Source: a bacterium (lineage in GTDB: Bacteria > UBP15 > UBA6099). Taken from it: DNA of 64,000 nucleotides. Position numbers and translations under genes: made by a program. The first letter of the stretch is position 1. Each line of letters starts with the position of its first letter. Of the stretch, positions 1 to 64,000 are shown one piece after another. The stretch lies in the NCBI GenBank assembly GCA_029564595.1, contig JAKQPS010000001.1, forward strand, positions 62,001-126,000, in the 5' to 3' direction. Below the pieces are notes generated by a model. It saw only the letters and a list, made by a program, of their open reading frames with translations. It did not search any database and was not told where the DNA came from.

Positions 1-2571
1 GATTTTGTAGCTCTGGGAAACCATCTTGAAATCGAGCTTAAGAAGGACGTCTCCCCTTTCCGGGAAAGCGTCATAACAAGTGTATTTGCCGTTGCCCATG
101 ACTCTGTCTATCATCACGCCGTGGTCGTCGTTGATGTTGACGATATTGCCGTCCAAGCACGATTCCGGGAGCGCGGCTTTAACAGACGTCGAGCTGAAGT
201 TGAAAATAATTTTGTCGGAAAGATAGTATTTAAAGCCGTTGTTCCAAACGCTCAGGCTCAGCATCTCGCGCCGCGTGTTCACCATGCCGATGAAGTTGGA
301 GAGGACGGAGATGGAGGTTCCTTTGGAACTGTTGCTGCTCAGCCCGTAAGCGACCGCGCCGGGGTCGAAATACATAGGTTTGATTTCGCCGCCTGTCAAA
401 TACATGGAATTGAACGAGTAGTTTTGATCCTGTATCTTGTCTATCGACACTCTGCCGAGATAAAGCTCCATGCTCTGGATGGATATCGGGAGGAAAGAAA
501 GGCCGCTGAGGAGATCGCCGCCCGATGATTCTTTTTCGTCTTTGTCGAAATCGCTTCCACCGGCCGAGCCTAGGTCCAGTCCGGGGAGTCCGAAATATTT
601 CGTCACGAATTCGGGGCCGAGGCGGGCGTAACCGAGGGGAAACACGCTGACCGGGCCTCTCGAAAAATCAAGAAGCACTAGGAACGCGTCGTCCTGTTCG
701 TTCCTCTCCTTGGACGGAAACCATTTTCCGTATTTCAAGCTCATGTCGTTCGTGTCGACGATTTCAGAGCCTTCGGGCAGGCTGTCCTCGTCCATCCATG
801 CCGGGAGGTATGTTCCGTCCTTCACCACTCCGTATGCCGGTTTGAAATATGTGCTGTGCGCGTACTCTGTCGTTACGGTCACGCCGAACTTGGTGGGATA
901 TCTAATGAATACGCTGGTGACGCTGTTTTTTTCCGGGGGCAGGCAGAACAGGTCTTTGTACACTTCGTCGTTGGCTGCCTGATTGGAAAGAGATGGGTCG
1001 GGCCAGTTGTTCAGGTCTATCCATCTGCCCGGCTCGCAACCGGTTATGTAGTTGCCCATCTTGCCGTAGAAGTTAGTGTGTGGGTCGTCAAACATGAATA
1101 TTTTTTGGATGTTGCCCATCGACGCCGGCTCTCCGAACACGCTTCCCTGCATGTTGAACCCGTATAAGTATCTATCGTATATAGTGTCGTCTCCGTGTTT
1201 GTACGGAACTGCCGATCCCATAAAAAACGGGTAGTGTTGAGCCACTCGTCCGCCGAACATATTCAGGTTATAGTCGTTCAGCTTGAAGCTTGCGTTGAGG
1301 CCCTGAACCTGCCTTCCGAATATCGTCAGGGGCGAATACATCACCGAGTTGTCGCCGGCGCTCAGTGTTTCGAGCCTTGTGTTCTTCATCTTGGACGGGT
1401 CCTGCGGCTTGTTGATGTATTTCAACGAAACGTTTCTTATTGTCAGGGGCGTGTTGGAGCCTTCGATATAACCGAAGTAGCCTCTTCTTCCGCCGAGACT
1501 CGTATAGGCTTCAAACTCGGAAGAAAAAGTCATGTTCGCGTCCGCGTCGGGCTTGCTGTCCATCTTCAGTTTCAGCCTGTTATAAAGCTTGGTGATTCCA
1601 TAAGTCGGAGTGTCTACTTTTTCGTATTTCATTTTATCGGTGTTGCTGTCGTAATACGCCACTTGAGATTCGATGTAGTCCTGCGTGGGTTCCTGTGTTT
1701 TGAAATAAAAGTCGTCGACCCCGGTTATCTTGAACCGCTCGTCTTCGCGTTTGAGGGCGTTGATGGAGCGTTCGTTTTTAAGAGCTATTTTTTCGACGTC
1801 TTTCGTTTTCTTTTCAAGGTTCTTGTTCGTTTCCTTCATTTCCTTCTGGAAATCGTTGACAAGGTTTTCGATAGTGTCGATTTCTTTCTGAGAAAGTTCG
1901 ATTGATTTCTTGACCTCTTCGAGTTTTTCCTCCCATTGAGGTTCGGGAGGAGCGGGAGGTTCGGCTTGAGGTTCCGGCTCCGGTTCGGATGGGTTTGCCG
2001 GCTCTTCAATAATTTTCATCGCGCGGGGGCCGGTCCGGGTAAGGGTCACATTTCCGCCTTCGGCGCGAATGGTGACATCTTTGTTCGGCGGCGTCACAAG
2101 AGAAGGCAGCGGAGGGGCGACTCTTCTGATAGCGGCTTCAGGCCGAGCGGAAGGCTGTGAAATCTGTCCGACTGAGATTTCGGCGGGTTTTTGAGATCTC
2201 ACAAGCCGGCTGGAGGTTATCTGTCCCGTTCCGTGCCATTCTAGGTAGGAATCCAGCAGTTTGTTGACCGCGACGGCCATTTCTCTTCTTGTCATCGGCT
2301 CGGAGCTGTTCAGCTTGGAAGCGTCGTACCCGTCCAGCATTCCTAGGGAGGCGAAGTGGGAAACGGCTCCGTAAGACCAGTGATTTCTGGGGATAAGCGA
2401 GTCTGGGCCTTGAATGTGGTTGTACAGCCTGTCGAGTTGCTCGAAGGTGTCGCCGGACATCTCGACCGGGGGCTTTTCGATGCTGACGGAATCGGCGCGC
2501 GCTGAGACGGCGCAGAGTGCGCAGAAAAGAGCCGCCGCTATTGCGCATGATATATGGGATGGTTTTTTCAT
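1..2571 (-). CDS. SLH-domain outer-membrane protein (3' end outside window)
   Basis: An open frame runs from ATG at 2571 leftward off the window edge; 857 codons are visible and no stop is reached. Parts in order: signal peptide (about 1-26, ending ARA), one S-layer-homology-type domain (about 45-110, with HWSYGAVSHFASLGMLDGY), a Pro/Glu linker (about 190-212), a Glu/Lys-rich coiled coil (about 213-275), then a long aromatic-rich stretch of alternating strands typical of an outer-membrane beta-barrel. In SLH porins (OmpM, Slr-type) the SLH part binds peptidoglycan-linked polymer and the barrel sits in the outer membrane. I infer the same tethering/porin role. The start is supported by the signal peptide; the ribosome site is weak. 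A promoter lies just upstream on this strand. Confidence 0.8.
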   Translation of the reverse strand, partial: MKKPSHISCAIAAALFCALCAVSARADSVSIEKPPVEMSGDTFEQLDRLYNHIQGPDSLIPRNHWSYGAVSHFASLGMLDGYDASKLNSSEPMTRREMAVAVNKLLDSYLEWHGTGQITSSRLVRSQKPAEISVGQISQPSARPEAAIRRVAPPLPSLVTPPNKDVTIRAEGGNVTLTRTGPRAMKIIEEPANPSEPEPEPQAEPPAPPEPQWEEKLEEVKKSIELSQKEIDTIENLVNDFQKEMKETNKNLEKKTKDVEKIALKNERSINALKREDERFKITGVDDFYFKTQEPTQDYIESQVAYYDSNTDKMKYEKVDTPTYGITKLYNRLKLKMDSKPDADANMTFSSEFEAYTSLGGRRGYFGYIEGSNTPLTIRNVSLKYINKPQDPSKMKNTRLETLSAGDNSVMYSPLTIFGRQVQGLNASFKLNDYNLNMFGGRVAQHYPFFMGSAVPYKHGDDTIYDRYLYGFNMQGSVFGEPASMGNIQKIFMFDDPHTNFYGKMGNYITGCEPGRWIDLNNWPDPSLSNQAANDEVYKDLFCLPPEKNSVTSVFIRYPTKFGVTVTTEYAHSTYFKPAYGVVKDGTYLPAWMDEDSLPEGSEIVDTNDMSLKYGKWFPSKERNEQDDAFLVLLDFSRGPVSVFPLGYARLGPEFVTKYFGLPGLDLGSAGGSDFDKDEKESSGGDLLSGLSFLPISIQSMELYLGRVSIDKIQDQNYSFNSMYLTGGEIKPMYFDPGAVAYGLSSNSSKGTSISVLSNFIGMVNTRREMLSLSVWNNGFKYYLSDKIIFNFSSTSVKAALPESCLDGNIVNINDDHGVMIDRVMGNGKYTCYDAFPERGDVLLKLDFKMVSQSYKI

Positions 2572-2642
2572 ACTATGTATCTGAATCTTTCTTCTTTATT
2601 TAATTGCTTTTCAAATAAAAAATAACCGCAAAGGTCATGGTG

Positions 2643-2671
2643 ATTTTATCAAATGCCGTATTTAAATTCAA
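2643..2671 (-). promoter_or_regulatory. sigma70-type promoter for the SLH protein gene
   Basis: On the minus strand TTGAAT (2671-2666) is followed after 17 bases by TAAAAT (2648-2643). This is 4/6 and 5/6 of the consensus, with ideal spacing, about 70 bases ahead of the ATG at 2571. Confidence 0.5.
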
Positions 2672-2704
2672 TGAAATAGGGTTGAAAAAAAATAAGTTTT
2701 TTTA

Positions 2705-2733
2705 TTGTAAACGGAAAATTAGTCTGCTAGAAT
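2705..2733 (+). promoter_or_regulatory. sigma70-type promoter for rplU-rpmA
   Basis: TTGTAA (2705-2710), 17-base spacer, TAGAAT (2728-2733). It gives a leader of about 48 bases before rplU, in which GCCT (2744-2747) and AGGC (2754-2757) could form a small hairpin. I cannot tell whether this hairpin mediates L21 feedback control. Confidence 0.55.
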
Positions 2734-2787
2734 GATTCGGCTTGCCTGAAGGAAGGCGGGCTGTTACACTATTTACGGGGTGAAGGC

Positions 2788-3102
2788 ATGTCAGCGATAA
2801 TAAAGATAGGCGGAAAGCAGTTTACGGTCAAGGAAGGCGACGTCATCCGCGTGGAAAAGATGGACGGGGAGCTTGGCCAGACGGTGAAGATAGACACGGT
2901 GATGGCGTTGATCGGGGGAGAAGAGCCGAAGTTTGGCGCTCCATTCGTTCAAGGAGCCAGCGTTGAAGCCAGAGTTAAGCGGCAGGGCCGCGCGAAGAAA
3001 ATCTTCGTCTTCAGGTACAAACCCAAAAAACGAATCAGGACGAAGACGGGGCACAGGCAGCATTATACTGAGCTTGAGATAGACAAAATCATCACGGCAT
3101 AA
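2788..3102 (+). CDS. rplU: 50S ribosomal protein L21
   Basis: A 104-residue protein of normal L21 length. It shows the family opening [17 protein letters not shown] and the basic C-terminal part with [12 protein letters not shown], which contacts 23S rRNA. L21 is a structural protein of the large subunit. A ribosome site (GGGGTGAAGG) ends one base before the ATG region and the start matches the family N-terminus. It is followed 47 bases later by rpmA, the usual bacterial pair. The frequent third partner obgE is absent, and a terminator closes the two-gene unit. Confidence 0.97.
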
Positions 3103-3149
3103 ACGACAAGGATGTCCGGAGCGGTTTATCCGGGCGCGGAGGCATAGAG

Positions 3150-3404
3150 ATGGCGCATAAAAAAGGTCAAGGAAGCTCGACAAACGGACGCGACAGCCAG
3201 CCGAAGATGCGCGGCGTCAAAAAGTTCGGCGGAGAAGTGGTGAAGCCGGGCAATATCATCATCCGCCAATGCGGCACGAAAATCATGCCGGGCAGCAACG
3301 TCGGCATGGGCAAAGACTACACCATTTATTCTCTAATAGATGGCAGGGTGGAGTTCGAGCGCGTGGGCAAGAACAGGAAGAAAGTCAGCGTCACCGCCGG
3401 TTGA
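3150..3404 (+). CDS. rpmA: 50S ribosomal protein L27
   Basis: An 84-residue protein with the typical L27 N-terminus [16 protein letters not shown] and the [18 protein letters not shown] core. L27 reaches into the peptidyl-transferase centre with its flexible N-terminal arm. The arm begins directly after Met, with no cleavable extension. In Firmicutes L27 carries such an extension and is trimmed by Prp, so this gene argues for a non-Firmicute host. It is co-transcribed with rplU. Confidence 0.97.
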
Positions 3405-3450
3405 TAGACCGACTCGCGAACGCCGCGAGAAGCGATTTCTGAAATAAACA

Positions 3451-3478
3451 AGCGCGATCCCCAAGGTCGCGCTTTTTT
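3451..3478 (+). terminator. Rho-independent terminator after rpmA
   Basis: AGCGCGA (3451-3457) pairs with TCGCGCT (3467-3473), a further CC/GG pair lies inside, and six T follow (3473-3478). It sits about 46 bases after the rpmA stop. Confidence 0.85.
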
Positions 3479-3538
3479 CATGCCATGACCGCGAGGGGTT
3501 GGTTGATTAAACTGGATTTGGAAACGCCGCTCTTACGA

Positions 3539-3566
3539 AAAAAGCGATTTGTTTTTTTCGCTTTTT
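3539..3566 (+). other. A/T-flanked hairpin in the leader of the receiver/XRE gene
   Basis: AAAAAGCGA (3539-3547) is the exact reverse complement of TCGCTTTTT (3558-3566), with a T-rich loop. It ends next to the ribosome site TGAGG (3566-3570) and 10 bases before the ATG at 3577. It may be a leaky terminator or a structure affecting translation of that regulator. Only the inverted repeat is seen; the role is inferred. Confidence 0.4.
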
Positions 3567-3576
3567 GAGGTTTAAT

Positions 3577-4170
3577 ATGGATATGCCGGAGCCGAGAGAT
3601 ATCAGGATAGTCGTTTACGACAGGAACGCGCCTTTCGCGGAGTCGGCGCGCGACTATCTGCGCGGACTTGGATACAGGGCGGAAGCGGCGGCGGCCCCCG
3701 GCGAAGCGATGCGGGCGCTTAAATCTGGCCGCTGTCAGGTTCTCGTTGCCGAGGCGGACTATTCGGACCCGTCCGACCTCGTCGCTCAGGCTTCGGTTGA
3801 ATTCCCCAATCTTTGCGTGGTCGCGATGACGGATATGCCTCTCGAAGATGGGACGAACAGGTGGCCGACCGCGTTTGCCCGCATTAAGAAACCCTTTCCG
3901 TTCCAAAAACTGGCCGACATTCTGGATAGGGCGATAACGCTCGACAGGATTTTTTTTGATCTGGAAGAAAGGGTAATGAACAATATCGGCAGGAGATTGC
4001 GCGCGGCGAGAAGAATGAGGGGGCTGACTCTCGCGGAGCTTTCAGAGCGGGCGGGACTGTCGGCAAGCCTGATTTCAAAAATCGAGACTGCGAGCGCCGC
4101 GCCGTCCGTGTCCTCTCTCGTCAAATTATCGAGAATTCTCGATATCAGAATAGCAAGCCTTTTCGAATAG
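3577..4170 (+). CDS. Receiver-like domain fused to XRE-type DNA-binding domain
   Basis: A 197-residue regulator. Residues 8-120 align with response-regulator receivers: Asp15 in the acidic pocket, Thr85 after strand 4, and the Lys105-Pro106 pair. At the end of strand 3 (QVLVAEADYS) the expected phospho-acceptor Asp appears to be Glu59; Asp61 is the only nearby Asp. Residues 137-197 form a classic XRE/Cro helix-turn-helix (TLAELSERAGLSASLISKIE). Glu at that site often mimics phosphorylation, so this may be a phosphorylation-independent receiver. The ATG at 3577 is preferred because TGAGG lies six bases upstream. Neighbours give no target. XRE output on a receiver is uncommon. Confidence 0.8.
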   Translation: MDMPEPRDIRIVVYDRNAPFAESARDYLRGLGYRAEAAAAPGEAMRALKSGRCQVLVAEADYSDPSDLVAQASVEFPNLCVVAMTDMPLEDGTNRWPTAFARIKKPFPFQKLADILDRAITLDRIFFDLEERVMNNIGRRLRAARRMRGLTLAELSERAGLSASLISKIETASAAPSVSSLVKLSRILDIRIASLFE

Positions 4171-4221
4171 GCGGGCGGAAGTTTCGGGGGACGCGCCGTG
4201 TTTGCCGAAACGCAATATGCG

Positions 4222-5628
4222 TCATTCGGTTCCGGGTTTTGCCGGTTCCTGCGGCGCCGGCTCCGCGGGCAGTCCTAAATCCAGAATCAGGTCGGCCGCC
4301 TTTATCTCGCCGGATTCTATCTTTCTGCCCTCCTCGATAAGCTCGTCAATTTTCATCTCGCGCTGTTCTTTCGCCCAGACATCGAACAGTTCCTGAGAGC
4401 GTTTTTCGAAGGAGCGCAATTGGTCGGCGATTCCCTGAATGTCAGGGTTGTTGTCTCCGCTTCGCACGTAGCCGTCGAGGCTTGCGGCGGTCTCGCCGAG
4501 GAGGGAAGCCGTGCTCAGGCATTTCGTGTGCACAAGATAGTAGTACTCCGATTTCGGCGCTAGGCTCTGGTAACAGTCGTACACCTTTTTAGAGTTTTCC
4601 GCCATCTCGGTCAGTTCCGGAATTTGTTTTCCCATGAAGGACCCGGCTCTCGAATTGAGCCGGTTGATGAATCCCTGCATCTCCGTGTAAACGATCATGA
4701 AATTTTGGTCGCAGTCCTTGCGCTTCATGATGTATTCGATTGTCTCGACGCGTTCGGCCAGAGCGTAGACTCTGGTTCTGAGACTTGCCAGATAAGGGGT
4801 CTCGTCTGTGAATACGGATATCCGTTCGACCTCGGTTTTTGCTTCCTTGAATTTGTTGAGGGCAAGGTAGGTTTCGATGAGGCGGACGGAGATGTCCGAG
4901 CGGTTGAGGTCGTGAGCGAGAGCGGCGAGGAAACATTTCTGCGCGTTTTCAAAATCGCCTATAGCGAAATAGGCTTCTCCAAGGGCGTGGTTGATTCGGA
5001 TGGAGTCTTTGCGTCCCGCGCCCTTGAGGGCTTTTTTCAGATACGAGACGGCTTCCTTGTGTTTTTTGTCGTGGAGCCGGATGAGGCCCATGTGCTGGTT
5101 GGCGCGCCTGTCGTTCTCGTCGGCTTTCAGAGCCAATAAAAGGGATTTTTCCGATTCCGGATAATTATTTTTAAAATAGAGGATTTCGCCGCGCATTGAG
5201 TGGAGCGGGGCGGAGTTCTTATGCCATTTGACGGCCTTGTCCACAGCTTCGAGCGCGCCGTCGCTGTTGTCCTGAGCGCTCCTGCATTCGGCCAGAAGCA
5301 GCCACGCTTGAAGGTTTTTCGGTCTCCTGCGGGTCAGCTTCGCGGCTTGCTCTTCGCAGGATTCGTATTGTCCGGTGCGCAACTTCTGTTCGGCCAGTTT
5401 TTGTCCGCGGTGCGAGCTGAATGCCATATACCCGGCGGAGAGAAAATAGAAAGCGATTGCGCCGCCGACGATGAGGATGAAGAGTTTCCAGTTGTCCTGA
5501 ATTTTTAATGGCGGACGATTTGAGCCGCCGGTGGCGGCGGGGGCAGGCTTCGCAGTTGTGTTCGCTCCGCATTCGGGACAGAATTTCAGTCCTTCCCGCA
5601 ACTCGGCTCCGCATTTATCGCATTTCAT
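4222..5628 (-). CDS. Zinc-ribbon, membrane-anchored TPR protein
   Basis: A 468-residue protein. Cys3, Cys6, Cys17 and Cys20 form a zinc ribbon of the kind found at the N-terminus of many membrane proteins. One membrane helix follows (about 49-66). Residues 75-280 are tetratricopeptide repeats (for example ALLALKADENDRRANQHMGL), so this part likely binds other proteins. The C-terminal 180 residues are helical, of unknown kind, with a Pro/Glu tail. With the ribbon in the cytoplasm, the TPR part would lie outside the inner membrane. The gene is convergent with the receiver/XRE gene, 51 bases away. No specific function can be assigned. Confidence 0.8.
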   Translation of the reverse strand: MKCDKCGAELREGLKFCPECGANTTAKPAPAATGGSNRPPLKIQDNWKLFILIVGGAIAFYFLSAGYMAFSSHRGQKLAEQKLRTGQYESCEEQAAKLTRRRPKNLQAWLLLAECRSAQDNSDGALEAVDKAVKWHKNSAPLHSMRGEILYFKNNYPESEKSLLLALKADENDRRANQHMGLIRLHDKKHKEAVSYLKKALKGAGRKDSIRINHALGEAYFAIGDFENAQKCFLAALAHDLNRSDISVRLIETYLALNKFKEAKTEVERISVFTDETPYLASLRTRVYALAERVETIEYIMKRKDCDQNFMIVYTEMQGFINRLNSRAGSFMGKQIPELTEMAENSKKVYDCYQSLAPKSEYYYLVHTKCLSTASLLGETAASLDGYVRSGDNNPDIQGIADQLRSFEKRSQELFDVWAKEQREMKIDELIEEGRKIESGEIKAADLILDLGLPAEPAPQEPAKPGTE

Positions 5629-5761
5629 TCGGGCGTCCTGTCCTTATGTCCGGCTGTCATATCTCTACCATTATAATATTGTTCGACTTCAAATGTAAGA
5701 AGAGCGGGCTTATGAAAATTTATATGAAAAATGGGGTTGTAAGAACCGACAAACGTGATGT

Positions 5762-5790
5762 TTGCGCGCGGGCGGAGAAATAGATAAAAT
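5762..5790 (+). promoter_or_regulatory. Possible promoter for the GH31 gene
   Basis: TTGCGC (5762-5767), 17 bases, TAAAAT (5785-5790), 27 bases before the GH31 start. The -10 is good and the -35 is poor (3/6). Confidence 0.35.
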
Positions 5791-5817
5791 GTATACCTTG
5801 TTAAGGAGGCTGTGCGC

Positions 5818-7878
5818 ATGAAAATAATGAAGATTAGGGCTTTTGTTTCAATAATATTTTTCGCGGCGCTAGCGGCTTCTGCGGCGCGGGCGGCGGACGG
5901 CATCCGGCTGGATTTCACCGACGGCGGCGCGGCGGCGGTTACTGTCGGCGGCCGGCCTCATTTCTCCCTTGCCGCAGTTTCTTTGCAGACATTCGAGCCG
6001 TCAGTGTCTATGCAGTTCGGATTCTTTAAGCGCTCGAAGAAGAACCTTGCGAAAGAGAATCTTGTTATGACAGGCTCCGCAGGGGGCGGGGTAAAACTTT
6101 CGACATCTCAGGGAGCCGACGCGGGTGAAGTAAGGCTGGAGCGCACGGCAGCTGGCAACGCGAGGCTTATTGTGGAAATTGCAGACGGGATTCCTGTTTC
6201 CGCGGTGGAACTGATTTTTTCGGGCGGGCAGGACGACAGGTACTGGGGGTTCGGCGAACAATACAACTTCATCGACATGAAAGGCCGCGCGGTTCCCATC
6301 TGGGTTCAGGAGCAGGGAGTGGGCAGGTTGGAGAAGCCGACGATGCCTTATCATGGAAAGTTTACGGATTCATATTTTCCGATTCCATACATGATGGACC
6401 CCGCAAAAGGCAGAGGGCTGCTGGTGGAGAACACGGGCTATATCGAGTTCAACTTCGGCGGAAAACCGGGGATGTGGAAGGTGGAGGTGTGGGATGACAG
6501 GCGTGTATCGATGCTGATGTTCGGGGGGCCGCGCCCGGCGGACGTGGTCAGGCAGTTGACGGCGGAGACGGGCAGGGCGACGACGGCTCCGCCGGACTGG
6601 GCGCTCGGGGGCGTGTGGATTTCGGCTCAGGGCGGCATGGACGAGGTCTCCCGCCGCGTAGAGTCGGCGCTCGACGCGGGCATCCCGGTGTCGGCTGTCT
6701 GGAGTCAGGATTGGGTGGGCAGGCGGCATTTCGGCGCGGGCAACTACGGCGTCAACTATCGGTGGTTCCATGACGAGGAGTATTACCCCGGACTGAAGGA
6801 GAAAATCGCGGATTTCAACAGCAAGGGCGTGCGTTTTCTGGCGTATTTCAACCCGTTCGTGATAGAAGAAAACAAGCATTTCAAAGAGATGGCGGACAAG
6901 GGATATCTTGTGAAAAATGCGGACGGCGAGCCTTATGTGTTCCAGATAATCACGTTCAAAGGCGGGCTTATAGACGTGACGAATCCGGGGGCTGCGGAGT
7001 ATTTCAAGGAATACGCAAAGGCGGCGACGGACATGGGAATCAGCGGCTGGATGGCGGATTTCGGAGAGTGGCTTCCGTACGACGCGCGACTGCATGACGG
7101 GGACGCGCGGCTGTTTCACAATCTCTACGCGACGCAGTGGCACAGGATAAACCGGGAGGCGCTGGAAGAGGCGTATCCCGACGGGGATTTCGTTATGCTC
7201 ACGAGGTCTGGCTATACATACGAAAGGCCTGTGGCTCAGGTGGTTTGGGCGGGAGACCAAGAGGCGGACTGGCACGACGGGGACGGTTTTCCGACGGTGG
7301 TGACGGCGGGGCTTACCGCGGGCCTCAGCGGAATCCCGTTTTTCTCTCACGACATCGCCGGGTTTTCGGGGGGGCCGAGCGAGAAGGAACTTTTCTTGCG
7401 CTGGACGGAGCTTGGCGCTTTCACCCCGGTGATGCGGACTCACTGCGGACTCCAGAAATTAAAGAATCACAGGTTCGACACCGACGAGGAGACGCTGGCG
7501 CATTTCAGGAAGTTCGCTCTGGTTCACCGCGCGCTGCTTCCCTATATGAAAAGGCTTTCCGAGACCGCGCTCAAGACCGGGCTTCCTCTGATAAATCACA
7601 CCGTGTTGATAGACCCGGAATGGGAAAAGTCGCTGGAGGCGCACCAGCAGTGGATGCTCGGCCCGGACATCCTGATAGCTCCCGTGACGGCCAAAGGCGC
7701 TTCGAGCGTAGAAGCGCATCTACCGTTCGGAAAGTGGGAAAGGCTTTCGACGGGGGAGATTTTTGAGGGCAGAAGTTCCATCGAGGCCGCCGCGCCTGTG
7801 GGCGACCCGGCGGTTTTCGTCAGAGCCGGGGCCATGCCGGAAGTCGTAGCTGAAATCAGGGACATCCTTTCCCGCTGA
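5818..7878 (+). CDS. Secreted glycoside hydrolase family 31 alpha-glycosidase
   Basis: A 686-residue enzyme with signal peptide (about 1-26, ending ARA), an N-terminal beta-sandwich and a GH31 barrel. The nucleophile is Asp414 in GWMADFGEWLP and the acid/base is Asp480 in VVWAGDQEADW. These motifs and the QDWVGRR segment closely resemble the YihQ sulfoquinovosidase clade. However, the Arg/Trp pair that in YihQ (from memory, Arg301 and Trp304, motif KRVMW) reads the sulfonate is replaced by a GAGNYGVNYRW stretch. The substrate is therefore probably a non-sulfonated alpha-glucoside or xyloside, acting in the periplasm or outside the cell. AAGGAGG (5803-5809) eight bases before the ATG fixes the start. 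No sugar-transport genes flank it. Confidence 0.88.
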   Translation: MKIMKIRAFVSIIFFAALAASAARAADGIRLDFTDGGAAAVTVGGRPHFSLAAVSLQTFEPSVSMQFGFFKRSKKNLAKENLVMTGSAGGGVKLSTSQGADAGEVRLERTAAGNARLIVEIADGIPVSAVELIFSGGQDDRYWGFGEQYNFIDMKGRAVPIWVQEQGVGRLEKPTMPYHGKFTDSYFPIPYMMDPAKGRGLLVENTGYIEFNFGGKPGMWKVEVWDDRRVSMLMFGGPRPADVVRQLTAETGRATTAPPDWALGGVWISAQGGMDEVSRRVESALDAGIPVSAVWSQDWVGRRHFGAGNYGVNYRWFHDEEYYPGLKEKIADFNSKGVRFLAYFNPFVIEENKHFKEMADKGYLVKNADGEPYVFQIITFKGGLIDVTNPGAAEYFKEYAKAATDMGISGWMADFGEWLPYDARLHDGDARLFHNLYATQWHRINREALEEAYPDGDFVMLTRSGYTYERPVAQVVWAGDQEADWHDGDGFPTVVTAGLTAGLSGIPFFSHDIAGFSGGPSEKELFLRWTELGAFTPVMRTHCGLQKLKNHRFDTDEETLAHFRKFALVHRALLPYMKRLSETALKTGLPLINHTVLIDPEWEKSLEAHQQWMLGPDILIAPVTAKGASSVEAHLPFGKWERLSTGEIFEGRSSIEAAAPVGDPAVFVRAGAMPEVVAEIRDILSR

Positions 7879-7973
7879 ACAGGCGTCTTTCCAACTCGTT
7901 CCGTCATCAGCCTTGTTCGTATATAATTGAGAAAAACGGCGCTGATTACCCGCGCGTTTTGATTGGCTGACGC

Positions 7974-9410
7974 ATGACCGCTCGCGAACTGATTGAAAAA
8001 AGAATAATCGACCTGAACCGGGAAAAGGGATTGTTTCCGTCTGCCGGATGCAGGGCGCTGGCGGCGGTTTCCGGGGGGGCGGATTCGGTATGCATGCTGA
8101 ACGCGCTTGCCGGGGTTGCCTCTCAACTCAAGATTTCGATTATCGTGGCCCATTACAACCATTCCACGCGTGGCGAGGAGTCGGACGCCGACGAGCGCTT
8201 CGTGGAGGGCATAGCGGAAGAGATGGGACTGGATTTCATCAGTGGAAGGTTGGACCCCGAACTGATGGAAAGCGCGGGCACAGGCTCCCGCGAGGCGGAC
8301 CTTCGGGAAATGAGAAGGGCGTTTCTGACGCGCGCGGCGAGGGTGAAGTCGGCTGTGAGAATCGCGCTCGCGCACAACTCGGACGACCAAGCGGAGACGT
8401 CGCTGATGCGGCTGATTCGCGGCTCGTCGCCGTCCGGGGTGGCCGCCATGCGCCCGGTCTCCGGCTCGTTCGTACGCCCGCTGCTTTATTGTTCAAGACC
8501 GGAGATCGAGGCGTTCTGCGCGGAGTCCGGGCTTGCCTTCAGGACGGATTCGTCGAACGCCGACACGCGGCACACGAGGAACAGGATGCGTCTTTCGTTG
8601 CTGCCCCTCATCGAGTCCGAGTTCAACCCGCGCGCGCGCGAAAACATAGTTAAGTTCGCTGATTTGCTGAGGGACGACATTGATCTGCTGGAGATGATAG
8701 CGGGGGCGGCGGCGGCGGACGCTCTGATAGAGCGGGGGCCGGGCCGCGTCTCGTACAGGCGGGACTCTCTCGCGGCGCTTCCGGAGCCGCTGTTGCGCCG
8801 AGTGCTGCGCAACTCCGCCTCCGCCGTTCTAGGCGGCTTGGCGTGGAGAATCGAGAACTCTCACATCGAGGCGATGACCCGGTCTTGCGTGTCTCCGGGG
8901 ACGGGCGCGGAGACGGCGCTGCCCGGCGGCGCCCGCATGATTAAAAAATACGATTCGGTGGAGATTGTTTCCGAGCCGCAGCAGAGCGGGGCGCAGGTCT
9001 CAAGCCCGCGAGTTTTCAAGGCGGTCCCCGGAATAGTCGCCCTGCCGGAATTCGGTATCGAGCTTGAATTGAGAGAGCTTTCGCCCGCGCCGAGGATGGC
9101 GGCCAACGACAATCCTTTCACGGCTTATCTCGACGCGGACGCGCTCGGCGACGAACTGGTCGCAAGGCGCAGGGAGCCGGGCGACGTTTTCCAGCCGCTG
9201 GGGATGAAGGGCGAAAAAAAACTATCTGATTTTTTCATCGACGCCAAGGTGGACCGGGCGGAGAGGGAAACGGCGGCGCTGCTGACGGCGTCCGGCGGCA
9301 TAGCGTGGGTGGTCGGGCACAGGATAAGCCACCGGCACAGGGTGGGAGGCCACACGCTGAGAGTGATGATGATATCGGCGCGGCCTCTCGGAGAGGGGGC
9401 GGCGGATTGA
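7974..9410 (+). CDS. tilS: tRNA(Ile)-lysidine synthase
   Basis: A 478-residue protein with the PP-loop SGGADS (residues 33-38), which binds ATP. HYNHSTRGEESDADERFV and the DDQAETSLMRLIRG and RHTRNRMRLSLLP segments are typical of TilS. The C-terminal TilS domain is present (DVFQPLGMKGEKKLSDFFID). The enzyme ligates lysine to C34 of tRNA-Ile(CAU), so that it reads AUA instead of AUG; it is cytoplasmic and essential in nearly all bacteria. A consensus -10 box TATAAT (7922-7927) lies upstream without a convincing -35. Its stop overlaps the TTG start of the histidine kinase. Confidence 0.95.
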   Translation: MTARELIEKRIIDLNREKGLFPSAGCRALAAVSGGADSVCMLNALAGVASQLKISIIVAHYNHSTRGEESDADERFVEGIAEEMGLDFISGRLDPELMESAGTGSREADLREMRRAFLTRAARVKSAVRIALAHNSDDQAETSLMRLIRGSSPSGVAAMRPVSGSFVRPLLYCSRPEIEAFCAESGLAFRTDSSNADTRHTRNRMRLSLLPLIESEFNPRARENIVKFADLLRDDIDLLEMIAGAAAADALIERGPGRVSYRRDSLAALPEPLLRRVLRNSASAVLGGLAWRIENSHIEAMTRSCVSPGTGAETALPGGARMIKKYDSVEIVSEPQQSGAQVSSPRVFKAVPGIVALPEFGIELELRELSPAPRMAANDNPFTAYLDADALGDELVARRREPGDVFQPLGMKGEKKLSDFFIDAKVDRAERETAALLTASGGIAWVVGHRISHRHRVGGHTLRVMMISARPLGEGAAD

Positions 9411-11182
9411 GGAGCAGGAGCATCGCCCGCCGAATGGTGGCCGCCGTCGTGTCCATCGTTGTTCTCGCCCTCGGCTGTTCCGCCGCCGCTTGGATGTATT
9501 TGCTCAAACGCAACTTCGAGCTGATGGCGGCCGAGGAGCTGGCCGCTGGCGCGGAGGCGGTCAGACTCAAAATTCAGGAAAGAGTAGGCAGGGCTGAACT
9601 GACGGCGCGTTTCATAGCGCGGGACATCGCCGCTTCTCCCGAACTGGCCTCGGACGCGGACGCGCTGGCCGTGTATCTCAAAGGGCTTAAGGCGGCAGGG
9701 TTCGACGCGGATCTGCTGGCCACGCTGGACGAGGACGGCGCGGCGACCGCGCACGCCGCTCCCGATTGGGCGGGAGACATGACAGGGGAGCCGGCTTTCC
9801 TTGATCCGCTGTTCCCGTCGGCGGCGGTCGGAAAACGGTCGGCGGGCGTCGCCGTATGTCTGCCGGAAGTGGTGTGCGTCGAGGCGATAGAGGCGTTTTA
9901 TCTAAACGGAGCCAAGGCTGGATACGCGAGGGTCGGGCATGTGCTCGACGACGCTTTCGCCGGTGAAATCAAGCTTGCGACGGGGACGGATTATCTGCTG
10001 TTGAGGCGGGGCAGAGGGGCCGCAGGCTCGATATCGTTCGGGGCGCTGACGCCTGAGGAATCGGCGGCGCTCGCCGGGGCGGTGTCCGCGCCCGGAGCGC
10101 AGTCCGCAAGCGCCCGGCTGAGCCTCGGCGGGAAACCATATTTCATAAAAACAATCGAACTCAAGGACGCCGCTGGGCGGGTGGCCGCCCAACAGGCTGT
10201 CGCACGCGGCGCGTCCGATATCCAGCGGGCGGAGCGCGAAGCTCTCGCCGCTCTCGCCGCCATATCTCTTCTCGGGTTGGCGTTCGCTCTCGCGCTGGGG
10301 CTTCTCACGTCAAAGCGCATATTCGGCCCTCTCGGCGAACTAATGAAAACCGTCCGCGAAGTGTCCGAAGGCAGGCTCGACGCCCGCGTCCCCGATGGCG
10401 GCAGGGACGATGAAATCGGCGAGCTTTCCGGCGCGTTCAACGATATGACTAGGTCTCTGCTAGATAGAGCGGGCGAACTTGAGCGCAGGCAGGCCCAACT
10501 CATTCAGTCCGGAAAACTGGCCGCCATCGGCGAGCTTGCCGCAGGGGTCGCGCACGAAATCGGCAACCCCCTCAGCGCCATATCGGGCTACGCTCAGATG
10601 ATTCAGGAAAATGCCCACTCCCGCGAGGAACACTTGCGTTTCGCCTCTGAAATCGAGCGCGAGGCTGACTTCATTGTCCGCATCATCAGCGACCTGCTGG
10701 AGTTCTCACGCCCTTCGGGCGACGAGCTTAAACCGGCGGACATCCGCGAGCTTTGCGACGCCGCCATCAGAACGGTTTCCGCTCACAAGGCGTTCACCCG
10801 CGTCGAAATAATCAGCAAGTTCGCGCCGGACATTCCTCTCGTGGAATGCCATCCGAAAGAGATACAGCAGGTCTTTATGAACCTTATAATGAACGCGGCT
10901 CAGGCAATGAACGGCGGCGGCAGGATACGGGTTGAAGGCGCGCTGGCTCCAGACAGGGTTCTGATTAGCGTCCGCGACGAAGGCCCCGGCGTTCCTGCGC
11001 ATATAAAAGATAAGATTTTCGATCCTTTTTTTACGACCAAGCCGCCGGGGGTCGGGACCGGACTCGGCCTCTCGATAGCGTACCGAATCGTCGAAAAACA
11101 CGGCGGACGGCTCGAACTTGAATCGTCCGCTTCAGGCACAGTGTTTTCGTTCTCGCTTCCGCTCAAGGGCGCGGGCTGTTAG
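9407..11182 (+). CDS. NtrB-type membrane sensor histidine kinase
   Basis: TTG at 9407 overlaps the tilS stop (ATTGA), suggesting coupled translation; ATG at 9434 is the alternative. Parts: membrane helix about 10-32, extracytoplasmic sensor region about 33-275, second helix about 278-300, HAMP linker to about 355, HisKA with His383 in GVAHEIGNPLSAISGY, and a HATPase domain with N box (NLIMNAAQAM), G1 (DEGPGVP) and G2 (GTGLGLSIAYRIVEKHGG). It should autophosphorylate on His383 and pass the phosphate to the NtrC-type regulator 60 bases downstream. The sensor domain is not one I recognise, so the signal is unknown. Confidence 0.9.
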   Translation: MRSRSIARRMVAAVVSIVVLALGCSAAAWMYLLKRNFELMAAEELAAGAEAVRLKIQERVGRAELTARFIARDIAASPELASDADALAVYLKGLKAAGFDADLLATLDEDGAATAHAAPDWAGDMTGEPAFLDPLFPSAAVGKRSAGVAVCLPEVVCVEAIEAFYLNGAKAGYARVGHVLDDAFAGEIKLATGTDYLLLRRGRGAAGSISFGALTPEESAALAGAVSAPGAQSASARLSLGGKPYFIKTIELKDAAGRVAAQQAVARGASDIQRAEREALAALAAISLLGLAFALALGLLTSKRIFGPLGELMKTVREVSEGRLDARVPDGGRDDEIGELSGAFNDMTRSLLDRAGELERRQAQLIQSGKLAAIGELAAGVAHEIGNPLSAISGYAQMIQENAHSREEHLRFASEIEREADFIVRIISDLLEFSRPSGDELKPADIRELCDAAIRTVSAHKAFTRVEIISKFAPDIPLVECHPKEIQQVFMNLIMNAAQAMNGGGRIRVEGALAPDRVLISVRDEGPGVPAHIKDKIFDPFFTTKPPGVGTGLGLSIAYRIVEKHGGRLELESSASGTVFSFSLPLKGAGC

Positions 11183-11242
11183 AATTCGAAAGTCTGACAC
11201 AACAACCGAAAGAGGCGTCGCGCGACGGCGCGGCGGGCATAT

Positions 11243-12631
11243 ATGAAAATCCGGATTCTGGTGATAGACGACAAAGAAAATATCCGCAACATGCTTCGCG
11301 CCAGCCTCGAAGCGCACGGATATGCGGTGGACGTCGCCGAGGACGGGCGCGCGGGCGTCGATATGTTCCGCGACGTCATATACGACCTCGTGATAACAGA
11401 CGTCAGGATGCCCGGAATGACTGGGCTTGAGGCGCTCGACGCCATCAAAGAAATCAGCCCGGAAACCGCCGTGATAATGATAACGGCGTTCGCAGACATG
11501 GACGACGCCATCCATGCGCTCAAAAGAGGCGCGGCGGATTATATCCGCAAACCGTTCAAACTTGAAGAATTGAGAAACGCCGTCGAGAAAACGCTCGAAA
11601 CAAGAAAGCTGGTCGAGGAAAACCGGCTTCTGCGCCGCGAGGTCGAAAGCAAGTACGTTTTTAGCGAGATAATCGCGAAAAGCCGGGCGATGAAGAATGT
11701 TTTCGAGAGAATCGAGCGGATAGCTGAAGCGAACAGCGTTGCGCTGATAACAGGGGAGACGGGGACAGGAAAGGAACTCGTCGCGCGCGCCATCCACTAT
11801 AACAGTTCGAGGGCGGACAGGCCGTTTGTGGCGGTGAACTGCGCGGCGATACCTCAGACGCTGCTCGAAAGCGAGTTGTTCGGACACGCGCGGGGCGCTT
11901 TCACCGACGCCCGGCAGGACAAACCCGGCAGGTTCGAGGAGGCGGCGGACGGCACTATTTTCCTCGACGAAATCAGCGAAATGTCTCACGGCGCGCAGGC
12001 CAAACTGCTCCGCGCCCTGCAGGACGGCGAGTACAGCAGAATCGGGGAAAACAGGGTGCGCAAGGCGGAGGCGCGCGTGGTGGCCGCCACCAATATTGAT
12101 TTGGCGGCCGCTGTTGAATCGGGCGCTTTCAGAAAAGATTTATATTTCAGGGTCAACGTCCTGCCTATTCACCTGCCGCCGCTTCGGGACAGACGGGAGG
12201 ACATTCCGCTGCTTGTCCGCCATTTTCTGGATGTTTCATGCCGGCACAACAGCATAAGCCTGAAGAGTTTTTCTACAGCGGCGATGAACGCATTGATTAA
12301 TTACGACTGGCCGGGCAACGTGCGCGAATTGCAGAATGTGGCGGAGCGCTGCTGTCTGATGAGCGAAGGCGGAGAGATTCAAGCGGATGAGCTTCCCGAG
12401 GAACTGAAGGGCGCGGTGAACACTCAGATACACTCTGCCGCAATCTCGGCGGCGGAAGAGGAAATATCGATTAAACGCGCGCTTCCCCGCGTTACGGAAG
12501 CGGTGGAAAAAGAGTTGATTTTGAAAGCTCTGAAGCAGTCAGGCGGAAACAGGGACGCCGCCGCTGGTCTGCTCGAAATCTCCCGTAGGTCTCTCTTCTA
12601 CAAACTAAAGCAGTACGGCATAGAGGATTGA
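11243..12631 (+). CDS. NtrC-family sigma54-type response regulator
   Basis: A 462-residue protein. The receiver (1-115) has Asp9/Asp10, phospho-acceptor Asp53 (VITDVRMPG) and Lys103. The AAA+ domain (about 140-375) has Walker A GETGTGKE, Walker B GTIFLDEI and an arginine-finger region. A Fis-type helix-turn-helix (about 420-460, ending SRRSLFYKLKQYGIED) closes it. The loop that contacts sigma54 reads GAFTDA (218-223) instead of GAFTGA. Such proteins remodel sigma54-RNA polymerase at enhancer-dependent promoters once phosphorylated, here by the adjacent kinase. No sigma54 gene or clear -24/-12 promoter was spotted in the window, so its targets are open. Confidence 0.93.
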   Translation: MKIRILVIDDKENIRNMLRASLEAHGYAVDVAEDGRAGVDMFRDVIYDLVITDVRMPGMTGLEALDAIKEISPETAVIMITAFADMDDAIHALKRGAADYIRKPFKLEELRNAVEKTLETRKLVEENRLLRREVESKYVFSEIIAKSRAMKNVFERIERIAEANSVALITGETGTGKELVARAIHYNSSRADRPFVAVNCAAIPQTLLESELFGHARGAFTDARQDKPGRFEEAADGTIFLDEISEMSHGAQAKLLRALQDGEYSRIGENRVRKAEARVVAATNIDLAAAVESGAFRKDLYFRVNVLPIHLPPLRDRREDIPLLVRHFLDVSCRHNSISLKSFSTAAMNALINYDWPGNVRELQNVAERCCLMSEGGEIQADELPEELKGAVNTQIHSAAISAAEEEISIKRALPRVTEAVEKELILKALKQSGGNRDAAAGLLEISRRSLFYKLKQYGIED

Positions 12632-12668
12632 AACTGCGGGGCGCATCCCATATCCCTCCGGAGGAAAA

Positions 12669-13916
12669 ATGAAGATAATTAAAAAGATTTTTAAGTCGGT
12701 CGTCATATATCTGGCCGTTAGTTTGGCGATAGTTCTGCTCGCGTTGACATTGGCGGACTGGGGCGGCAGGACTCCGATCTACTACGACCAGCGCGACCCC
12801 GGATTCTTCGGAAGAATGAACGAGGCCGTTAAAGACTACATCGGCGAATTGAACCTGAAGCAGTTTTTTACCACCGATCTCGGCCATCTCGTCAAGAAAT
12901 CTCAATACAAAGGAAAGCCGGCGGAAATGAAGAGGCGCGACATTTCCCAGAATGCGGCGGCGGCGGATTCGACGATGCTTCTGAACGGTTTTTCTCTCAG
13001 TTACCGGGACAACGCCCACCGGGTCAATAAGCTCGAAGCGAGCTTGGACGGAATCAGCAAGACGGAGAGCGGGGTGTCGGCGGTGGGCAACATCGCGTTC
13101 GAGGGCGGGGACTGGTCTAGAATCGACGGCATTCAATACTCTCTGACCGCGTTGCCGGTCAAGGCCCCGGAAGCCCGTTTCGCTCATGGCAGTTTCGAGT
13201 TGGACATAGCCGGAGGGCGAGCGAAATCATTCGAGCGGATAGACCTTGCCGCCATCGGCATGGCCGGGTTCGAAAAAGTCGCGGTTATCCTGCGCGGTTT
13301 TCAGTTCGAGGTTGGAGAGGAATATCCCGACGGGTACAACACAAAAGGCGTATCGGTAAGGCTTCAGCCCGCCGGACGGGAAGGCGACAAGCTGGACGTG
13401 GACGTGGTGGTGGAACTGAAGGCCGGAGAAGTGGCATTCAGGCCCGACCCCGGCTATTTTTACACGTCGAAAGCCAAGGTCTTGTACACGGTGATCGGAG
13501 GCGACGCCGGGACGTTCAGGCGCGCGGCGAAAAGCTATATGTTGCTGAACAGAGAACGCGCCCCTCTGGAAGTCCGGAGGGTCGCCGCCGGGTTCGATCC
13601 CGGAGACGGAGCAGTAGTCGCCGCCTTCGAGGGATTCGAGTTCGACGTCCACACGACCAAAGCGAGATTCATCAGAGGGGTCGAGCTTTCGATAGACAAT
13701 ATCTCCTACGACCCGAAAACAGGCGAGGTCGAAGCGTTCTGCGACGGCTATCTTTCCAACGCCGGAACATGGGCCGGAGCGCTCGATGTTAGATTCGCCG
13801 CGGACATCCTGTTCATCAAGCTGCCGGCGGCGGCAGTGGCGGCCCCGGTCGTCTTGAAAGGCGAGATGTCCGAGGTGACCGAAACCGGCTCATTCGATAT
13901 ATCGGCGGATTTTTGA
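12669..13916 (+). CDS. Membrane-anchored extracytoplasmic protein, unknown function
   Basis: A 415-residue protein with one N-terminal membrane helix (about 8-30) or uncleaved signal. The rest is beta-rich, with repeated patterns such as GFEKVAVILRGFQFEVGE and AAFEGFEFDVHTTKARF. I recognise no domain; a repetitive beta-sheet of the AsmA/TamB or DUF748 kind is possible but not shown. The start is supported by GGAGG (12660-12664) five bases before the ATG. It sits 37 bases after the NtrC-type regulator and may share its transcript. Confidence 0.7.
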   Translation: MKIIKKIFKSVVIYLAVSLAIVLLALTLADWGGRTPIYYDQRDPGFFGRMNEAVKDYIGELNLKQFFTTDLGHLVKKSQYKGKPAEMKRRDISQNAAAADSTMLLNGFSLSYRDNAHRVNKLEASLDGISKTESGVSAVGNIAFEGGDWSRIDGIQYSLTALPVKAPEARFAHGSFELDIAGGRAKSFERIDLAAIGMAGFEKVAVILRGFQFEVGEEYPDGYNTKGVSVRLQPAGREGDKLDVDVVVELKAGEVAFRPDPGYFYTSKAKVLYTVIGGDAGTFRRAAKSYMLLNRERAPLEVRRVAAGFDPGDGAVVAAFEGFEFDVHTTKARFIRGVELSIDNISYDPKTGEVEAFCDGYLSNAGTWAGALDVRFAADILFIKLPAAAVAAPVVLKGEMSEVTETGSFDISADF

Positions 13917-14033
13917 TGAGACGCCCCGCGCCGCGCGCCATCCCGGAACCCCGCCGCGCGGGCATAGCGCCGGCGATGCTTATTGTCACGGAAAATCTTT
14001 TAAAAAGTGAAAGCGCGGGGGCCATTTATTTCA

Positions 14034-14062
14034 TTGACATTGCGCGGGGATGGTGATAAGAT
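14034..14062 (+). promoter_or_regulatory. Strong sigma70-type promoter of the acidic secreted protein
   Basis: Perfect -35 TTGACA (14034-14039), 17-base spacer, -10 TAAGAT (14057-14062). Predicted start near 14069, giving a leader of about 135 bases. Confidence 0.75.
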
Positions 14063-14070
14063 GCACATTC

Positions 14071-14119
14071 TGAAAACAGGCTGGCGGGTTAAAATCCTGT
14101 TTTCAAGCGGAAAAACCGC
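14071..14119 (+). other. Structured 5' leader: two adjacent hairpins
   Basis: TGAAAACAGG (14071-14080) is exactly complementary to CCTGTTTTCA (14096-14105), a 10-bp perfect stem with a 15-base loop at the very 5' end of the predicted transcript. GCGG (14107-14110) and CCGC (14116-14119) form a second small hairpin. No T-run follows, so it is not a terminator. A 5' stem of this kind can protect an mRNA from decay. The structure is seen; the role is inferred. Confidence 0.55.
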
Positions 14120-14126
14120 AAAGGAA
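14111..14126 (+). repeat. 16-base motif shared with 38141-38156
   Basis: AAAAACCGCAAAGGAA occurs identically here and at 38141-38156. Its core AACCGCAAAGG is also at 2624-2634. All three copies are intergenic and near gene starts. It might be an operator or RNA element; unproven. Confidence 0.45.
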
Positions 14127-14203
14127 CAAATCACAATTTTTTATTAGAGGTTTCGCGAGGAACCTTGAACATAACAAACAAAAACAATTTAAAAGGAGAG
14201 CGT

Positions 14204-15310
14204 ATGAAAATCAGAACAATTTTGACAGCGCTGTTAGTAATGTTGTTCGCGACAGCAGTGACGTTCGTGTCGCCCACCCTCACCAAGCAGCTCGGAAGCG
14301 CCGCTTTCGCGGCCGACGATTGGGACGATTGGGATGACTGGGACGAAGAGGAAGAGGAAGACGCGTTCGGCAACATCATGGAGACCACTTTCGCGACAAT
14401 CGACAAAGTGGACTTCGTGGCGCCGAAAGCCGGAGCCCCCGCCGATGTGTCCGTGAAAGTCACGCTCGTCGACGAGGACGGAGACGCCAAGATCGTTTCC
14501 GTGAAACTCGTATATTTCCTCAAAGGCGACTACAAAGCCGGCAAAGAAGTCGAGCTTAAGGGCGCCAACGGCGTGTTCAAAGGCCAGATCCCCGGCCAGC
14601 CCGCCGGAACCAAAGTTGACTTCGTCATCCGCGTCGAAGACTCCAACGGCAACGTCACTAGCAACGCAGTCGCTGGCGGCGGCGCCATGATCAAAGCCGT
14701 TCCCGACATTGTGAATTCCCGCGACATCGTTCCCGCAGACGCCGACCTAGTAGACCTCGCCGCCGGATACGACAACGAATATCTGTACGTTGACTACTCG
14801 CTCGCCGGAAAGCTCAACGGCGGAACGCTTGACCCGCCGTACCTGCAGCTCTACGGAATCAAAATCACCAACCCGGACACCGAACAGGGCGAAGGTCTCA
14901 TGGTCGGAAAACTCTGGATCAACCTCCCGCTCGCGACCGACAAAGAGGTCCAGAGCAAGTTCCTACCCATGCTCATGGATCAGGGCGCCGAATACGTTGA
15001 AAAAATCGGCAAAGACAAAATCGAGCACGTGATGAAGACCGGAATGATGGTTCTCGACATCCAGAAACTCATGGGCGGAAACATCATGGAAGGCATGCTG
15101 TTCGCGGCCGAACCGACAGGGAAAGCCGACGGCGGCAAGTTCTCCGGCAAAATCAAACGCGCCCCGCTGGGCGACAACCCCTCCGGTTACCTGCGCATAA
15201 TCACCCTCACCGCTGCCAACGCTTCCATCGATTCCTTCATGCCCATACCGCTCAACTGCTCCAACTTCTTGACCATCTACACCAATTCCTTCGGTTACAC
15301 CGTTCAGTAA
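14204..15310 (+). CDS. Abundant acidic secreted protein, unknown function
   Basis: A 368-residue protein. The signal peptide (about 1-36, ending AFA) is followed at once by an acidic tract DDWDDWDDWDEEEEED, encoded partly by 9-base direct repeats. Residues about 60-140 look like an Ig-like beta domain (VSVKVTLVDEDGDAKIV, VDFVIRVEDSNGN); the remainder includes DNEYLYVDYSLAG, reminiscent of CBM9/DOMON-like beta domains. The ATG at 14204 is chosen because AAAGGAGAG precedes it. Perfect -35 box, structured leader, strong terminator and heavy use of C-ending codons (GAC, AAC, ATC, GTC) together suggest high expression. It is transcribed alone. Surface-layer or matrix component is possible; no family was recognised. 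Confidence 0.75.
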   Translation: MKIRTILTALLVMLFATAVTFVSPTLTKQLGSAAFAADDWDDWDDWDEEEEEDAFGNIMETTFATIDKVDFVAPKAGAPADVSVKVTLVDEDGDAKIVSVKLVYFLKGDYKAGKEVELKGANGVFKGQIPGQPAGTKVDFVIRVEDSNGNVTSNAVAGGGAMIKAVPDIVNSRDIVPADADLVDLAAGYDNEYLYVDYSLAGKLNGGTLDPPYLQLYGIKITNPDTEQGEGLMVGKLWINLPLATDKEVQSKFLPMLMDQGAEYVEKIGKDKIEHVMKTGMMVLDIQKLMGGNIMEGMLFAAEPTGKADGGKFSGKIKRAPLGDNPSGYLRIITLTAANASIDSFMPIPLNCSNFLTIYTNSFGYTVQ

Positions 15311-15336
15311 GAGCGAAGGCGACAACAGCCAATATC

Positions 15337-15371
15337 GCGGCGGCGCGCAAAACGCGCCGCCGCTTTATTTT
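15337..15371 (+). terminator. Strong Rho-independent terminator
   Basis: GCGGCGGCGCG (15337-15347) pairs perfectly with CGCGCCGCCGC (15353-15363), loop CAAAA, then TTTATTTTT. It ends the transcript of the acidic secreted protein 26 bases past its stop. Confidence 0.92.
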
Positions 15372-15484
15372 TGTCACACCTCCCCACACATACAGCCGCC
15401 CACACCCGCAATGGTTCACCCGTCGCCCGGGCCGCCACGCTCAAGCGTTTTTTGCATGTGGGCGTATCATCGTATTCCCGCCAC

Positions 15485-15583
15485 CAAGCAATTTTTGAGC
15501 TAATAACGCGCGCGCATTCCGCGCGCTTTGGAGTGCGACAATTCATTGTCGCTTTGCCTTCAGGGAATTCATTCCCGCCCTCT
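15485..15583 (-). repeat. Three-hairpin repeat, copy A (inverted)
   Basis: Read on the minus strand this matches 17617-17712 at roughly 85% by eye. It holds three hairpins in a row: GGGAAT/ATTCCC (15563-15576), GCGACAAT/ATTGTCGC (15535-15552) and GCGCGCG/CGCGCGC (15508-15526). It ends 13 bases from the stop codon of the AT-rich gene at 15597. No protein is encoded. Confidence 0.85.
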
Positions 15584-15596
15584 TTGTAAATCGATT

Positions 15597-16412
15597 CTAT
15601 TTTTCAGACGGCTTGTATTCAATTGTTTTCATTTCATCGTTTATCATTTTGAGCTTTCCTTGTTCAATGAATTGTTGAAGATTAATTTTATTGCTTAATA
15701 TTCTCAACCCAATGTTGTGTCTGATGCATTCAAAGTGCATTGCCGCAAGATTGATTATGTTTGCCATCCACTCGCTGCTCTTGGTATCGGCAATTATCAG
15801 CTTTTTCAATTCTTCAAACTTACCTCGTTCAATAACAAAACCAGATATGTGTTCCAAAAAGCCGGTTGTATTCTTGAATATAAATTCAAAATCGCTTGGA
15901 GCACATTCAAAATAAACTTTGTCAACAACAGGCTCGCTATATCGTGATCGAAACATAGAACTAGAATTTGCTTTACATGTTACAAAATGAAAAGCTTTTT
16001 TCCGCATGATATAATTGTTTACAACTTCTTTGTTGGCTGTGGCATGAATTACTAAAGAACAATCCATTACGTCGGCAATATTGGCAATAGCTCTTGCTAG
16101 ATAATGGGACAATTTGTCGGTGACAAAATTCTCATCAGACGAAATCCAATACATAAAATCATTATCGTTAATATACTCATTTCCCAAAAAAGGCGTATCA
16201 TTATCTGTCGAATCATACATTTCATCCAAGCTTTCATAAACGCATAATTCAAAATCATTTATGCGATTTTGCATTATGAATTGCTTGTAGGTATTGAATT
16301 CTAGCAAGTATTCTGGAAGAAAAGAATTGTATATGCCAGTCCAATATATTCTGTTACTTTTTGCCGATTTATGATCATCTCTTATAGGAAGAAAAACTAA
16401 TTGAAACATCAT
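15597..16412 (-). CDS. Unknown protein, AT-rich island gene 1
   Basis: A 271-residue protein, clearly AT-rich compared with all flanking genes, which suggests recent transfer. GAGGTG lies just upstream of two ATG codons in a row (16412 and 16409). It has no signal peptide or membrane helix, so it is probably cytoplasmic. I recognise no domain. The sequence is rich in Asn, Asp, Phe and Tyr, with segments such as YWISSDENFVTDKLSHYLAR and SLVIHATANKEVVNNYIM. No nuclease, kinase or transposase motif is visible. It lies downstream of gene 2 of the island on the same strand, 178 bases away, and is bordered on its other side by repeat copy A. Confidence 0.7.
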   Translation of the reverse strand: MMFQLVFLPIRDDHKSAKSNRIYWTGIYNSFLPEYLLEFNTYKQFIMQNRINDFELCVYESLDEMYDSTDNDTPFLGNEYINDNDFMYWISSDENFVTDKLSHYLARAIANIADVMDCSLVIHATANKEVVNNYIMRKKAFHFVTCKANSSSMFRSRYSEPVVDKVYFECAPSDFEFIFKNTTGFLEHISGFVIERGKFEELKKLIIADTKSSEWMANIINLAAMHFECIRHNIGLRILSNKINLQQFIEQGKLKMINDEMKTIEYKPSEK

Positions 16413-16462
16413 AACACCTCACAATTGCTGATTGCTTTATGATAAAACGCAGAATATTGAGA

Positions 16463-16577
16463 CAGGCTGAGACTATTGTCACATATTAGCTTTCCCGCTG
16501 ACCTAGACATTCTTGTTGCCCTCTACGCCTTTTGAACTCTTTCGACATCGGCTTAATTTGGCAATAGTCTCGGCCTG
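16463..16577. repeat. Inverted repeat between the two island genes
   Basis: CAGGCTGAGACTATTG (16463-16478) and CAATAGTCTCGGCCTG (16562-16577) are reverse complements over 16 bases with one mismatch (a G-T pair in RNA). They enclose 83 bases without an open frame. It could be a small mobile remnant or a long-range stem in the intergenic mRNA. Confidence 0.6.
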
Positions 16578-16590
16578 ACCACAGATACCA

Positions 16591-17139
16591 TTATCGACAT
16601 TTATTAGGCCTTTCGCTCCTTAACTTATCATAACTCTGAAATTTAACGATCATTTCATCAATGCTTTCTACGTTTGCTATCATTGTTGTGTCTTTCAGTG
16701 TTTCATACGCATTATCAATAGAGCCCTTTTTGAATTGGTAATAACTGAGTTCAAAACCACAATTCCATAATTCGCATTGTTGAGGGAAAGACACTTTTGT
16801 TTTAAGAATGATATCTATTGCTTTATTATAGTCCTGCTGGCAATCAGCATATAGCATAGCAATCCGCATGTTTAAAACAACGAACATGTATTCTCTGGAG
16901 GGATCGTTAATGCCTTCATCAAAATCTTTTTCAATGTGTTTGATGTGTTTTTCAAAAAGAAATATTGCAGGTTTAATACAATTACATTTTAACAACGTGT
17001 TGCCATATGCGGCAAAAAGAGTAGGATGGAAAAACGGCAAAACAACAATTGCCACTATAGCAAAGCTTAGTGTTACAATTGTTATATAAACGAAATAGCT
17101 TTTTGTAATATATCGTTTTGATGCGTTGACGAAACGCAT
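16591..17139 (-). CDS. Membrane-anchored helical (TPR-like) protein, AT-rich island gene 2
   Basis: A 182-residue protein. A basic N-terminus is followed by one membrane helix (about 17-37, FVYITIVTLSFAIVAIVVLP). The rest is helical, with patterns like tetratricopeptide repeats (LNMRIAMLYADCQQDYNKAI, GFELSYYQFKKGSIDNAYET), so it may bind a partner, perhaps the product of island gene 1. AGGAG lies ten bases before the ATG. Composition is AT-rich, like its neighbour and unlike the rest of the window. Family unknown. Confidence 0.7.
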   Translation of the reverse strand: MRFVNASKRYITKSYFVYITIVTLSFAIVAIVVLPFFHPTLFAAYGNTLLKCNCIKPAIFLFEKHIKHIEKDFDEGINDPSREYMFVVLNMRIAMLYADCQQDYNKAIDIILKTKVSFPQQCELWNCGFELSYYQFKKGSIDNAYETLKDTTMIANVESIDEMIVKFQSYDKLRSERPNKCR

Positions 17140-17616
17140 GAATAAGTGTCTCCTAATATAATGTTACAATCACCATCATAGACTATGAAGAAGATGACTT
17201 GGCGATAAGAGAACGAACCAATCCATTCTTTACTTCAGAGACTTTCATCAGTGTTGCCTCCGTGCGTTGTACTAGGTTGTTCGATATTTGTTAGGTCTTA
17301 ACGTAGTTGATCGGTTTGAACATGTGAAAAGAGGGCGGCTGGGGAGTGGATAGTGGTGCGGGCGCGAATGTGTGGTATGTCGCATTATCATGGCATTTAT
17401 GTGGCTATTATGAACGAATGAGGGCGATTTGGCAACGGGGTGTCAATTGCGGAAAGTTTGTAGTGGGGGGTGGTGTTGAAGGGGTGGGTAGAAAGGGAGG
17501 GGGGAATGGTGGATGTTATCTTTCAACGTGGAGACATGTATAAATAGTAAAAGAATATGCACCACGGAGTCACGAAGTCACAAAGGGAAAGCTTTATGGG
17601 GGGGAGGGGGGAGGGA
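17140..17616. other. Gene-free stretch with short repeats and a G-run tract
   Basis: I see no credible gene. The stretch contains three tandem 8-base units (CACGGAGT, CACGAAGT, CACAAAGG; 17563-17586) and the start of a purine tract whose G-runs (17598-17604, 17606-17611, 17613-17615, 17620-17625) fit a G-quadruplex pattern. The first 150 bases, upstream of island gene 2, are AT-rich and may hold its promoter. Confidence 0.6.
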
Positions 17617-17712
17617 AGAGGGGGGAATGAAATCCCTGAATGGCAAAGCGGCAATGAATTGCCGCACACCAAAGCGCGCGGAATTCGCGCGCGGTATTAG
17701 CTCAATATTTGG
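17617..17712 (+). repeat. Three-hairpin repeat, copy B
   Basis: Direct-strand copy of the element at 15485-15583. Hairpins: GGGAAT/AATCCC (17623-17636, one mismatch), GCGGCAAT/ATTGCCGC with GA loop (17648-17665), and GCGCGCG/CGCGCGC with loop GAATT (17674-17692). Relative to copy A the middle stem carries a paired substitution on both arms, so pairing is kept. Confidence 0.85.
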
Positions 17713-18060
17713 CGTGGAGTGGTAGGTTTTCCGAGTGGCGAAAAGCGGGTACAGGCATCGCTGGGTTGCGCGCTGCCAGTCCCTGTTTTTCACGATTGGC
17801 GCATGGGACGCTGGGAATTATTTCTCTCGCATATATCGAGCTTGGGTGTGGGGGCTGGAAGGGGTGTTGTCTATGTGTTCGGTTCAAACGGGGGGATGCG
17901 AAAGGCAAGTTTGGGAGCGGGGGCTGGAAGGTTATTGGGTTTTAACTGCTTCGTGAAATGCTCTTTTGATAGTTTTTTCGGGTTGATAAGCGGTATAATA
18001 ATCCGATTTGTGAATGTGAGCGCGGGACGGTGTTTTCGTCGTCGGCGTGGAGGCGGTGTT
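17713..18060 (+). other. Intergenic region ahead of pmbA/tldE
   Basis: The pmbA/tldE frame stays open upstream of 18061 here, but codon use is not coding-like and the family N-terminus begins at 18061. A consensus -10 box TATAAT lies at 17994-17999 with no good -35. GGGGCTGGAAGG occurs twice (about 17851 and 17920). Confidence 0.5.
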
Positions 18061-19401
18061 ATGGATAAAGATGGATTGCTTGAGTTGGCGTCTGAGGGGA
18101 CGCGCGCGGCAAAAGGCGCGGGCGATTGCGACACTCTGGCGGTGTATTCCCGGGAAGCGTCGGCTTTGATAGAGAAGAACACGGTGAAGGCGTGCGAGGT
18201 AGAATATTCGTCTGGTTTCAGCGTGAGGGCGATGTGCCGGGGCGGAGTTGGATTCGCGAGGTGCGCGGGGCTGAGCGCGGAAGAAGCGAGGGAGGCGGGA
18301 GCGGAGGCGGTGAGGATGGCGTGCGAGGCGGAGGCGGACCCGGATTTCGTCGCGCTGCCGGAGCCGGAAAGGGCTGTCGAGCCGCGCGGTCTTTTTGATT
18401 CGCGCACCGCTGAAATCGAGCCGTCGCGCGTTGTCGGCTGGTGTCTGGAATGTGTGGAGGCGGCGAAAGAGATAATGCCGGACATAGTGGTGAAATGCTC
18501 CGCCGGAGCCGGGTTCTCCAGACGCGCCCTCGCAAACTCAAGAGGCGTCGCCGTGGCCGAAGAACATTCTTCCGTCGGCCTGTCGGTGGTATGCGTTGCG
18601 AAACGCGGGGACGATGTAGGCTCTTATTACGATTACACGCTGGGGAGGAGTCTGGCGGACTTGAAGCCGCCCCGCGAAGTGGCGGTCGAGGCGGCGACGC
18701 GGGCGGTGTCTTTGCTCGGCGCGAGAAAAATTCCCGGCGGGAAATATCCGGCGCTGCTGGGGCCTCACGCGGCCTCCGACTTGGTTCGCGGCGTTATCGA
18801 CGCGGCGGACGCGGAAAGCATTCAACGAAAACGCTCATTCCTCGCGGGTCGCAGGGGAGAACGCATCGCCCCTTCCTTCTTCACAGTCATTGAGGACCCT
18901 CTGTTCGAGGCGGGCATTTATTCCTCGGCGGCGGACGGCGAGGGAGTCCCGCACCGAAAAGCCGCTCTTATCGATTCCGGAGTCCTCGCGGAGTATCTGC
19001 ACAATTCATACACGGCCAACAAGGCGGGAGAGCCGAACAACGGGCACGCTCACCGCTCGTCCCACATGTCGGATGTAGGGATAGCCGCTACGAACATAAG
19101 CGTCGCGCCGGGAGCGAGGACCGAGGCGAAGATTATCGCCGGGATGTCGCGGGGCCTGTTCATTCTGATGGCGTCGATAGCTCCGCACTCCGTCACCGGA
19201 CAGATTTCCGGCACGGTCGACCAAGGGTTCTGGATAGAGAACGGCGAGATAGCGTACCCAGTGAAAAACGTGATGATAGGCGGGGAGATATTCGAGTTTC
19301 TTGAATCGATCGAGGAAATGTCGTCCGACATGAGGCGCGAGCCGGGCAACGAGATGCCGTCGATGCTGGTGGGAGTTGCGCACATATCCGGCGGCGGCTG
19401 A
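18061..19401 (+). CDS. pmbA: TldE/PmbA-like subunit of a TldD-type metalloprotease
   Basis: A 446-residue protein, normal for PmbA (TldE). Family landmarks include SSGFSVRAMCRGGVGFA near the N-terminus, LLGPHAASDLVRGVI, and the C-terminal GMSRGLFI and GTVDQGFWIENGEIAYPVKN segments. TldE forms a heterodimer with TldD; TldD carries the HExxxH zinc site and the complex degrades unfolded peptides. This protein lacks HExxxH, so it is the partner subunit. No tldD is in the window, although the two are often adjacent. GGAGG lies eight bases before the ATG. Confidence 0.9.
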   Translation: MDKDGLLELASEGTRAAKGAGDCDTLAVYSREASALIEKNTVKACEVEYSSGFSVRAMCRGGVGFARCAGLSAEEAREAGAEAVRMACEAEADPDFVALPEPERAVEPRGLFDSRTAEIEPSRVVGWCLECVEAAKEIMPDIVVKCSAGAGFSRRALANSRGVAVAEEHSSVGLSVVCVAKRGDDVGSYYDYTLGRSLADLKPPREVAVEAATRAVSLLGARKIPGGKYPALLGPHAASDLVRGVIDAADAESIQRKRSFLAGRRGERIAPSFFTVIEDPLFEAGIYSSAADGEGVPHRKAALIDSGVLAEYLHNSYTANKAGEPNNGHAHRSSHMSDVGIAATNISVAPGARTEAKIIAGMSRGLFILMASIAPHSVTGQISGTVDQGFWIENGEIAYPVKNVMIGGEIFEFLESIEEMSSDMRREPGNEMPSMLVGVAHISGGG

Positions 19402-19483
19402 GCGGGGAGTCCGGCGGCTGCTCGTTGACGCGCCGCCCGCTCGCCGATATCATGTCTAAGTACGAAAGAGAGAACGGGTTTAG

Positions 19484-20785
19484 ATGAGCGACACGCCGAT
19501 ATCCGCAAGCGAAGTGATTGAAGAGCACGCGCTTTGCGACCTCGAATCCATCCTCGCGTCGGCGAAAGAGCCGTACTACTGCGTTGACGCTCTGCGGGAC
19601 CCGCGAACGAAACGAAAACTGATCGACCCCCGCAGCGTTCTCACTCCCGGAATCGTCCGCAACCTCTGCGACTCTTGGGGCGTCAACCGGGACAAAGTCA
19701 TCCGAGTGACGCGGGACATCGACGCGGTGGACGAGTTTCTGGATGTGTCCACAAAATCGATATCCCACTACGCCAACCAGATGCACAGGTATCTGACCGG
19801 AATATTCACGGTGGAGAAACCGGGATACAAGGCGGAAGTGCAGGGGCTGGCGGCGAGCGCGGCGGAGATGCTCGAAGGGGTTCTGGGATACGACAAGATA
19901 CTTGAAGGATTGAGCGTCGGACCGGCGGACATCAGGCCGGTTTCATCATATTACGATCATCTTGTGAACACGGCGGTTTATTGGCTGGCGGCTATGGCGC
20001 GGCTCAACCGGGAACGCGCATCCGAGGCGGGTTCGATAGAAGTGTGGCGCTCGAAAAGCAAAGATGAAATGAACCGCCTAGCAGGCCCACGCGGCGCGAA
20101 GGTGGACCCTCCTCTTTATTACGACTATTACGGCTGGGAACGCGCCGCAGGCGACATCCAGCAATCAAAAAAAGGCGACCTCAGCCTCGTCCTCAGCGGA
20201 TTCTTCGCGGCGCTCTTTCACGACGCCGCGTTCCTCGACGAGCCGGAGATTCTCATTTCCGTCAAAGGCCGCATAGATGGAAAACTGACGGCGCACGTGG
20301 ACGCGTCTAACAAAGTTATCAAAGACCGCCTTGCCATCCTTCACGACGAGCGCCCGCTTGCCCGAAACATTATCAAGAACCACCATGAACTGGCGGACGG
20401 CTCAGGATATCCCGCCGGAAAAAAAGAAAAAGACCTTCACCTGTTCGCGCAGATACTTTCGGTGTGCGACATGTACGACGAATACGCGACGAAGTTCACG
20501 CGGGGGAAAGTCGTCAGGCTAATCCTTCAGGGAACTGGCAGAGGATTCACGGGCGACGCCGTCCGCGCCTTCCTCTCCATCCTCAACCCTTACGAGCAGG
20601 GCGAAAGGCTGAATGTTTACGAGTTGAAGAACAGCGAACCGGCCGCCCTCGCGGAAGTTCTTCCTTCTGAAAACCGCCTCAGGCCGCTGATAAAAATCAT
20701 CGAGAAACTATCCCCGGCGTTCCCTGCGGCTCCCGGCTCGGACATGGATCTCTCCCTGCCCGACAACGCGGGTTATTTCGTGTGA
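19484..20785 (+). CDS. HD-GYP domain protein with altered HD motif
   Basis: A 433-residue protein. Residues about 1-130 are an unrecognised helical region. The rest is an HD-GYP hydrolase with first His in YYDHLVNTAVYW, the HD pair in LFHDAAFLDEPE, HHELADGSGYP, and the closing Asp in SVCDMYDEYAT. HD-GYP enzymes hydrolyse cyclic di-GMP with a bi- or trinuclear iron site. The usual HDxGK has lost its Lys (HDAAF), so activity is uncertain. There is no membrane helix, so it is cytoplasmic. No diguanylate cyclase lies nearby. It is convergent with the metallophosphoesterase, four bases apart. Confidence 0.85.
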   Translation: MSDTPISASEVIEEHALCDLESILASAKEPYYCVDALRDPRTKRKLIDPRSVLTPGIVRNLCDSWGVNRDKVIRVTRDIDAVDEFLDVSTKSISHYANQMHRYLTGIFTVEKPGYKAEVQGLAASAAEMLEGVLGYDKILEGLSVGPADIRPVSSYYDHLVNTAVYWLAAMARLNRERASEAGSIEVWRSKSKDEMNRLAGPRGAKVDPPLYYDYYGWERAAGDIQQSKKGDLSLVLSGFFAALFHDAAFLDEPEILISVKGRIDGKLTAHVDASNKVIKDRLAILHDERPLARNIIKNHHELADGSGYPAGKKEKDLHLFAQILSVCDMYDEYATKFTRGKVVRLILQGTGRGFTGDAVRAFLSILNPYEQGERLNVYELKNSEPAALAEVLPSENRLRPLIKIIEKLSPAFPAAPGSDMDLSLPDNAGYFV

Positions 20786-20789
20786 GACG

Positions 20790-22046
20790 TCAGTTTGTTT
20801 TCGTCAGTTCGAAAGAGTCGAAAAGTTCGCCTGTCACATTGTAGGACTCGTATGTCAGTTTATCCCCGTTGATTCTTACAACCTGAAAAAGCTGTGTCTG
20901 CGTCCCCGTTTTCGCCATGATATCTTTGTACAACTCGCTGGGCTTGTACTGTTTCGGGCCTGTCACGGTGACCACGTACACCGTGCCTTTGTCCTTGCGT
21001 TTTTTATCTTTGAAAACTTTGTGAGTCCTTCCGTATGTGTGGTCGTGTCCCTGAAGGACGAGGTCGACGCCGTGTTTGTCGAAAATATCGGTGAACAGCA
21101 TCTTGTGATAAGGGTTGTCACGGTTTCCGGCGGTGGAGTAGAACGGCTGATGGATGGAGACGATGGTCCACTTGCGGGGATTGTCTCGCAGGACTTTCTT
21201 TAGCCATTTTGCCTGTTCCTCAAGGCGTTCGTTGCCGTTAAGCGTCACGAAGAGCGCGCCTTGATAGTCGATGTAGTAAGAAGCTTCCTTGAGTTCTTCC
21301 AAGCCTGCCGGGCCATTTTCCGGGAAAGTGAACTGAGGCCGCCAGAGATAGGTCAGGCCCTCGGTGACCCCCATCGTTTTCCTATATTCGTGGTTGCCCG
21401 GAAGCAATATCATGGGGATTGAGCGGGGTATCCAGCCGATGGCGTCGTAGAATTCCCGCCACTCATCGTCGTTTTCCCCGTTGTTGACGATGTCGCCGAC
21501 GAACAGCCAGAACGCAGCGTCGGGCGCTTTCATCTGCGCCGCCCGGAATACCCGCGAACACATGGATTCGATTTCGTTCTGCGGGTCTCCAAGATAAACG
21601 AACGAGAACGGCTCGTCGTTCGCAGCCGCCGTTCGGAAGTGGTTCCATTCGCTCCATCCTGCCGGGCTTCCAACCCTGTATGCGTACAGCGTGGAGGGTT
21701 TCAGCGATTCAAAAACCACGGAATGGTAATAAACGGGATTCGCGCCATCAATTTTGACGGTCTCGGTTTTTGCCGCCGCTGAAACCGCCTTGTCCCTGAA
21801 ATCGGGAGCGGCCGTCGCGACGGCGATCTGCGCTTGCGGGTTCTCCACCGCATCGGTCGTTCTCCAAGTGACGGCCATTGAGGTGGTGGGGTTCTGTGTG
21901 GGATTGAGAATGATTCTCTCTGGTCTGGAGGACGGCGCGCTGCCCGCCGGGCCGGCGCAATCGACGCAGATTGTGAATATAAGAAAAAACGCGACCAAAC
22001 CCGCGCCCGCTCTTGCTCCCATGATTCTTGTTTTCAGTCCATTCAT
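20790..22046 (-). CDS. Secreted purple-acid-phosphatase-like metallophosphoesterase
   Basis: A 418-residue protein with N-terminal signal (hydrophobic stretch about 14-30). A fibronectin-like domain (about 40-135, TSMAVTWRTTD, LKPSTLYAYRVGS) as in purple acid phosphatases precedes a calcineurin-like metallophosphoesterase with GDPQ, GDIVNNGE, GNHE, a His in SIHQPF, and GHDH. These residues bind the dinuclear metal centre. Expected role: phosphate-ester hydrolysis in the periplasm or outside; the substrate is unknown. It is divergent from a second metallophosphoesterase gene at 22288. Confidence 0.88.
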   Translation of the reverse strand: MNGLKTRIMGARAGAGLVAFFLIFTICVDCAGPAGSAPSSRPERIILNPTQNPTTSMAVTWRTTDAVENPQAQIAVATAAPDFRDKAVSAAAKTETVKIDGANPVYYHSVVFESLKPSTLYAYRVGSPAGWSEWNHFRTAAANDEPFSFVYLGDPQNEIESMCSRVFRAAQMKAPDAAFWLFVGDIVNNGENDDEWREFYDAIGWIPRSIPMILLPGNHEYRKTMGVTEGLTYLWRPQFTFPENGPAGLEELKEASYYIDYQGALFVTLNGNERLEEQAKWLKKVLRDNPRKWTIVSIHQPFYSTAGNRDNPYHKMLFTDIFDKHGVDLVLQGHDHTYGRTHKVFKDKKRKDKGTVYVVTVTGPKQYKPSELYKDIMAKTGTQTQLFQVVRINGDKLTYESYNVTGELFDSFELTKTN

Positions 22047-22182
22047 TTGCCATCCTCCCGATTTGATGCCGACCAGCCGACCAATGGCTTTTATTATATA
22101 TCAATCGTGGTTTCCCGCTACTGGAAGTTTTTAGACAAGGGCGAAGATTCTGACAGCGAAACGCGCTCGCGGCTCACATATA

Positions 22183-22212
22183 TTGGATTTCAAAATGAGT
22201 ATTGGATAGAAT
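22183..22212 (+). promoter_or_regulatory. Possible promoter for the CarboxypepD/metallophosphoesterase gene
   Basis: TTGGAT (22183-22188), 18 bases, TAGAAT (22207-22212), about 75 bases before the ATG at 22288. Confidence 0.4.
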
Positions 22213-22287
22213 ACATCAATTGGGCCTGAAACGGCGGCGCGCTCTGAGGGCGGCCGTCGAGGCCATTGCGACAGGGGAGATGCGCGG

Positions 22288-24324
22288 ATGAGAAAGATGT
22301 GTATAGCGGCAGCGGCGCTAGCGCTGAGTTTGACATGCAACAGTTTGGTTTTGCGCGCGCAGGAACAGACGGCAGCGGGAGCGGGTGTTTTTTCGGAGGC
22401 GGTTTTCGAGGCGGAGGCTGGCGGCGTTGTGGTTTATGACGCTGCGGACTGGAAACAGATGAGGATGGACACGCTGTCCGGAGGCGCGGCGGTCGCGACT
22501 GAAAAGCGCGGAGCGGCGATGGAATTTGATTTCACAGGCGAGGCTGTCGCGGGTGATTTTGTGATTGGAAAGACGGGCGGGAGGGCGCTGGCTTCGGTAG
22601 ACGGGCGGCCCGCCGCCACAATCGACCTTTACAAAAACATTATGACGCCGTCGCCTGAAAGGATAGTTCTGGCGAACGGATTGAAGCCGGGCGCGCACAA
22701 ATTGCGTCTGGAGATTCTCAACGAATCGAATCCGGGCAGCAAGGGGGCGCTGGTGGCGGTGGACGCGTTGCGCGCCGCTTCGGCGTCATACGGAGCGGTG
22801 TCCGGGACTCTGGAATGCGTTCACAACGAGGGATTGCCAGTGACGCGGGCGAAGATTTCGGCGACGGTAGATTCTGTTGAGCTTAGGGCGATAACGGGGG
22901 TGTCCGGCGAGTTCGTTTTCAACGCTCTGCCGCCGGGCGAGTACGTTTTGAGGTTCGAGAAGCCGGGTTTCGAGCCGCTTGAAAAAACGGCGTTGAAAAT
23001 TGAATCCGGAGAGGAGATTTCGCTCGGGCGAGTGATGTTCGAGGAGAGAATCGGAGCGAGGCCGTTGAAGGATATCCGGATGCCGAACAGGGCAAGGCCG
23101 GCGCTCGCGAGACCGGGGGACGAGTTTGTGATCGAAGTTATCGCGCCTGCGGAGGCGGGCGGGTGGAGCGCGTCGCTCGAAAATGAGTTTGCAAACTATC
23201 CATTGGAAATCGCCGGCGCTTCGTTCAATCCGGATAATGGGCGCTGGACGTTGAAGGCCGTTGTCCCCGGCGGCGCATCTTCCCTGCTGTACGGACTAAG
23301 AGTCAAATTCGGCGGCGGAGAGGATTTTCAACCCCGCTCGGTTATGGTGTCGCCGGAATTTAAGAATTCCATCCGAGTGGTTCATCTCACGGACGTGCAT
23401 GTTTACAAGTCGGAAAGCCTTTTCGAGGTATATAAGAAGTTGGCGGAAGAAATAAATCTGGTGAACCCTGACCTAGTGGTGATCACGGGAGACCTGACGG
23501 ACACGACGGGATACACAAGCGAGCGGTGGCCGGAATCCGACCAGTATCCGGCAATGCTGGACCTGTGGAATTCCTACAATGCGCCGGTTTTTATAGTTCC
23601 CGGCAATCACGACTTAAGCCCGTATAAAAAAGAAGAGGACTACTTGGTATGGAATAGATATTTCGACACGACCGATTTCAGTTTCGACTATGGCGCGTAT
23701 CATTTCACGGCGTTCGACAACTCATTCGTTTACAGGTCGGGCGGGAGCGACGAGCCGCACGCGGAAGACCTTTCGCCGGAGCAGCTTGAATGGCTGGACG
23801 CGGACCTAGCGGCGGCGTCTGGCGCTTTGATGCGGATAATCATGTTCCACGTGCCTCTGCACAATACGGACTCAAAAGTGAAAGATATAGCCGCGCGGCG
23901 CGATGTCAGGCTTGCGCTGTATGGCCACTTGCACATGGATGTGGTGGACAAGCTGCCTCCTGTGGCGTACGTTCAGACTGGGGCGGCGTTCGAAGGCTCC
24001 TACCGGGTTTTGGATTTGGCGGACGGGCGCGTTGTGGAAATGAACGCGAAGAAAGACGGTTTCACTGCGTTCAAAACGGGAATGGTCATGTCGGCGTCAA
24101 AACGCGCGGAAGACGGGCGCGCGGTGGCGATAAAGGCGAAGAATTCCGGAACTATGGCGTTGCCGAACGCGGCGGCGCGGATCGAAATGCCGGCAGCGAA
24201 AGGATATTCATGCGACGGCTGCTCCGTCGTGTCGCGTTTTGACAAAGACGGCAAGACTCTAGTCACAATAAACTTCGACATCCCCTCGAAGGGAACGGCG
24301 TCCGCCGTGTTGACCGCTGAATGA
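22288..24324 (+). CDS. Secreted metallophosphoesterase with carboxypeptidase-regulatory-like domain
   Basis: A 678-residue protein. Signal peptide about 1-24, a carbohydrate-binding-like beta region (30-165), a CarboxypepD regulatory-like domain (about 170-250, GVSGEFVFNALPPGEYVLRF), then a metallophosphoesterase: HLTDVHV, VVITGDLTD, VPGNHD, MFHVPLH and YGHLHMD. The C-terminal 90 residues look like another beta domain. It should act outside the inner membrane on an unknown phosphoester. The start has GGGGAG about eight bases upstream. The divergent neighbour is a different metallophosphoesterase family, so both may serve phosphate scavenging from one control region. Confidence 0.87.
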   Translation: MRKMCIAAAALALSLTCNSLVLRAQEQTAAGAGVFSEAVFEAEAGGVVVYDAADWKQMRMDTLSGGAAVATEKRGAAMEFDFTGEAVAGDFVIGKTGGRALASVDGRPAATIDLYKNIMTPSPERIVLANGLKPGAHKLRLEILNESNPGSKGALVAVDALRAASASYGAVSGTLECVHNEGLPVTRAKISATVDSVELRAITGVSGEFVFNALPPGEYVLRFEKPGFEPLEKTALKIESGEEISLGRVMFEERIGARPLKDIRMPNRARPALARPGDEFVIEVIAPAEAGGWSASLENEFANYPLEIAGASFNPDNGRWTLKAVVPGGASSLLYGLRVKFGGGEDFQPRSVMVSPEFKNSIRVVHLTDVHVYKSESLFEVYKKLAEEINLVNPDLVVITGDLTDTTGYTSERWPESDQYPAMLDLWNSYNAPVFIVPGNHDLSPYKKEEDYLVWNRYFDTTDFSFDYGAYHFTAFDNSFVYRSGGSDEPHAEDLSPEQLEWLDADLAAASGALMRIIMFHVPLHNTDSKVKDIAARRDVRLALYGHLHMDVVDKLPPVAYVQTGAAFEGSYRVLDLADGRVVEMNAKKDGFTAFKTGMVMSASKRAEDGRAVAIKAKNSGTMALPNAAARIEMPAAKGYSCDGCSVVSRFDKDGKTLVTINFDIPSKGTASAVLTAE

Positions 24325-24391
24325 CAATCCTGACAGAGACGAGAAATAACTTGCGTCGGCGGGAATCCGCTTGAGCAAAAGAGGCCCCGGA

Positions 24392-26095
24392 ATGGCGTCC
24401 GCAAACGCGTTTAAGAGCGGGGACACCGACCGCGAGAAGGTCGGCAGGTTCGTGGCGGGCAGTTCTTTGCTCTTCGTTGTGTCCGCGGCGTCGGGAGTGA
24501 TGCAATTCGCGTGGTCGGCCACGATGCAGAGGCTGCTCGGGCCAGAGGGATTCAGCCTGACCGGGCCTTTCCTGAACCTATTCTGGTTATTGTCGCTGGC
24601 GACGTCCTTCGGCGTTCCGCAAGCGATGATGACATTCATATCCGACAGGCGGCACAGGGATCCTGAAGGAGCGGCGCTGATAATGTCGGAAGGCACGAGG
24701 TTGCTGGTGGCGATGGGGGCGCTGTTCTGCGGGGCGGCTGCCGCCGCGCTCGTCGCAATTTACGGCGCTTCACCCGCCGCCAATGTTTATTCCGGACTCG
24801 CATGGCTGATGATAGTATCGGTGGCGGGAAAGCAGATGTACATGTCGTTTTTCGCCACAGCGGGCGGGATTCAAAGGATGGACCTTCTGGCGGCGTGCAA
24901 CATAGTGTTTCCGATAGCGATGCTGGGGTCTTCGGTGGGCATGGTTTACGCGGCAAAGACATACTGGCCGGGGAGCCAAGCCGCCGGGATACTGGCCGGG
25001 GCAGGGGGAGTGGCGTTCGCGTCGGTGGCGCAGTGCATTGTGTCGCTGGCGATGTTCCGGCGAGCGGAATTGAGTTTAAAACGGATTTTCACGTGGAGGG
25101 CGGGCTGGGGAGAATCGAAACGGTTGCTGTCGTTTGGGTGGGTGGCGGCGCTCGCGGTCATCGCGGCGTCAGGCGTGCAGTTCCTTCCTCCGGCGGTGGT
25201 GTCGTTCGCGGCGCACAGCTCGGCGCTAGGCGGCGCGGCTCCTGAAAAAATCATTAACGCCGGTCGATTCTGCGCCGCGTTCACTTACGCAATGGCCCCG
25301 ATGTTGCTGATCGGCATGGTGATGGCGATAGTCCCCGCGATCTCCGAAGCGGAATCGAAGAAGAACCCGGAATTGATGCAGAGGTATTTTGACCTTGCCG
25401 TTAAATACGCGCTCTCGATAATAATGCTGATGATGGCGATATACGCCGTTAGCGCGGGGACGATAGTGGAGCTTTTCAGCGGGAAGGAATTTCCGCGCGG
25501 GAGCATGGGGCCGCTGACGCTGACGCTTTTCGCGGGGATGAGCGCGGGCATGCTCGGGATGCTGACCGTCAACGTGCTTGTGGGGATAAAAAAGCCGGCG
25601 GCCCCCGCGGCGGTTTCGTTGGCGATGACAGCGTCGGTTGTGGCGGCTCTCGCCGCGGCGGAGGTTTATTCGGACTCCGTGTTGACGGCGGCCGGGGCTT
25701 TCAGCGCTACGGTTTTTATGGGGCTGGCGGCTCTGCTATACTGTTTAAAAAGGCTCGGCGGAATAATATGGCCGTGGAAGACAGTGGCTAGGCCGACGGC
25801 CGCCGCGATCGCCGCCGCCGCTGCGCTCCGCGCTCTGCCTTTTGATTCGGTGTCAGTGGCGGCAGTAGCGGCGGCATGTGTCTGCGGCTCCGTTTTTTAT
25901 CTGGTCGCGCTCGGACTGGCCGGAGGCATAGACTCGGACGACTTCGACATGGCGCGGGACACTTTCAGGTCAAGCGGCGCGGGGATCGTCGTCCCGGCGA
26001 TTGACGCGATGGAAAAGTTTTTTAGGCTAAGTCCTTTGTTCGCAAAGCCGCGCGCGGGGAGTGCTGTTAGTCAGGAATCCGGCGATGGCGGTTGA
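24392..26095 (+). CDS. Polysaccharide-type flippase (MATE/MOP superfamily)
   Basis: A 567-residue integral membrane protein with about 14 predicted helices. The N-terminal part (VGRFVAGSSLLFVVSAASGV, MQRLLGPEGFSL, SFGVPQAMMTFIS) matches Wzx/oligosaccharide flippases. These export lipid-linked sugars across the inner membrane. No glycosyltransferases are adjacent, so the cargo is unknown; a MurJ role is less likely but not excluded. ATG at 24392 is chosen for GAGG seven bases upstream; TTG at 24371 is the alternative and would add seven residues. Confidence 0.8.
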   Translation: MASANAFKSGDTDREKVGRFVAGSSLLFVVSAASGVMQFAWSATMQRLLGPEGFSLTGPFLNLFWLLSLATSFGVPQAMMTFISDRRHRDPEGAALIMSEGTRLLVAMGALFCGAAAAALVAIYGASPAANVYSGLAWLMIVSVAGKQMYMSFFATAGGIQRMDLLAACNIVFPIAMLGSSVGMVYAAKTYWPGSQAAGILAGAGGVAFASVAQCIVSLAMFRRAELSLKRIFTWRAGWGESKRLLSFGWVAALAVIAASGVQFLPPAVVSFAAHSSALGGAAPEKIINAGRFCAAFTYAMAPMLLIGMVMAIVPAISEAESKKNPELMQRYFDLAVKYALSIIMLMMAIYAVSAGTIVELFSGKEFPRGSMGPLTLTLFAGMSAGMLGMLTVNVLVGIKKPAAPAAVSLAMTASVVAALAAAEVYSDSVLTAAGAFSATVFMGLAALLYCLKRLGGIIWPWKTVARPTAAAIAAAAALRALPFDSVSVAAVAAACVCGSVFYLVALGLAGGIDSDDFDMARDTFRSSGAGIVVPAIDAMEKFFRLSPLFAKPRAGSAVSQESGDGG

Positions 26096-26149
26096 GGCCT
26101 GTTCGCGATAGAATATCAGCGGCGAGTCTCCCGGCCTTTGGAGGTTATT

Positions 26150-26662
26150 ATGAAAAGAATAGCGCTCGCTCTTCTTCTACTGTCGTTCGTTGCGGGAGGA
26201 TGCTCATGCTCGAAGGAGCCTTATAAGATTCCGGAAGACAAGCCGGTGGCGGAAACGCGCAAACCCGAACTAGCGGTGCGCCCCGCGTTGGAACTTCCCC
26301 AAACCGAGCCGTCGCGCACCGGAATCGTCAGGGGAACGATTCAACTCGGCGATTACTCCGAGCGGCGGGGACATCTCTTCCTGTATGTCATCGAGCCGAT
26401 GAAACTTCCCGAAGAAGTGGTTGTGGTCGCATCGGCTTTCTTCGCGTCGTCCCAGTTGACATCCGACTACTTTGAATTTGAAATGACCATTCCGGCATCC
26501 GGCAACCCTCAGATAAACGCGGTGTGGGACACTTCCCCGCCGTATTGTCTGGTGACCGACCCTTATTGCCCGGCCAGCCACAAGGACGGACTCGGCCAAG
26601 CGACCGTCGTCGGGCTTCGCCCCGGCGGAACCGTGGACGACATCTATATTGAAGTAAAATAA
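26150..26662 (+). CDS. Lipoprotein, unknown function
   Basis: A 170-residue protein with a lipoprotein signal: hydrophobic run, then VAGGC with lipidated Cys18. The mature part starts SCSKEPYKIPED and includes a small beta domain (GIVRGTIQLGD, GHLFLYVIEP, QINAVWDTSPPYCLVTDPYC) that looks like a transthyretin/CarboxypepD-type fold. It ends with VDDIYIEVK. GGAGG lies before the ATG at 26150. Anchored to the inner or outer membrane; no partner is evident. Confidence 0.75.
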   Translation: MKRIALALLLLSFVAGGCSCSKEPYKIPEDKPVAETRKPELAVRPALELPQTEPSRTGIVRGTIQLGDYSERRGHLFLYVIEPMKLPEEVVVVASAFFASSQLTSDYFEFEMTIPASGNPQINAVWDTSPPYCLVTDPYCPASHKDGLGQATVVGLRPGGTVDDIYIEVK

Positions 26663-26733
26663 ACAAGAGTTTTAGCGCCGATTTCTTCTTGTCCATTCCT
26701 TTTTCCGCTGACGATTTTTTACTAATGTTTTGC

Positions 26734-26766
26734 TTTACAAATGTAAGATAAACATTACAATATGTT
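26734..26766 (+). promoter_or_regulatory. Promoter with overlapping palindromic operators
   Basis: -35 TTTACA (26734-26739), 16 bases, -10 TACAAT (26756-26761). Overlapping these are TTACA-AA-TGTAA (26735-26746) and AACAT-TACAAT-ATGTT (26751-26766), both perfect inverted repeats. ACATTACA recurs at 26773-26780. The layout suits autorepression by the XRE regulator encoded in the same cassette. Confidence 0.6.
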
Positions 26767-26801
26767 ATAACGACATTACATTCGGCGGGGTGGTGATTGA
26801 T

Positions 26802-27182
26802 TTGAGGCGCGCAAAAATACTAGTTACATCATTCGTGTGCGCGATAGTGGCGGTGGGGGCGACATCTGGAAATATGTATCTAGCGCTCGCGGGGATAGTG
26901 ATAGGGGCGCTGTTCATGGCGCTGGTGAGGCGCAGAAGCGCAGAGGTTCATATCGATGAGCGGGTGGAGGCTCTCGGAGGCCGAGCGGCGCGCGCAACGT
27001 TCGTCATCATGTCGGTTTTCTTAGGGCTACTGTCTCTAGGTTTCATTTTCATCGGAAGAAACACGGGGGACGGCGGACTCGAAGCGCTCGGAACGGTTTT
27101 CTGTTATGTCGTTTGTCTGAACTGCGCGGTATATTCGATAACATTCAAATATTTCGACAGGGAACATGGCGGGGAATACTAA
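26802..27182 (+). CDS. DUF2178-type small membrane protein
   Basis: About 126 residues with four predicted membrane helices in two pairs, separated by a charged loop (RRRSAEVHIDERVEALGGRA). This loop, with a downstream XRE gene, is typical of DUF2178 proteins. The start is uncertain: TTG at 26802 follows a GGTGAT ribosome-like site, and GTG at 26790 or 26793 are alternatives. In such cassettes the membrane protein is thought to act with the small regulator, but the molecular role is unknown. Confidence 0.7.
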   Translation: MRRAKILVTSFVCAIVAVGATSGNMYLALAGIVIGALFMALVRRRSAEVHIDERVEALGGRAARATFVIMSVFLGLLSLGFIFIGRNTGDGGLEALGTVFCYVVCLNCAVYSITFKYFDREHGGEY

Positions 27183-27196
27183 CCCGCAAAATATAA

Positions 27197-27412
27197 ATGC
27201 TTATAAACAACAGGATCAAAGTATGCCGCGCGGAGCGGGACATGACGCAAGAGGAACTTGCGCGCAGGGTCGGCGTCACGCGCCAGACGATAATCGCCAT
27301 TGAGAAGAACAGGTACTCGCCGTCGCTTGAGCTGGCGTTCAGGATAGCCCGCGTGTTCGGCGAATCGGTGGAGAACGTTTTTATCTACGAGGGGGGAGGG
27401 GATGCGCGATGA
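27197..27412 (+). CDS. Small XRE-family transcription regulator
   Basis: A 71-residue protein consisting of one helix-turn-helix: NRIKVCRAERDMTQEELARRVGVTRQTIIAIEKNRYSPSLELAFRIARVF. It matches the YozG/YgzD-like short regulators that accompany DUF2178 or DUF3796 membrane proteins. It starts 14 bases after the membrane gene and its stop overlaps the next start (ATGA). The palindromes over the cassette promoter are its likely operators. Confidence 0.9.
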   Translation: MLINNRIKVCRAERDMTQEELARRVGVTRQTIIAIEKNRYSPSLELAFRIARVFGESVENVFIYEGGGDAR

Positions 27413-27810
27413 CACGGCAGAAGGCACGGCTGAAGAATCTTGGTTTCTGTGTCGCGGGAATTGGGTTTCTCATGTTGCTGTTCATGTTTTTCGTGACGGC
27501 GAGTTGGATCGGATACGAGGTGAAAGAGGTCTGCGAAGAAGCGATGTTGAAATACGAGGGCGACAGAGTAGAGGCTCTGACAAAGTTGCTTGAAGATGAT
27601 GCCGCCGATTTTAGAGCGCGCAATTCGGCGGCGTGGGCGCTCGGTCAGTTGGGCGACAGGAGCGCTTTGGCGGCGGTGAAAAAGAGCTACAAGGGTTATG
27701 AAAAGGGAACCCGTTGCGACCGTAGCGCGGAGCTTTGCCAATACGAGTTATACAAAGCCGTTAAACTTCTCGAAGGCGGAATGAACATATCAGCGTTTGT
27801 TTGGAGATAG
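27409..27810 (+). CDS. Membrane-anchored HEAT-repeat-like protein
   Basis: A 133-residue protein: N-terminal membrane helix (about 10-33), then about 75 residues of helical repeats (VEALTKLLEDDAADFRARNS, AAWALGQLGDRSALAAVKK) of the HEAT/PBS-lyase type used for protein binding. Two Cys near the C-terminus (CDRSAELC) may pair or bind metal. Its ATG overlaps the regulator's stop, so it belongs to the same cassette. Function unknown. Confidence 0.8.
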   Translation: MTRQKARLKNLGFCVAGIGFLMLLFMFFVTASWIGYEVKEVCEEAMLKYEGDRVEALTKLLEDDAADFRARNSAAWALGQLGDRSALAAVKKSYKGYEKGTRCDRSAELCQYELYKAVKLLEGGMNISAFVWR

Positions 27811-27876
27811 GCTCCGCCGCCACAACGTCAGGCGAGGGACGGCGTTGCCGCGATTGTTTGTTTTCTAAGTTCGAGT

Positions 27877-29076
27877 TTAAAGAGCGAACCATGGATGAAC
27901 GACCGCGCCAGAGCGTTTGAAAGACAGATCGCCTCCATAAATGAGAGCAGAAGCGCCAGTCTCATTTGCGGATATTTGCCGCCAATAGGCGAGATTGTCG
28001 AAAAAGTCGGAAGCTATTGTCTGGGCGGATTTAGCTTCGACGGGTATGAGTTCATGTCCGAGGTCGATTATGATGTCTACTTCGTGTCCGCGCGAGTCAC
28101 GCCAGAAATAGAGACTGGGTTGTTCGCCTCGGTGCAAGAAGTTCTTGAACAATTCTGAGACAACGAAGGTTTCAAAGACGGCTCCGCGTTCGGAGCGGTG
28201 AAGAAGCTCGTCATGCGAACGGATTTGCAACAGATAGCACAATAGGCCGGTGTCGAGAAAGTAAAGTTTGGGGCTTTTTATAAGGCGTTTTCCGAAATTG
28301 TTGTGGTGGGGTCTCAAGAGAGTCAAGATGAATCCGGCTTCGAGAACTGAGAGCCAACGCGAGGCGGTGCTGTGAGATATCCCGCAGTCGGAAGCCAACC
28401 CGGAGAGGTTGAGAAGTTGGCCGCTGCGCCCGGCGCACAACCTGATGAATCTGCCGAATGATTCGATATCGCCGACATTGAGAATTCCGCGCACATCTCT
28501 TTCGATGTAAGTCAGGTAGTAGCTCGCGAGCCAGTCGCGAGGTGGAATGCGCTTGTCGTGTATTCGCGGATAAAACCCGGCGAACAGGGTTTCCAACAAG
28601 CTTTTTTCAGGCGGATTCGGAGTTTTTGAGGAGCTTTTACCGAGAGTTTCCAAAGCGGCGTGCTTTCGGCTTTGAAGCTCGGACATTGAAAAGGGAAGGA
28701 GACGAAGAACGGCGCATCTTCCGGCAAGCGACTGAGAGATGCTTTGCAGCAATAAAAAATTTTGGGAGCCGGTCAGGATGAAACGTCCCATCCGGTCGTT
28801 GTTTCCGTCCACGATGGTTTGTATATAAGAGAATAGTTCCGGCGCTCGTTGCGCTTCATCCAGTATGACCGATCCCTTGAATTGCTCTAAAAAACCGCGC
28901 GGGTCTTCAAGGGCGAACCGGCGGTGGTCCGGAGACTCAAGCGACACATATTGGTGATTCTTGAACACAGATTGAACCAGCGTGGTTTTGCCTGACTGCC
29001 GCGGACCGGTAACGGTGACTACAGGGAATTGTTTCGCTGATTCTTTCAGTTTTGCGGTAAGAGTTCGGTTAATCAT
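27877..29076 (-). CDS. AAA-type ATPase with DUF4143 domain
   Basis: A 399-residue protein. Walker A GPRQSGKT and Walker B SVILDEAQ in an archaeal-ATPase-like N-terminal domain (about 10-170), then a winged-helix-like part (LSGLASDCGISHSTASRWLSVLEAG) and the DUF4143 C-terminal domain. The C-terminus holds E-x-D...E-A-K (GHEVDIIIDLGHELIPVEAK), similar to PD-(D/E)xK nucleases. These stand-alone ATPases are common and their role is poorly known. ATG at 29076 is preferred because GAGGCG precedes it; a start at 29109 would add 11 residues. Confidence 0.85.
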   Translation of the reverse strand: MINRTLTAKLKESAKQFPVVTVTGPRQSGKTTLVQSVFKNHQYVSLESPDHRRFALEDPRGFLEQFKGSVILDEAQRAPELFSYIQTIVDGNNDRMGRFILTGSQNFLLLQSISQSLAGRCAVLRLLPFSMSELQSRKHAALETLGKSSSKTPNPPEKSLLETLFAGFYPRIHDKRIPPRDWLASYYLTYIERDVRGILNVGDIESFGRFIRLCAGRSGQLLNLSGLASDCGISHSTASRWLSVLEAGFILTLLRPHHNNFGKRLIKSPKLYFLDTGLLCYLLQIRSHDELLHRSERGAVFETFVVSELFKNFLHRGEQPSLYFWRDSRGHEVDIIIDLGHELIPVEAKSAQTIASDFFDNLAYWRQISANETGASALIYGGDLSFKRSGAVVHPWFAL

Positions 29077-29114
29077 AATGCGCCTCGCGCTGGCAATATG
29101 AACATTCAATATTC

Positions 29115-29143
29115 AAATTACACAAAAGCGGCGGTTCTGTCAA
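29115..29143 (-). promoter_or_regulatory. Possible promoter of the DUF4143 ATPase
   Basis: Minus strand: perfect TTGACA (29143-29138), 17 bases, weak -10 TAATTT (29120-29115), about 40 bases before the start. Confidence 0.35.
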
Positions 29144-29245
29144 GAGCGCCCGATGTTGCTTTGACGGAGCGGGCGGCGTTCAAGAAATAGAATAACGCGA
29201 TGACGAAAACCAGCCGCAAGCGCAGATAGACCTGATTGATGGAGA

Positions 29246-29785
29246 TTACTTATTTTTGCGAAGGTCGATGTAGTGATGGTTGCCGGAGCCGGGTTCGTCG
29301 GGTTGGGAGGGCGGCGCGGGGGAGGCGGCTGTTGGGTCCGGCTCTTTTCCTTCGGCAGCGGGGTTTTGCCGCGTTTCAGACATCTTCTTTAGTTCTTCCT
29401 CCTTAAGCCGGAGTTGTTCTTTGAGTTTTTCGAGTTCTTCGGGGTCTGCGCCGGAGGGTTTCGAGAGGTCGCGCAGGGGCCTGACGGCCGCCGGGGTCGC
29501 CGGGGGGGTTGTTTCTCCGCCGCGCATGGGGCGTATCTGGTCGCTATCGTCGAGGTCTCCGGGGGCTTTGCTTTCCCACTGGACTCCGAGCGGTTTGGTG
29601 TCGAACTGTCCTTCTCTGTTTGTGATGGTGGTCGCTTGGCGGGTCTGAATGTCGGTGCGGCCGAGAGGCTCGAAGTATGCGATGGAGAGCATGCCGGCGA
29701 AAATAATAATCAGCATGAAACAGAAGTCGATGTACGGCATCAGGAATGACACCCGCTTATTAGGTCCGTTTTCTTCTTGCTTCAT
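29246..29785 (-). CDS. ExbD/TolR-like membrane protein with coiled-coil tail
   Basis: A 179-residue protein. The N-terminal segment SFLMPYIDFCFMLIIIFAG (about 13-31) matches the single ExbD/TolR helix, including the key Asp (here Asp20) that carries protons. The usual folded periplasmic ExbD domain is not recognisable. Instead there is a low-complexity Pro-rich region and a short coiled coil (EELEKLKEQLRLKEEELKK). It overlaps the upstream ExbB-like gene by 26 bases, so the two are almost certainly made together. The pair would form a proton-driven motor; its partner protein is unknown. Confidence 0.75.
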   Translation of the reverse strand: MKQEENGPNKRVSFLMPYIDFCFMLIIIFAGMLSIAYFEPLGRTDIQTRQATTITNREGQFDTKPLGVQWESKAPGDLDDSDQIRPMRGGETTPPATPAAVRPLRDLSKPSGADPEELEKLKEQLRLKEEELKKMSETRQNPAAEGKEPDPTAASPAPPSQPDEPGSGNHHYIDLRKNK

Positions 29786-30776
29786 AGCCGAATAACATAT
29801 TCAGAATTATAGACAGGGCGAGGCCGGTGATTGTCGGTTCGATTTTAACATAAATGCCGAAGCCGATTGCCTCGATGTCTCTTTGAGCGATTGCCGGGCC
29901 GATGAGAAGTCCCAGCCCGAAAAGCGTGCAGATAAGTCCCGCGCCCTGAGCGGTGGACGCCATAGTCACCAGCTTGTCCTGATAATTTTCATTTGAAACC
30001 AGACCGATGGCGCTCATTACAAGTATTACAATTGCCGCCCAGTACGTGCTCATGAGTATGCCGCCATAAAGGACGAAAACCATCCCGGCGGTGAGACAAA
30101 GGCCGATTATCACCAAGTCTTTGGCGGATTCCTTCTTGCCGAACAATCGAAAAGCGAACAGCCATGCCCATAGGGCCAGAAGCGCTGCCCATGCGGTCAG
30201 AACGGGGATTTTTAGTTTTTTTGTGGTTTCGTCTTTGCGCGCTTTTTCTCTGATGGCGTCCATGGAGCCGGAGTGGGATTTTTCTCCGGGGACGACGCTT
30301 TCCTCCGGGGGGACCTGATAGCCGTAGATTTCGGGGTCGGTCACGAGAATGGAGGCGTCCTGCTGTTCCTTGACTTTGAACCAGCCCTGTTCTGCGACAG
30401 GCCGCAGGGGGATCATGGCGCGTGACTCGAAGATGAAGGGGGCGGCGGGAAGGATTTTTTCCGTGTCGCCCATATCCACCGTCGTGTCGCCGATTTTCAT
30501 GGTCATTCGCCTGTTGCCGGGGAAGCGCAGATCGATAATTTTGTCTTCCTTGTGCCAAGTGACGTCCGCGCGGAGGGCCTCGGCGGCGAACCTTATGGGG
30601 ATGAATATCATGCCGCCTTTTTCGACGGGGGGAACGTCCGGCTGGACTGTGGCTCCGTCGATGATAATAGCGTAGCCGTCTCTGATAGTTATTTCAGCGT
30701 CCAGAATATCCACCGCGAGCGCGGACGCGGCGAAAAATATTGCGGCGGCTATGGCCGCTGTCGCGATTTTTCTCAA
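29760..30776 (-). CDS. ExbB/MotA-like channel protein fused to copper-amine-oxidase-type stalk domain
   Basis: About 338 residues from a TTG at 30776, ten bases after GGAGG; the frame upstream has no better start with a ribosome site. A signal peptide (about 1-21) is followed by a copper-amine-oxidase N-terminal-like domain (about 29-149, AIIIDGATVQPDVPPVEKGG, MIFIPIRFAAEALRADVTW), then about five membrane helices. The last two (TAQGAGLICTLFGLGLLIG and IEPTITGLALSIILNML) fit the ExbB/TolQ/MotA channel signature. The stalk domain is placed outside the inner membrane. It lies just upstream of the ExbD-like gene. I do not know a described family with this arrangement. Confidence 0.7.
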   Translation of the reverse strand: MRKIATAAIAAAIFFAASALAVDILDAEITIRDGYAIIIDGATVQPDVPPVEKGGMIFIPIRFAAEALRADVTWHKEDKIIDLRFPGNRRMTMKIGDTTVDMGDTEKILPAAPFIFESRAMIPLRPVAEQGWFKVKEQQDASILVTDPEIYGYQVPPEESVVPGEKSHSGSMDAIREKARKDETTKKLKIPVLTAWAALLALWAWLFAFRLFGKKESAKDLVIIGLCLTAGMVFVLYGGILMSTYWAAIVILVMSAIGLVSNENYQDKLVTMASTAQGAGLICTLFGLGLLIGPAIAQRDIEAIGFGIYVKIEPTITGLALSIILNMLFGYEARRKRT

Positions 30777-30810
30777 AACAGTGTTTCCTCCAGCATTGCC
30801 GCCGGCGCGA

Positions 30811-31044
30811 TTATTCCGGGTCCGGCGATTCGTTTTCCGAGCTAGCAATCAGTTCCGAAGCGGCTTGCGCGTCTTTAGCAGCCACCATCACGCCCACGTC
30901 GCCCATGCCGTCGATAGTGAAGATGTGAACCGACGGCGCGGCGTTTCCTGAAGAGACGCTTTTTATCCCGTTGGCTTCCAGAAGCCCCCTGATAATCTCC
31001 GCTTCATTGTAACTCGCGGCGCGGTAAATCGTCACCAGTTCCAT
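30811..31044 (-). CDS. DUF2007-type small protein
   Basis: A 77-residue protein with the DUF2007 pattern: ELVTIYRAASYNEAEIIRGLLEANGI and the closing VMVAAKDAQAASELI. The fold is a small alpha-beta unit, sometimes annotated as a putative signal-transducing protein (PII-like). It is 34 bases upstream of the ExbB-like gene on the same strand, so it may be its operon partner. Biochemical role unknown. Confidence 0.85.
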   Translation of the reverse strand: MELVTIYRAASYNEAEIIRGLLEANGIKSVSSGNAAPSVHIFTIDGMGDVGVMVAAKDAQAASELIASSENESPDPE

Positions 31045-31156
31045 TTTTTTATCCAGTGTCCGCCGGCAGAGCGCGCGGTTGTTTCTTTTTTTTCATAGCG
31101 GCGGACTGACAAGTCGCCGCAGCAATATTTCTTGGCCGCATGCTCAAAAGGCATTT

Positions 31157-31474
31157 CTAATTAGACAGTTTAAGTCCGACGATGCCCAAGATGACGCAAA
31201 GCACGGACGCTATCCGCCAGAATGAGGCAGGGTCCTTGAACAGGGCGACGCCGACCACGAAGGCGCCGGCGGCTCCGATGCCTGTCCAGACGGCATAAGC
31301 TGTTCCCATGGGTATGTGTCTTTGGGCGGACCACAGAAGAACCCCGCTCAAAGCCATGCATGCTAGTGAAAAAGCGATCCATGCGATGGCGTTGCCTCTT
31401 GTCTGAGACAGCTTGAATCCGAGCGGCCAGCCGATTTCGAACACGCCCGCTAAAAAGAGATGTATCCACGCCAT
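31157..31474 (-). CDS. sugE: SMR-family transporter, SugE/Gdx type
   Basis: A 105-residue protein with four membrane helices. The family start MAWIHLFLAGVFEIGWPLG holds the essential Glu of small multidrug resistance proteins, and GTAYAVWTGIGAAGAF matches SugE/Gdx rather than EmrE. Gdx members export guanidinium in exchange for protons as antiparallel dimers. No guanidine riboswitch could be placed upstream, because the next gene ends only 43 bases away. The function is therefore from family resemblance. Confidence 0.88.
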   Translation of the reverse strand: MAWIHLFLAGVFEIGWPLGFKLSQTRGNAIAWIAFSLACMALSGVLLWSAQRHIPMGTAYAVWTGIGAAGAFVVGVALFKDPASFWRIASVLCVILGIVGLKLSN

Positions 31475-31517
31475 TCCCGCGTCTCCCTTCGTCCGTACCG
31501 CGATTCCGCAATCCTGC

Positions 31518-32045
31518 TCAATGGCATCCGTTCATCTCCTCGACTATCGCGCAGATCCGGTTGAGGTTCGGCAGAGTCATCTTGTGCAGAATCTGTTCGG
31601 CGAGAGTCGAAATGCCTCTTGCGAGCTGGTCGGGCACGCCCGGAATCCCGCCCGCGTCTATGCCTATCATGCTGTCGATGTAGATATTGGTCTTGTCCGA
31701 GGTGCGCTCCTTGAACCACCACTTGCCTCTCACCTCGACATTGTCCCTGAAATAAGCGGTTTCGATGCGGTAGTCGCACGACCATTCGTCTTCGTCCCAT
31801 GTCTGGATGCTGTGCCAAACCAACTGTCTAGGATTAAGGAAGGGTTTAAGGAAAAAGGGGATATCGCTTTTGCCCGCGACCTCGGCGACGATTCGGCGGG
31901 AGCCCTCGCAAGGGCGGTCTTCGACGATGGAGCACGTGGACACGTTAGGCAGCATTTCGTTAAGCTCCGTTTGTTTGTCCCGCATAGTTATGAAAACAAA
32001 GTCGCGGGGCGCGTGAACCACCCTGTTGTATCTGTACTTAATCAT
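31518..32045 (-). CDS. SRPBCC (START-like) ligand-binding protein
   Basis: A 175-residue protein with the pattern of a START/Bet v1-like cavity protein: it opens YRYNRVVHAPRDFVFITMRD, has beta strands in the middle (WSCDYRIETAYFRDNVEV) and a long C-terminal helix. Such domains bind hydrophobic ligands or act as coenzyme Q-binding or cyclase-like proteins. The ATG at 32045 fits the domain start; the ribosome site is weak. It lies between the SMR transporter and a DUF2752 gene. Ligand unknown. Confidence 0.65.
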   Translation of the reverse strand: MIKYRYNRVVHAPRDFVFITMRDKQTELNEMLPNVSTCSIVEDRPCEGSRRIVAEVAGKSDIPFFLKPFLNPRQLVWHSIQTWDEDEWSCDYRIETAYFRDNVEVRGKWWFKERTSDKTNIYIDSMIGIDAGGIPGVPDQLARGISTLAEQILHKMTLPNLNRICAIVEEMNGCH

Positions 32046-32143
32046 AATGCCGCCATCCCAAAGCGAAGCAGCGCGCAAGCGCCCTTTTGTAATAGTTTCC
32101 AAAAACAAGCCGTTTTTTTGCCTTTGCGTGAAAAGGAACGGCG

Positions 32144-32569
32144 TTAAGGTGCGAGGATTGTGAAAGGGTAAAAGGGCAGGTTGCGGAGTATTGCGAAGAT
32201 GACGGCGAGCGCGACCAGAAGCCATGCGGCGGCGGAGGGTAAGGGGGGCAATCCAGCCCGGCCTGTGATTCGTCTGTAGAACCACAGCGCGGCGGCGACG
32301 GCTCCGAGGGGGAGAAAAACGAGGACGAACAAAGCGTTGTGTCCGGCGGCTTCGGCGAACCTTCCGTTTGCCAGAGCATGCATCGCGCGAAGCCCGCCGC
32401 ATCCCGGACAGTGCAAGCCTGTCATTGAGTGGAAAGCGCACGCGGGAATCCAACTGACGGATGGGTAAAGGAAACGAAAGAAGATGAAAACGGCGACAGC
32501 GCCCGCGAAGGCAAGAACCGCAGTCATCGCGGTTTTTCTTTTTTCGTTTTTCTCGGCGTTATGTTTCAT
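32144..32569 (-). CDS. DUF2752 membrane protein
   Basis: A 141-residue protein with about three membrane helices and the diagnostic DUF2752 motif HCPGCGGLRAMHALANGRF. The two Cys in CPGCG may bind metal or be redox active. Function of the family is not known. It is followed on the same strand by the SRPBCC gene. Confidence 0.88.
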   Translation of the reverse strand: MKHNAEKNEKRKTAMTAVLAFAGAVAVFIFFRFLYPSVSWIPACAFHSMTGLHCPGCGGLRAMHALANGRFAEAAGHNALFVLVFLPLGAVAAALWFYRRITGRAGLPPLPSAAAWLLVALAVIFAILRNLPFYPFTILAP

Positions 32570-32606
32570 GCATGAAGAGCCGCGCGCCGCCGGGAAGCCG
32601 CGCCGG

Positions 32607-34211
32607 TCATAGGAACAGCCGCTCTTTATAGGAGCCGAAGACTTCTTTGAGGCCTTGAATGATTTCGCCCATAGTCGCGTGGGATTCGACCGCGCCGATT
32701 ATGAGAGGAATAAGGTTTTCGTTATTTGAGGCGGCGGCGCGCTTGAGTTCGGCGACCGCGTTTGCGGCGGCTGCGGAGTCGCGTTTCGATTTGAATTTTC
32801 TTACTCGCTCGACCTGCCTGTCCTCTGTGGCTTGATCGATTTTGAGCAACTCGATGTCCGGCGGCCTGTGGATGTTGTAGACAGTGACGCCGACCTGATA
32901 TTTTCTTTTCTCTTCGAGGGCGCGTTGGTATCTGAACGACGCGTCGGCGATTTCCTTCTGGAAGAACGCCTGATCTAAGGCCTTCAGCGGGCCGCCGAGC
33001 TTGCGCACTTTTTCATCGTAGTCGTAGAACGCGGCCTCCATGTCGTTCGTGAGCGATTCCACGTAGTAGGAGCCTGCGAGCGGGTCGGCGGTGTTGGCCA
33101 CTTCGGTTTCGAGGGCGAGAATCTGTTGAGTGCGCAAGGCTATCTGCGCGGATTTCTCCGTCGGCAGAGCGAGCACCTCATCCATGCTGTTGGTGTGTAG
33201 CGACTGGGTTCCGCCGAGGACGGCGGAGAGGGCCTCGAAAGCGGTTCTGATAATGTTGTTTTCAGGCTCTTCGGCGGTGAGAGAGACGCCGGCAGTCTGA
33301 GTGTGGAAGCGGAGTTTGAGCGAGCGCGGGTCGGAGGCGTTGAAGCGTTTTTTCAACTCGCGCGCCCAGATGCGGCGGGCCGCGCGGAACTTGGCTATCT
33401 CTTCGAAGAAATCGATGTGCGCGTCGAAGAAGAAGGAGAGGCGCGGGGCGAACGAGTCGATGTCAAGCCCGGCCTCGACGCCGCGCTGCGCGTAAAACAG
33501 GCCGTTCATAAGAGTGAAGGCGAGTTCCTGCTGGGCGGTGGAACCGGCCTCGCGGATGTGATAGCCGCTGATGCTGATGGTGTTCCAGCGCGGAATTTCC
33601 GCCGCGCAATGCGAGAACACGTCCGTTATCAGCCTTAGGGACGGTTCTGGGGGGAATATCCAAGAGTTCTGAGCCATGTACTCTTTGAGGATGTCGTTCT
33701 GTATGGTCCCGCCAATTTTGTCGAGTGGGACGCCTTGCCGTTTGGCAACTGCGGCGTAGAGGGAAAGGAGGATGGATGCGGGGCCGTTAATGGTCATGGA
33801 GGTGGTGACTTTGTCCATGGGGATGCCGTCGAAAAGGGTCTCCATGTCGTCGAGGGTGCAGATGGCGACGCCGCAGCGTCCGACCTCTCCGCGCGAGAGG
33901 GGATGGTCGCTGTCGTAGCCCATGATGGTGGGCATGTCGAAAGCCACGCTGAGGCCGGTCTGCCCGCGTTCAAGCAGGAACTTGTAGCGCTGGTTGGTCT
34001 CGACCGCCGAGCCGAAGCCTGCGAACAGGCGCATCGTCCACTGCCTGCCTCTGTACATGTCGGGATGAATCCCTCGGGTGTATGGGAATTCTCCGGGCGC
34101 GCCGAGGTCCGCCGCCGGGTCGAATCCGTCGAGGTCCGCCGCCGTGTATACGCTTTTGACCTGTCTGCCCGACAGGGATGTGAATTCGTTTCTTTTTATT
34201 TCATCGCTCAT
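32607..34211 (-). CDS. Methylmalonyl-CoA mutase, large (catalytic) subunit
   Basis: A 534-residue protein covering the TIM-barrel substrate domain. It shows YTRGIHPDMYRGRQWTMR, AFDMPTIMGYDSDHPLSRGE, GTIQNDILKEYMAQN and the active-site His in SISGYHIREAGSTAQQE. The Tyr in DMYRG and the Arg in PSLRL match methylmalonyl- rather than isobutyryl-CoA mutase (from memory of the Propionibacterium enzyme). The C-terminal cobalamin-binding domain is absent, so a separate small subunit must exist elsewhere. It isomerises succinyl-CoA and methylmalonyl-CoA using adenosylcobalamin. Its start overlaps the meaB stop. Confidence 0.93.
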   Translation of the reverse strand: MSDEIKRNEFTSLSGRQVKSVYTAADLDGFDPAADLGAPGEFPYTRGIHPDMYRGRQWTMRLFAGFGSAVETNQRYKFLLERGQTGLSVAFDMPTIMGYDSDHPLSRGEVGRCGVAICTLDDMETLFDGIPMDKVTTSMTINGPASILLSLYAAVAKRQGVPLDKIGGTIQNDILKEYMAQNSWIFPPEPSLRLITDVFSHCAAEIPRWNTISISGYHIREAGSTAQQELAFTLMNGLFYAQRGVEAGLDIDSFAPRLSFFFDAHIDFFEEIAKFRAARRIWARELKKRFNASDPRSLKLRFHTQTAGVSLTAEEPENNIIRTAFEALSAVLGGTQSLHTNSMDEVLALPTEKSAQIALRTQQILALETEVANTADPLAGSYYVESLTNDMEAAFYDYDEKVRKLGGPLKALDQAFFQKEIADASFRYQRALEEKRKYQVGVTVYNIHRPPDIELLKIDQATEDRQVERVRKFKSKRDSAAAANAVAELKRAAASNNENLIPLIIGAVESHATMGEIIQGLKEVFGSYKERLFL

Positions 34212-35224
34212 GGTTTGTTTCCTTTGAATAAGATGTCCATAATATCCGCCGCGGCGGAGAACGGGTCGAGAGAGCCGGATTTGACGCGCGCGGCGACTTG
34301 AGCCGCGTCCGCGTCGCGGGAGACTGCCCCGCCGTCGATGAACCGCCTGAACCTGAGTTCCAGCGCCTCGCGCAAGTCGGCTTCGGGGTTGCGGTATCTC
34401 TCAAGCCCGCCGGTTTCTTTGAGATATGCGTAGTGCTCGTCGAGCGCCCGCATGATGTCTCCCGTTCCTTCGTTTTCGCTTGCGACGGTTTTGATGACCG
34501 GGATGCGCCATCCGTCTCTCGGAGTTTCGAAAGTGAATGAAAGCGTGGCGGCTATCTCGTCCGCGCCTTCCCTGTCGGATTTGTTTACGGCCACGACGTC
34601 GGCGAGTTCGAGTATGCCGGATTTGAGAATCTGCACGGTGTCGCCCGATTCCGGGACAAGTATGAGGACAAGAGATTCTGCGACGGAGCGGATGTCATAG
34701 CCGACCTGACCGATGCCTACGGTTTCAATAAGAATGAGGTCTGCGCCAAAAGCTTCGAGGAGCAGGGTGTGGTACTTAGTCGCTTCGGCAAGGCCGCCGA
34801 GGCTTTTTCCGGATGCGACGCTGCGGATAAAAACGTTGTCTAGGCTGAATGAGCCAGCCATGCGTATGCGGTCGCCGAGGAGAGCTCCGCCGGAGATTGG
34901 GGAGGTGGGATCGATGCAGAGGGCGGCGACGCGTTTTCCCTCTTTGGCTCCCGCGTCGAGGAGGTTGGACAGCAGAGTGCTTTTTCCCGCTCCGGGAGGC
35001 CCGGAGAGGCCAACTCTGCGGGCGTTGGCCCTGCCTGAGTAAACGCGCTTCATCACAGCGGGAGCGGCCTTCGGATCGCTTTCCACAAGAGTCATAAGCC
35101 GGGAAAGGGCGCGCACGTTTCCGCCGCGCATTTTTTCCACAAGCGCGTCAAGTTCTTTTGCCGGCGTGTTCATCGGTTTTGCCGGACGGCCCCCGCCGTC
35201 CGTTCCCTTCTTTTCCGCGCCCAT
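34208..35224 (-). CDS. meaB: Methylmalonyl-CoA mutase-associated GTPase MeaB
   Basis: About 338 residues. P-loop GLSGPPGAGKSTLL, the switch segment ILIETVGIGQVGYDI, and the guanine-specificity motif NKSD place it in the MeaB/ArgK/MMAA GTPases. MeaB gates cofactor loading and protects the mutase from inactivation. It overlaps the mutase gene by four bases (ATGA), as expected for a functional pair. ATG at 35224 has only a weak ribosome site; the downstream ATG at about 35173 (MNTPAKELD) is an alternative. Confidence 0.93.
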   Translation of the reverse strand: MGAEKKGTDGGGRPAKPMNTPAKELDALVEKMRGGNVRALSRLMTLVESDPKAAPAVMKRVYSGRANARRVGLSGPPGAGKSTLLSNLLDAGAKEGKRVAALCIDPTSPISGGALLGDRIRMAGSFSLDNVFIRSVASGKSLGGLAEATKYHTLLLEAFGADLILIETVGIGQVGYDIRSVAESLVLILVPESGDTVQILKSGILELADVVAVNKSDREGADEIAATLSFTFETPRDGWRIPVIKTVASENEGTGDIMRALDEHYAYLKETGGLERYRNPEADLREALELRFRRFIDGGAVSRDADAAQVAARVKSGSLDPFSAAADIMDILFKGNKP

Positions 35225-35368
35225 TATATAATGACTTCTCCCGCCGCGCAAAACAAAATTGCCGCGCATACTTTGAATTTGGCGGCGCGACGTTACAATT
35301 AAAGATTAAACTGCGAGCCGAAAGCCTTTATAAGGAGGCCGGCGGCGGGAAATCGACGGAGATTGACG

Positions 35369-36553
35369 ATGAGCAAAATTGATTTCGAAAGCATGATGTC
35401 CAACAGGATAAGCAAACTGCCGCCGTATGTTTTTACAACGATAAACAAGCTAAAGAACGAGGCTAGGATGCGGGGGATGGACATAATCGACCTCGGCATG
35501 GGCAGCCCCGATATGCCGGTTCCTGAGCCGATACGCAAAGAGCTAGCTCGCGCCGTCAACGAGCGCCATATAAACAGGTATCCCGCAGGCGACGGCTCGA
35601 TAGAGTTCAAGCGCGCGGTGGCGTACTGGTATTCGAAGCGGTTCGATGTGGACCTCAACCCCGCCGACGAGGTTCTCGCGCTCATCGGCTCCAAGGAAGG
35701 ACTTGCCAACCTGTCGTCGGCATTCATGAACAGGGACGACTACGCGCTTATCCCGACGCCGACATATCCGATTTTCTTCAACAGCATCACCATCTTCGGC
35801 GGCTCTCTTTACAACGTCCCGCTGCTCGAAGAGAATGATTTTCTGCCCGATTTCGAGCGTATCGACCCGGCGGTGCTTCGCCGCGCCAAACTTATGTTTA
35901 TCTCTTACCCGCACAATCCGACGACCACCGTAGTGGAGAAAAGCCATTTCGACGGCATCGCTAGATTTGCGAAAGAGCATCGCATAATAGTCAGCCACGA
36001 CGCGGCGTATTCCGAGATATGCTTCGACGGTTACAAGGCTCCCAGTTTTCTGGAGGCGGAGGGGGCGCGGGATATCGGCATCGAGTTCCACAGTTTTTCT
36101 AAGACGTTCAGCATGGCCGGGTGGCGGATGGCGTTCGTGGTGGGCAACCCGCAGATACTCTCGGTGATGAAAAAAATGAAGAGTTACGTTGACTTCGGGG
36201 TTTTCTCCGCGATTCAGAAAGCCGCGATAGTGGCGCTTGAGATGCACGAAGAGATAGTGTCCGAAACGGCCGCGGCGTACCAGAGGCGGCGCGACATCCT
36301 TTGCGACGGCTTGGACAAGCTCGGCTGGAAACACCGCCGCCCGAAAGCGACCATGTACGTTTGGGTGAAGATTCCCGAAGCGTTCAAAGAGATGAACTCC
36401 ACCGAATTCGCGTCGCTTATCGTCAGGGAGACGGGCGTGGCTGTCGCGCCGGGCATCGGGTTCGGCGAAGCCGGCAACGACCACATCCGTTTCGCGCTCG
36501 TCGAGCCGGAAGACAGGATTCAGGAAACGGTCGACCGGCTCTCCAAGCTGTAA
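35369..36553 (+). CDS. PLP-dependent class I aminotransferase, AlaC/DapL-like
   Basis: A 394-residue protein. SFSKTFSMAGWRMAF contains the Lys that binds pyridoxal phosphate; SYPHNPTTTV and the C-terminal Arg region (HIRFALVEPE) bind cofactor and substrate carboxylate. The N-terminus RISKLPPYVFTTINKLKNEA and LGMGSPDMPVP strongly resemble AlaC-type alanine/glutamate aminotransferases; LL-diaminopimelate aminotransferase is a second possibility. Cytoplasmic amino-acid metabolism. The start at 35369 follows GGAGA. A weak promoter (TTGAAT 35273, TACAAT 35294, spacing 15) lies ahead. Confidence 0.88.
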   Translation: MSKIDFESMMSNRISKLPPYVFTTINKLKNEARMRGMDIIDLGMGSPDMPVPEPIRKELARAVNERHINRYPAGDGSIEFKRAVAYWYSKRFDVDLNPADEVLALIGSKEGLANLSSAFMNRDDYALIPTPTYPIFFNSITIFGGSLYNVPLLEENDFLPDFERIDPAVLRRAKLMFISYPHNPTTTVVEKSHFDGIARFAKEHRIIVSHDAAYSEICFDGYKAPSFLEAEGARDIGIEFHSFSKTFSMAGWRMAFVVGNPQILSVMKKMKSYVDFGVFSAIQKAAIVALEMHEEIVSETAAAYQRRRDILCDGLDKLGWKHRRPKATMYVWVKIPEAFKEMNSTEFASLIVRETGVAVAPGIGFGEAGNDHIRFALVEPEDRIQETVDRLSKL

Positions 36554-36710
36554 CGCGGCGCGCGACAGAATAATCAAAGCAAGAAGAAATGATTTCAGAG
36601 AATGGCGCTGTCGCTCTATTGTCGCAAATATTTATAAATCCACAGAAAAAACCGCTGATAGAATGATGCGTTTATCATGCGCTTGACGCTGTTTGATAAC
36701 CCGAAGCGGA

Positions 36711-36748
36711 CAAAATAAAAAAGCCCCGCCGGATTAACCGGAGGGGCT
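36711..36748 (-). terminator. Rho-independent terminator of the cold-shock gene
   Basis: AGCCCC-G-CCGG (36722-36732) pairs with CCGG-A-GGGGCT (36738-36748). On the minus strand the stem is followed by T-rich sequence (complement of AAAATAAAAA). It may also stop transcripts from the aminotransferase on the plus strand. Confidence 0.85.
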
Positions 36749-36771
36749 GTGTTTTGCGCTCTTAATCCAAA

Positions 36772-36969
36772 TCAGGCTTTGCTGACGTTGGATGCCTGAT
36801 CGCCCTTGGGTCCGGCCACGACGTCGAATTCGACTTCTTGACCTTCTTCGAGCGATTTGTAACCGTCGCCCTGAATTGCGCTGTAGTGCACGAAAACATC
36901 GTTGCCGTCAGGCCTCTGGATGAATCCGTAACCCTTTGCTGCGTTGAACCACTTTACAGTTCCCTTCAT
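36772..36969 (-). CDS. Cold-shock protein, CspA family
   Basis: A 65-residue OB-fold protein with both RNA-binding motifs, KGYGFI and DVFVHY, and the family opening [14 protein letters not shown]. It binds single-stranded RNA/DNA and melts mRNA structures. The ATG has AAGGAGG 11 bases upstream. A perfect -35 box and a long untranslated leader precede it, as in cold-regulated csp genes. A strong terminator follows directly, so it is transcribed alone. Confidence 0.96.
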
Positions 36970-37233
36970 AATAGGACCAGCCTCCTTTTCACAATACTCG
37001 TGCTAGGTTTGCCGGTTGTTCCGCTTGCAGGAATAGTTTGCTGAATTGCATCCCAACCCGTCAGCTTAGAAACAACTCGCCTTGCGCACGGTTAAATTGC
37101 AGGTCAGGATTCTTGCAATGGACGCTGTGGAAATGTTTATTATTGATAGTTTTTATTTCTCTTTCCCTGCCTCTTACTTGAACCTGACTTTCCAATCCAT
37201 CGTTATTCTTGCTGTTGGCTGAATATTTGTCAA
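36970..37233 (-). promoter_or_regulatory. Promoter and long 5' leader of the cold-shock gene
   Basis: Minus strand: TTGACA (37233-37228), 17 bases, AAGAAT (37210-37205). The predicted start near 37198 leaves a leader of about 230 bases without an open frame before the ATG at 36969. Long leaders of this kind act as RNA thermosensors in cspA genes. Folding was not computed. Confidence 0.6.
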
Positions 37234-37268
37234 GCTTTTTACGATAATGTTTTCAACGACCGGGACAG

Positions 37269-38102
37269 TCAAGACGCGGAGCGGGAGCCGGCGCGCTCGA
37301 TTACGGCTATCGAAGCTGCAATCGCGGCCCTCAGCGCCGCTCCTGTTTCCGCGACCTGTTCTCCCGGCTCGAACGGCACGGAGTTCGAGACTCCTTTCAG
37401 TGAAACATAGAAGATTTCGTCGTCGATGGCGGAGCAGATGAGGAGGAACGCCGCCGCTTCCATGTCTATCACATAAGGTTTGCCGGAATCAAGAAGAGCC
37501 TTGAACGCGGCGTATCCCGGAGGCGGGAAGAAATCTTTTTTTAGGGGGACGCCGGGGTAGATTGTTTTGCCGTCTCCGTCCTTGCCCGCGCCCATACAGT
37601 AAAAAGTGTCTGTGGAAATGATGTCGCGCGAGATGAAGCCCAAGATGGCGTCCTTTATGGCGGAAGCGGCGAGCCGGTTGTGAGACGGGTTGGCGGCGAC
37701 CGCGTCTCCTTGTTTTCCGGTGGCGTAATGGAATGAGGCTCCGTCGAATCTGAAAGCCCGCTCGACAAGAGCGACTTCTCCGGAGCGCCCGGCTCCGGAC
37801 AGCGACCCGCAAGTGCCTGTGTGCGCGAAGATTCTCGCCCCGCATTTATACAGTTCGGTGACTGAGATTTCGACGGAAGCCGACCCGATGCCTGTCACGC
37901 AGACGGTGAATCCGCCGCTACCGGAATCGACTGAATAAGTGTGAAACTCTCTGTTGATTTTGATCAGGCGCGGCTTGAATCCGAGAGCCGCCAGCGCGTG
38001 CTCGGTCTCGGCAGGGTCTTCACCGCATACCAGAACGACCTTTTCGCATATCATGCCTGCGCTCAATCCCGTGTTCGGAAAGATATCGGCATTGTTTTCC
38101 AT
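37269..38102 (-). CDS. Nucleoside phosphorylase (PNP/UDP family)
   Basis: A 277-residue protein with the PNP_UDP_1 fold: VTGIGSASVEISVTELYKCG, AHTGTCGSL, and the substrate motif VIDMEAAAFLLIC. These enzymes split nucleosides with phosphate to base and ribose-1-phosphate, in salvage. The motifs fit uridine phosphorylase or a related purine/uridine enzyme; I cannot choose. GGAGGGG lies five bases before the ATG. The gene ends about 36 bases before the cold-shock promoter. Confidence 0.85.
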   Translation of the reverse strand: MENNADIFPNTGLSAGMICEKVVLVCGEDPAETEHALAALGFKPRLIKINREFHTYSVDSGSGGFTVCVTGIGSASVEISVTELYKCGARIFAHTGTCGSLSGAGRSGEVALVERAFRFDGASFHYATGKQGDAVAANPSHNRLAASAIKDAILGFISRDIISTDTFYCMGAGKDGDGKTIYPGVPLKKDFFPPPGYAAFKALLDSGKPYVIDMEAAAFLLICSAIDDEIFYVSLKGVSNSVPFEPGEQVAETGAALRAAIAASIAVIERAGSRSAS

Positions 38103-38140
38103 GTTTACCCCTCCAAATCCATCTTATGTAAGTTTATAAA

Positions 38141-38156
38141 AAAAACCGCAAAGGAA
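38141..38156 (+). repeat. 16-base motif shared with 14111-14126
   Basis: Identical AAAAACCGCAAAGGAA, here between the divergent phosphorylase and crotonase genes. On the minus strand it lies about 40 bases upstream of the phosphorylase start. Confidence 0.45.
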
Positions 38157-38217
38157 ATAGGGGGGATGAAAAAGCATGATTGGAGGAACGCAGACAGGCG
38201 GCATGGCGGACTGGTTA

Positions 38218-38246
38218 TCGACAAATAAGGCAAGTAAGAATATATT
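38218..38246 (+). promoter_or_regulatory. sigma70-type promoter for crotonase-thioesterase genes
   Basis: TCGACA (38218-38223, 5/6), 17 bases, TATATT (38241-38246, 5/6), about 55 bases before the crotonase ribosome site. Confidence 0.6.
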
Positions 38247-38308
38247 CATAGAAAGCCGCTCCGGGGTATGGACTGACGCGCCCGGAGCATTCCGGAGGTT
38301 TGACGACG

Positions 38309-39106
38309 ATGGGAATAGTTTTTGAAAAAGAAGGCCACATCGCAAAGGTCGGGCTTAACAGCCCGGAAACAAGGAATGCTCTCGGCCCCGACGAACTGCT
38401 GGCTCTGAACAATGTGTGGGAAGAGTGCCAAGCCGACGACAATGTGCGGGTGGTAGTGTTCTATTCCGAACTGCCGGACATTTTCTGCTCCGGCATGAAC
38501 CTCAAGACGGCCATACCGATATGGACGGGCATGAGGAAGCCTGAGACGGAGGGCGAGAAGTGGCTGATGTCCGACAACAAATCCGTCGGCAAGGCGATGC
38601 TAAAGCACAAGACGCTGGACCGCCCCGTGATAGCGGCGGTGAACGGTTATTGCCTCACCGGCGGATTCGAGATGGCGATGGGGTGCGAGCTTCGGGTTGC
38701 GTCGGAAGACGCGGTGTTTCAGATGCGGGAGACCACGCTGGGGATAATGCCGATAGGCGGGTCGAACGTGTTTCTGCCCGCGCAGGTGGGGCAGGCGAGG
38801 GCTATGGAGATATTGTTGACGGGCGGCAACTTCACCGCGGAGCGACTTCTCGAATGGGGATTTCTCAACAGGGTCGTCCCGCGAGAGAAGCTTATGGAAG
38901 AGGCGATGGGGCTGGCCGGAATCATAGCTTCGAACGGCCCGAAGTCGATCCGGGGCATGGTTAGGTGCTCGCGTCAGATACAGGGGAAATCGCTGGCTGA
39001 CGCTCTTGACGTCGAAGTGGCCATCGGCGCTCCGATATTCATGAGCGACGACGCCCGCGAGGGCGTCACCGCGCAGAAAGAGAAACGGAAACCTAATTTC
39101 AAATGA
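38309..39106 (+). CDS. Enoyl-CoA hydratase/isomerase (crotonase) family enzyme
   Basis: A 265-residue protein. The oxyanion hole region SGMNLKTA and the NGYCLTGGFEMAMGCELRVA segment are typical of crotonases. Glu in GGFE and Glu in MRETTLGIMP fall at the two catalytic positions of enoyl-CoA hydratase, so hydratase activity is plausible. The start is ATG 38309, ten bases after GGAGG. A hotdog thioesterase gene follows 49 bases later, suggesting a shared acyl-CoA route. The exact substrate cannot be read from sequence. Confidence 0.9.
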   Translation: MGIVFEKEGHIAKVGLNSPETRNALGPDELLALNNVWEECQADDNVRVVVFYSELPDIFCSGMNLKTAIPIWTGMRKPETEGEKWLMSDNKSVGKAMLKHKTLDRPVIAAVNGYCLTGGFEMAMGCELRVASEDAVFQMRETTLGIMPIGGSNVFLPAQVGQARAMEILLTGGNFTAERLLEWGFLNRVVPREKLMEEAMGLAGIIASNGPKSIRGMVRCSRQIQGKSLADALDVEVAIGAPIFMSDDAREGVTAQKEKRKPNFK

Positions 39107-39155
39107 CGCCTAAACGCGGCCCGGCGGCGGAACGCGGTCTCATGACGGAGGAGAT

Positions 39156-39545
39156 ATGGACAGCGATTATCTCGAAAAACTGGCAAAGAATCCGTTTAAT
39201 AACATGCTTGGGATAAGGATTTTAGATGTGGGAGACGGGCGCGCGAAGGCCAGCCTCGAGATCAAGCCTGAGCACGCCAATATTCACAGCACGGCGCACG
39301 GCTCCGTGCTGTTTGCGGTGTCGGACGCGGCTTTCGAGGCGGCGGTGAACTCTATGAGCCGCCCGGCGGTGGCTGTTCAGGTCGACATTCAATATCTGGC
39401 TCCCGCAAAAATCGGCGATGTGGTGACGGCTGCGGGAGAGCCTGTGCGGGTGGGCAAGAAAATGGCTTCATACAGACTCGACGCGACAAATCAGGAAGGC
39501 AAAAAGATTTCTGCGGCTCAGGCGACGGCGTTCTTCGTCGACTGA
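39156..39545 (+). CDS. PaaI-type hotdog thioesterase
   Basis: A 129-residue single hotdog domain. NIHSTAHGSVLFAVSDAAFE matches the PaaI active-site pattern (HGG...D), with Ser in place of the second Gly. Such enzymes hydrolyse acyl-CoA thioesters as tetramers. GGAGGAG lies directly before the ATG. The crotonase upstream suggests it releases a product, or clears dead-end CoA esters, of the same pathway. Confidence 0.9.
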   Translation: MDSDYLEKLAKNPFNNMLGIRILDVGDGRAKASLEIKPEHANIHSTAHGSVLFAVSDAAFEAAVNSMSRPAVAVQVDIQYLAPAKIGDVVTAAGEPVRVGKKMASYRLDATNQEGKKISAAQATAFFVD

Positions 39546-39572
39546 TGTCTGAGCCAAGCTCGGTTTATATAA

Positions 39573-40766
39573 ATGGATTGCGCAATGAAAAGAATGGTTT
39601 CGGCCCAAAAATCGGCGGTGTTTTTTGCGGTTGCGGCGCTGTGCCTGCTCGTTTTCGCGCCTTCATCCGGCGCGTCGGAAAAACCTAGGAAGTGTTATTT
39701 TCTAGAGGACTGCGAGGCGGCGGCGGAAGCGGCGCTTGAGACGGGAGACGACGCGGCGAGGATAGAGTATCTATCTCAGGCCGCGGAGTTCGCGAAAGGG
39801 GAGCGCGCGGCGGAGCTTCGCGCGAAACTTGCCGAAGCGCATCTCTTCAGAGGGCTGGCCGGCGGCGCGGACGCGATGCAAAGCTACTCCAAAGCCGTCG
39901 AGCTTAACCCTGATATGGCTCTGGCTTGGCGCAGCAGGGGCTGGCTTCTGTTGCGCTCCGGCAGTCTTGACGCCGCGATCGAGGATTTCAACCGGGCGGT
40001 GGAACTGGAGCCGGACGACGCCGAGGCGCGCGGCGCGAGGGGGCTAGCGCTGCTGAAAAAAGGACGTCTGGCATCCGCCGCCACCGACTTCGACCGAGCG
40101 GCGAAAATCGATCCCGGCGCGGCCGCTTTCTACAACCGGGGACTGGCGCGCTCGGATATGGCGGACTACGCCGCGGCCGTCGTTGATTTCGATAGGGCCG
40201 TCGCTATCGGAGGGCCGAATCCTCACTTTCTGCTCGAACGCGCGGTGGCGCAGCTCAACAGGGGGTTCGCCAATCGGGCGATGGAGGATTTGAGAGTCGC
40301 GCTCGCCGCGGACCCCGTGAACCTTCAGGCCGGATACTACTTCGTCGCGGCTCTTGTATACGCCGGCGAGAGGGCCGCAGCGGAGGACGCCATGAGGCGT
40401 TTCTTCGGAAAGGGGTTTGCCATAGACGCGCCGGAATACGATTATTTCAGGCTGGAACTGTCCGGTCTGCGAATCATATTGAACGAGGTAAAGCTGATGG
40501 GCGGGTTGCCGGAGCCGAAGAATCTGGCGGCTTCGGCGGCGGCGGCGAATGAAAAAGGGCGCGTCGATACGGCGGCGGCTTACTACTCCGCCTACCTCTT
40601 CATTTCTCCTGAGAACGCGGCGGCGGCGTACAACCTTGCGGCATGTCTCGAGATGACAGGCGAGCGGCGCAAAGCAATACAATATTATTATAGATATCTT
40701 TATCTTGCCCCCGGCGCGGCGGACCGCGCGGAGGTTCTGGACGCGATCCTAAAGCTGTCCGAATAG
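39573..40766 (+). CDS. Secreted TPR-repeat protein
   Basis: A 397-residue protein (393 if the ATG at 39585 is used). Signal peptide ends near SSGAS. It carries at least five tetratricopeptide repeats (for example AVELNPDMALAWRSRGWLLL, FNRAVELEPDDAEARGARGL), one pair near the C-terminus. Two Cys (KCYFLEDCE) lie right after the signal peptide. It probably scaffolds proteins in the periplasm. The GH2-like membrane protein starts 50 bases downstream, so they may work together. Neither candidate start has a clear ribosome site. Confidence 0.82.
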   Translation: MDCAMKRMVSAQKSAVFFAVAALCLLVFAPSSGASEKPRKCYFLEDCEAAAEAALETGDDAARIEYLSQAAEFAKGERAAELRAKLAEAHLFRGLAGGADAMQSYSKAVELNPDMALAWRSRGWLLLRSGSLDAAIEDFNRAVELEPDDAEARGARGLALLKKGRLASAATDFDRAAKIDPGAAAFYNRGLARSDMADYAAAVVDFDRAVAIGGPNPHFLLERAVAQLNRGFANRAMEDLRVALAADPVNLQAGYYFVAALVYAGERAAAEDAMRRFFGKGFAIDAPEYDYFRLELSGLRIILNEVKLMGGLPEPKNLAASAAAANEKGRVDTAAAYYSAYLFISPENAAAAYNLAACLEMTGERRKAIQYYYRYLYLAPGAADRAEVLDAILKLSE

Positions 40767-40816
40767 GTTGGAGCGCGGAGCGCGTTCCGCCGGATTGTGC
40801 TATACTTTTTCAGCTT

Positions 40817-43270
40817 ATGAGAGCAAGGAACCAATACATCGCGGGAGTGGCGTTGTTGGCGCTCATTGCGGCGGGGGCCGCGCTTAGCGCGCTCGGCCGC
40901 GCCCCGGTCCCGAGATTCTCCGAACAGAAAATCCTTTTCGACCCTATCGAGAACCCTTCGAATCCGTTCAGGAAAACCCTCTGGCTCAACGGCAACTGGG
41001 AATTCAGGACAGGCGCAGGCGGGGAGTGGAACACAGTGGCGGTCCCGCATGTCTGGAATAGCATTCCCGGTCTGGAGAACTACGCTGGCGCGGCTGAATA
41101 CAGGATAGAGTTTATTATAGACGAGGATTGGGCGGGCGAATCGCCCATTCTCCGCTTCGAGGGAGTGGCTGGAGCGGCCGAGGTTTTAATAAACGACATC
41201 AGAGTCGCCAAAAGGAATTCCAGACCGACGCCGTTCGAGGTTGACATCTCAAAGCATGCGGTGTCGCCGGGCGGAAACGAACTTAGGGTGATAGTGGACA
41301 ACAGTCCCGCGCAGGCGTTGGCTCCTGCGGGAGAAAAAAACTTCGGCGGGATTTTTAGAGAGGTTTTTATCGAGTTCAGGCGGCCGTTAAGGTTCGAGGA
41401 AGTGAGCGCGGCGGCGAAAGCCGCCGCAGGCGAGGACTGGGCGACCGCGTCCGCGCGTGTGATTGCTCGCGTGGCGTCTCCCGACGGCGAGGCTCAGGTT
41501 TTCGGCAGGATAAACCCGGAGGAAGGATGGGGCGGCTCCATATTCGATTCTTTGCTGTCTTCCGACTCCTCCGGTTACGCCTATCTCGATTGGCGGGGAG
41601 AGCTGCCGCAGGCCATCCGGTGGAGTCCTGAAAATCCCCAGATTTATAAAGCCGGACTGGTGGCTGTCACTCCGGAAGGAATGACGGACGGGGCGCAGAA
41701 ATATTTCGGTGTCAGGGAGTTCAAGCGCGACAGGAAAGGCTTTTTTCTGAACGGCGAGAGGATAAAGCTAGACGGGGTGGTATGGAGGACGCATTTTGGC
41801 GGCGGTTGGGGGCCGGTAGCGACCCGCGAGACTGCGGAGAGAGATATCGAGTTCATACGCGCGGCGGGCTTCAACGCAGTCAGGTTCGTCGCGCCTCCTC
41901 ACTCGGAACTGCTAAGCATGTGCGATAGAGCGGGGCTGCTCGTTTTTGAGGAGCTTCCTTTCAGCGGAAAGCTGCGCGGCGGAGATTCAGCATACGCGGA
42001 GCTTGAGGCCGCGCTTGACGAGATGGTCGCCCGCGACGAGAGCCATCCTTCAGTTGTCGCGTGGGGATTGGGCAGCGGCATAGAGGTCGGCGACCCGGTC
42101 ACCGCAGCCGCAGTCGAACGTCTTGCCGCGAGGCTGAAGAAGGCTGATCCCGGCAAATTAGTTTACGCAGGGACGCGTGGCGTTTCCTTGTGGAAGGCTC
42201 CGAAAGACATAGACTTTTTCGCTTTCGAGGAATACGCGGGTTGGACAGGCCGCTCGACGGCGTCGCTGAAGCGCGCGCTGTCGTCCAAGAAAATATCGGC
42301 ATCCGAAAGGCCGCTCGTCCTCTTGGCATACGGCGCGGGCGCGGACGCGCGCGCGGGAGCAGCCGGACTGAAAGGCTCCCAGCTTCATCAGTATTTTGCT
42401 ATCGCTGCGACGCGCGACGCCATGTCTGCGGCCTCGAACGTCGGAGGCGGTTTCATCGATTCTCTGGCTGATTACGAAGGGCCTGCCCTCGGCGGCCCGC
42501 GCGTTGAAAGGCATATCGTGGACACCGGTCTGCTCGACGAGGACCGCAAGCCTAAGATTGTCTATCAGCAACTATCCGGCGCGGGGCGGCCAGAGGATGT
42601 CGCTTGGCGGTGGTCGAGACTCCGATTCAGGCTGCCCGGCGCGGAACTCGCTCTGCTGGCCGTCGCTGCGCTTGCGGGGTTTTCCATCTGGAGCGGCTTC
42701 GGCAGAGTGTGGCAAGCGCTCATTGAGCCGGAGGAACTGCGTCCGTTCGATGGGGACTCGCGGGATGACGCGAAGAGTTTTCTGCTGTTCGGGCTTCCGA
42801 TGCTCATAGCGGGAGCCGCGGCGATGTCGTTCGCCGCGTCCGCCGCTCTCGACCTGCGCCCGCTGAATCCGGCGACAACTTCTCCGGCTGTCATCTCGGC
42901 GGCTAAGCTGTGGATAGAGCATTTCCCGGTCAGGCTCGCTGTCATGTTCGTCGCGCAAATTTTCTTCGCGGCAGCCGCCGGCATGACATCCTCGGCGATT
43001 CTAGGCGTGGAGCCATTAAAAATCTTTGAGCTTTCGGCGCGTTGTTCAGCATTGAGGATGCTTTTCGTTTTTGCGCCTTTCATCCCTATCCCGCTCTGGG
43101 GCTTCGCGGTTTTGATCGCTGGATGGGAAGTCTTCGTTCTGACGGGCGCGGTGTCGCGAACATTGTGGGAACCCGTCGACAGAGCCGCCGTCGCGGTAGC
43201 CGCCGGGTTTGCCGCCGCCGCAGCAATAATCGTCTCGATAGCCGTTTTTATATTAAATGTGATTCTCTGA
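40817..43270 (+). CDS. GH2-fold protein lacking catalytic Glu, fused to a multi-helix membrane domain
   Basis: An 817-residue protein. N-terminal membrane helix (about 8-27), then the GH2 jelly-roll (LNGNWEFRTG, VPHVWNSIPG), Ig-like domain and TIM barrel. At the acid/base site, where GH2 enzymes read W-S-x-x-N-E, it has WGLGSG (416-421), so Asn-Glu became Ser420-Gly421. At the nucleophile site, where they read SEYG or TEYG, it has LLAYG with Ala504. Both catalytic Glu are therefore missing. Residues about 610-817 hold around five membrane helices, like Yip1-type domains. It may bind rather than cleave sugars at the membrane. No ribosome site is seen; TATACT sits 11 bases before the ATG. Confidence 0.85.
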   Translation: MRARNQYIAGVALLALIAAGAALSALGRAPVPRFSEQKILFDPIENPSNPFRKTLWLNGNWEFRTGAGGEWNTVAVPHVWNSIPGLENYAGAAEYRIEFIIDEDWAGESPILRFEGVAGAAEVLINDIRVAKRNSRPTPFEVDISKHAVSPGGNELRVIVDNSPAQALAPAGEKNFGGIFREVFIEFRRPLRFEEVSAAAKAAAGEDWATASARVIARVASPDGEAQVFGRINPEEGWGGSIFDSLLSSDSSGYAYLDWRGELPQAIRWSPENPQIYKAGLVAVTPEGMTDGAQKYFGVREFKRDRKGFFLNGERIKLDGVVWRTHFGGGWGPVATRETAERDIEFIRAAGFNAVRFVAPPHSELLSMCDRAGLLVFEELPFSGKLRGGDSAYAELEAALDEMVARDESHPSVVAWGLGSGIEVGDPVTAAAVERLAARLKKADPGKLVYAGTRGVSLWKAPKDIDFFAFEEYAGWTGRSTASLKRALSSKKISASERPLVLLAYGAGADARAGAAGLKGSQLHQYFAIAATRDAMSAASNVGGGFIDSLADYEGPALGGPRVERHIVDTGLLDEDRKPKIVYQQLSGAGRPEDVAWRWSRLRFRLPGAELALLAVAALAGFSIWSGFGRVWQALIEPEELRPFDGDSRDDAKSFLLFGLPMLIAGAAAMSFAASAALDLRPLNPATTSPAVISAAKLWIEHFPVRLAVMFVAQIFFAAAAGMTSSAILGVEPLKIFELSARCSALRMLFVFAPFIPIPLWGFAVLIAGWEVFVLTGAVSRTLWEPVDRAAVAVAAGFAAAAAIIVSIAVFILNVIL

Positions 43271-43347
43271 GAGCGTCTTCATTTGGAGGATGCCGGGGAA
43301 TCCGAGAAAAAATACTGAATCGCGATTTTTCGGGAGGAACAACCCTT

Positions 43348-43689
43348 ATGAAAACAGTCGATAAGCCTTGGGGAAGAGAAGTTTGGATAGCTTATGACAA
43401 CGGGAAATACGCGGCGAAATTTCTTGAGATAAACGCCGGTCACAGGCTCAGCTATCAGTACCACAAGGTCAAGCATGAAACGCTCTATCTGATGGAAGGC
43501 AAAGTAAAATTCACGCTCGAAAATGCATCTGGCGAAATCGAGGAGCACGTCATAGAGCCGGGAGAATACAGGGTGGTTGAGCCGGGAAGAAAACACAGAA
43601 TGGAAGCCGTTGAGGACAGCCGGTTCTTCGAAGTTTCCACCCCCGAACTTGACGACGTAGTTCGCGTAGAAGACGACTACAAGCGTTGA
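43348..43689 (+). CDS. Cupin, mannose-6-phosphate isomerase type
   Basis: A 113-residue single cupin domain. KPWGREVWIAYDNGKYAAKF and the metal-binding HRLSYQYHKVKHETLYLMEG pattern match the C-terminal domain of type II phosphomannose isomerase/GDP-mannose pyrophosphorylase. Such short forms may isomerise or bind sugar phosphates. Ribosome site GGGAGG lies ten bases before the ATG at 43348. It follows the GH2-like gene by 77 bases on the same strand. Confidence 0.88.
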   Translation: MKTVDKPWGREVWIAYDNGKYAAKFLEINAGHRLSYQYHKVKHETLYLMEGKVKFTLENASGEIEEHVIEPGEYRVVEPGRKHRMEAVEDSRFFEVSTPELDDVVRVEDDYKR

Positions 43690-43940
43690 GCGGGTTTAAT
43701 TTACGATCTGCGCGCTCAAGGCCGAATTATTTGCACATGGAAAACAATGTTGTCCAATTATCAAGCAATCACAAACTATGTTTTATTGCTGTGTTTTAGT
43801 TCAAACAGGGCGGAATAATAGATTTATTTGATGGAACAGAATTGATGAAAATAGATCGATGTGTTAAACTCAATTAGACTATTTTGAATGATAAACACAA
43901 AACATTAAGCAGGATTCAGAAGGCGGAGGGCGGCAAGATC

Positions 43941-44780
43941 ATGTTTAGATTGAGATTGAACCTTCATCTTGTTTTTTGCTTAGCGGTTTTAATGCTGGCA
44001 TTAAGCGCGTCGACTTCATTTTCTGCGCAGATTGATAACGAAAAAGTTGCGTTTATTGACGATGAAAACGCCGCGCTCGCTAATGATTTGCTGATCGTAA
44101 AGACATTTACGTCTAAATCGAGCAACAAATATGCTTTGGATACGAATATTCGGCAGGTAAGGAAGATACTTACGGAATATGTTTCGCGAGGCTTTCTTGC
44201 GGACAGTCGATTAAGAACAGTGGTGGCGCTTGGAACAGACGAGGAGGACAGCGCTATTGAGAACGCATTATTCAACAAAGTCGGCAATTACAAAAATGCT
44301 GAAAAACTAATCAACTTCGATGAAGCGCGCGCATTAGCGAAAAGACACAACGCTAGAATTATTCTCATGACGGATATTCGGGAAATGAAGGAAAGGACAG
44401 TCGTTAGAGAGGGCGGAAAAACAACTCTTTACAAGGGAAAGACAACATTTATCGCAACTGTTGACATAACCGCAATACTTTATGATGTTCAAGAAGATAA
44501 AACGTTATGGTTTAAATATTACGCAAATGAATCAGAAATCGGCAGTAAGAAATGGAGCGGTCTTGTAAACAGGTTTTTGCAAGACCACTGCATAATCGTT
44601 AACAAAGAGATTGGACCATCCGTAGGCAATCAGGAGTTTCACAAGGAAACCGATTTGTTTTTGAATAGTCCGGTCGGCATTCCTTTTAAGATTGTTTCGG
44701 ATCAGATGCTAAAAGATGTGTCGCCGATGATATACGACCAACTCGGTATTTCTCCACCCGAACAACCCGTAGTCGAATAA
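43941..44780 (+). CDS. Secreted protein, CsgG/LpoB-like fold possible
   Basis: A 279-residue protein with signal peptide (about 1-29, ending SFSAQ). It and its 250-base upstream region are AT-rich relative to the neighbours. Segments such as RHNARIILMTDIRE, FIATVDITAILYDVQEDKTL and WFKYYANESEIG resemble the central sheet of CsgG or LpoB-type periplasmic proteins; this is a weak resemblance. There is no lipobox. ATG at 43941 follows GGAGGGCGG. A possible promoter (TTGATG 43842, TAAACT 43865, spacing 17) lies upstream. Function unknown. Confidence 0.65.
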   Translation: MFRLRLNLHLVFCLAVLMLALSASTSFSAQIDNEKVAFIDDENAALANDLLIVKTFTSKSSNKYALDTNIRQVRKILTEYVSRGFLADSRLRTVVALGTDEEDSAIENALFNKVGNYKNAEKLINFDEARALAKRHNARIILMTDIREMKERTVVREGGKTTLYKGKTTFIATVDITAILYDVQEDKTLWFKYYANESEIGSKKWSGLVNRFLQDHCIIVNKEIGPSVGNQEFHKETDLFLNSPVGIPFKIVSDQMLKDVSPMIYDQLGISPPEQPVVE

Positions 44781-44842
44781 TAGCGTTTTATTAAGCCGAG
44801 GTTTATTGCATGATACGGAATTTCTATTCTTTCGTTCGCGTT

Positions 44843-46144
44843 TCAGCGGGAGAGTTTAGAAATCGAATCCAAAGCGAGGCGTTCGGCGGCGGCGGCTTTT
44901 TTCCCTTTGTAAGAGCCGAGACCGGAGAAGACTGCGCGGTCGGCTCTGAACATTTTCGCCGCCAGTTCGCAGACATCTTCCGGTTTGACTTCCAATATCC
45001 TTTCCAGAATCTCCTCGTCGGCCACGTTTCTTCCGTAGACGATTTCCGATTGGGCCAGTTTGCTCATTCTGCCGCCTACGCTTTCCATGCTCATAGTGAT
45101 GGAGACTTTGAGTTGCGATTTGACGCGTTCAAGCTCTTTTGTTGAAACCTCGCCGGAAGCCACTTTGTTCAGTTCCGAGATGGTCACCTCCAGCACTTCG
45201 GCGAGATTGTCCGGCCTTGTCGACGCGGACACGTAGAAAAAACCGGTGTCGCTGAAACTGGAGTTGTTCGTCATGATGTCGTAGACGAGGCCTCTTTTCT
45301 CTCTCACCTCGTAGAACAGTCTGCTGCTCATCCCGCCGCTGAGTATCATGTCGAGAAGCATATATTTGTAGCGGTCCGGGCTTTTGTAAGGCGCGCCGGG
45401 AAATCCGAGGCAGAAGTGTGTCTGCTGGATATCCTTGCGCCTGATCACCGACTTGGTAGAAAAGTCGGGTTCGGATTGAGGGGAGACCAGCGCTTTGCAT
45501 GGCGGAAGCGAGCACGGCTCGATTGCTTTTGAGACAAGAGCCGGGATGTCCAGCCCCCCGAGGTTTCCCGCCGCCGACACCACGAGATGCGCGGGCCGGT
45601 AAAATTTTTCATATAGCTCGAACAGCTTGTCGCGCGTCATCCCGGCGATGTCCGATTCGTAGCCGAGAATGCTGTGTCCCAGCCCCTCAAGCCCGTAAAT
45701 ATCCTGAATAAAATTGTCCGTGACGATTTCTTCCGGAGTGTCGTCGTGGCCTTTAATCTCTTCAAGCACGACTTCCCGCTCCCGGTCGAACTCGTCCGCC
45801 GGGAACACCGAGCGGCGGAACATGTCGGCCATGATGTCTATCACGAGAGGGATATGTTCGGGCAGCGCGCGGGCGTACAGGCGGGTGCGCTCCTCGGAAG
45901 CCGAAGCGCCTATGGAGCCGCCCACGTCCTCGACCGCCATCGCAAGCTCCCTCGGCCCCATGCTGCGCGTGCCCTTGAACAGCATGTGCTCAATGAAGTG
46001 CGCCGCTCCGTAGTCGCCCTCCGGCTCGTATCTGGAGCCGAACGCCACCCAGAATCCGACCGACGCGGTGTGCATCGAGGGCATCCGCTCGACGAGCGTC
46101 ACCGCTCCGCCGTCAATTATCGTTTTTTCTATTTCATTGTTCAT
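44843..46144 (-). CDS. M16-family zinc metalloprotease
   Basis: A 433-residue protein with the inverted zinc motif HxxEH: His49, Glu52, His53 in AAHFIEHMLFKG, and the third ligand Glu in EREVVLEEIKG. The second half carries the typical non-catalytic repeat (SSRLFYEVREKRGLVYDI). It matches the bacterial processing-protease-like (YmxG/PqqL) group. There is no signal peptide, so it is probably cytoplasmic. ATG at 46144 fits the family N-terminus, although in-frame sequence upstream is open. Confidence 0.92.
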   Translation of the reverse strand: MNNEIEKTIIDGGAVTLVERMPSMHTASVGFWVAFGSRYEPEGDYGAAHFIEHMLFKGTRSMGPRELAMAVEDVGGSIGASASEERTRLYARALPEHIPLVIDIMADMFRRSVFPADEFDREREVVLEEIKGHDDTPEEIVTDNFIQDIYGLEGLGHSILGYESDIAGMTRDKLFELYEKFYRPAHLVVSAAGNLGGLDIPALVSKAIEPCSLPPCKALVSPQSEPDFSTKSVIRRKDIQQTHFCLGFPGAPYKSPDRYKYMLLDMILSGGMSSRLFYEVREKRGLVYDIMTNNSSFSDTGFFYVSASTRPDNLAEVLEVTISELNKVASGEVSTKELERVKSQLKVSITMSMESVGGRMSKLAQSEIVYGRNVADEEILERILEVKPEDVCELAAKMFRADRAVFSGLGSYKGKKAAAAERLALDSISKLSR

Positions 46145-46337
46145 TCCGCCAATTATAGCGGCGCGCGGCGGATAACGCCACTTCGCGACCCGCGCGGCGC
46201 TCGATTGTGGACTCCCGCATGTCTCTATGATATGATGATTCTCTGAACAGCGCGGCGCGGGATGGAATAAAACCAGCCTTGGAAACGACTCATAATCGTA
46301 TGCAGATTGATAAACACACAGGGAGATGACGGAACAA

Positions 46338-47879
46338 ATGAAAACAAGAGCGGCTTTGGCGGTGGCGATAGCCGCCGCCGCGATATTCGCGGCGGGGTGC
46401 GGCAATGGGTCCATGAATCCTTATATCCTTCATTACGGGGATGTCGAAGGTTATATTTACGCGGACAGTTACAACAGCGGAATTGCCGCCAGACCGGCGC
46501 TCCGAGCTGCGGGACGGGCTGTCCCGGACGGACAAGTCCCCGTCGCCGGCGCTCAAGTGTCCCTGACCGCAAAGGGTTTCATTCCCGCTCAGCCTCCTCT
46601 TCCCGTTCAAACGGACGGAGACGGCAAATTCGCATTCTCTGACGTCGAGACAGGCGCATATACGCTAAAGGCAGTTAAAGACGGCATGGCGGACATCGAA
46701 TTCGATGTGACGGTCGTCGCCGACGCTATCAATGTGGTGAATGACGCTGCGGGAGACGACCAGATGTCCATGACTCCGACGGACAAAGGCACGCTGACCG
46801 TCACCGCCGTCGCCGATTGCCAAGTCTCCATCCCGGTGGAGGGAGACATTTATGTCGGAGGGTTGCTAACCACTTACAAGACTCCGGTTGCGGTGATAAA
46901 CGACATCGCGCCCGGACTTCGAGAGATTCTTGTGAGGGCGGACGGCTATCAGGTTCCAGCGGCTAAAAATGTGACCATAACTTCCGGCGGGCAGCAGAGC
47001 GTGGACTTCACCCTTGTGCCTTCGGGCGGCAACATGAAGCCTTTGGCGACAATCAGTTCGCCCGCCGACGGAGCCGAGGTTTATCTAGGCAATATTGTGA
47101 CTTTAACCGGCGTCGGCGCTGATTGCGAGGAAGGCAACCTTGCCGGAGCTTCCCTCGAATGGACGTCCGACTTGGACGGCCCTATCGGAACCGGAAATCT
47201 GGTCACAAGCAACACTCTGTCGGAAGGAACTCATGTTATAACGCTTGAAGTATCAGACGAGGAAGGTTTAACCGACACGGACACGATAACGCTTGTGGTG
47301 AACCCCGCCCAGAGTTCTGCGCCCGTCGCGACAATCGTCTCTCCTGTGAACGGATATGCTTTCGCTACCGGAGCCGTTGTCACCTTTATCGGCACGGGAC
47401 TTGACGCTCAGGACGGCGTCTTGACAGGCGCTTCCCTGCGTTGGCATTCCAGCGAGGACGGCGATCTCGGCACAGGAGCATATCTGACAAAAACAAACTT
47501 ATCCGAGAACGAGCACGTAATCACCCTGACGGTCACCGATACGGATGATGAGGTCGGCACGGCGACGGTCACTATATCAGTCGGCGAAACGGGAGCGGAA
47601 AACCAGCCGCCCGTGGTCGCCATTGCGTCGCCTGTTAGCGGTTCCAGCGTCGCAAGCGGCACGTTGTTATTTTTTGCTGGCGGAGCAGTTGACCCGGAGG
47701 ACGGAGCGATAACGGGAGCCGGCCTTGTCTGGACTTCAGACCTCGACGGCCCTATCGGAACTGGGGCTTATTTCACAAAGAACAATCTGAACGCCGGTCT
47801 TCATACCATAACTCTTTCTGTCGAAGACAGCCAAGGCGAGGAAGGCTCGGATTCGGTCACTATCGATATAACGGAATAA
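46338..47879 (+). CDS. Lipoprotein with PEGA and three tandem Ig-like domains
   Basis: About 513 residues. Lipobox FAAGC with Cys21. Then a CarboxypepD-like domain (GKFAFSDVETGAYTLKAVKD), a PEGA-like domain (about 160-225, YVGGLLTTYKTPVAVIND), and three copies of an about 95-residue Ig/PKD-like domain (each with a WxSDxDGxxGTG core and a HxITLxVxD strand). Copies 1 and 3 share TSDLDGPIGTG exactly, which suggests recent duplication. This is a surface or periplasmic binding lipoprotein. ATG 46326 is the alternative start. Confidence 0.85.
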   Translation: MKTRAALAVAIAAAAIFAAGCGNGSMNPYILHYGDVEGYIYADSYNSGIAARPALRAAGRAVPDGQVPVAGAQVSLTAKGFIPAQPPLPVQTDGDGKFAFSDVETGAYTLKAVKDGMADIEFDVTVVADAINVVNDAAGDDQMSMTPTDKGTLTVTAVADCQVSIPVEGDIYVGGLLTTYKTPVAVINDIAPGLREILVRADGYQVPAAKNVTITSGGQQSVDFTLVPSGGNMKPLATISSPADGAEVYLGNIVTLTGVGADCEEGNLAGASLEWTSDLDGPIGTGNLVTSNTLSEGTHVITLEVSDEEGLTDTDTITLVVNPAQSSAPVATIVSPVNGYAFATGAVVTFIGTGLDAQDGVLTGASLRWHSSEDGDLGTGAYLTKTNLSENEHVITLTVTDTDDEVGTATVTISVGETGAENQPPVVAIASPVSGSSVASGTLLFFAGGAVDPEDGAITGAGLVWTSDLDGPIGTGAYFTKNNLNAGLHTITLSVEDSQGEEGSDSVTIDITE

Positions 47880-47917
47880 TTGCGGCGCCCGCTTTAAGGC
47901 CGTTAATAAGAGTGTAG

Positions 47918-49225
47918 TCAGATTTTCGCCGACCCCGTGATAAAGTCCAAGAACCGGGATTTTATCTCTTTGTTCAGAAGTATCTGTTTTGACACCGGGA
48001 GGGAGAGGAAAGCGCCCGCCAGCGATTTCATGAACTGCAAGGGCGGCCCTTCCACTTCGTCGAAAATCAGGTGATGCATCTTTCCTCTTTCGACCGCCAT
48101 GTTGAATATCCGTTCCAGAGTTGATTCCGGCGTAAGCGTCCTTTTATCCCTCTTTTTCAGCTCAATGGCTTCCGCCGAGCAAGCGCGGTGGCAGACTCCG
48201 CAGCCGAGGCACACCGATTCGTCTATCACGGCCAGACGTTTTCTCTTTTTTCCGTCGGGCGAGGCCGCCGCGTCCGCCGGGCGCTCGATCATTGTTATCG
48301 CTTTTACCGGGCATATCTTTTCGCACTTGCCGCAGCCCGTGCATTCCGGCGCCGAGATCGTCGCGATGTATGCGCTCGTGTGCACCGCGTATTTGAGCCC
48401 GTGCTCATTGATCGCCACCATCATCCCGCAGCAGCATCCGCAGCAGTTGCAGATGAAAGTCACGCCGCGCTTCACGTTGTCCGCAACCTGAACCAGCCCG
48501 TTGCCTCGCGCGACTTCAAGCAAATCTCTCATCTCTTCCTTAGACACGTCCCGCGCCAGCCCGTTGCCCACAAGATAGTCCGATCCGTTGTCCAGCGCGA
48601 AACATATTTCCATAGGCTTCTCGCAGGGTTTTCCGATCAGCTTCTGTTTGTGTCGGCAGTAGCAGAGCGCCACCGATCGCCTGCGCGAGTTCTCTATGTA
48701 ATCCGACACACTGTCGATGTCTAGTATCGAGCTTAACGCTTCTGGTTTCAGAGCGGTCTCGTGAACCACCGCCCTGCCTATCTGAGTGGACTCCCGAAAA
48801 ACTTCTTTAATGAACTTCCCGGATTTTTCGTGCAGGAAATGGCTCATCAGTTCCGCAAGCCGCTTCTGGTCGAAATCGTCCCTCTCCCGCATCAGGGAAA
48901 ACTCGAAGAAGCCTACGATGGGAGGGTTGAGAATATAGTAAGTCCTGTCGTTTTTCGGGTTGTTGTAATCGACGACGAGGCCGCGGCCCGCCATCTCGCC
49001 GAGCATTCCGCGCAGACGCTCTTTCTCCACTCCCGTGCGTTCCGAAAGCTTTTCAAGAGGCGTCGGTTTCAGCGGCATCAGCGACGCCACCCTCGCGTGC
49101 TCCTCGCTGTATAGAGTTTCCAATATCTCGAAAAACTCCGGCGTCTCAGGCGCCCCGACTGGGTTCCTGTTCAGCCTGTCCATCAGATTCTTGTATACGA
49201 CTTTCACTTTTCTATCGCCGTTCAT
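47918..49225 (-). CDS. Winged-helix plus multi-cluster ferredoxin-like Fe-S protein
   Basis: About 435 residues. An N-terminal winged-helix-like region (about 50-100, TPLEKLSERTGVEKERLRGM) precedes a Cys-rich segment (CYCRHKQKLIGKPC and CNCCGCCCGM) and two 4Fe-4S motifs, CTGCGKCEKICP and CLGCGVCHRAC. Similar proteins in anaerobes are annotated as 4Fe-4S ferredoxin-like, with no proven function. The combination suits redox sensing or electron transfer. ATG at 49225 has GGAG ten bases upstream. The protein implies iron-sulfur chemistry of an anaerobic or microaerobic host. Confidence 0.82.
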   Translation of the reverse strand: MNGDRKVKVVYKNLMDRLNRNPVGAPETPEFFEILETLYSEEHARVASLMPLKPTPLEKLSERTGVEKERLRGMLGEMAGRGLVVDYNNPKNDRTYYILNPPIVGFFEFSLMRERDDFDQKRLAELMSHFLHEKSGKFIKEVFRESTQIGRAVVHETALKPEALSSILDIDSVSDYIENSRRRSVALCYCRHKQKLIGKPCEKPMEICFALDNGSDYLVGNGLARDVSKEEMRDLLEVARGNGLVQVADNVKRGVTFICNCCGCCCGMMVAINEHGLKYAVHTSAYIATISAPECTGCGKCEKICPVKAITMIERPADAAASPDGKKRKRLAVIDESVCLGCGVCHRACSAEAIELKKRDKRTLTPESTLERIFNMAVERGKMHHLIFDEVEGPPLQFMKSLAGAFLSLPVSKQILLNKEIKSRFLDFITGSAKI

Positions 49226-49334
49226 CAGCCGCACGCTCCGCGCTCCGGTTTTCCGGATAAGATAAAGCGCCGCGCCTTAAATGGCAAGAAAACAGAAAAA
49301 ACGATATTCAAATCCTGAATAGAGTTGGAGAGCG

Positions 49335-49343
49335 TGATATAAT
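49335..49343 (+). promoter_or_regulatory. Extended -10 promoter of the acyltransferase gene
   Basis: TGA-TATAAT: consensus -10 (49338-49343) with the TG extension (49335-49336). The -35 (CTGAAT, 49315) is weak, as is usual for extended -10 promoters. Confidence 0.55.
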
Positions 49344-49380
49344 ACGCCGAAATAAAAAGGAAAGGTTTATCAACGCGTCC

Positions 49381-50526
49381 ATGAGTCAGAGACGGAGCGA
49401 CATTGACTGGTTGCGTGTGATAGCGGTCGCGGTTCTTGTGCCGTTTCACACCGGGATGATTTTCTGTCTTTGGGGCTTCCATCTTAAAAACGACGAATTG
49501 AGCGTCGCGTTGACGGTTCAGAACGCTTTTATCAATTTGTGGCACATGCCACTTTTCTTCTTCCTTTCAGGCGCCGGGACGTGGATGGCGCTTGATATCA
49601 GGCGGTTCGGCGAATACGCGCGAGAGCGCGCCTCCCGGCTTATGCTCCCTTTCTTTTTCGGCATCGTCGCGATATGCCCTCCGCAGTTGTATTTCGAGCG
49701 GTTGCAAAAGGGCGAATTCTCCGGCTCGTTCATCAAATTTTATCCGCATTTCTTCAACGGGCCGTATCCGGAAGGCAACTTGTCTTGGCAACATCTTTGG
49801 TTTCTGCTCTATTTGTTTCTGATGTCGATGATAGCAATTCCAATATTGCGCTATCTGAGGTCAGAACGAGGGCAGGCCGTCAGAGACAAACTGGCGTCAC
49901 TCGCTTCGCGTCGGACGGCGATAATCGCGCTTCCGCTTCCGTTTCTAGTCATTCAATGCGTTGCCGGACAAGGCTGGCCGAATGGAGACCAGAATCTCAT
50001 AGGCGACATGGACAACTTCGCACAGCATTTCTTCGTGTTTCTTTATGGTTGTATGCTGTGTTCATCGGACAAATTCTGGCGCGGCGCGGAGAAAAACAGG
50101 CTGTTTTTCGGAATCGCCGGGACAGCCTGTTTCGCGGCGACTCAGGCAATAGAATACAGCGACGCAATAAACGTCGTGCGCGAGAATCCGGCGGCTGGCA
50201 TAGGATGGCTGATTCTCAGAGCGGTTGGAACTTGGGGCCTGTTGCTGTCGATTCTCGGATATGGGAAGAGATATCTGAACTTCACGAACAAATTTCTCAA
50301 ATACGCTTCGGAAGCCGCGCTGCCATTCTATATCATTCACCAGACGGTCATCATCATTATCGGATACTATGTGGTTCAAACCGGCTGGAGCGTGGCGACG
50401 AAGTATTTAATAGTTGTTGTCGCGTCTTTCGGGGGCACGGCGCTTGCGTATGAAACGCTTGTCAGAAGATGGGCAGCGACACGTTTTCTATTCGGGATGC
50501 GGACTAAGAAGCGCCGCCGGGCATGA
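49381..50526 (+). CDS. Acyltransferase-3 family membrane protein
   Basis: A 381-residue protein with about ten membrane helices. The motif RRSDIDWLRVIAVAVLVPFH with its early Arg/Asp and His, and FINLWHMPLFFFLSGAG, are diagnostic of acyltransferase-3 proteins (OafA, MdoC). They transfer acyl groups onto surface sugars at the inner membrane. The sequence resembles the glucan-modifying MdoC branch. No substrate genes are adjacent. An extended -10 promoter lies upstream. Confidence 0.9.
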   Translation: MSQRRSDIDWLRVIAVAVLVPFHTGMIFCLWGFHLKNDELSVALTVQNAFINLWHMPLFFFLSGAGTWMALDIRRFGEYARERASRLMLPFFFGIVAICPPQLYFERLQKGEFSGSFIKFYPHFFNGPYPEGNLSWQHLWFLLYLFLMSMIAIPILRYLRSERGQAVRDKLASLASRRTAIIALPLPFLVIQCVAGQGWPNGDQNLIGDMDNFAQHFFVFLYGCMLCSSDKFWRGAEKNRLFFGIAGTACFAATQAIEYSDAINVVRENPAAGIGWLILRAVGTWGLLLSILGYGKRYLNFTNKFLKYASEAALPFYIIHQTVIIIIGYYVVQTGWSVATKYLIVVVASFGGTALAYETLVRRWAATRFLFGMRTKKRRRA

Positions 50527-50656
50527 CGGGCGATGGAGCTTGTTTTTTTTGAGGCGCGAGCATTATTAGACGGCAAATGATAAAATGAAATAGCATGTAA
50601 GGGGCGCCGAGGCGACACTGCGGGAAAACCCGCTAATAAAGAAGGGAATGTTCAAA

Positions 50657-51283
50657 ATGAAAAGAATAATAGTCTTTTGTTTGGCGGTTTGTGTCGCATT
50701 GACTTTTGCCGCGGCGAACGCGGACGCCGAGCGCCCGGATAGGGAAAAGCCCCAGCAGATTTCGGAGTTCGGCGACGAGTTGTGCGGAATAATGAAGACC
50801 AATCCCGCGCGCACGATAGACCTAGTGCCGCTGCGGTTTATCATGAGAGTCGCAATATCCGGGGAACTAGGCGGGGAGAATTCGCTCGCCGAATTTTTGA
50901 CGGAAAACGAGGTAAGCATATCCGACCTTATCGAAACAGCCTTGAGAGAAGCGGACATGACGGATGAAAACGGCAACTACCGCGAGGGCATGGGAGCGGA
51001 ATATTTCGGAGAAAAACCTGTCGCCGAATGCAGGCATTTTGACGCTAAACGGTTAGACTGCGAAGACCTTTATGAAAAGCTGGAAGCCGAAGGGCTTATG
51101 AACGGAACGGTTCCGGCGACAACGAAAGTGCTGACGGCTTCAGGCCAAGAGTTCGACATTCAGGGTTGTTCGACGTTGCGAATGATAACAAGCGAAGAAA
51201 ACCTTAATCTAACTATGTTGATGTTCGATAATTATTGGACTCTTGTCGGGATGCTGGCGCTGACAGAGGACGAGAACAAATAA
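50657..51283 (+). CDS. Secreted protein, unknown function
   Basis: A 208-residue protein with signal peptide (about 1-24, ending ANADA). The mature part is helical and acidic, with four Cys (ELCGIM, AECRHF, LDCEDL, QGCST) that could form disulfides. I recognise no family. ATG at 50657 is preferred, since AAGGGA lies nine bases upstream; ATG 50648 overlaps that site. It is convergent with the EamA-like gene. Confidence 0.72.
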   Translation: MKRIIVFCLAVCVALTFAAANADAERPDREKPQQISEFGDELCGIMKTNPARTIDLVPLRFIMRVAISGELGGENSLAEFLTENEVSISDLIETALREADMTDENGNYREGMGAEYFGEKPVAECRHFDAKRLDCEDLYEKLEAEGLMNGTVPATTKVLTASGQEFDIQGCSTLRMITSEENLNLTMLMFDNYWTLVGMLALTEDENK

Positions 51284-51318
51284 GATGGCGGCGGAGATGC
51301 GGATTCTAGGACGCCGCG

Positions 51319-51756
51319 TTAAGATTTTCCGACAAGTATTCCCCCTGCGACTATGAGGATTGCGCCTGCCAGCAGGTTGAAAACGTTGACCTCACAGTAT
51401 TCCTTAAAAACAACAAAGCTCAGCGCCACTACCACAAGCGCGCTCATATTAACTAGCGGGACTATTTTTGATATTGGCATGTTAAAGACCGCGAGGCCGG
51501 CGCCTATCATTACGAAACCGGCTCCGAAGAACAAACCGTGTCCAATGGCAAACGCCGCGGCTTTGTATGAAAAGGGGCTGTTTTTCAGAACGAAAAATGA
51601 AACGACGCCCGCTGCGATAATGCCTGACGCAAACGAAATCAGATAGTAAGACTGCGCGATGCCGGTTTTGTATCCGGCCTTCTGAAAAATGGAGCCGATT
51701 CCAAACAGAAAGGCAGGAAGCAATCCGCCTATTATGACTCCTTTTATTCCTTCCAT
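51319..51756 (-). CDS. EamA/DMT-like small transporter
   Basis: A 145-residue protein with about five membrane helices, half the size of typical ten-helix EamA transporters. GLLPAFLFGIGSIFQKAGYK, the GAGLAVFNMPISKIVPLVNM segment and the C-terminal KEYCEVNVFNLLAGAILIVAG match a single EamA repeat. It probably works as a dimer. The cargo is not predictable. GGAGG-like sequence lies upstream of the ATG. Confidence 0.82.
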   Translation of the reverse strand: MEGIKGVIIGGLLPAFLFGIGSIFQKAGYKTGIAQSYYLISFASGIIAAGVVSFFVLKNSPFSYKAAAFAIGHGLFFGAGFVMIGAGLAVFNMPISKIVPLVNMSALVVVALSFVVFKEYCEVNVFNLLAGAILIVAGGILVGKS

Positions 51757-52074
51757 TAACCACCTCCGTTTTTTTTCAAAACCGATTACAAAGCATTTTA
51801 ATCAGGGGCGGTGATAAAGCAATGACTGAGCGGTCGTCGGCGCGCGACAACGAAATGACGCAAATCGGACACACGGCAAAATAGTCGCCCATGGCGGAAC
51901 ACGAGTCGATGAAGGATGTCTAAAATGTGGACGATAGGAACGGAAGTGGCCGGAATGATTGTGGCGCATGGGAAATCGTATTATAATTCCGAGCCGGAAG
52001 ATTACGGGACGGCGGCAGCCGACCTTAGCCGAGCCGCGCGCGGGCGCGCACAAACATTGCGGAGGAGCAAATTA

Positions 52075-52638
52075 ATGATACCGAGCGGACTGTACTTCAC
52101 AAAGGGCGTTGGACGCCACAAACTTAAACTTGCGAGTTTTGAACTTGCTCTCCGCAAGGCGGGCATCGAAAAGTTCAATCTGGTGACGGTTTCTTCGATC
52201 TTTCCGCCGCATTGCGTGGTCCTTAAGCGAGAGATGGTTGTGGAAAAACCCGGCGAAGGCGTGAAATATATTCTTAGCCCCGGTCAGATCGTTTATACGG
52301 TTATAGCGAGAAACGAAACGAACGAACATGGAAGGCTGATATCCGCCGGGGTCGGGCTTGCCCAACCTATAGATCCGGAGATGTACGGATATTTGAGCGA
52401 AGTTCACGAGTTCGGGATGACGACGGACAAGACGTCGGAGCTTGCCGAGGATCTGGCCGCTGAAATGCTGGCTTCGACTCTTGGGTTGGCTTTCGACCCG
52501 GATAAATCTTGGAATGAACGCAAAGAGGAATGGGCGATAGCCGGAAAGATATATCGCCCGCGCTCCATCGTTCAAGCCGCCAAGGGCGAACAGAAATTAT
52601 GGACAAGCGTGGTAGCCGCCGCGATTTTTGTTCCCTGA
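52075..52638 (+). CDS. pdaD: Pyruvoyl-dependent arginine decarboxylase
   Basis: A 187-residue proenzyme. NLVTVSSIFPPHC contains the self-cleavage site between Ser40 and Ser41; Ser41 becomes the pyruvoyl group. EFGMTTDKTSELAEDLAAEML is the usual C-terminal helix. The enzyme makes agmatine from arginine for polyamine synthesis. GGAGGAG lies before the ATG at 52075. No agmatinase or agmatine deiminase is nearby, so the rest of the pathway is elsewhere. Confidence 0.94.
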   Translation: MIPSGLYFTKGVGRHKLKLASFELALRKAGIEKFNLVTVSSIFPPHCVVLKREMVVEKPGEGVKYILSPGQIVYTVIARNETNEHGRLISAGVGLAQPIDPEMYGYLSEVHEFGMTTDKTSELAEDLAAEMLASTLGLAFDPDKSWNERKEEWAIAGKIYRPRSIVQAAKGEQKLWTSVVAAAIFVP

Positions 52639-52675
52639 AGATTATTAGAGTTCGTTTTTTCGACAGGAGGCTTTT

Positions 52676-53251
52676 ATGAAAGTTGTCGCGATAAACGGCA
52701 GTCCCAGAAAAAAAGGAAACACGCATAATTCATTGCGCAGAATTTTGGGCAGTCTTGAGAAGAACGGCAAAGAGACGGAATTTATTCAATTGGGAGGGGG
52801 CGCCGCGGGCGGATGCACGGCCTGTTACAAGTGTTTCGACTCCAAGGACGGGGCATGCCATGGGCGCAAGGACGACATCAATTCGATGATAACGGCCATT
52901 ATGTCCGCAGACGCGGTTTTGCTCGGCTCTCCGGTGTATTTCGGATCGGTCACCGCCGAGATGAAAGCATTGATAGACCGAGCAGGGCTAGTGAGCAGGG
53001 CGAACGGACATTTGCTGTCGAGGAAGGTCGGCGCGGCGGTGGTGTCCGTAAGGCGACAGGGCGGGCTTGCCACTTTCAACCAGATAAATCAGTTTTTCCT
53101 GATAAACAACATGATAGTGCCCGGAGCCGGCTACTGGAATATAGCGATGGGCAGAGAGCCGGGGGACGCGCTCAACGACGAGGAAGGCATGAAAACGATG
53201 GACGAGCTTGCCGACAACATCGTTTGGCTCCTCGGCAGGCTGGCCGGATGA
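52676..53251 (+). CDS. Flavodoxin-like NAD(P)H oxidoreductase (iron-sulfur flavoprotein type)
   Basis: A 191-residue flavodoxin fold. GSPRKKGNTHNSLRRIL binds the FMN phosphate and LGSPVYFGSVTAEMKALIDR is the family core. GCTACYKCFDSKDGAC resembles the compact Cys motif of iron-sulfur flavoproteins (Isf), so a 4Fe-4S cluster may be present. AGGAGG lies eight bases before the ATG. It follows pdaD by 37 bases and may be co-transcribed, though no shared pathway is obvious. Confidence 0.88.
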   Translation: MKVVAINGSPRKKGNTHNSLRRILGSLEKNGKETEFIQLGGGAAGGCTACYKCFDSKDGACHGRKDDINSMITAIMSADAVLLGSPVYFGSVTAEMKALIDRAGLVSRANGHLLSRKVGAAVVSVRRQGGLATFNQINQFFLINNMIVPGAGYWNIAMGREPGDALNDEEGMKTMDELADNIVWLLGRLAG

Positions 53252-53352
53252 TTGCGTCTTTTTGGGTCGCGCGCGCAATTAAGCAAAATGGCAATGTATA
53301 ATAGCGTGAGCCGGATATTATTATGTATATGAATATTTCATGGAGGCGAATA

Positions 53353-55119
53353 ATGAGGGGGCGCAGCATAACAATGGTGGCGGCGATGATAGCGCTGACG
53401 GCGGCTTTATGGACGCCGGCGCTCGCGCAGGATGTCACAGGGGAATCGGATGTCATAATCACGAAAATCGAGGTGTCTGGCGCGTTTGAGGTCGATGAAG
53501 ATGAAATCCTCGCGGTGGTAGAGTCGGCTGTCGGCTCAAAGCTGTCCACAGAAACTCTTCAGGACGACCTTCAGAGAGTATTCGACCTTGGATATTTTTC
53601 TGAGGATGTGAAAGCCAGTCTGGCCGAGTTTCAGGGAGGGGCGCGGGTCACTTTCAGGGTGACGGAGAATCCTGTAATCAACGCGGTCATATTCGAGGGC
53701 GCGAGCGTTTACACCGAAGCGCAACTTGGCGAACTGATGCGCGCAAAACGCAACACCATTCTCAACAGCAACAACCTCAGGACGGATGTCGAAGCAATTG
53801 AAAACAAATATATCGGCGACGGGTACATTGCCGCGCGGGTAATCGACGCAAGGATAGACGCCGCCAAGAACCTGAACATCGTCATCTCGGAAGGCGTGAT
53901 TCAGGCGATTAAAGTGGCGTATGTGGTTGTCGCCGGCGACGACCTTAATGCTGAAGAACCCTCGGTTTCCGATGCCGGCAAGACGAAAGACTATGTGATA
54001 ACGCGGGAAATGAAGATAAAACCCGGAGATATCTACAACAAGAACAATCTTGGCCGCGACCTCCAGAAGATTTATAACTTGGGTTTTTTCGACGATGTGC
54101 ACACGAGAGTGGATCCCGGAGACAGCCCCGGTCACATAATCCTAGTGGTCGAGGTCGAGGAAGGGAAGACAGGCTCCGCCGGGTTCGGAGCCGGATACAG
54201 TTCGAACACCGGGATAACGGGATTCCTGACGTATTCCGAGAGGAATTTGAAAGGGAAGGCGCGCCGGATTGACGCGAAGACGGAGTTCGGCGGCAAGCGC
54301 GACAGCTTTGAACTGGGTTATTTCGAGCCGTGGCTGGACAAGAAGAAAACCAGCGGCGAAGTGAATGTGTACAGCACATACAGGGAAAATCTCCGTTACG
54401 GCCTTTCGGGGCTGATAACTGAGGACTATGAGGAAATCCGAAGGGGATTCAACATGACTTTCGGACGCCCCATATCGGACTACACGCGTGTGTTCTTAGG
54501 ATACAAAATCGAGAATGTGGCAGTGAGGCCGACGGAGTTGTACTCGTATCTGGACGGTTCTTCGCGCAGCGTGACAGGGACGATCCGGACGGACACGCGG
54601 GATTATATTTTCAATCCCACGAAGGGCCGATACGACAGCGCGTCTCTTGAACTGAACGGCGGGTTGCTAGGCGGAGACTACGACTACGAAAAACTGACGC
54701 TTGAAGGCAGGCGGTATTTCCCGATAAGAAAGAACCACACGATTTGCGGCAGGGTGATGATAGGTCTCGGACAGGGAGGGATTCCCAGATTCGACTATTT
54801 CGACCTCGGCGGAGTCAACACTCTGCGCGGTTATGACGAATATCAGTTCGGCGGCACCAAAATGATTCTGTACAATCTTGAATACAGGATAGGCCTGTCC
54901 GGGAACCTGAGCGCGGCGCTGTTCGCCGACGCCGGCAACGCATGGATGGACGCGTCGGACATGAAGTTCCTGCCGGGCAGCGAAATGCATCGCTCTTACG
55001 GGGTCGGCCTGAGATTGAAGATACCGGCTCTGGGAACGGGGCCGGTGAGGCTGGACTACGCAATAGCAGTCGAGGAGAAGGACTCCAAGCTTCACTTCGG
55101 GTTCGGCCATATGTTCTAA
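53353..55119 (+). CDS. bamA: Outer-membrane assembly protein BamA (Omp85)
   Basis: A 588-residue protein. Signal peptide (about 1-25), three POTRA domains (about 37-290, instead of the five in proteobacteria) and a 16-strand barrel (about 295-588) with the lid motif LRGYDEYQFGG. It inserts beta-barrel proteins in the outer membrane. GGAGG (53342-53346) sits six bases before the ATG at 53353, which decides the start. It heads a row of genes ending at lpxC, the classic outer-membrane biogenesis order. Confidence 0.93.
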   Translation: MRGRSITMVAAMIALTAALWTPALAQDVTGESDVIITKIEVSGAFEVDEDEILAVVESAVGSKLSTETLQDDLQRVFDLGYFSEDVKASLAEFQGGARVTFRVTENPVINAVIFEGASVYTEAQLGELMRAKRNTILNSNNLRTDVEAIENKYIGDGYIAARVIDARIDAAKNLNIVISEGVIQAIKVAYVVVAGDDLNAEEPSVSDAGKTKDYVITREMKIKPGDIYNKNNLGRDLQKIYNLGFFDDVHTRVDPGDSPGHIILVVEVEEGKTGSAGFGAGYSSNTGITGFLTYSERNLKGKARRIDAKTEFGGKRDSFELGYFEPWLDKKKTSGEVNVYSTYRENLRYGLSGLITEDYEEIRRGFNMTFGRPISDYTRVFLGYKIENVAVRPTELYSYLDGSSRSVTGTIRTDTRDYIFNPTKGRYDSASLELNGGLLGGDYDYEKLTLEGRRYFPIRKNHTICGRVMIGLGQGGIPRFDYFDLGGVNTLRGYDEYQFGGTKMILYNLEYRIGLSGNLSAALFADAGNAWMDASDMKFLPGSEMHRSYGVGLRLKIPALGTGPVRLDYAIAVEEKDSKLHFGFGHMF

Positions 55120-55145
55120 GACGGGAAGGCAAGAGGCGGCGCGCA

Positions 55146-56447
55146 ATGGGTCGACGATTGACAATCTGCATCTTATCTCTCGCTTTCGCTTTGGCTTTCG
55201 CCGTTTCCGCGTTTGCGGCTCCGCCTGCTGGAACGGTTTCTTCGACGGATGTTCAAATCGAGCTTGCGTCTCCCGTTCCGGCTCCCGTGCTGGCGAGAAT
55301 CAAGAGCGCGGCGGAGACGGTGGCGTCCCGAGCGCTGGCCGGAAAAACCATCGGCGAGGCGGAAGCGGTGGAAGCGTCTCTGGCTCAGGCGATGGAGATG
55401 ATTTTCAACGAGACGCTGAGCGGCTTCAGCGTCGAGGCTCTGGACATCGAGATCGCCGAGAAGACGGTGGTCAGGATGAAATTGCTGCCGTTCCAGCCGG
55501 CGATAAAACGGGTCAAGTTCGAGATTCGGCGACCCGCGGGACTTGCGCCGTATTGGAACGATTTCTTCGAAAACCGGCTCGATTCGGCGCGCGGAGAAAT
55601 CCTCTCTCTGATATCCGGCGTCCCCGTCAGTTCCTCGAGATGGACGACCGAAATAGCAACCTCGATTGTTTCCGGCTGGCTCGAAGAAAAAAACAGATTC
55701 CCCGGGTTCGCTTTCACTCCTACGGTGACAATCGGAGAACAGACGCTGATCGCTCTCGACATCCGGACTTTGTCCGACACGATCAGCTTCGTTTTCGTCA
55801 AGCCTCGCTCGACCACCATGCCGTCTCTCCTGCTTGACAGGCTGAAGTTCGATTTGGCGGCGCACTCGGAATTTATCGTCGGCTTGCCGATTGTTTTTGC
55901 CGAAAGATACGAGAGAGAGATTGTGGATTATTTCTTCAGCTACCTCGCCACCAACAGCCAGACGGACAAGTTCGGTCTGAGATATGATATTAAGCCCACG
56001 TTCGGGAAGAACACCGTTATAAGGACCCTGGCGGAATCGGAGAAGTACAGCGCGTTCGCTAGGGCGAAAGTCAGCGTGGACCGAGAACAGCGGAATCCGG
56101 ACATCGAAGGGCATTTCGGGTTCTTTGCCGGGCCGAAAACGGAATTATTCCTCGAATCTAATTTTCTGCCCGGGCCGCTCGACATACAGATGAGTGCGGG
56201 CGCGGGCCGCAGATTCGGCAATTTCTACGCGGCAGGCGGTTGGAACTTCGTCGACGACCTCGGAAGGGCATGGCTCGACTGGTTTATCACTGAAGACATA
56301 ATTATTTCATACGAGAAGAATGTGTCGGATATCATAGACGAGCGAAACGAGGGCAGCGTCAAGTTCAAGGCGCACGACTATTTCAGTTTCGACGTGGTGA
56401 CGGATTTCAACACAAAAGTGTGGTTGAGGATAGTGGCGAACCTGTAA
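55146..56447 (+). CDS. Predicted outer-membrane beta-barrel protein, unknown
   Basis: A 433-residue protein with signal peptide (about 1-25, ending AFA). Residues 30-250 are alpha-beta and may include POTRA-like or chaperone-like units; the last about 180 residues show regular alternating strands (TELFLESNFLPGPLDIQMSA, KVWLRIVANL) ending in an aliphatic strand, as in a small barrel. It lies 26 bases after bamA and 47 before skp, so it is probably part of barrel assembly or lipopolysaccharide export. No family was recognised. Confidence 0.75.
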   Translation: MGRRLTICILSLAFALAFAVSAFAAPPAGTVSSTDVQIELASPVPAPVLARIKSAAETVASRALAGKTIGEAEAVEASLAQAMEMIFNETLSGFSVEALDIEIAEKTVVRMKLLPFQPAIKRVKFEIRRPAGLAPYWNDFFENRLDSARGEILSLISGVPVSSSRWTTEIATSIVSGWLEEKNRFPGFAFTPTVTIGEQTLIALDIRTLSDTISFVFVKPRSTTMPSLLLDRLKFDLAAHSEFIVGLPIVFAERYEREIVDYFFSYLATNSQTDKFGLRYDIKPTFGKNTVIRTLAESEKYSAFARAKVSVDREQRNPDIEGHFGFFAGPKTELFLESNFLPGPLDIQMSAGAGRRFGNFYAAGGWNFVDDLGRAWLDWFITEDIIISYEKNVSDIIDERNEGSVKFKAHDYFSFDVVTDFNTKVWLRIVANL

Positions 56448-56494
56448 TGCGGGCGCGAATGATAAGGGATTATCCATCGGGAGGAAACATTTAG

Positions 56495-56998
56495 ATGAAC
56501 GTTTATTTGAGATCTTTGACGATAATCGCGGCGATAGCGGCGATAGCCGCAGCGGGCGCGTTTATATCGACCAAGCGCGCGACGGGAGCCGCAGAGGCTC
56601 AATCGTCCGTCGTCATCGCTTTCGTCGATTCGGAAGAAATTCTTGCTGCTTTCCCGCAGGCAGTCAGGGTCAACATGGAACTGAGCGAGCTTAGGAAAAA
56701 GAGCGAGGAAAGCCTTAGAGAGCAGATAACGGCTAAGTTCGGAACAGGCGATATCGCCGCTTTGCCCGCGAGTTCGCAGATTGAAGTCCAGCAGATGGTG
56801 GAGAAAGCGGACGAGGACTACCAGAAAGAAATGGAGAGGCTGCGGCAGCAGAAGTGGACGCCGGTGGTGGACGCCGTCAACAGCGTTATCCAGCAGGTCG
56901 GCGTCGAGTTCAAGGCGCAGGTCGTGCTTGAACGCGAAGTCGTGCTGCATGGCGGCATCGATCTGACGGACGAAGTCATCAAAAAGCTGCCCAAATAG
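56495..56998 (+). CDS. skp: Periplasmic chaperone Skp/OmpH
   Basis: A 167-residue protein with N-terminal signal (about 1-32). IAFVDSEEILAAFPQAVRVN and a long helical hairpin (LRKKSEESLREQITAKF, YQKEMERLRQQKW) match Skp; the C-terminal VVLHGGIDLTDEVIKKL is the family end. Skp is a trimeric, jellyfish-shaped holdase that carries unfolded outer-membrane proteins to BamA. Position next to bamA and lpxD is standard. GGGAGG lies upstream. Confidence 0.92.
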   Translation: MNVYLRSLTIIAAIAAIAAAGAFISTKRATGAAEAQSSVVIAFVDSEEILAAFPQAVRVNMELSELRKKSEESLREQITAKFGTGDIAALPASSQIEVQQMVEKADEDYQKEMERLRQQKWTPVVDAVNSVIQQVGVEFKAQVVLEREVVLHGGIDLTDEVIKKLPK

Positions 56999-57005
56999 AG
57001 AGCTT

Positions 57006-58094
57006 ATGAAGAGGCGGTTGATATGGCTGACGGCCGCCATGTTGTGCGTTGCGGCGGCGCTGTACCTTGCTTTCCGCGAGCCTGCCCGGCAGGATGTCTT
57101 GATTGGTTGCGCGGACGCGCAACTGCTCTTTGAGTCAACTCCCGAATATCAATTGTTGAAGGCCGTCAAGATGTCTTTCGAGATGGAGGGCGACCGTCGG
57201 CGCGACGCGACCAGCGCCGCTTTCGGCGCGTCTTTTCCATCCCGAGTTCTCAGCTCGGAAATCCGAAGTCTCGAAGATGGTTTCGCGGCGAGGGGCCGGA
57301 ACATAGGCAGCCTGATGTCCGCAAGCGCGCTCGACGCGCTGCGCAGGGACTTCATCTCATATAGGGAAGTTTATTCGACCGAAGACGCGCGCGCGTTCGA
57401 GGCGACAGCCAGACGGCTCGAATCTCTGCGCAGGCAACTCAACAGGCCGGACCCGGACGATCCGATGGCGAAGGAGAAGTTTGATCTATTCGCGCTCCGG
57501 CTCAAGTTGAAGGCGCTCACGCGAGACCCCTATGTTTTCTCCGAAGAGCGGCTGGAGCGGCTGGAGACGGAAGCGGAGTCGTTGCGCGTGGCGATAGATG
57601 AATACGAGAGATCGAGGCTCGCGGCGCTTCAGAGTGAATACGACATGGCTGCGGGAGCCGAAAGGGAGGAGTTTCTTAGCGGCTCGCGCCGCAGAGAGAC
57701 GGAACTAAAGGAGCGCGCCGCCCGGATGCTCGAAGAGGCGGAGACGGCGCTGTCCATGGTCTCGCAGGCGCACGAGGCGGATATGTCATCGCGCGCCGGA
57801 GCGTCCTCTGCGGAACGCAAAAAGATGGCGGCTAAATCGCGGTCGGCAGTCGCGAGTCCCGCGTCGCCTTCAGTCTCCGCGTTCGATTCTCTGGAAAAGG
57901 ATTTGAAAAAGGAATTTATACGCGGCATGATGCGCCGCGCTCCTGCGGTGGCGGATAAACGCGGGCTGTCCGTCATACTCATTTCGCGGCATCCGCTCCC
58001 TCGCGGCGCGGTCGATGTGACCGGAGATTTTCTGACGGGCGCAGGAAAGATTGAAAGCGAGGAAAAGACAAACGATGAAAATGAGAATAAGTGA
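57006..58094 (+). CDS. Second Skp/OmpH-like protein with enlarged coiled coil
   Basis: A 362-residue protein, twice the size of Skp. N-terminal membrane/signal helix (about 5-25), then GCADAQLLFESTPEYQLLKA, which matches the Skp N-terminal strand. A long Arg/Glu-rich coiled coil fills residues 60-290. The end, GLSVILISRHPLPRGAVDVTGDFL, resembles the Skp C-terminal strand pair. It starts seven bases after skp and overlaps lpxD by 20 bases. I infer a chaperone with longer arms, perhaps for larger clients. Confidence 0.75.
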   Translation: MKRRLIWLTAAMLCVAAALYLAFREPARQDVLIGCADAQLLFESTPEYQLLKAVKMSFEMEGDRRRDATSAAFGASFPSRVLSSEIRSLEDGFAARGRNIGSLMSASALDALRRDFISYREVYSTEDARAFEATARRLESLRRQLNRPDPDDPMAKEKFDLFALRLKLKALTRDPYVFSEERLERLETEAESLRVAIDEYERSRLAALQSEYDMAAGAEREEFLSGSRRRETELKERAARMLEEAETALSMVSQAHEADMSSRAGASSAERKKMAAKSRSAVASPASPSVSAFDSLEKDLKKEFIRGMMRRAPAVADKRGLSVILISRHPLPRGAVDVTGDFLTGAGKIESEEKTNDENENK

Positions 58095-59103
58095 AGTCGC
58101 TAAAATAATCGGGGGCGACGTCGAAGGGGACGCCGGGCGCGAAGCCTGCGGGGTAAGCTCGCTGGACGTAGCAGCGGAAGGCAGCGTGGTGTGGCTTGAG
58201 CGGCGGCGGGATGCCGAATTGCTGAACGGCAAGGACCCCGCGGCCGTAATCTGTCCTCCGGACCTAGAGTTGGAGGGACGGACGGTCATAAGAGCGAAGA
58301 ACTCTAAGCTGGCTTTCGCAAAGGCCGTCGAGCTGTTTAACCCATACAGGAAACACGGGCCGGGAATCCATCCTTCGGCAGTGGTTTCGCCCGGCGCTAA
58401 TATTCATCCGACCAGCGCGATCGGACCGAACTGTTGCGTCGAGTCGGGAGCCGATGTCGGCGCAGGCTCGGTTCTGAGAGCGAATGTTTTTCTGGGTCTC
58501 GGCGCGAGAGTCGGCGAGGGCTGCCTGTTGCATCCGAACGTAGTCGTGTTGGACGGATGCGAGATTGGAAACAACGTGACGCTGCACAGCGGAGTGGTCA
58601 TAGGGGCGGACGGTTTCGGCTATGTGAGGGACGAGATCGGCAGCCATTACAAAGTTCCGCAGGCGGGCCGCGTGGTAATAGAGGACGATGTGGAAATCGG
58701 AGCGAACTCGGCGGTCGACCGCGCGACGCTCGGAGAGACTAGAGTGGGCCGCGGCGCGAAGATTGACAACCTCGTGCAAATCGGACACAACACGATAATT
58801 GGCGCCCGCTGCATTATCTGCGGCTCGTCGGGATTGTCCGGAAGCGTCACTGTCGGCGCTGACACCATAATGGGCGGGCAGGCCGGAGTGTCTGACCACG
58901 TCAATATAGGTTCAGGGGCTATCATCGGCGGGAAGGCGGGCGTCATTTCCGATGTGCCGGACGGCAAATTTTATTCCGGATTCCCTGCCCGCCCGCACAG
59001 GGAAAACATTAAAATGATCGCGGCCGCCGAGAAGCTTCCAGAACTGATAAAAAAAGTTGAAGAGATGTTGCTCTGCGTCGAAAAAGGAAACGAAAAGGGT
59101 TGA
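58075..59103 (+). CDS. lpxD: UDP-3-O-acylglucosamine N-acyltransferase
   Basis: A 342-residue protein. The N-terminal uridine-binding domain (1-100, RKHGPGIHPSAVVSPGANIH at its end) is followed by a left-handed beta-helix of hexapeptide repeats and a C-terminal helix. The catalytic His lies in NLVQIGHNTIIG. LpxD adds the second acyl chain in lipid A synthesis. Start ATG 58075 lies inside the preceding gene, a 20-base overlap. The stop overlaps lpxC's upstream region, so the genes are tightly coupled. Confidence 0.95.
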   Translation: MKMRISEVAKIIGGDVEGDAGREACGVSSLDVAAEGSVVWLERRRDAELLNGKDPAAVICPPDLELEGRTVIRAKNSKLAFAKAVELFNPYRKHGPGIHPSAVVSPGANIHPTSAIGPNCCVESGADVGAGSVLRANVFLGLGARVGEGCLLHPNVVVLDGCEIGNNVTLHSGVVIGADGFGYVRDEIGSHYKVPQAGRVVIEDDVEIGANSAVDRATLGETRVGRGAKIDNLVQIGHNTIIGARCIICGSSGLSGSVTVGADTIMGGQAGVSDHVNIGSGAIIGGKAGVISDVPDGKFYSGFPARPHRENIKMIAAAEKLPELIKKVEEMLLCVEKGNEKG

Positions 59104-59111
59104 ACTTGACG

Positions 59112-59930
59112 ATGCAATCTCAGAGGCAGACGACCATAGCGAACCCGATAGATTTCGACGGCGTCGGGTTGCACACGGGAGCCGTCTGCTCGCTGAGGAT
59201 TCTGCCGTCAGGCCCCGGCCAAGGCGTTGTTTTCGCTCATCGTGGCCGGCGAATCAGGGCTGGAGCGGAATCCGCAGTTCAGGCGGCGCGGAATACTGTC
59301 GTCAGCGACGGCTTCATATCACTCCACACAATCGAACATGTGATGTCCGCGCTATATTGCATGGGGATAGACAACGCTGAAATCGAGATGTCCGCCGAGG
59401 AGCCTCCGGCGCTGGACGGAGGGGCGGAGCCTTACGCCGCCGGAATCCGCCGCGCGGGTTTAATGGAACTTGGCGCGGCTAGAGAGTATCTGACGATTGC
59501 GAAGAAGACGACTGTCGAGATAGGGCGGAGCCGGGTGACGGCTGAGCCGTTCGACGGGTTCGTCGTCGAATATGAAATGGAATATGAGCATCCGATGATC
59601 GGGAGACAGTCGGCGAGATTCGAGGGTGGCGCTGATGAGTACCTGCGCGAGATTGCGCCAGCGCGCACTTTCGGGCTTTCAGAGGAGGTCGAGGCGCTGA
59701 GGGCCGCCGGACTCGCCCTCGGAGGCTCCGAACTTAACGCTATTGTCGTTTATCCGGACTCTTATTCATCGCCTTTGAGGTTCGACAACGAGTTCGCGCG
59801 GCACAAGCTGCTTGATCTGACGGGGGACTTGGCGCTTGCGGGACGGCGGCTGAGAGGCAGATTCAAGGGCGAACGCAGCGGTCACGCTCTAAACGTCGAG
59901 CTTGTCAAGCTGTTATGCGCCGAGAAATGA
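59112..59930 (+). CDS. lpxC: UDP-3-O-acyl-N-acetylglucosamine deacetylase
   Basis: A 272-residue protein. Zinc ligands lie in LHTIEHVMSAL and HKLLDLTGDLALAG; the catalytic His is in RSGHALN. LpxC carries out the committed, usually regulated step of lipid A synthesis. The family N-terminus (QRQTTIANPIDFDGVGLHTG) starts just after the ATG at 59112; TTG at 59100 or 59106 are alternatives. fabZ and lpxA, which often follow, are not here: the operon ends and a repeat-bearing gap begins. Confidence 0.95.
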   Translation: MQSQRQTTIANPIDFDGVGLHTGAVCSLRILPSGPGQGVVFAHRGRRIRAGAESAVQAARNTVVSDGFISLHTIEHVMSALYCMGIDNAEIEMSAEEPPALDGGAEPYAAGIRRAGLMELGAAREYLTIAKKTTVEIGRSRVTAEPFDGFVVEYEMEYEHPMIGRQSARFEGGADEYLREIAPARTFGLSEEVEALRAAGLALGGSELNAIVVYPDSYSSPLRFDNEFARHKLLDLTGDLALAGRRLRGRFKGERSGHALNVELVKLLCAEK

Positions 59931-60140
59931 AATTTGCCGCTCATTTTACGCCTTGCAACAAATGACGAGTTCTTATCAGTTTATGAACTAGGATCAACGC
60001 TGTTTTTTCACTAGAAAAATCCGACAAATCGAATAAAGGGCGTCTACGTCGTTGAAACCGGATTCGTCGACAGATCTGACAAATCGGGGGCGTTTTTCAT
60101 AGTAGCGAACTGCTTCGTTGCCGCCGAATTATTTTGTTCA
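59931..60140. other. Gene-free gap after lpxC, part 1
   Basis: No gene or clear terminator. Two imperfect direct repeats share GACAAATCG (about 60021 and 60079), each followed by a G-rich run and GCGT. Possibly a decayed element. Confidence 0.5.
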
Positions 60141-60204
60141 GTAGGGGCGCGGTTTCCGCGCCCAATAACTACGATAATTTGGGGCGGGGCAACCCTGCCC
60201 CTAC
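60141..60204. repeat. Short double-hairpin element with inverted ends
   Basis: Ends GTAGGGGC (60141-60148) and GCCCCTAC (60197-60204) are exact inverted repeats. Inside are a perfect hairpin GGGCGCGG/CCGCGCCC (60145-60163) and a second one, GGGGCGGGG/CCCTGCCCC (60181-60201). This resembles dispersed GTAGGGGC-type intergenic repeats seen in many genomes. It has no coding capacity. Confidence 0.75.
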
Positions 60205-60515
60205 TTCAAAGATGCGCCTTGCGCCTCGTATTTCATCCGCTCTGAACAATTGCTCCTGAATCATAATGGCGGATTCGGGTTGAATCATCGACTCGAACTC
60301 GGTCGCATATTAAACAATATGGTCCTTTGCTCTTGTTCGATTCGTCTCGCGTCTCATCTCTTTCTTCGATTTCAGCCCGCATTGGTGAGAAATGCGGGTT
60401 GGCCGAAAAAAGCTGGCGAAAAGTACCGGGTACAATCTCTGAATAATCGCTAGCGAATCCGGGGTTCAGACGATTTATCGGGTTGATATTAGCGCAAGAA
60501 CAACGCCTAGAAAAG
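60205..60515. other. Gene-free gap after lpxC, part 2
   Basis: No supported gene. A minus-strand frame covering part of it (60233-60721) overlaps the terminator and the end of the foldase gene, lacks family signal and is rejected. Confidence 0.5.
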
Positions 60516-60547
60516 AAAAGAGCCTTCCGGGCAAGGAAGGCTCTTTT
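60516..60547 (-). terminator. Strong bidirectional Rho-independent terminator
   Basis: AAAAGAGCCTTCC (60516-60528) pairs perfectly over 13 bp with GGAAGGCTCTTTT (60535-60547), loop GGGCAA. T-runs on both strands let it stop the foldase transcript (minus) and any read-through from lpxC (plus). Confidence 0.92.
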
Positions 60548-60578
60548 AACACACATTGGGATCGGAGAAAAAAGAAAT

Positions 60579-62378
60579 TTACTTTTTCTTTTTCGACTCA
60601 GGGACGAGGTATTCGCTTTCCTGCTCGATAGGTTCTTCTTCCGTCTGTTCGCCAGCTGCGGCGTCGTATGGATCGACCTCAAGCGCTTCAAGCTCTTTGA
60701 GAAGTTTTTCGACCTCAACAAGGGTTTTCTTGACCTTAGCGTCGGACTGGTACTTGGTTAGTCCGTCCCTGATCTGGGTGAGGGCCGCTTTCTCGCCGAC
60801 GGAAAAATCAACGGCTTCCGTGAAGGTGTCGACAGCGAGTTTTTTGTTGTTCAGCGACTGAGCGACTCTCGCGACTGGCAGCATAAGCATTGAGTTGTAC
60901 TCATACTTGTCGTCGGCGATTTTCTTAGCCTGTTTGTATGCTTCAAGAGCTTCTTTGAGGTATTCGTTCGGGTCGGCTTTGGCGGATTTTGCGGCGGCGG
61001 CTCCCGCAGGTTTCACCTCAACTTGTTTCGGCTTATCAGGCGACGCGCCGTCGGCATCGGATGTCTCTTTGTCCATTGCGCTCGCGTATGGGTCGTCTGC
61101 TAACGCCCGCATAGCCGATTCCGCGTTTTTCTGCTCGTAAACGGTTCCTAGCTGATAATAAAGCCACTGGTTGTTCGGGTTCGCCTTGATGGCTTCCTCA
61201 TAAAGTTTGATCGCCTCGTTCAGGTCAGGAGCGGCGGTTCCGGGCTCGAAATACTGCCGCATGAGATATCTGTAAGATTTCAGTTCGAGGTCGAGTATCT
61301 CGACTTTATGCTTGCCGTCCGCTATCTGTTTTCTGACCCATTCCTGAGCCAGTTGCTGAGCGTCTTTGTTCCTGATGAGAATGTGAGCGGGCAGAATGGA
61401 TTCGTACTCTTTTTTAATCTCGGCATCGGTCGGCTTGTATTTGTCGTCTTTCTTGGCGGCTATAAGCCTTGCCGCAATCTCCGGCTTTTCAGCTTCGAAT
61501 TCTGGGCCGGAAGCCGTCTTTTTGTCGATGAGCTTGATTATGTGGAATCCTAACTGAGTCTCCACAGGTTTCGGGGCGAGCTGTCCGGGGGCGAGCGAGA
61601 AAGCCGCTTTCTCGAACTCCTCGAAAAGCGTTCCGCGTTTTATCCATCCGAGTTGGCCGCCGGTTTCGCGGGTCGATTCATCCTCGGAGAACTGTCGGGC
61701 CAGATTCTCGAACGGCTCTCCAGTGTTCACTCTGGTTATCATGTCCGCAGCGCGTTTTTCCAGATTGCCTTTTTCCTTCTTTGCGAGTTCCTCTCCGATG
61801 GCTTGAGCGGTTTTGCGCTGAATGACGTCCTTCATCATCATGTCTTTGTAAATCTCGTATGTGACGCCCATTCTCAAGAGGTAGCTTCTGAACTCGTCTT
61901 CACGCTCTTTGTCGGCGGCCACGCTGAGAAATTTCGCCTTGGCCCCTTTGTCCTTCGACTTTCTTTCAGGGCCTACTATACGTTCTTTTTCTTCATTTAT
62001 CGCTTTTGTTATCTCCGCGCTGTCTGCGGTGATGTTGCGCTTCTTCGCTTCCTGAAGGAACAACTCTTGGCTGACGAAGATGTCTACGGCTTGGGTTCTC
62101 AGAAAGAGATCCGCGACATAGTTGTTCATGCGCTGCCCGGTCTGAGCTTCGTAGTTTTGCTTGAACTGAATGTACTTGTAGTTGTATATCTCGGAAGGCA
62201 CGTCCACTCCGTCAATGCGCATCGTGTTAGCCAAAGGTTTTGCGTCTTTGCGCGACTGGTCGGGTTTCAGGCCGGGGGCGAAAGCTCCATAGGTGAAGAA
62301 CACCCCGAAGATAAGGAATATCCCGAGGAACGCCCAGACGATGATAGATGTGTTCTTTCTCAAATAGGAAATAATCAT
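60579..62378 (-). CDS. Membrane-anchored peptidyl-prolyl isomerase (PpiD/SurA-like) with TPR tail
   Basis: About 599 residues. N-terminal membrane helix (about 12-35), a SurA/PpiD-type N-terminal chaperone region (to about 205), a parvulin domain (about 210-300; FSEDESTRETGGQLGWIKRG, TQLGFHIIKLIDK), then TPR-like repeats (NEAIKLYEEAIKANPNNQWL) and an acidic Glu-rich end finishing in KKKK. It should help fold exported proteins at the periplasmic face. The start at 62378 follows AGGAG by eight bases. The TPR tail is unusual for PpiD. It ends at a strong terminator. Confidence 0.87.
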   Translation of the reverse strand: MIISYLRKNTSIIVWAFLGIFLIFGVFFTYGAFAPGLKPDQSRKDAKPLANTMRIDGVDVPSEIYNYKYIQFKQNYEAQTGQRMNNYVADLFLRTQAVDIFVSQELFLQEAKKRNITADSAEITKAINEEKERIVGPERKSKDKGAKAKFLSVAADKEREDEFRSYLLRMGVTYEIYKDMMMKDVIQRKTAQAIGEELAKKEKGNLEKRAADMITRVNTGEPFENLARQFSEDESTRETGGQLGWIKRGTLFEEFEKAAFSLAPGQLAPKPVETQLGFHIIKLIDKKTASGPEFEAEKPEIAARLIAAKKDDKYKPTDAEIKKEYESILPAHILIRNKDAQQLAQEWVRKQIADGKHKVEILDLELKSYRYLMRQYFEPGTAAPDLNEAIKLYEEAIKANPNNQWLYYQLGTVYEQKNAESAMRALADDPYASAMDKETSDADGASPDKPKQVEVKPAGAAAAKSAKADPNEYLKEALEAYKQAKKIADDKYEYNSMLMLPVARVAQSLNNKKLAVDTFTEAVDFSVGEKAALTQIRDGLTKYQSDAKVKKTLVEVEKLLKELEALEVDPYDAAAGEQTEEEPIEQESEYLVPESKKKK

Positions 62379-62443
62379 TCCGCACACTCCTTTAAGGATA
62401 AAGGCCGCGGGTCGCGCGGCGGTATTATGACAGCCTCTGCTTG

Positions 62444-63259
62444 TTATTTCTTTTTAAAACTCGGGACGGCGGTCAGCGCTTTCCCGTCTTGCGCGCCCGG
62501 CGCGAAATCCCGCCATTCAATAGTTCTTTTAAATAGAAAATCCTTGCCTTTTTTCACATACAGATCCTGTCTTGTCAGCATGACGGGACTGCCTGAGAAG
62601 TAGTTCACGGTGCGGCTCAGTTCTCCTGTCACCTGCATCACGTGAGAGCCTGTCGCAGGAAGGAACTCGAAGACGACTTCGTTCTGAGCCTTCGAGCCTT
62701 CGACGTGGGCGCTGACTGAGCCGGCTCCATCTATCGAAGCGCGCAGGTTTTTCAGAAACATCCTGTAGTCCGCTCCCGGAATATCCCTCACTCTCGGTTC
62801 GCTCTGTGGCAGGGTGGTAAGCCCGGCCGGCTTATAAACATAATATTTATAATCTCCGGCTTTAGCGTCTTTTTTATGAACAACTACTGTGTTTTGGTGG
62901 TGCCCGCGCAGAGCTTCAAGCCTCATGAGCCAGCCGTCTTCTTTTTCGACGTATTTCATCGTGAACTCGTTGCGCAGCGCTTCTCGCTTTTCATCGTCGA
63001 GTTTTTTTGCGGGTTGAAGCGGTTGAATCAGGCTGAAACTAAGCGAGTATTCCTTAACCGGCTCCACGTAAGCGAGGATGGAATCCAAGAATTCGGCGGG
63101 GGAGGGCGGTTTGGGCGCAGGCTGTTCCGCGGCGGCCTGAGCGGGCTGTTCTTCGGCTGATGTGACCGCGGGCGCAGGGGCGGCCGGGCTTTGAGCGAGC
63201 GCGGCCCCGAAGGATGCGAATAGAATTGAAGCGATTATTGCGGCAAATAGCTTTTTCAT
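62444..63259 (-). CDS. Secreted LolA-like protein, tentative
   Basis: A 271-residue protein. Signal peptide (about 1-22, ending ALA), a low-complexity Ala/Pro linker (23-55), then a beta-rich domain with patterns such as EYSLSFSLIQPLQPAKKL, MKYVEKEDGWLMRLEALRG and VFEFLPATGSHVMQVTG. The layout fits the LolA/LolB lipoprotein-carrier or DUF1571 type of half-barrel, but the match is only by overall pattern. It lies 66 bases upstream of the foldase on the same strand, which supports an envelope role. Confidence 0.65.
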   Translation of the reverse strand: MKKLFAAIIASILFASFGAALAQSPAAPAPAVTSAEEQPAQAAAEQPAPKPPSPAEFLDSILAYVEPVKEYSLSFSLIQPLQPAKKLDDEKREALRNEFTMKYVEKEDGWLMRLEALRGHHQNTVVVHKKDAKAGDYKYYVYKPAGLTTLPQSEPRVRDIPGADYRMFLKNLRASIDGAGSVSAHVEGSKAQNEVVFEFLPATGSHVMQVTGELSRTVNYFSGSPVMLTRQDLYVKKGKDFLFKRTIEWRDFAPGAQDGKALTAVPSFKKK

Positions 63260-63275
63260 AAAACGTGTCGGCGGC

Positions 63276-64000
63276 CTATTCTTTCCAGAGATCGGCCTGC
63301 CGGTTCTCCCTTCCCGGTTTGATATTGAGATGCTGGTAGGCGAGGTCTGTTGCGACGCGGCCTCTCGGCGTTCGCTGTATGAAGCCGAGTTTCGCCAGAT
63401 AAGGCTCGTAAACGTCGTTTATGGTGTCCTGTTCCTCGCTGACTACGGCGGCAAGCGTGTCGAGTCCTACTGGGCCGCCTTTGAATTTTTTTATTATCGC
63501 CTCAAGGATGAGGCGGTCCATTTTTTCGAGTCCGACGGAATCGACTTCGAGCATGGATAGCCCCTCGGCGGCTAGAGATGGAGTGATAGCGCCGTCGCCT
63601 TTGACCTGAGCGTAGTCGCGCACCCGTTTGAGCAGCCGGTTGGCAACGCGCGGCGTGCCTCTGGAGCGTTTGGCAAGCTCTTTGGCCGCTTCTATTTCGA
63701 TAGTTATGCCGAGCACGCCCGCCGCTCTTAAAATGATTTCCGTCAGGTCCCGCTCCTCGTAAAAATCCATGCGGTGGGCGATGCCGAAGCGGTCGCGGAG
63801 AGGGGATGTCAGGAGAGCGGCGCGTGTGGTCGCTCCCACAAGAGTGAAGCGCGGAAGGTCGAGCTTGATGGAGCGGGCGCTGGGTCCTTCTCCGATTATT
63901 ATGTCGAGCTTGTAGTCTTCGAGAGCGGGATACAGCGTTTCTTCGACTACTCTATTCAGGCGGTGCACTTCGTCGATGAAGAGGACTTCTCTGTCCGCGA
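63276..64000 (-). CDS. ruvB: Holliday junction branch-migration ATPase RuvB (5' part outside window)
   Basis: The C-terminal 240 or so residues are visible. The frame enters from the right edge at Walker B ([16 protein letters not shown]). The Asp-Glu is followed by the [20 protein letters not shown] segment, sensor motif [18 protein letters not shown] and the DNA-binding winged helix ([20 protein letters not shown] ahead of [14 protein letters not shown]). RuvB drives branch migration with RuvA. Walker A and the start lie beyond the window. It is upstream of the secreted LolA-like gene. Confidence 0.96.

Follow-up and report, generated by a model that had tools for sequence, protein, structure and literature searches.

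What does a glycoside hydrolase fold do in the cell once its catalytic residues have been replaced and the protein has been extended by a set of membrane helices? The question is raised by a gene at positions 40817–43270 of the window, i.e., the whole stretch of 64,000 nucleotides analysed here, from a bacterium of the UBP15 lineage. The initial annotation of this stretch described the product as a family 2 glycoside hydrolase (GH2) fold lacking both catalytic glutamates and fused to membrane helices, and proposed that it could be a sugar sensor or a scaffold. In this study, we have followed up that description by domain and structure alignment, a survey of related proteins, a phylogeny of the GH2 core and a comparison of gene neighbourhoods.

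A GH2 fold joined to a membrane domain

The open reading frame is intact and encodes a product of 817 aa, in which an N-terminal hydrophobic segment is followed by a jelly-roll, an Ig domain, a TIM barrel and a C-terminal membrane domain:

40817–43270, forward strand: membrane-tailed GH2-fold protein, putative pseudoenzyme, 817 aa (ORF list, Pfam, PDB alignment)
40838–40894, forward strand: N-terminal hydrophobic segment, aa 8–26, signal peptide or signal anchor (hydropathy)
40967–41386, forward strand: GH2 N-terminal jelly-roll, about aa 51–190 (PF02837 at aa 55–184; PDB alignment)
41387–41716, forward strand: Ig-like GH2 middle domain, about aa 191–300 (PDB alignment; PF00703 found in homologues)
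41717–42586, forward strand: TIM-barrel domain with dismantled active site, about aa 301–590 (PF02836 at aa 307–516; PDB alignment; column comparison)
42587–43267, forward strand: C-terminal membrane domain, aa 591–817, 5–6 predicted helices (hydropathy; dN/dS; no Pfam match)

The GH2 sugar-binding domain (PF02837, E = 4e-12, 46.7 bits against a cut-off of 28) and the GH2 TIM barrel (PF02836, E = 6e-14, 52.3 bits against a cut-off of 21) both score above their curated cut-offs, and the Ig domain of this copy, which has no Pfam hit of its own, is recognized by PDB alignment only. A phmmer comparison with GH2 crystal structures aligned aa 48–592, with 5uj6 as the best match (E = 5e-34), and the family profile retrieved the β-galacturonidase 6ncw (E = 3e-80) and the Escherichia coli β-glucuronidase 3k46 (E = 2.5e-66). 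Domain scores and structure alignment together place the protein in the GH2 fold superfamily. Among the named functional families, the NCBIfam equivalogs GusA, LacZ4 and GalA gave at best 142 bits against a curated cut-off of 950, so the protein is assigned to none of these. Hydropathy reveals five or six hydrophobic segments within aa 606–817 and, as the same arrangement recurs in the survey described below, the reported fusion of GH2 landmarks to C-terminal membrane helices is borne out. An AlphaFold model computed on an alignment of four sequences (the window protein and three homologues of 94–95% identity) had a pLDDT of 34 and a pTM of 0.26, values too low for the model to be used.

Loss of the active site

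In the phmmer alignment with PDB sequences, the motif WGLGSGI of the window protein lies on WGYMNEI and LLAYGAGAD lies on IVSEYGAGSD, which assigns the acid/base pair to Ser420-Gly421 and the nucleophile to Ala504, exactly as first claimed. The replacements extend to other residues of the pocket, as follows:

42074–42079, forward strand: Ser420-Gly421 in place of the acid/base pair Asn-Glu (PDB alignment; survey; column comparison)
42326–42328, forward strand: Ala504 in place of the nucleophile Glu (PDB alignment; survey; column comparison)
41786–41788, forward strand: Arg324 in place of the conserved His of the RHE motif (His in 88% of Glu-keeping GH2 proteins in the set)
41888–41890, forward strand: Val358 in place of the invariant His of the RxxHYP motif (His in 100% of Glu-keeping GH2 proteins in the set)
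42458–42460, forward strand: Asp548 in place of the conserved Trp of the last barrel strands (Trp in 92% of Glu-keeping GH2 proteins in the set)
42518–42526, forward strand: Val568-x-Thr570 in place of Asn-x-Lys (Asn and Lys each in 80% of Glu-keeping GH2 proteins in the set)

In the Glu-keeping GH2 proteins of the survey, 95 columns reach a conservation of 75% or more; among these, the residues changed in the window protein are H324, H358, Y359, N420, E421, N471, E504, W548, N568 and K570. The GH2 core residues W61, P77, G178, R181, W269, P274, N312, N353, G373, D466, D552 and G571 are retained, as are R356, Y473 and W476 of the pocket, which are kept in the window copy and in the group to which it belongs (group A below). 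The protein thus shares with the β-glucuronidases and β-galacturonidases of known structure (6ncw, 5uj6 and E. coli GusA, 3k46) their domain order, their core residues and an alignment of about 550 residues, but differs from them in lacking the Asn-Glu pair, the nucleophile and most of the pocket, and in carrying a multi-helix membrane tail. The residues that characterize an active GH2 enzyme (acid/base Asn-Glu, nucleophile Glu and the subsite His, His, Trp and Asn-x-Lys) are absent from it, and it is expected to be devoid of hydrolase activity. Misalignment is very unlikely to be the cause of the missing residues, because both catalytic motifs are framed by conserved flanks.

The same barrel might instead have been re-purposed, either through an active site formed anew or through an unusual mechanism. 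Such a change would agree with the finding that the residues now present at the lost positions are conserved inside sub-clades of homologues (for example GLGSG at the acid/base strand, Asp548, and Asp at position 504 in four homologues), yet these residues differ from one sub-clade to another. Glu occupies column 504 in none of the 35 dead proteins checked, and these contain no conserved acidic pair of their own within aa 300–590: their conserved Asp and Glu columns are either found also in the enzymes or, in the case of E397 and E434, conserved only in the window lineage. The dead-protein alignment offers no other conserved Glu pair that could have taken over the active site, in keeping with the initial annotation, and we regard a re-purposed enzyme as improbable.

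Selection on the gene and its paralogue

Orthologues with 94–95% identity were found in three other genomes of the same genus (the named records are a UBP15 candidate-phylum bacterium (UBA6099), ADurb.Bin236 and one unclassified bacterium), and the frame is intact in each of the four genomes. Among these copies dN/dS is 0.08–0.10 overall, which argues against gene decay, and 0.03–0.06 in the membrane part, making this domain the most constrained part of the protein. Having lost its catalytic residues and being kept by selection, the window protein is, as far as its sequence can tell, a pseudoenzyme; the PDB alignment, the survey, the pocket columns and the tree all agree with the earlier view that this is a true loss and no artefact of alignment.

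The genome holds nine GH2 matches. One of them is a paralogue of 829 aa (L032, contig C78, 8285–10771) that has the same architecture; neither of the two Glu is present in it or in its counterparts from related genomes. Another (L001, contig C99, from about 81331) is a tail-less GH2 protein of 1099 aa with Asp-Asp for the acid/base Asn-Glu and with the nucleophile Glu kept.

Membrane-tailed GH2 proteins in other lineages

Profile searches were run against several hundred bacterial genomes, with most families represented by a single genome, and returned 80 distinct GH2 proteins, 45 of which carry a multi-helix C-terminal tail. The nucleophile Glu504 is missing in 42 of these 45 proteins, including three that keep the acid/base Glu421 alone (L123, L129 and L130) and four with Asp at position 504 (L013, L067, L077 and L122); it is kept in the tail-less GH2 proteins of the same survey. 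Both Asn-Glu and Glu are preserved in only three tailed proteins (L016, L059 and L060), all of one small phylum. Besides the window lineage, dead tailed proteins occur in the lineages f4, f10, f54, f56, f58, f84, f173, f178 and f241; 8 of the 9 genomes from one phylum and 12 of the 13 from family f84 encode such a protein, normally in a single copy. Membrane-tailed GH2 is a recurrent architecture, conserved across many little-known lineages, and no singleton. The dead tailed proteins of these other lineages share with the window protein the domain order, the dead pocket and the usual single copy, but differ from it in their weakly Yip1-like tails, in N-termini with the look of a signal peptide or lipobox, and in a GH2 part that the charge rule places outside the cytoplasm.

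The initial annotation had named, as an outcome that would speak against it, homologues with both Glu present and this copy as a lone case of mutation. Such homologues do exist, but as they are confined to one other small phylum, the loss in the window copy is a fixed one rather than an isolated mutation. A decaying gene, a mutation or an assembly error was also considered as the origin of the missing residues. It is refuted by the low dN/dS of a frame intact in four genomes and by the finding that 42 tailed proteins share this loss.

A tree of the GH2 core was built without the pocket columns and without the tail, with 16 tail-less proteins for contrast, a sample limited to hits of the searches described above. 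In this tree, the tailed proteins group together in a single clade, apart from the tail-less ones (support 100/99), divided into three sub-clades: the Glu-keeping proteins (100/99), the window lineage (99/96) and a large multi-lineage group (100/99). The window lineage consists of two sister groups, A (with the window protein) and B (99/96). The Glu-keeping L016, L059 and L060 have the domain order of the window protein and fall in the same GH2-core clade, but they retain the Asn-Glu pair, the Glu and the pocket, and their tail is not detectably related to that of the window protein. A single loss of the active site is recovered in 32% of the bootstrap trees, and on these sequences the dead tailed proteins would require one or two losses.

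Membrane tails and topology

The tail of the window protein matches no Pfam family, Yip1 included, and a PDB search with the tails returned nothing credible. In the large sub-clade, 10 of 18 members show a weak similarity to Yip1 proteins (PF04893), the best E-value of 4e-5 falling short of the Pfam cut-off. No similarity between the tails of the three sub-clades was detected by hhalign or cross-HMM comparison, with shuffled and unrelated membrane sequences as controls. Their common descent is suggested by the tree and by their position, with no detectable support from sequence, and, the tails being so dissimilar, one common membrane function may not be assumed.

In the large sub-clade and in the Glu-keeping group, a charged loop past the first tail helix places the GH2 part outside the cytoplasm according to the charge rule. 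The N-termini of the large sub-clade, which are signal-peptide-like and in one case lipobox-like, indicate the same orientation. The charge pattern of group A, to which the window protein belongs, is ambiguous. In members of group B (L032, L036 and L014), the N-terminus contains two hydrophobic segments and the charge pattern is reversed with respect to the large sub-clade and the Glu-keeping group, predicting a cytoplasmic GH2 domain.

The membrane part could be a transporter or channel, or pair with one, the dead GH2 domain being an accessory ectodomain that guides folding or gating. The GH13-like heavy chains of SLC3 offer a comparison. The strong constraint on the membrane part and the weak Yip1 resemblance of the largest sub-clade can be read in this way, but the tail matches no transporter family and no conserved transporter neighbour was seen in the loci compared, and we consider a role tied to transport quite doubtful.

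Gene neighbourhood

One gene on the same strand lies 50 bp upstream of the GH2 gene:

39573–40766, forward strand: TPR-repeat protein with a signal-peptide-like N-terminus, 397 aa (Pfam TPR_1, E = 6e-25; same order in same-genus records)

It is part of a same-strand run formed by an enoyl-CoA hydratase, a thioesterase, the TPR protein, the GH2 gene and a cupin. The pairing of TPR and GH2 genes, to which the initial annotation had drawn attention, is found in three other records of the genus but does not extend beyond it: the nearest orthologue outside the genus (L090, genome G005) has different neighbours, and among the loci compared no gene neighbour is conserved across lineages. In six loci from four other families (L048, L083, L145, L147, L148 and L149), the next gene downstream of the tailed GH2 gene encodes the chromosome-segregation protein SMC, an adjacency that suggests an old shared gene order. 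A GWxTD-domain protein is encoded near the tailed GH2 gene at L048, L145, L084 and L088, in some of them after SMC.

A glycan sensor or membrane lectin, whose dead barrel or jelly-roll would bind a saccharide and signal through the membrane helices, could draw on the jelly-roll and on R356, Y473 and W476 of the pocket, which group A has kept, and on the TPR protein upstream, a glycan-linked TPR scaffold being known from PNAG export, in the TPR domain of PgaA (PMC9384988). The TPR neighbour is, however, limited to the genus, Pfam identifies no kinase, cyclase or response-regulator domain fused to the window protein, and the adjacent run (38300–43689) contains no signalling gene. Furthermore, the residues that hold the sugar at subsite -1 (His, His, Asn, Trp and Asn-x-Lys) have largely gone along with the catalytic pair. 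Because the sugar subsite is so largely dismantled, the proposed sugar sensor has lost ground and appears unlikely, although sugar binding elsewhere in the protein, for instance in the jelly-roll, is possible. A scaffold or accessory ectodomain in the envelope would fit these observations better.

A proposed non-catalytic role in the cell envelope

We propose that the product of the window gene is a GH2-fold protein that is anchored in the membrane, has no catalytic activity and most likely serves as a non-catalytic scaffold, receptor or accessory ectodomain in the envelope (probability about 0.55), the scaffold or accessory role and the site of action being those that we infer for it. Its ancestor would have been a membrane-tailed GH2 protein of the β-glucuronidase/galacturonidase type, whose active site may have been dismantled early, before the duplication that gave rise to the two paralogues of the window lineage. 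The barrel would then have persisted as a stable module for interactions, anchored in the membrane by several helices, with the GH2 fold acting in binding or assembly and working without chemistry in the cell envelope. More tentatively, the tailed GH2 pseudoenzymes may constitute an ancient family, so far without a name, with an important non-catalytic role. Such a family would belong to the conserved equipment of the envelope in about ten lineages that have received little study, usually with one gene per genome, and would go back to a tethered glycosidase whose Glu-keeping form persists in one phylum.

Among kinases, and among animal glycosidase folds such as Klotho, pseudoenzymes are a familiar phenomenon. 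In animals, the membrane pseudo-glycosidases include Klotho (GH1-like) and SLC3/rBAT/4F2hc (GH13-like), which have single-pass anchors. These likewise set a dead glycosidase fold on a membrane anchor and use it for binding or assembly, but they are eukaryotic, belong to other GH families and span the membrane once, so that the parallel is one of analogy only. A search of open-access papers found nothing pertinent on a broadly conserved, membrane-built family of bacterial GH2 pseudoenzymes or on the window lineage. The GH2 fold appears to have been taken over here for a task in the cell envelope that involves no sugar cleavage and, as Glu-keeping and dead branches share one architecture, the step from catalysis to a non-catalytic function is directly testable. 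From a practical point of view, annotation pipelines are likely to label such proteins as β-galactosidase or β-glucuronidase, which would inflate the predicted glycan-degrading capacity of uncultured phyla.

Other features of the window

Scans for promoters and terminators gave signals at chance level, and scans of viral contigs for further GH2 sequences returned two distant loci. The frame of 215 aa listed at 43042–43689 is the cupin, which is likely to start near 43390; the upstream stretch of the listed frame overlaps the GH2 gene in another frame. Positions 43884–44780 encode a protein of 298 aa with one N-terminal hydrophobic segment, which matches no Pfam family and is conserved in two records of the genus. 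Positions 46326–47879 encode a lipoprotein-like product with carboxypeptidase-regulatory, PEGA and PKD domains.
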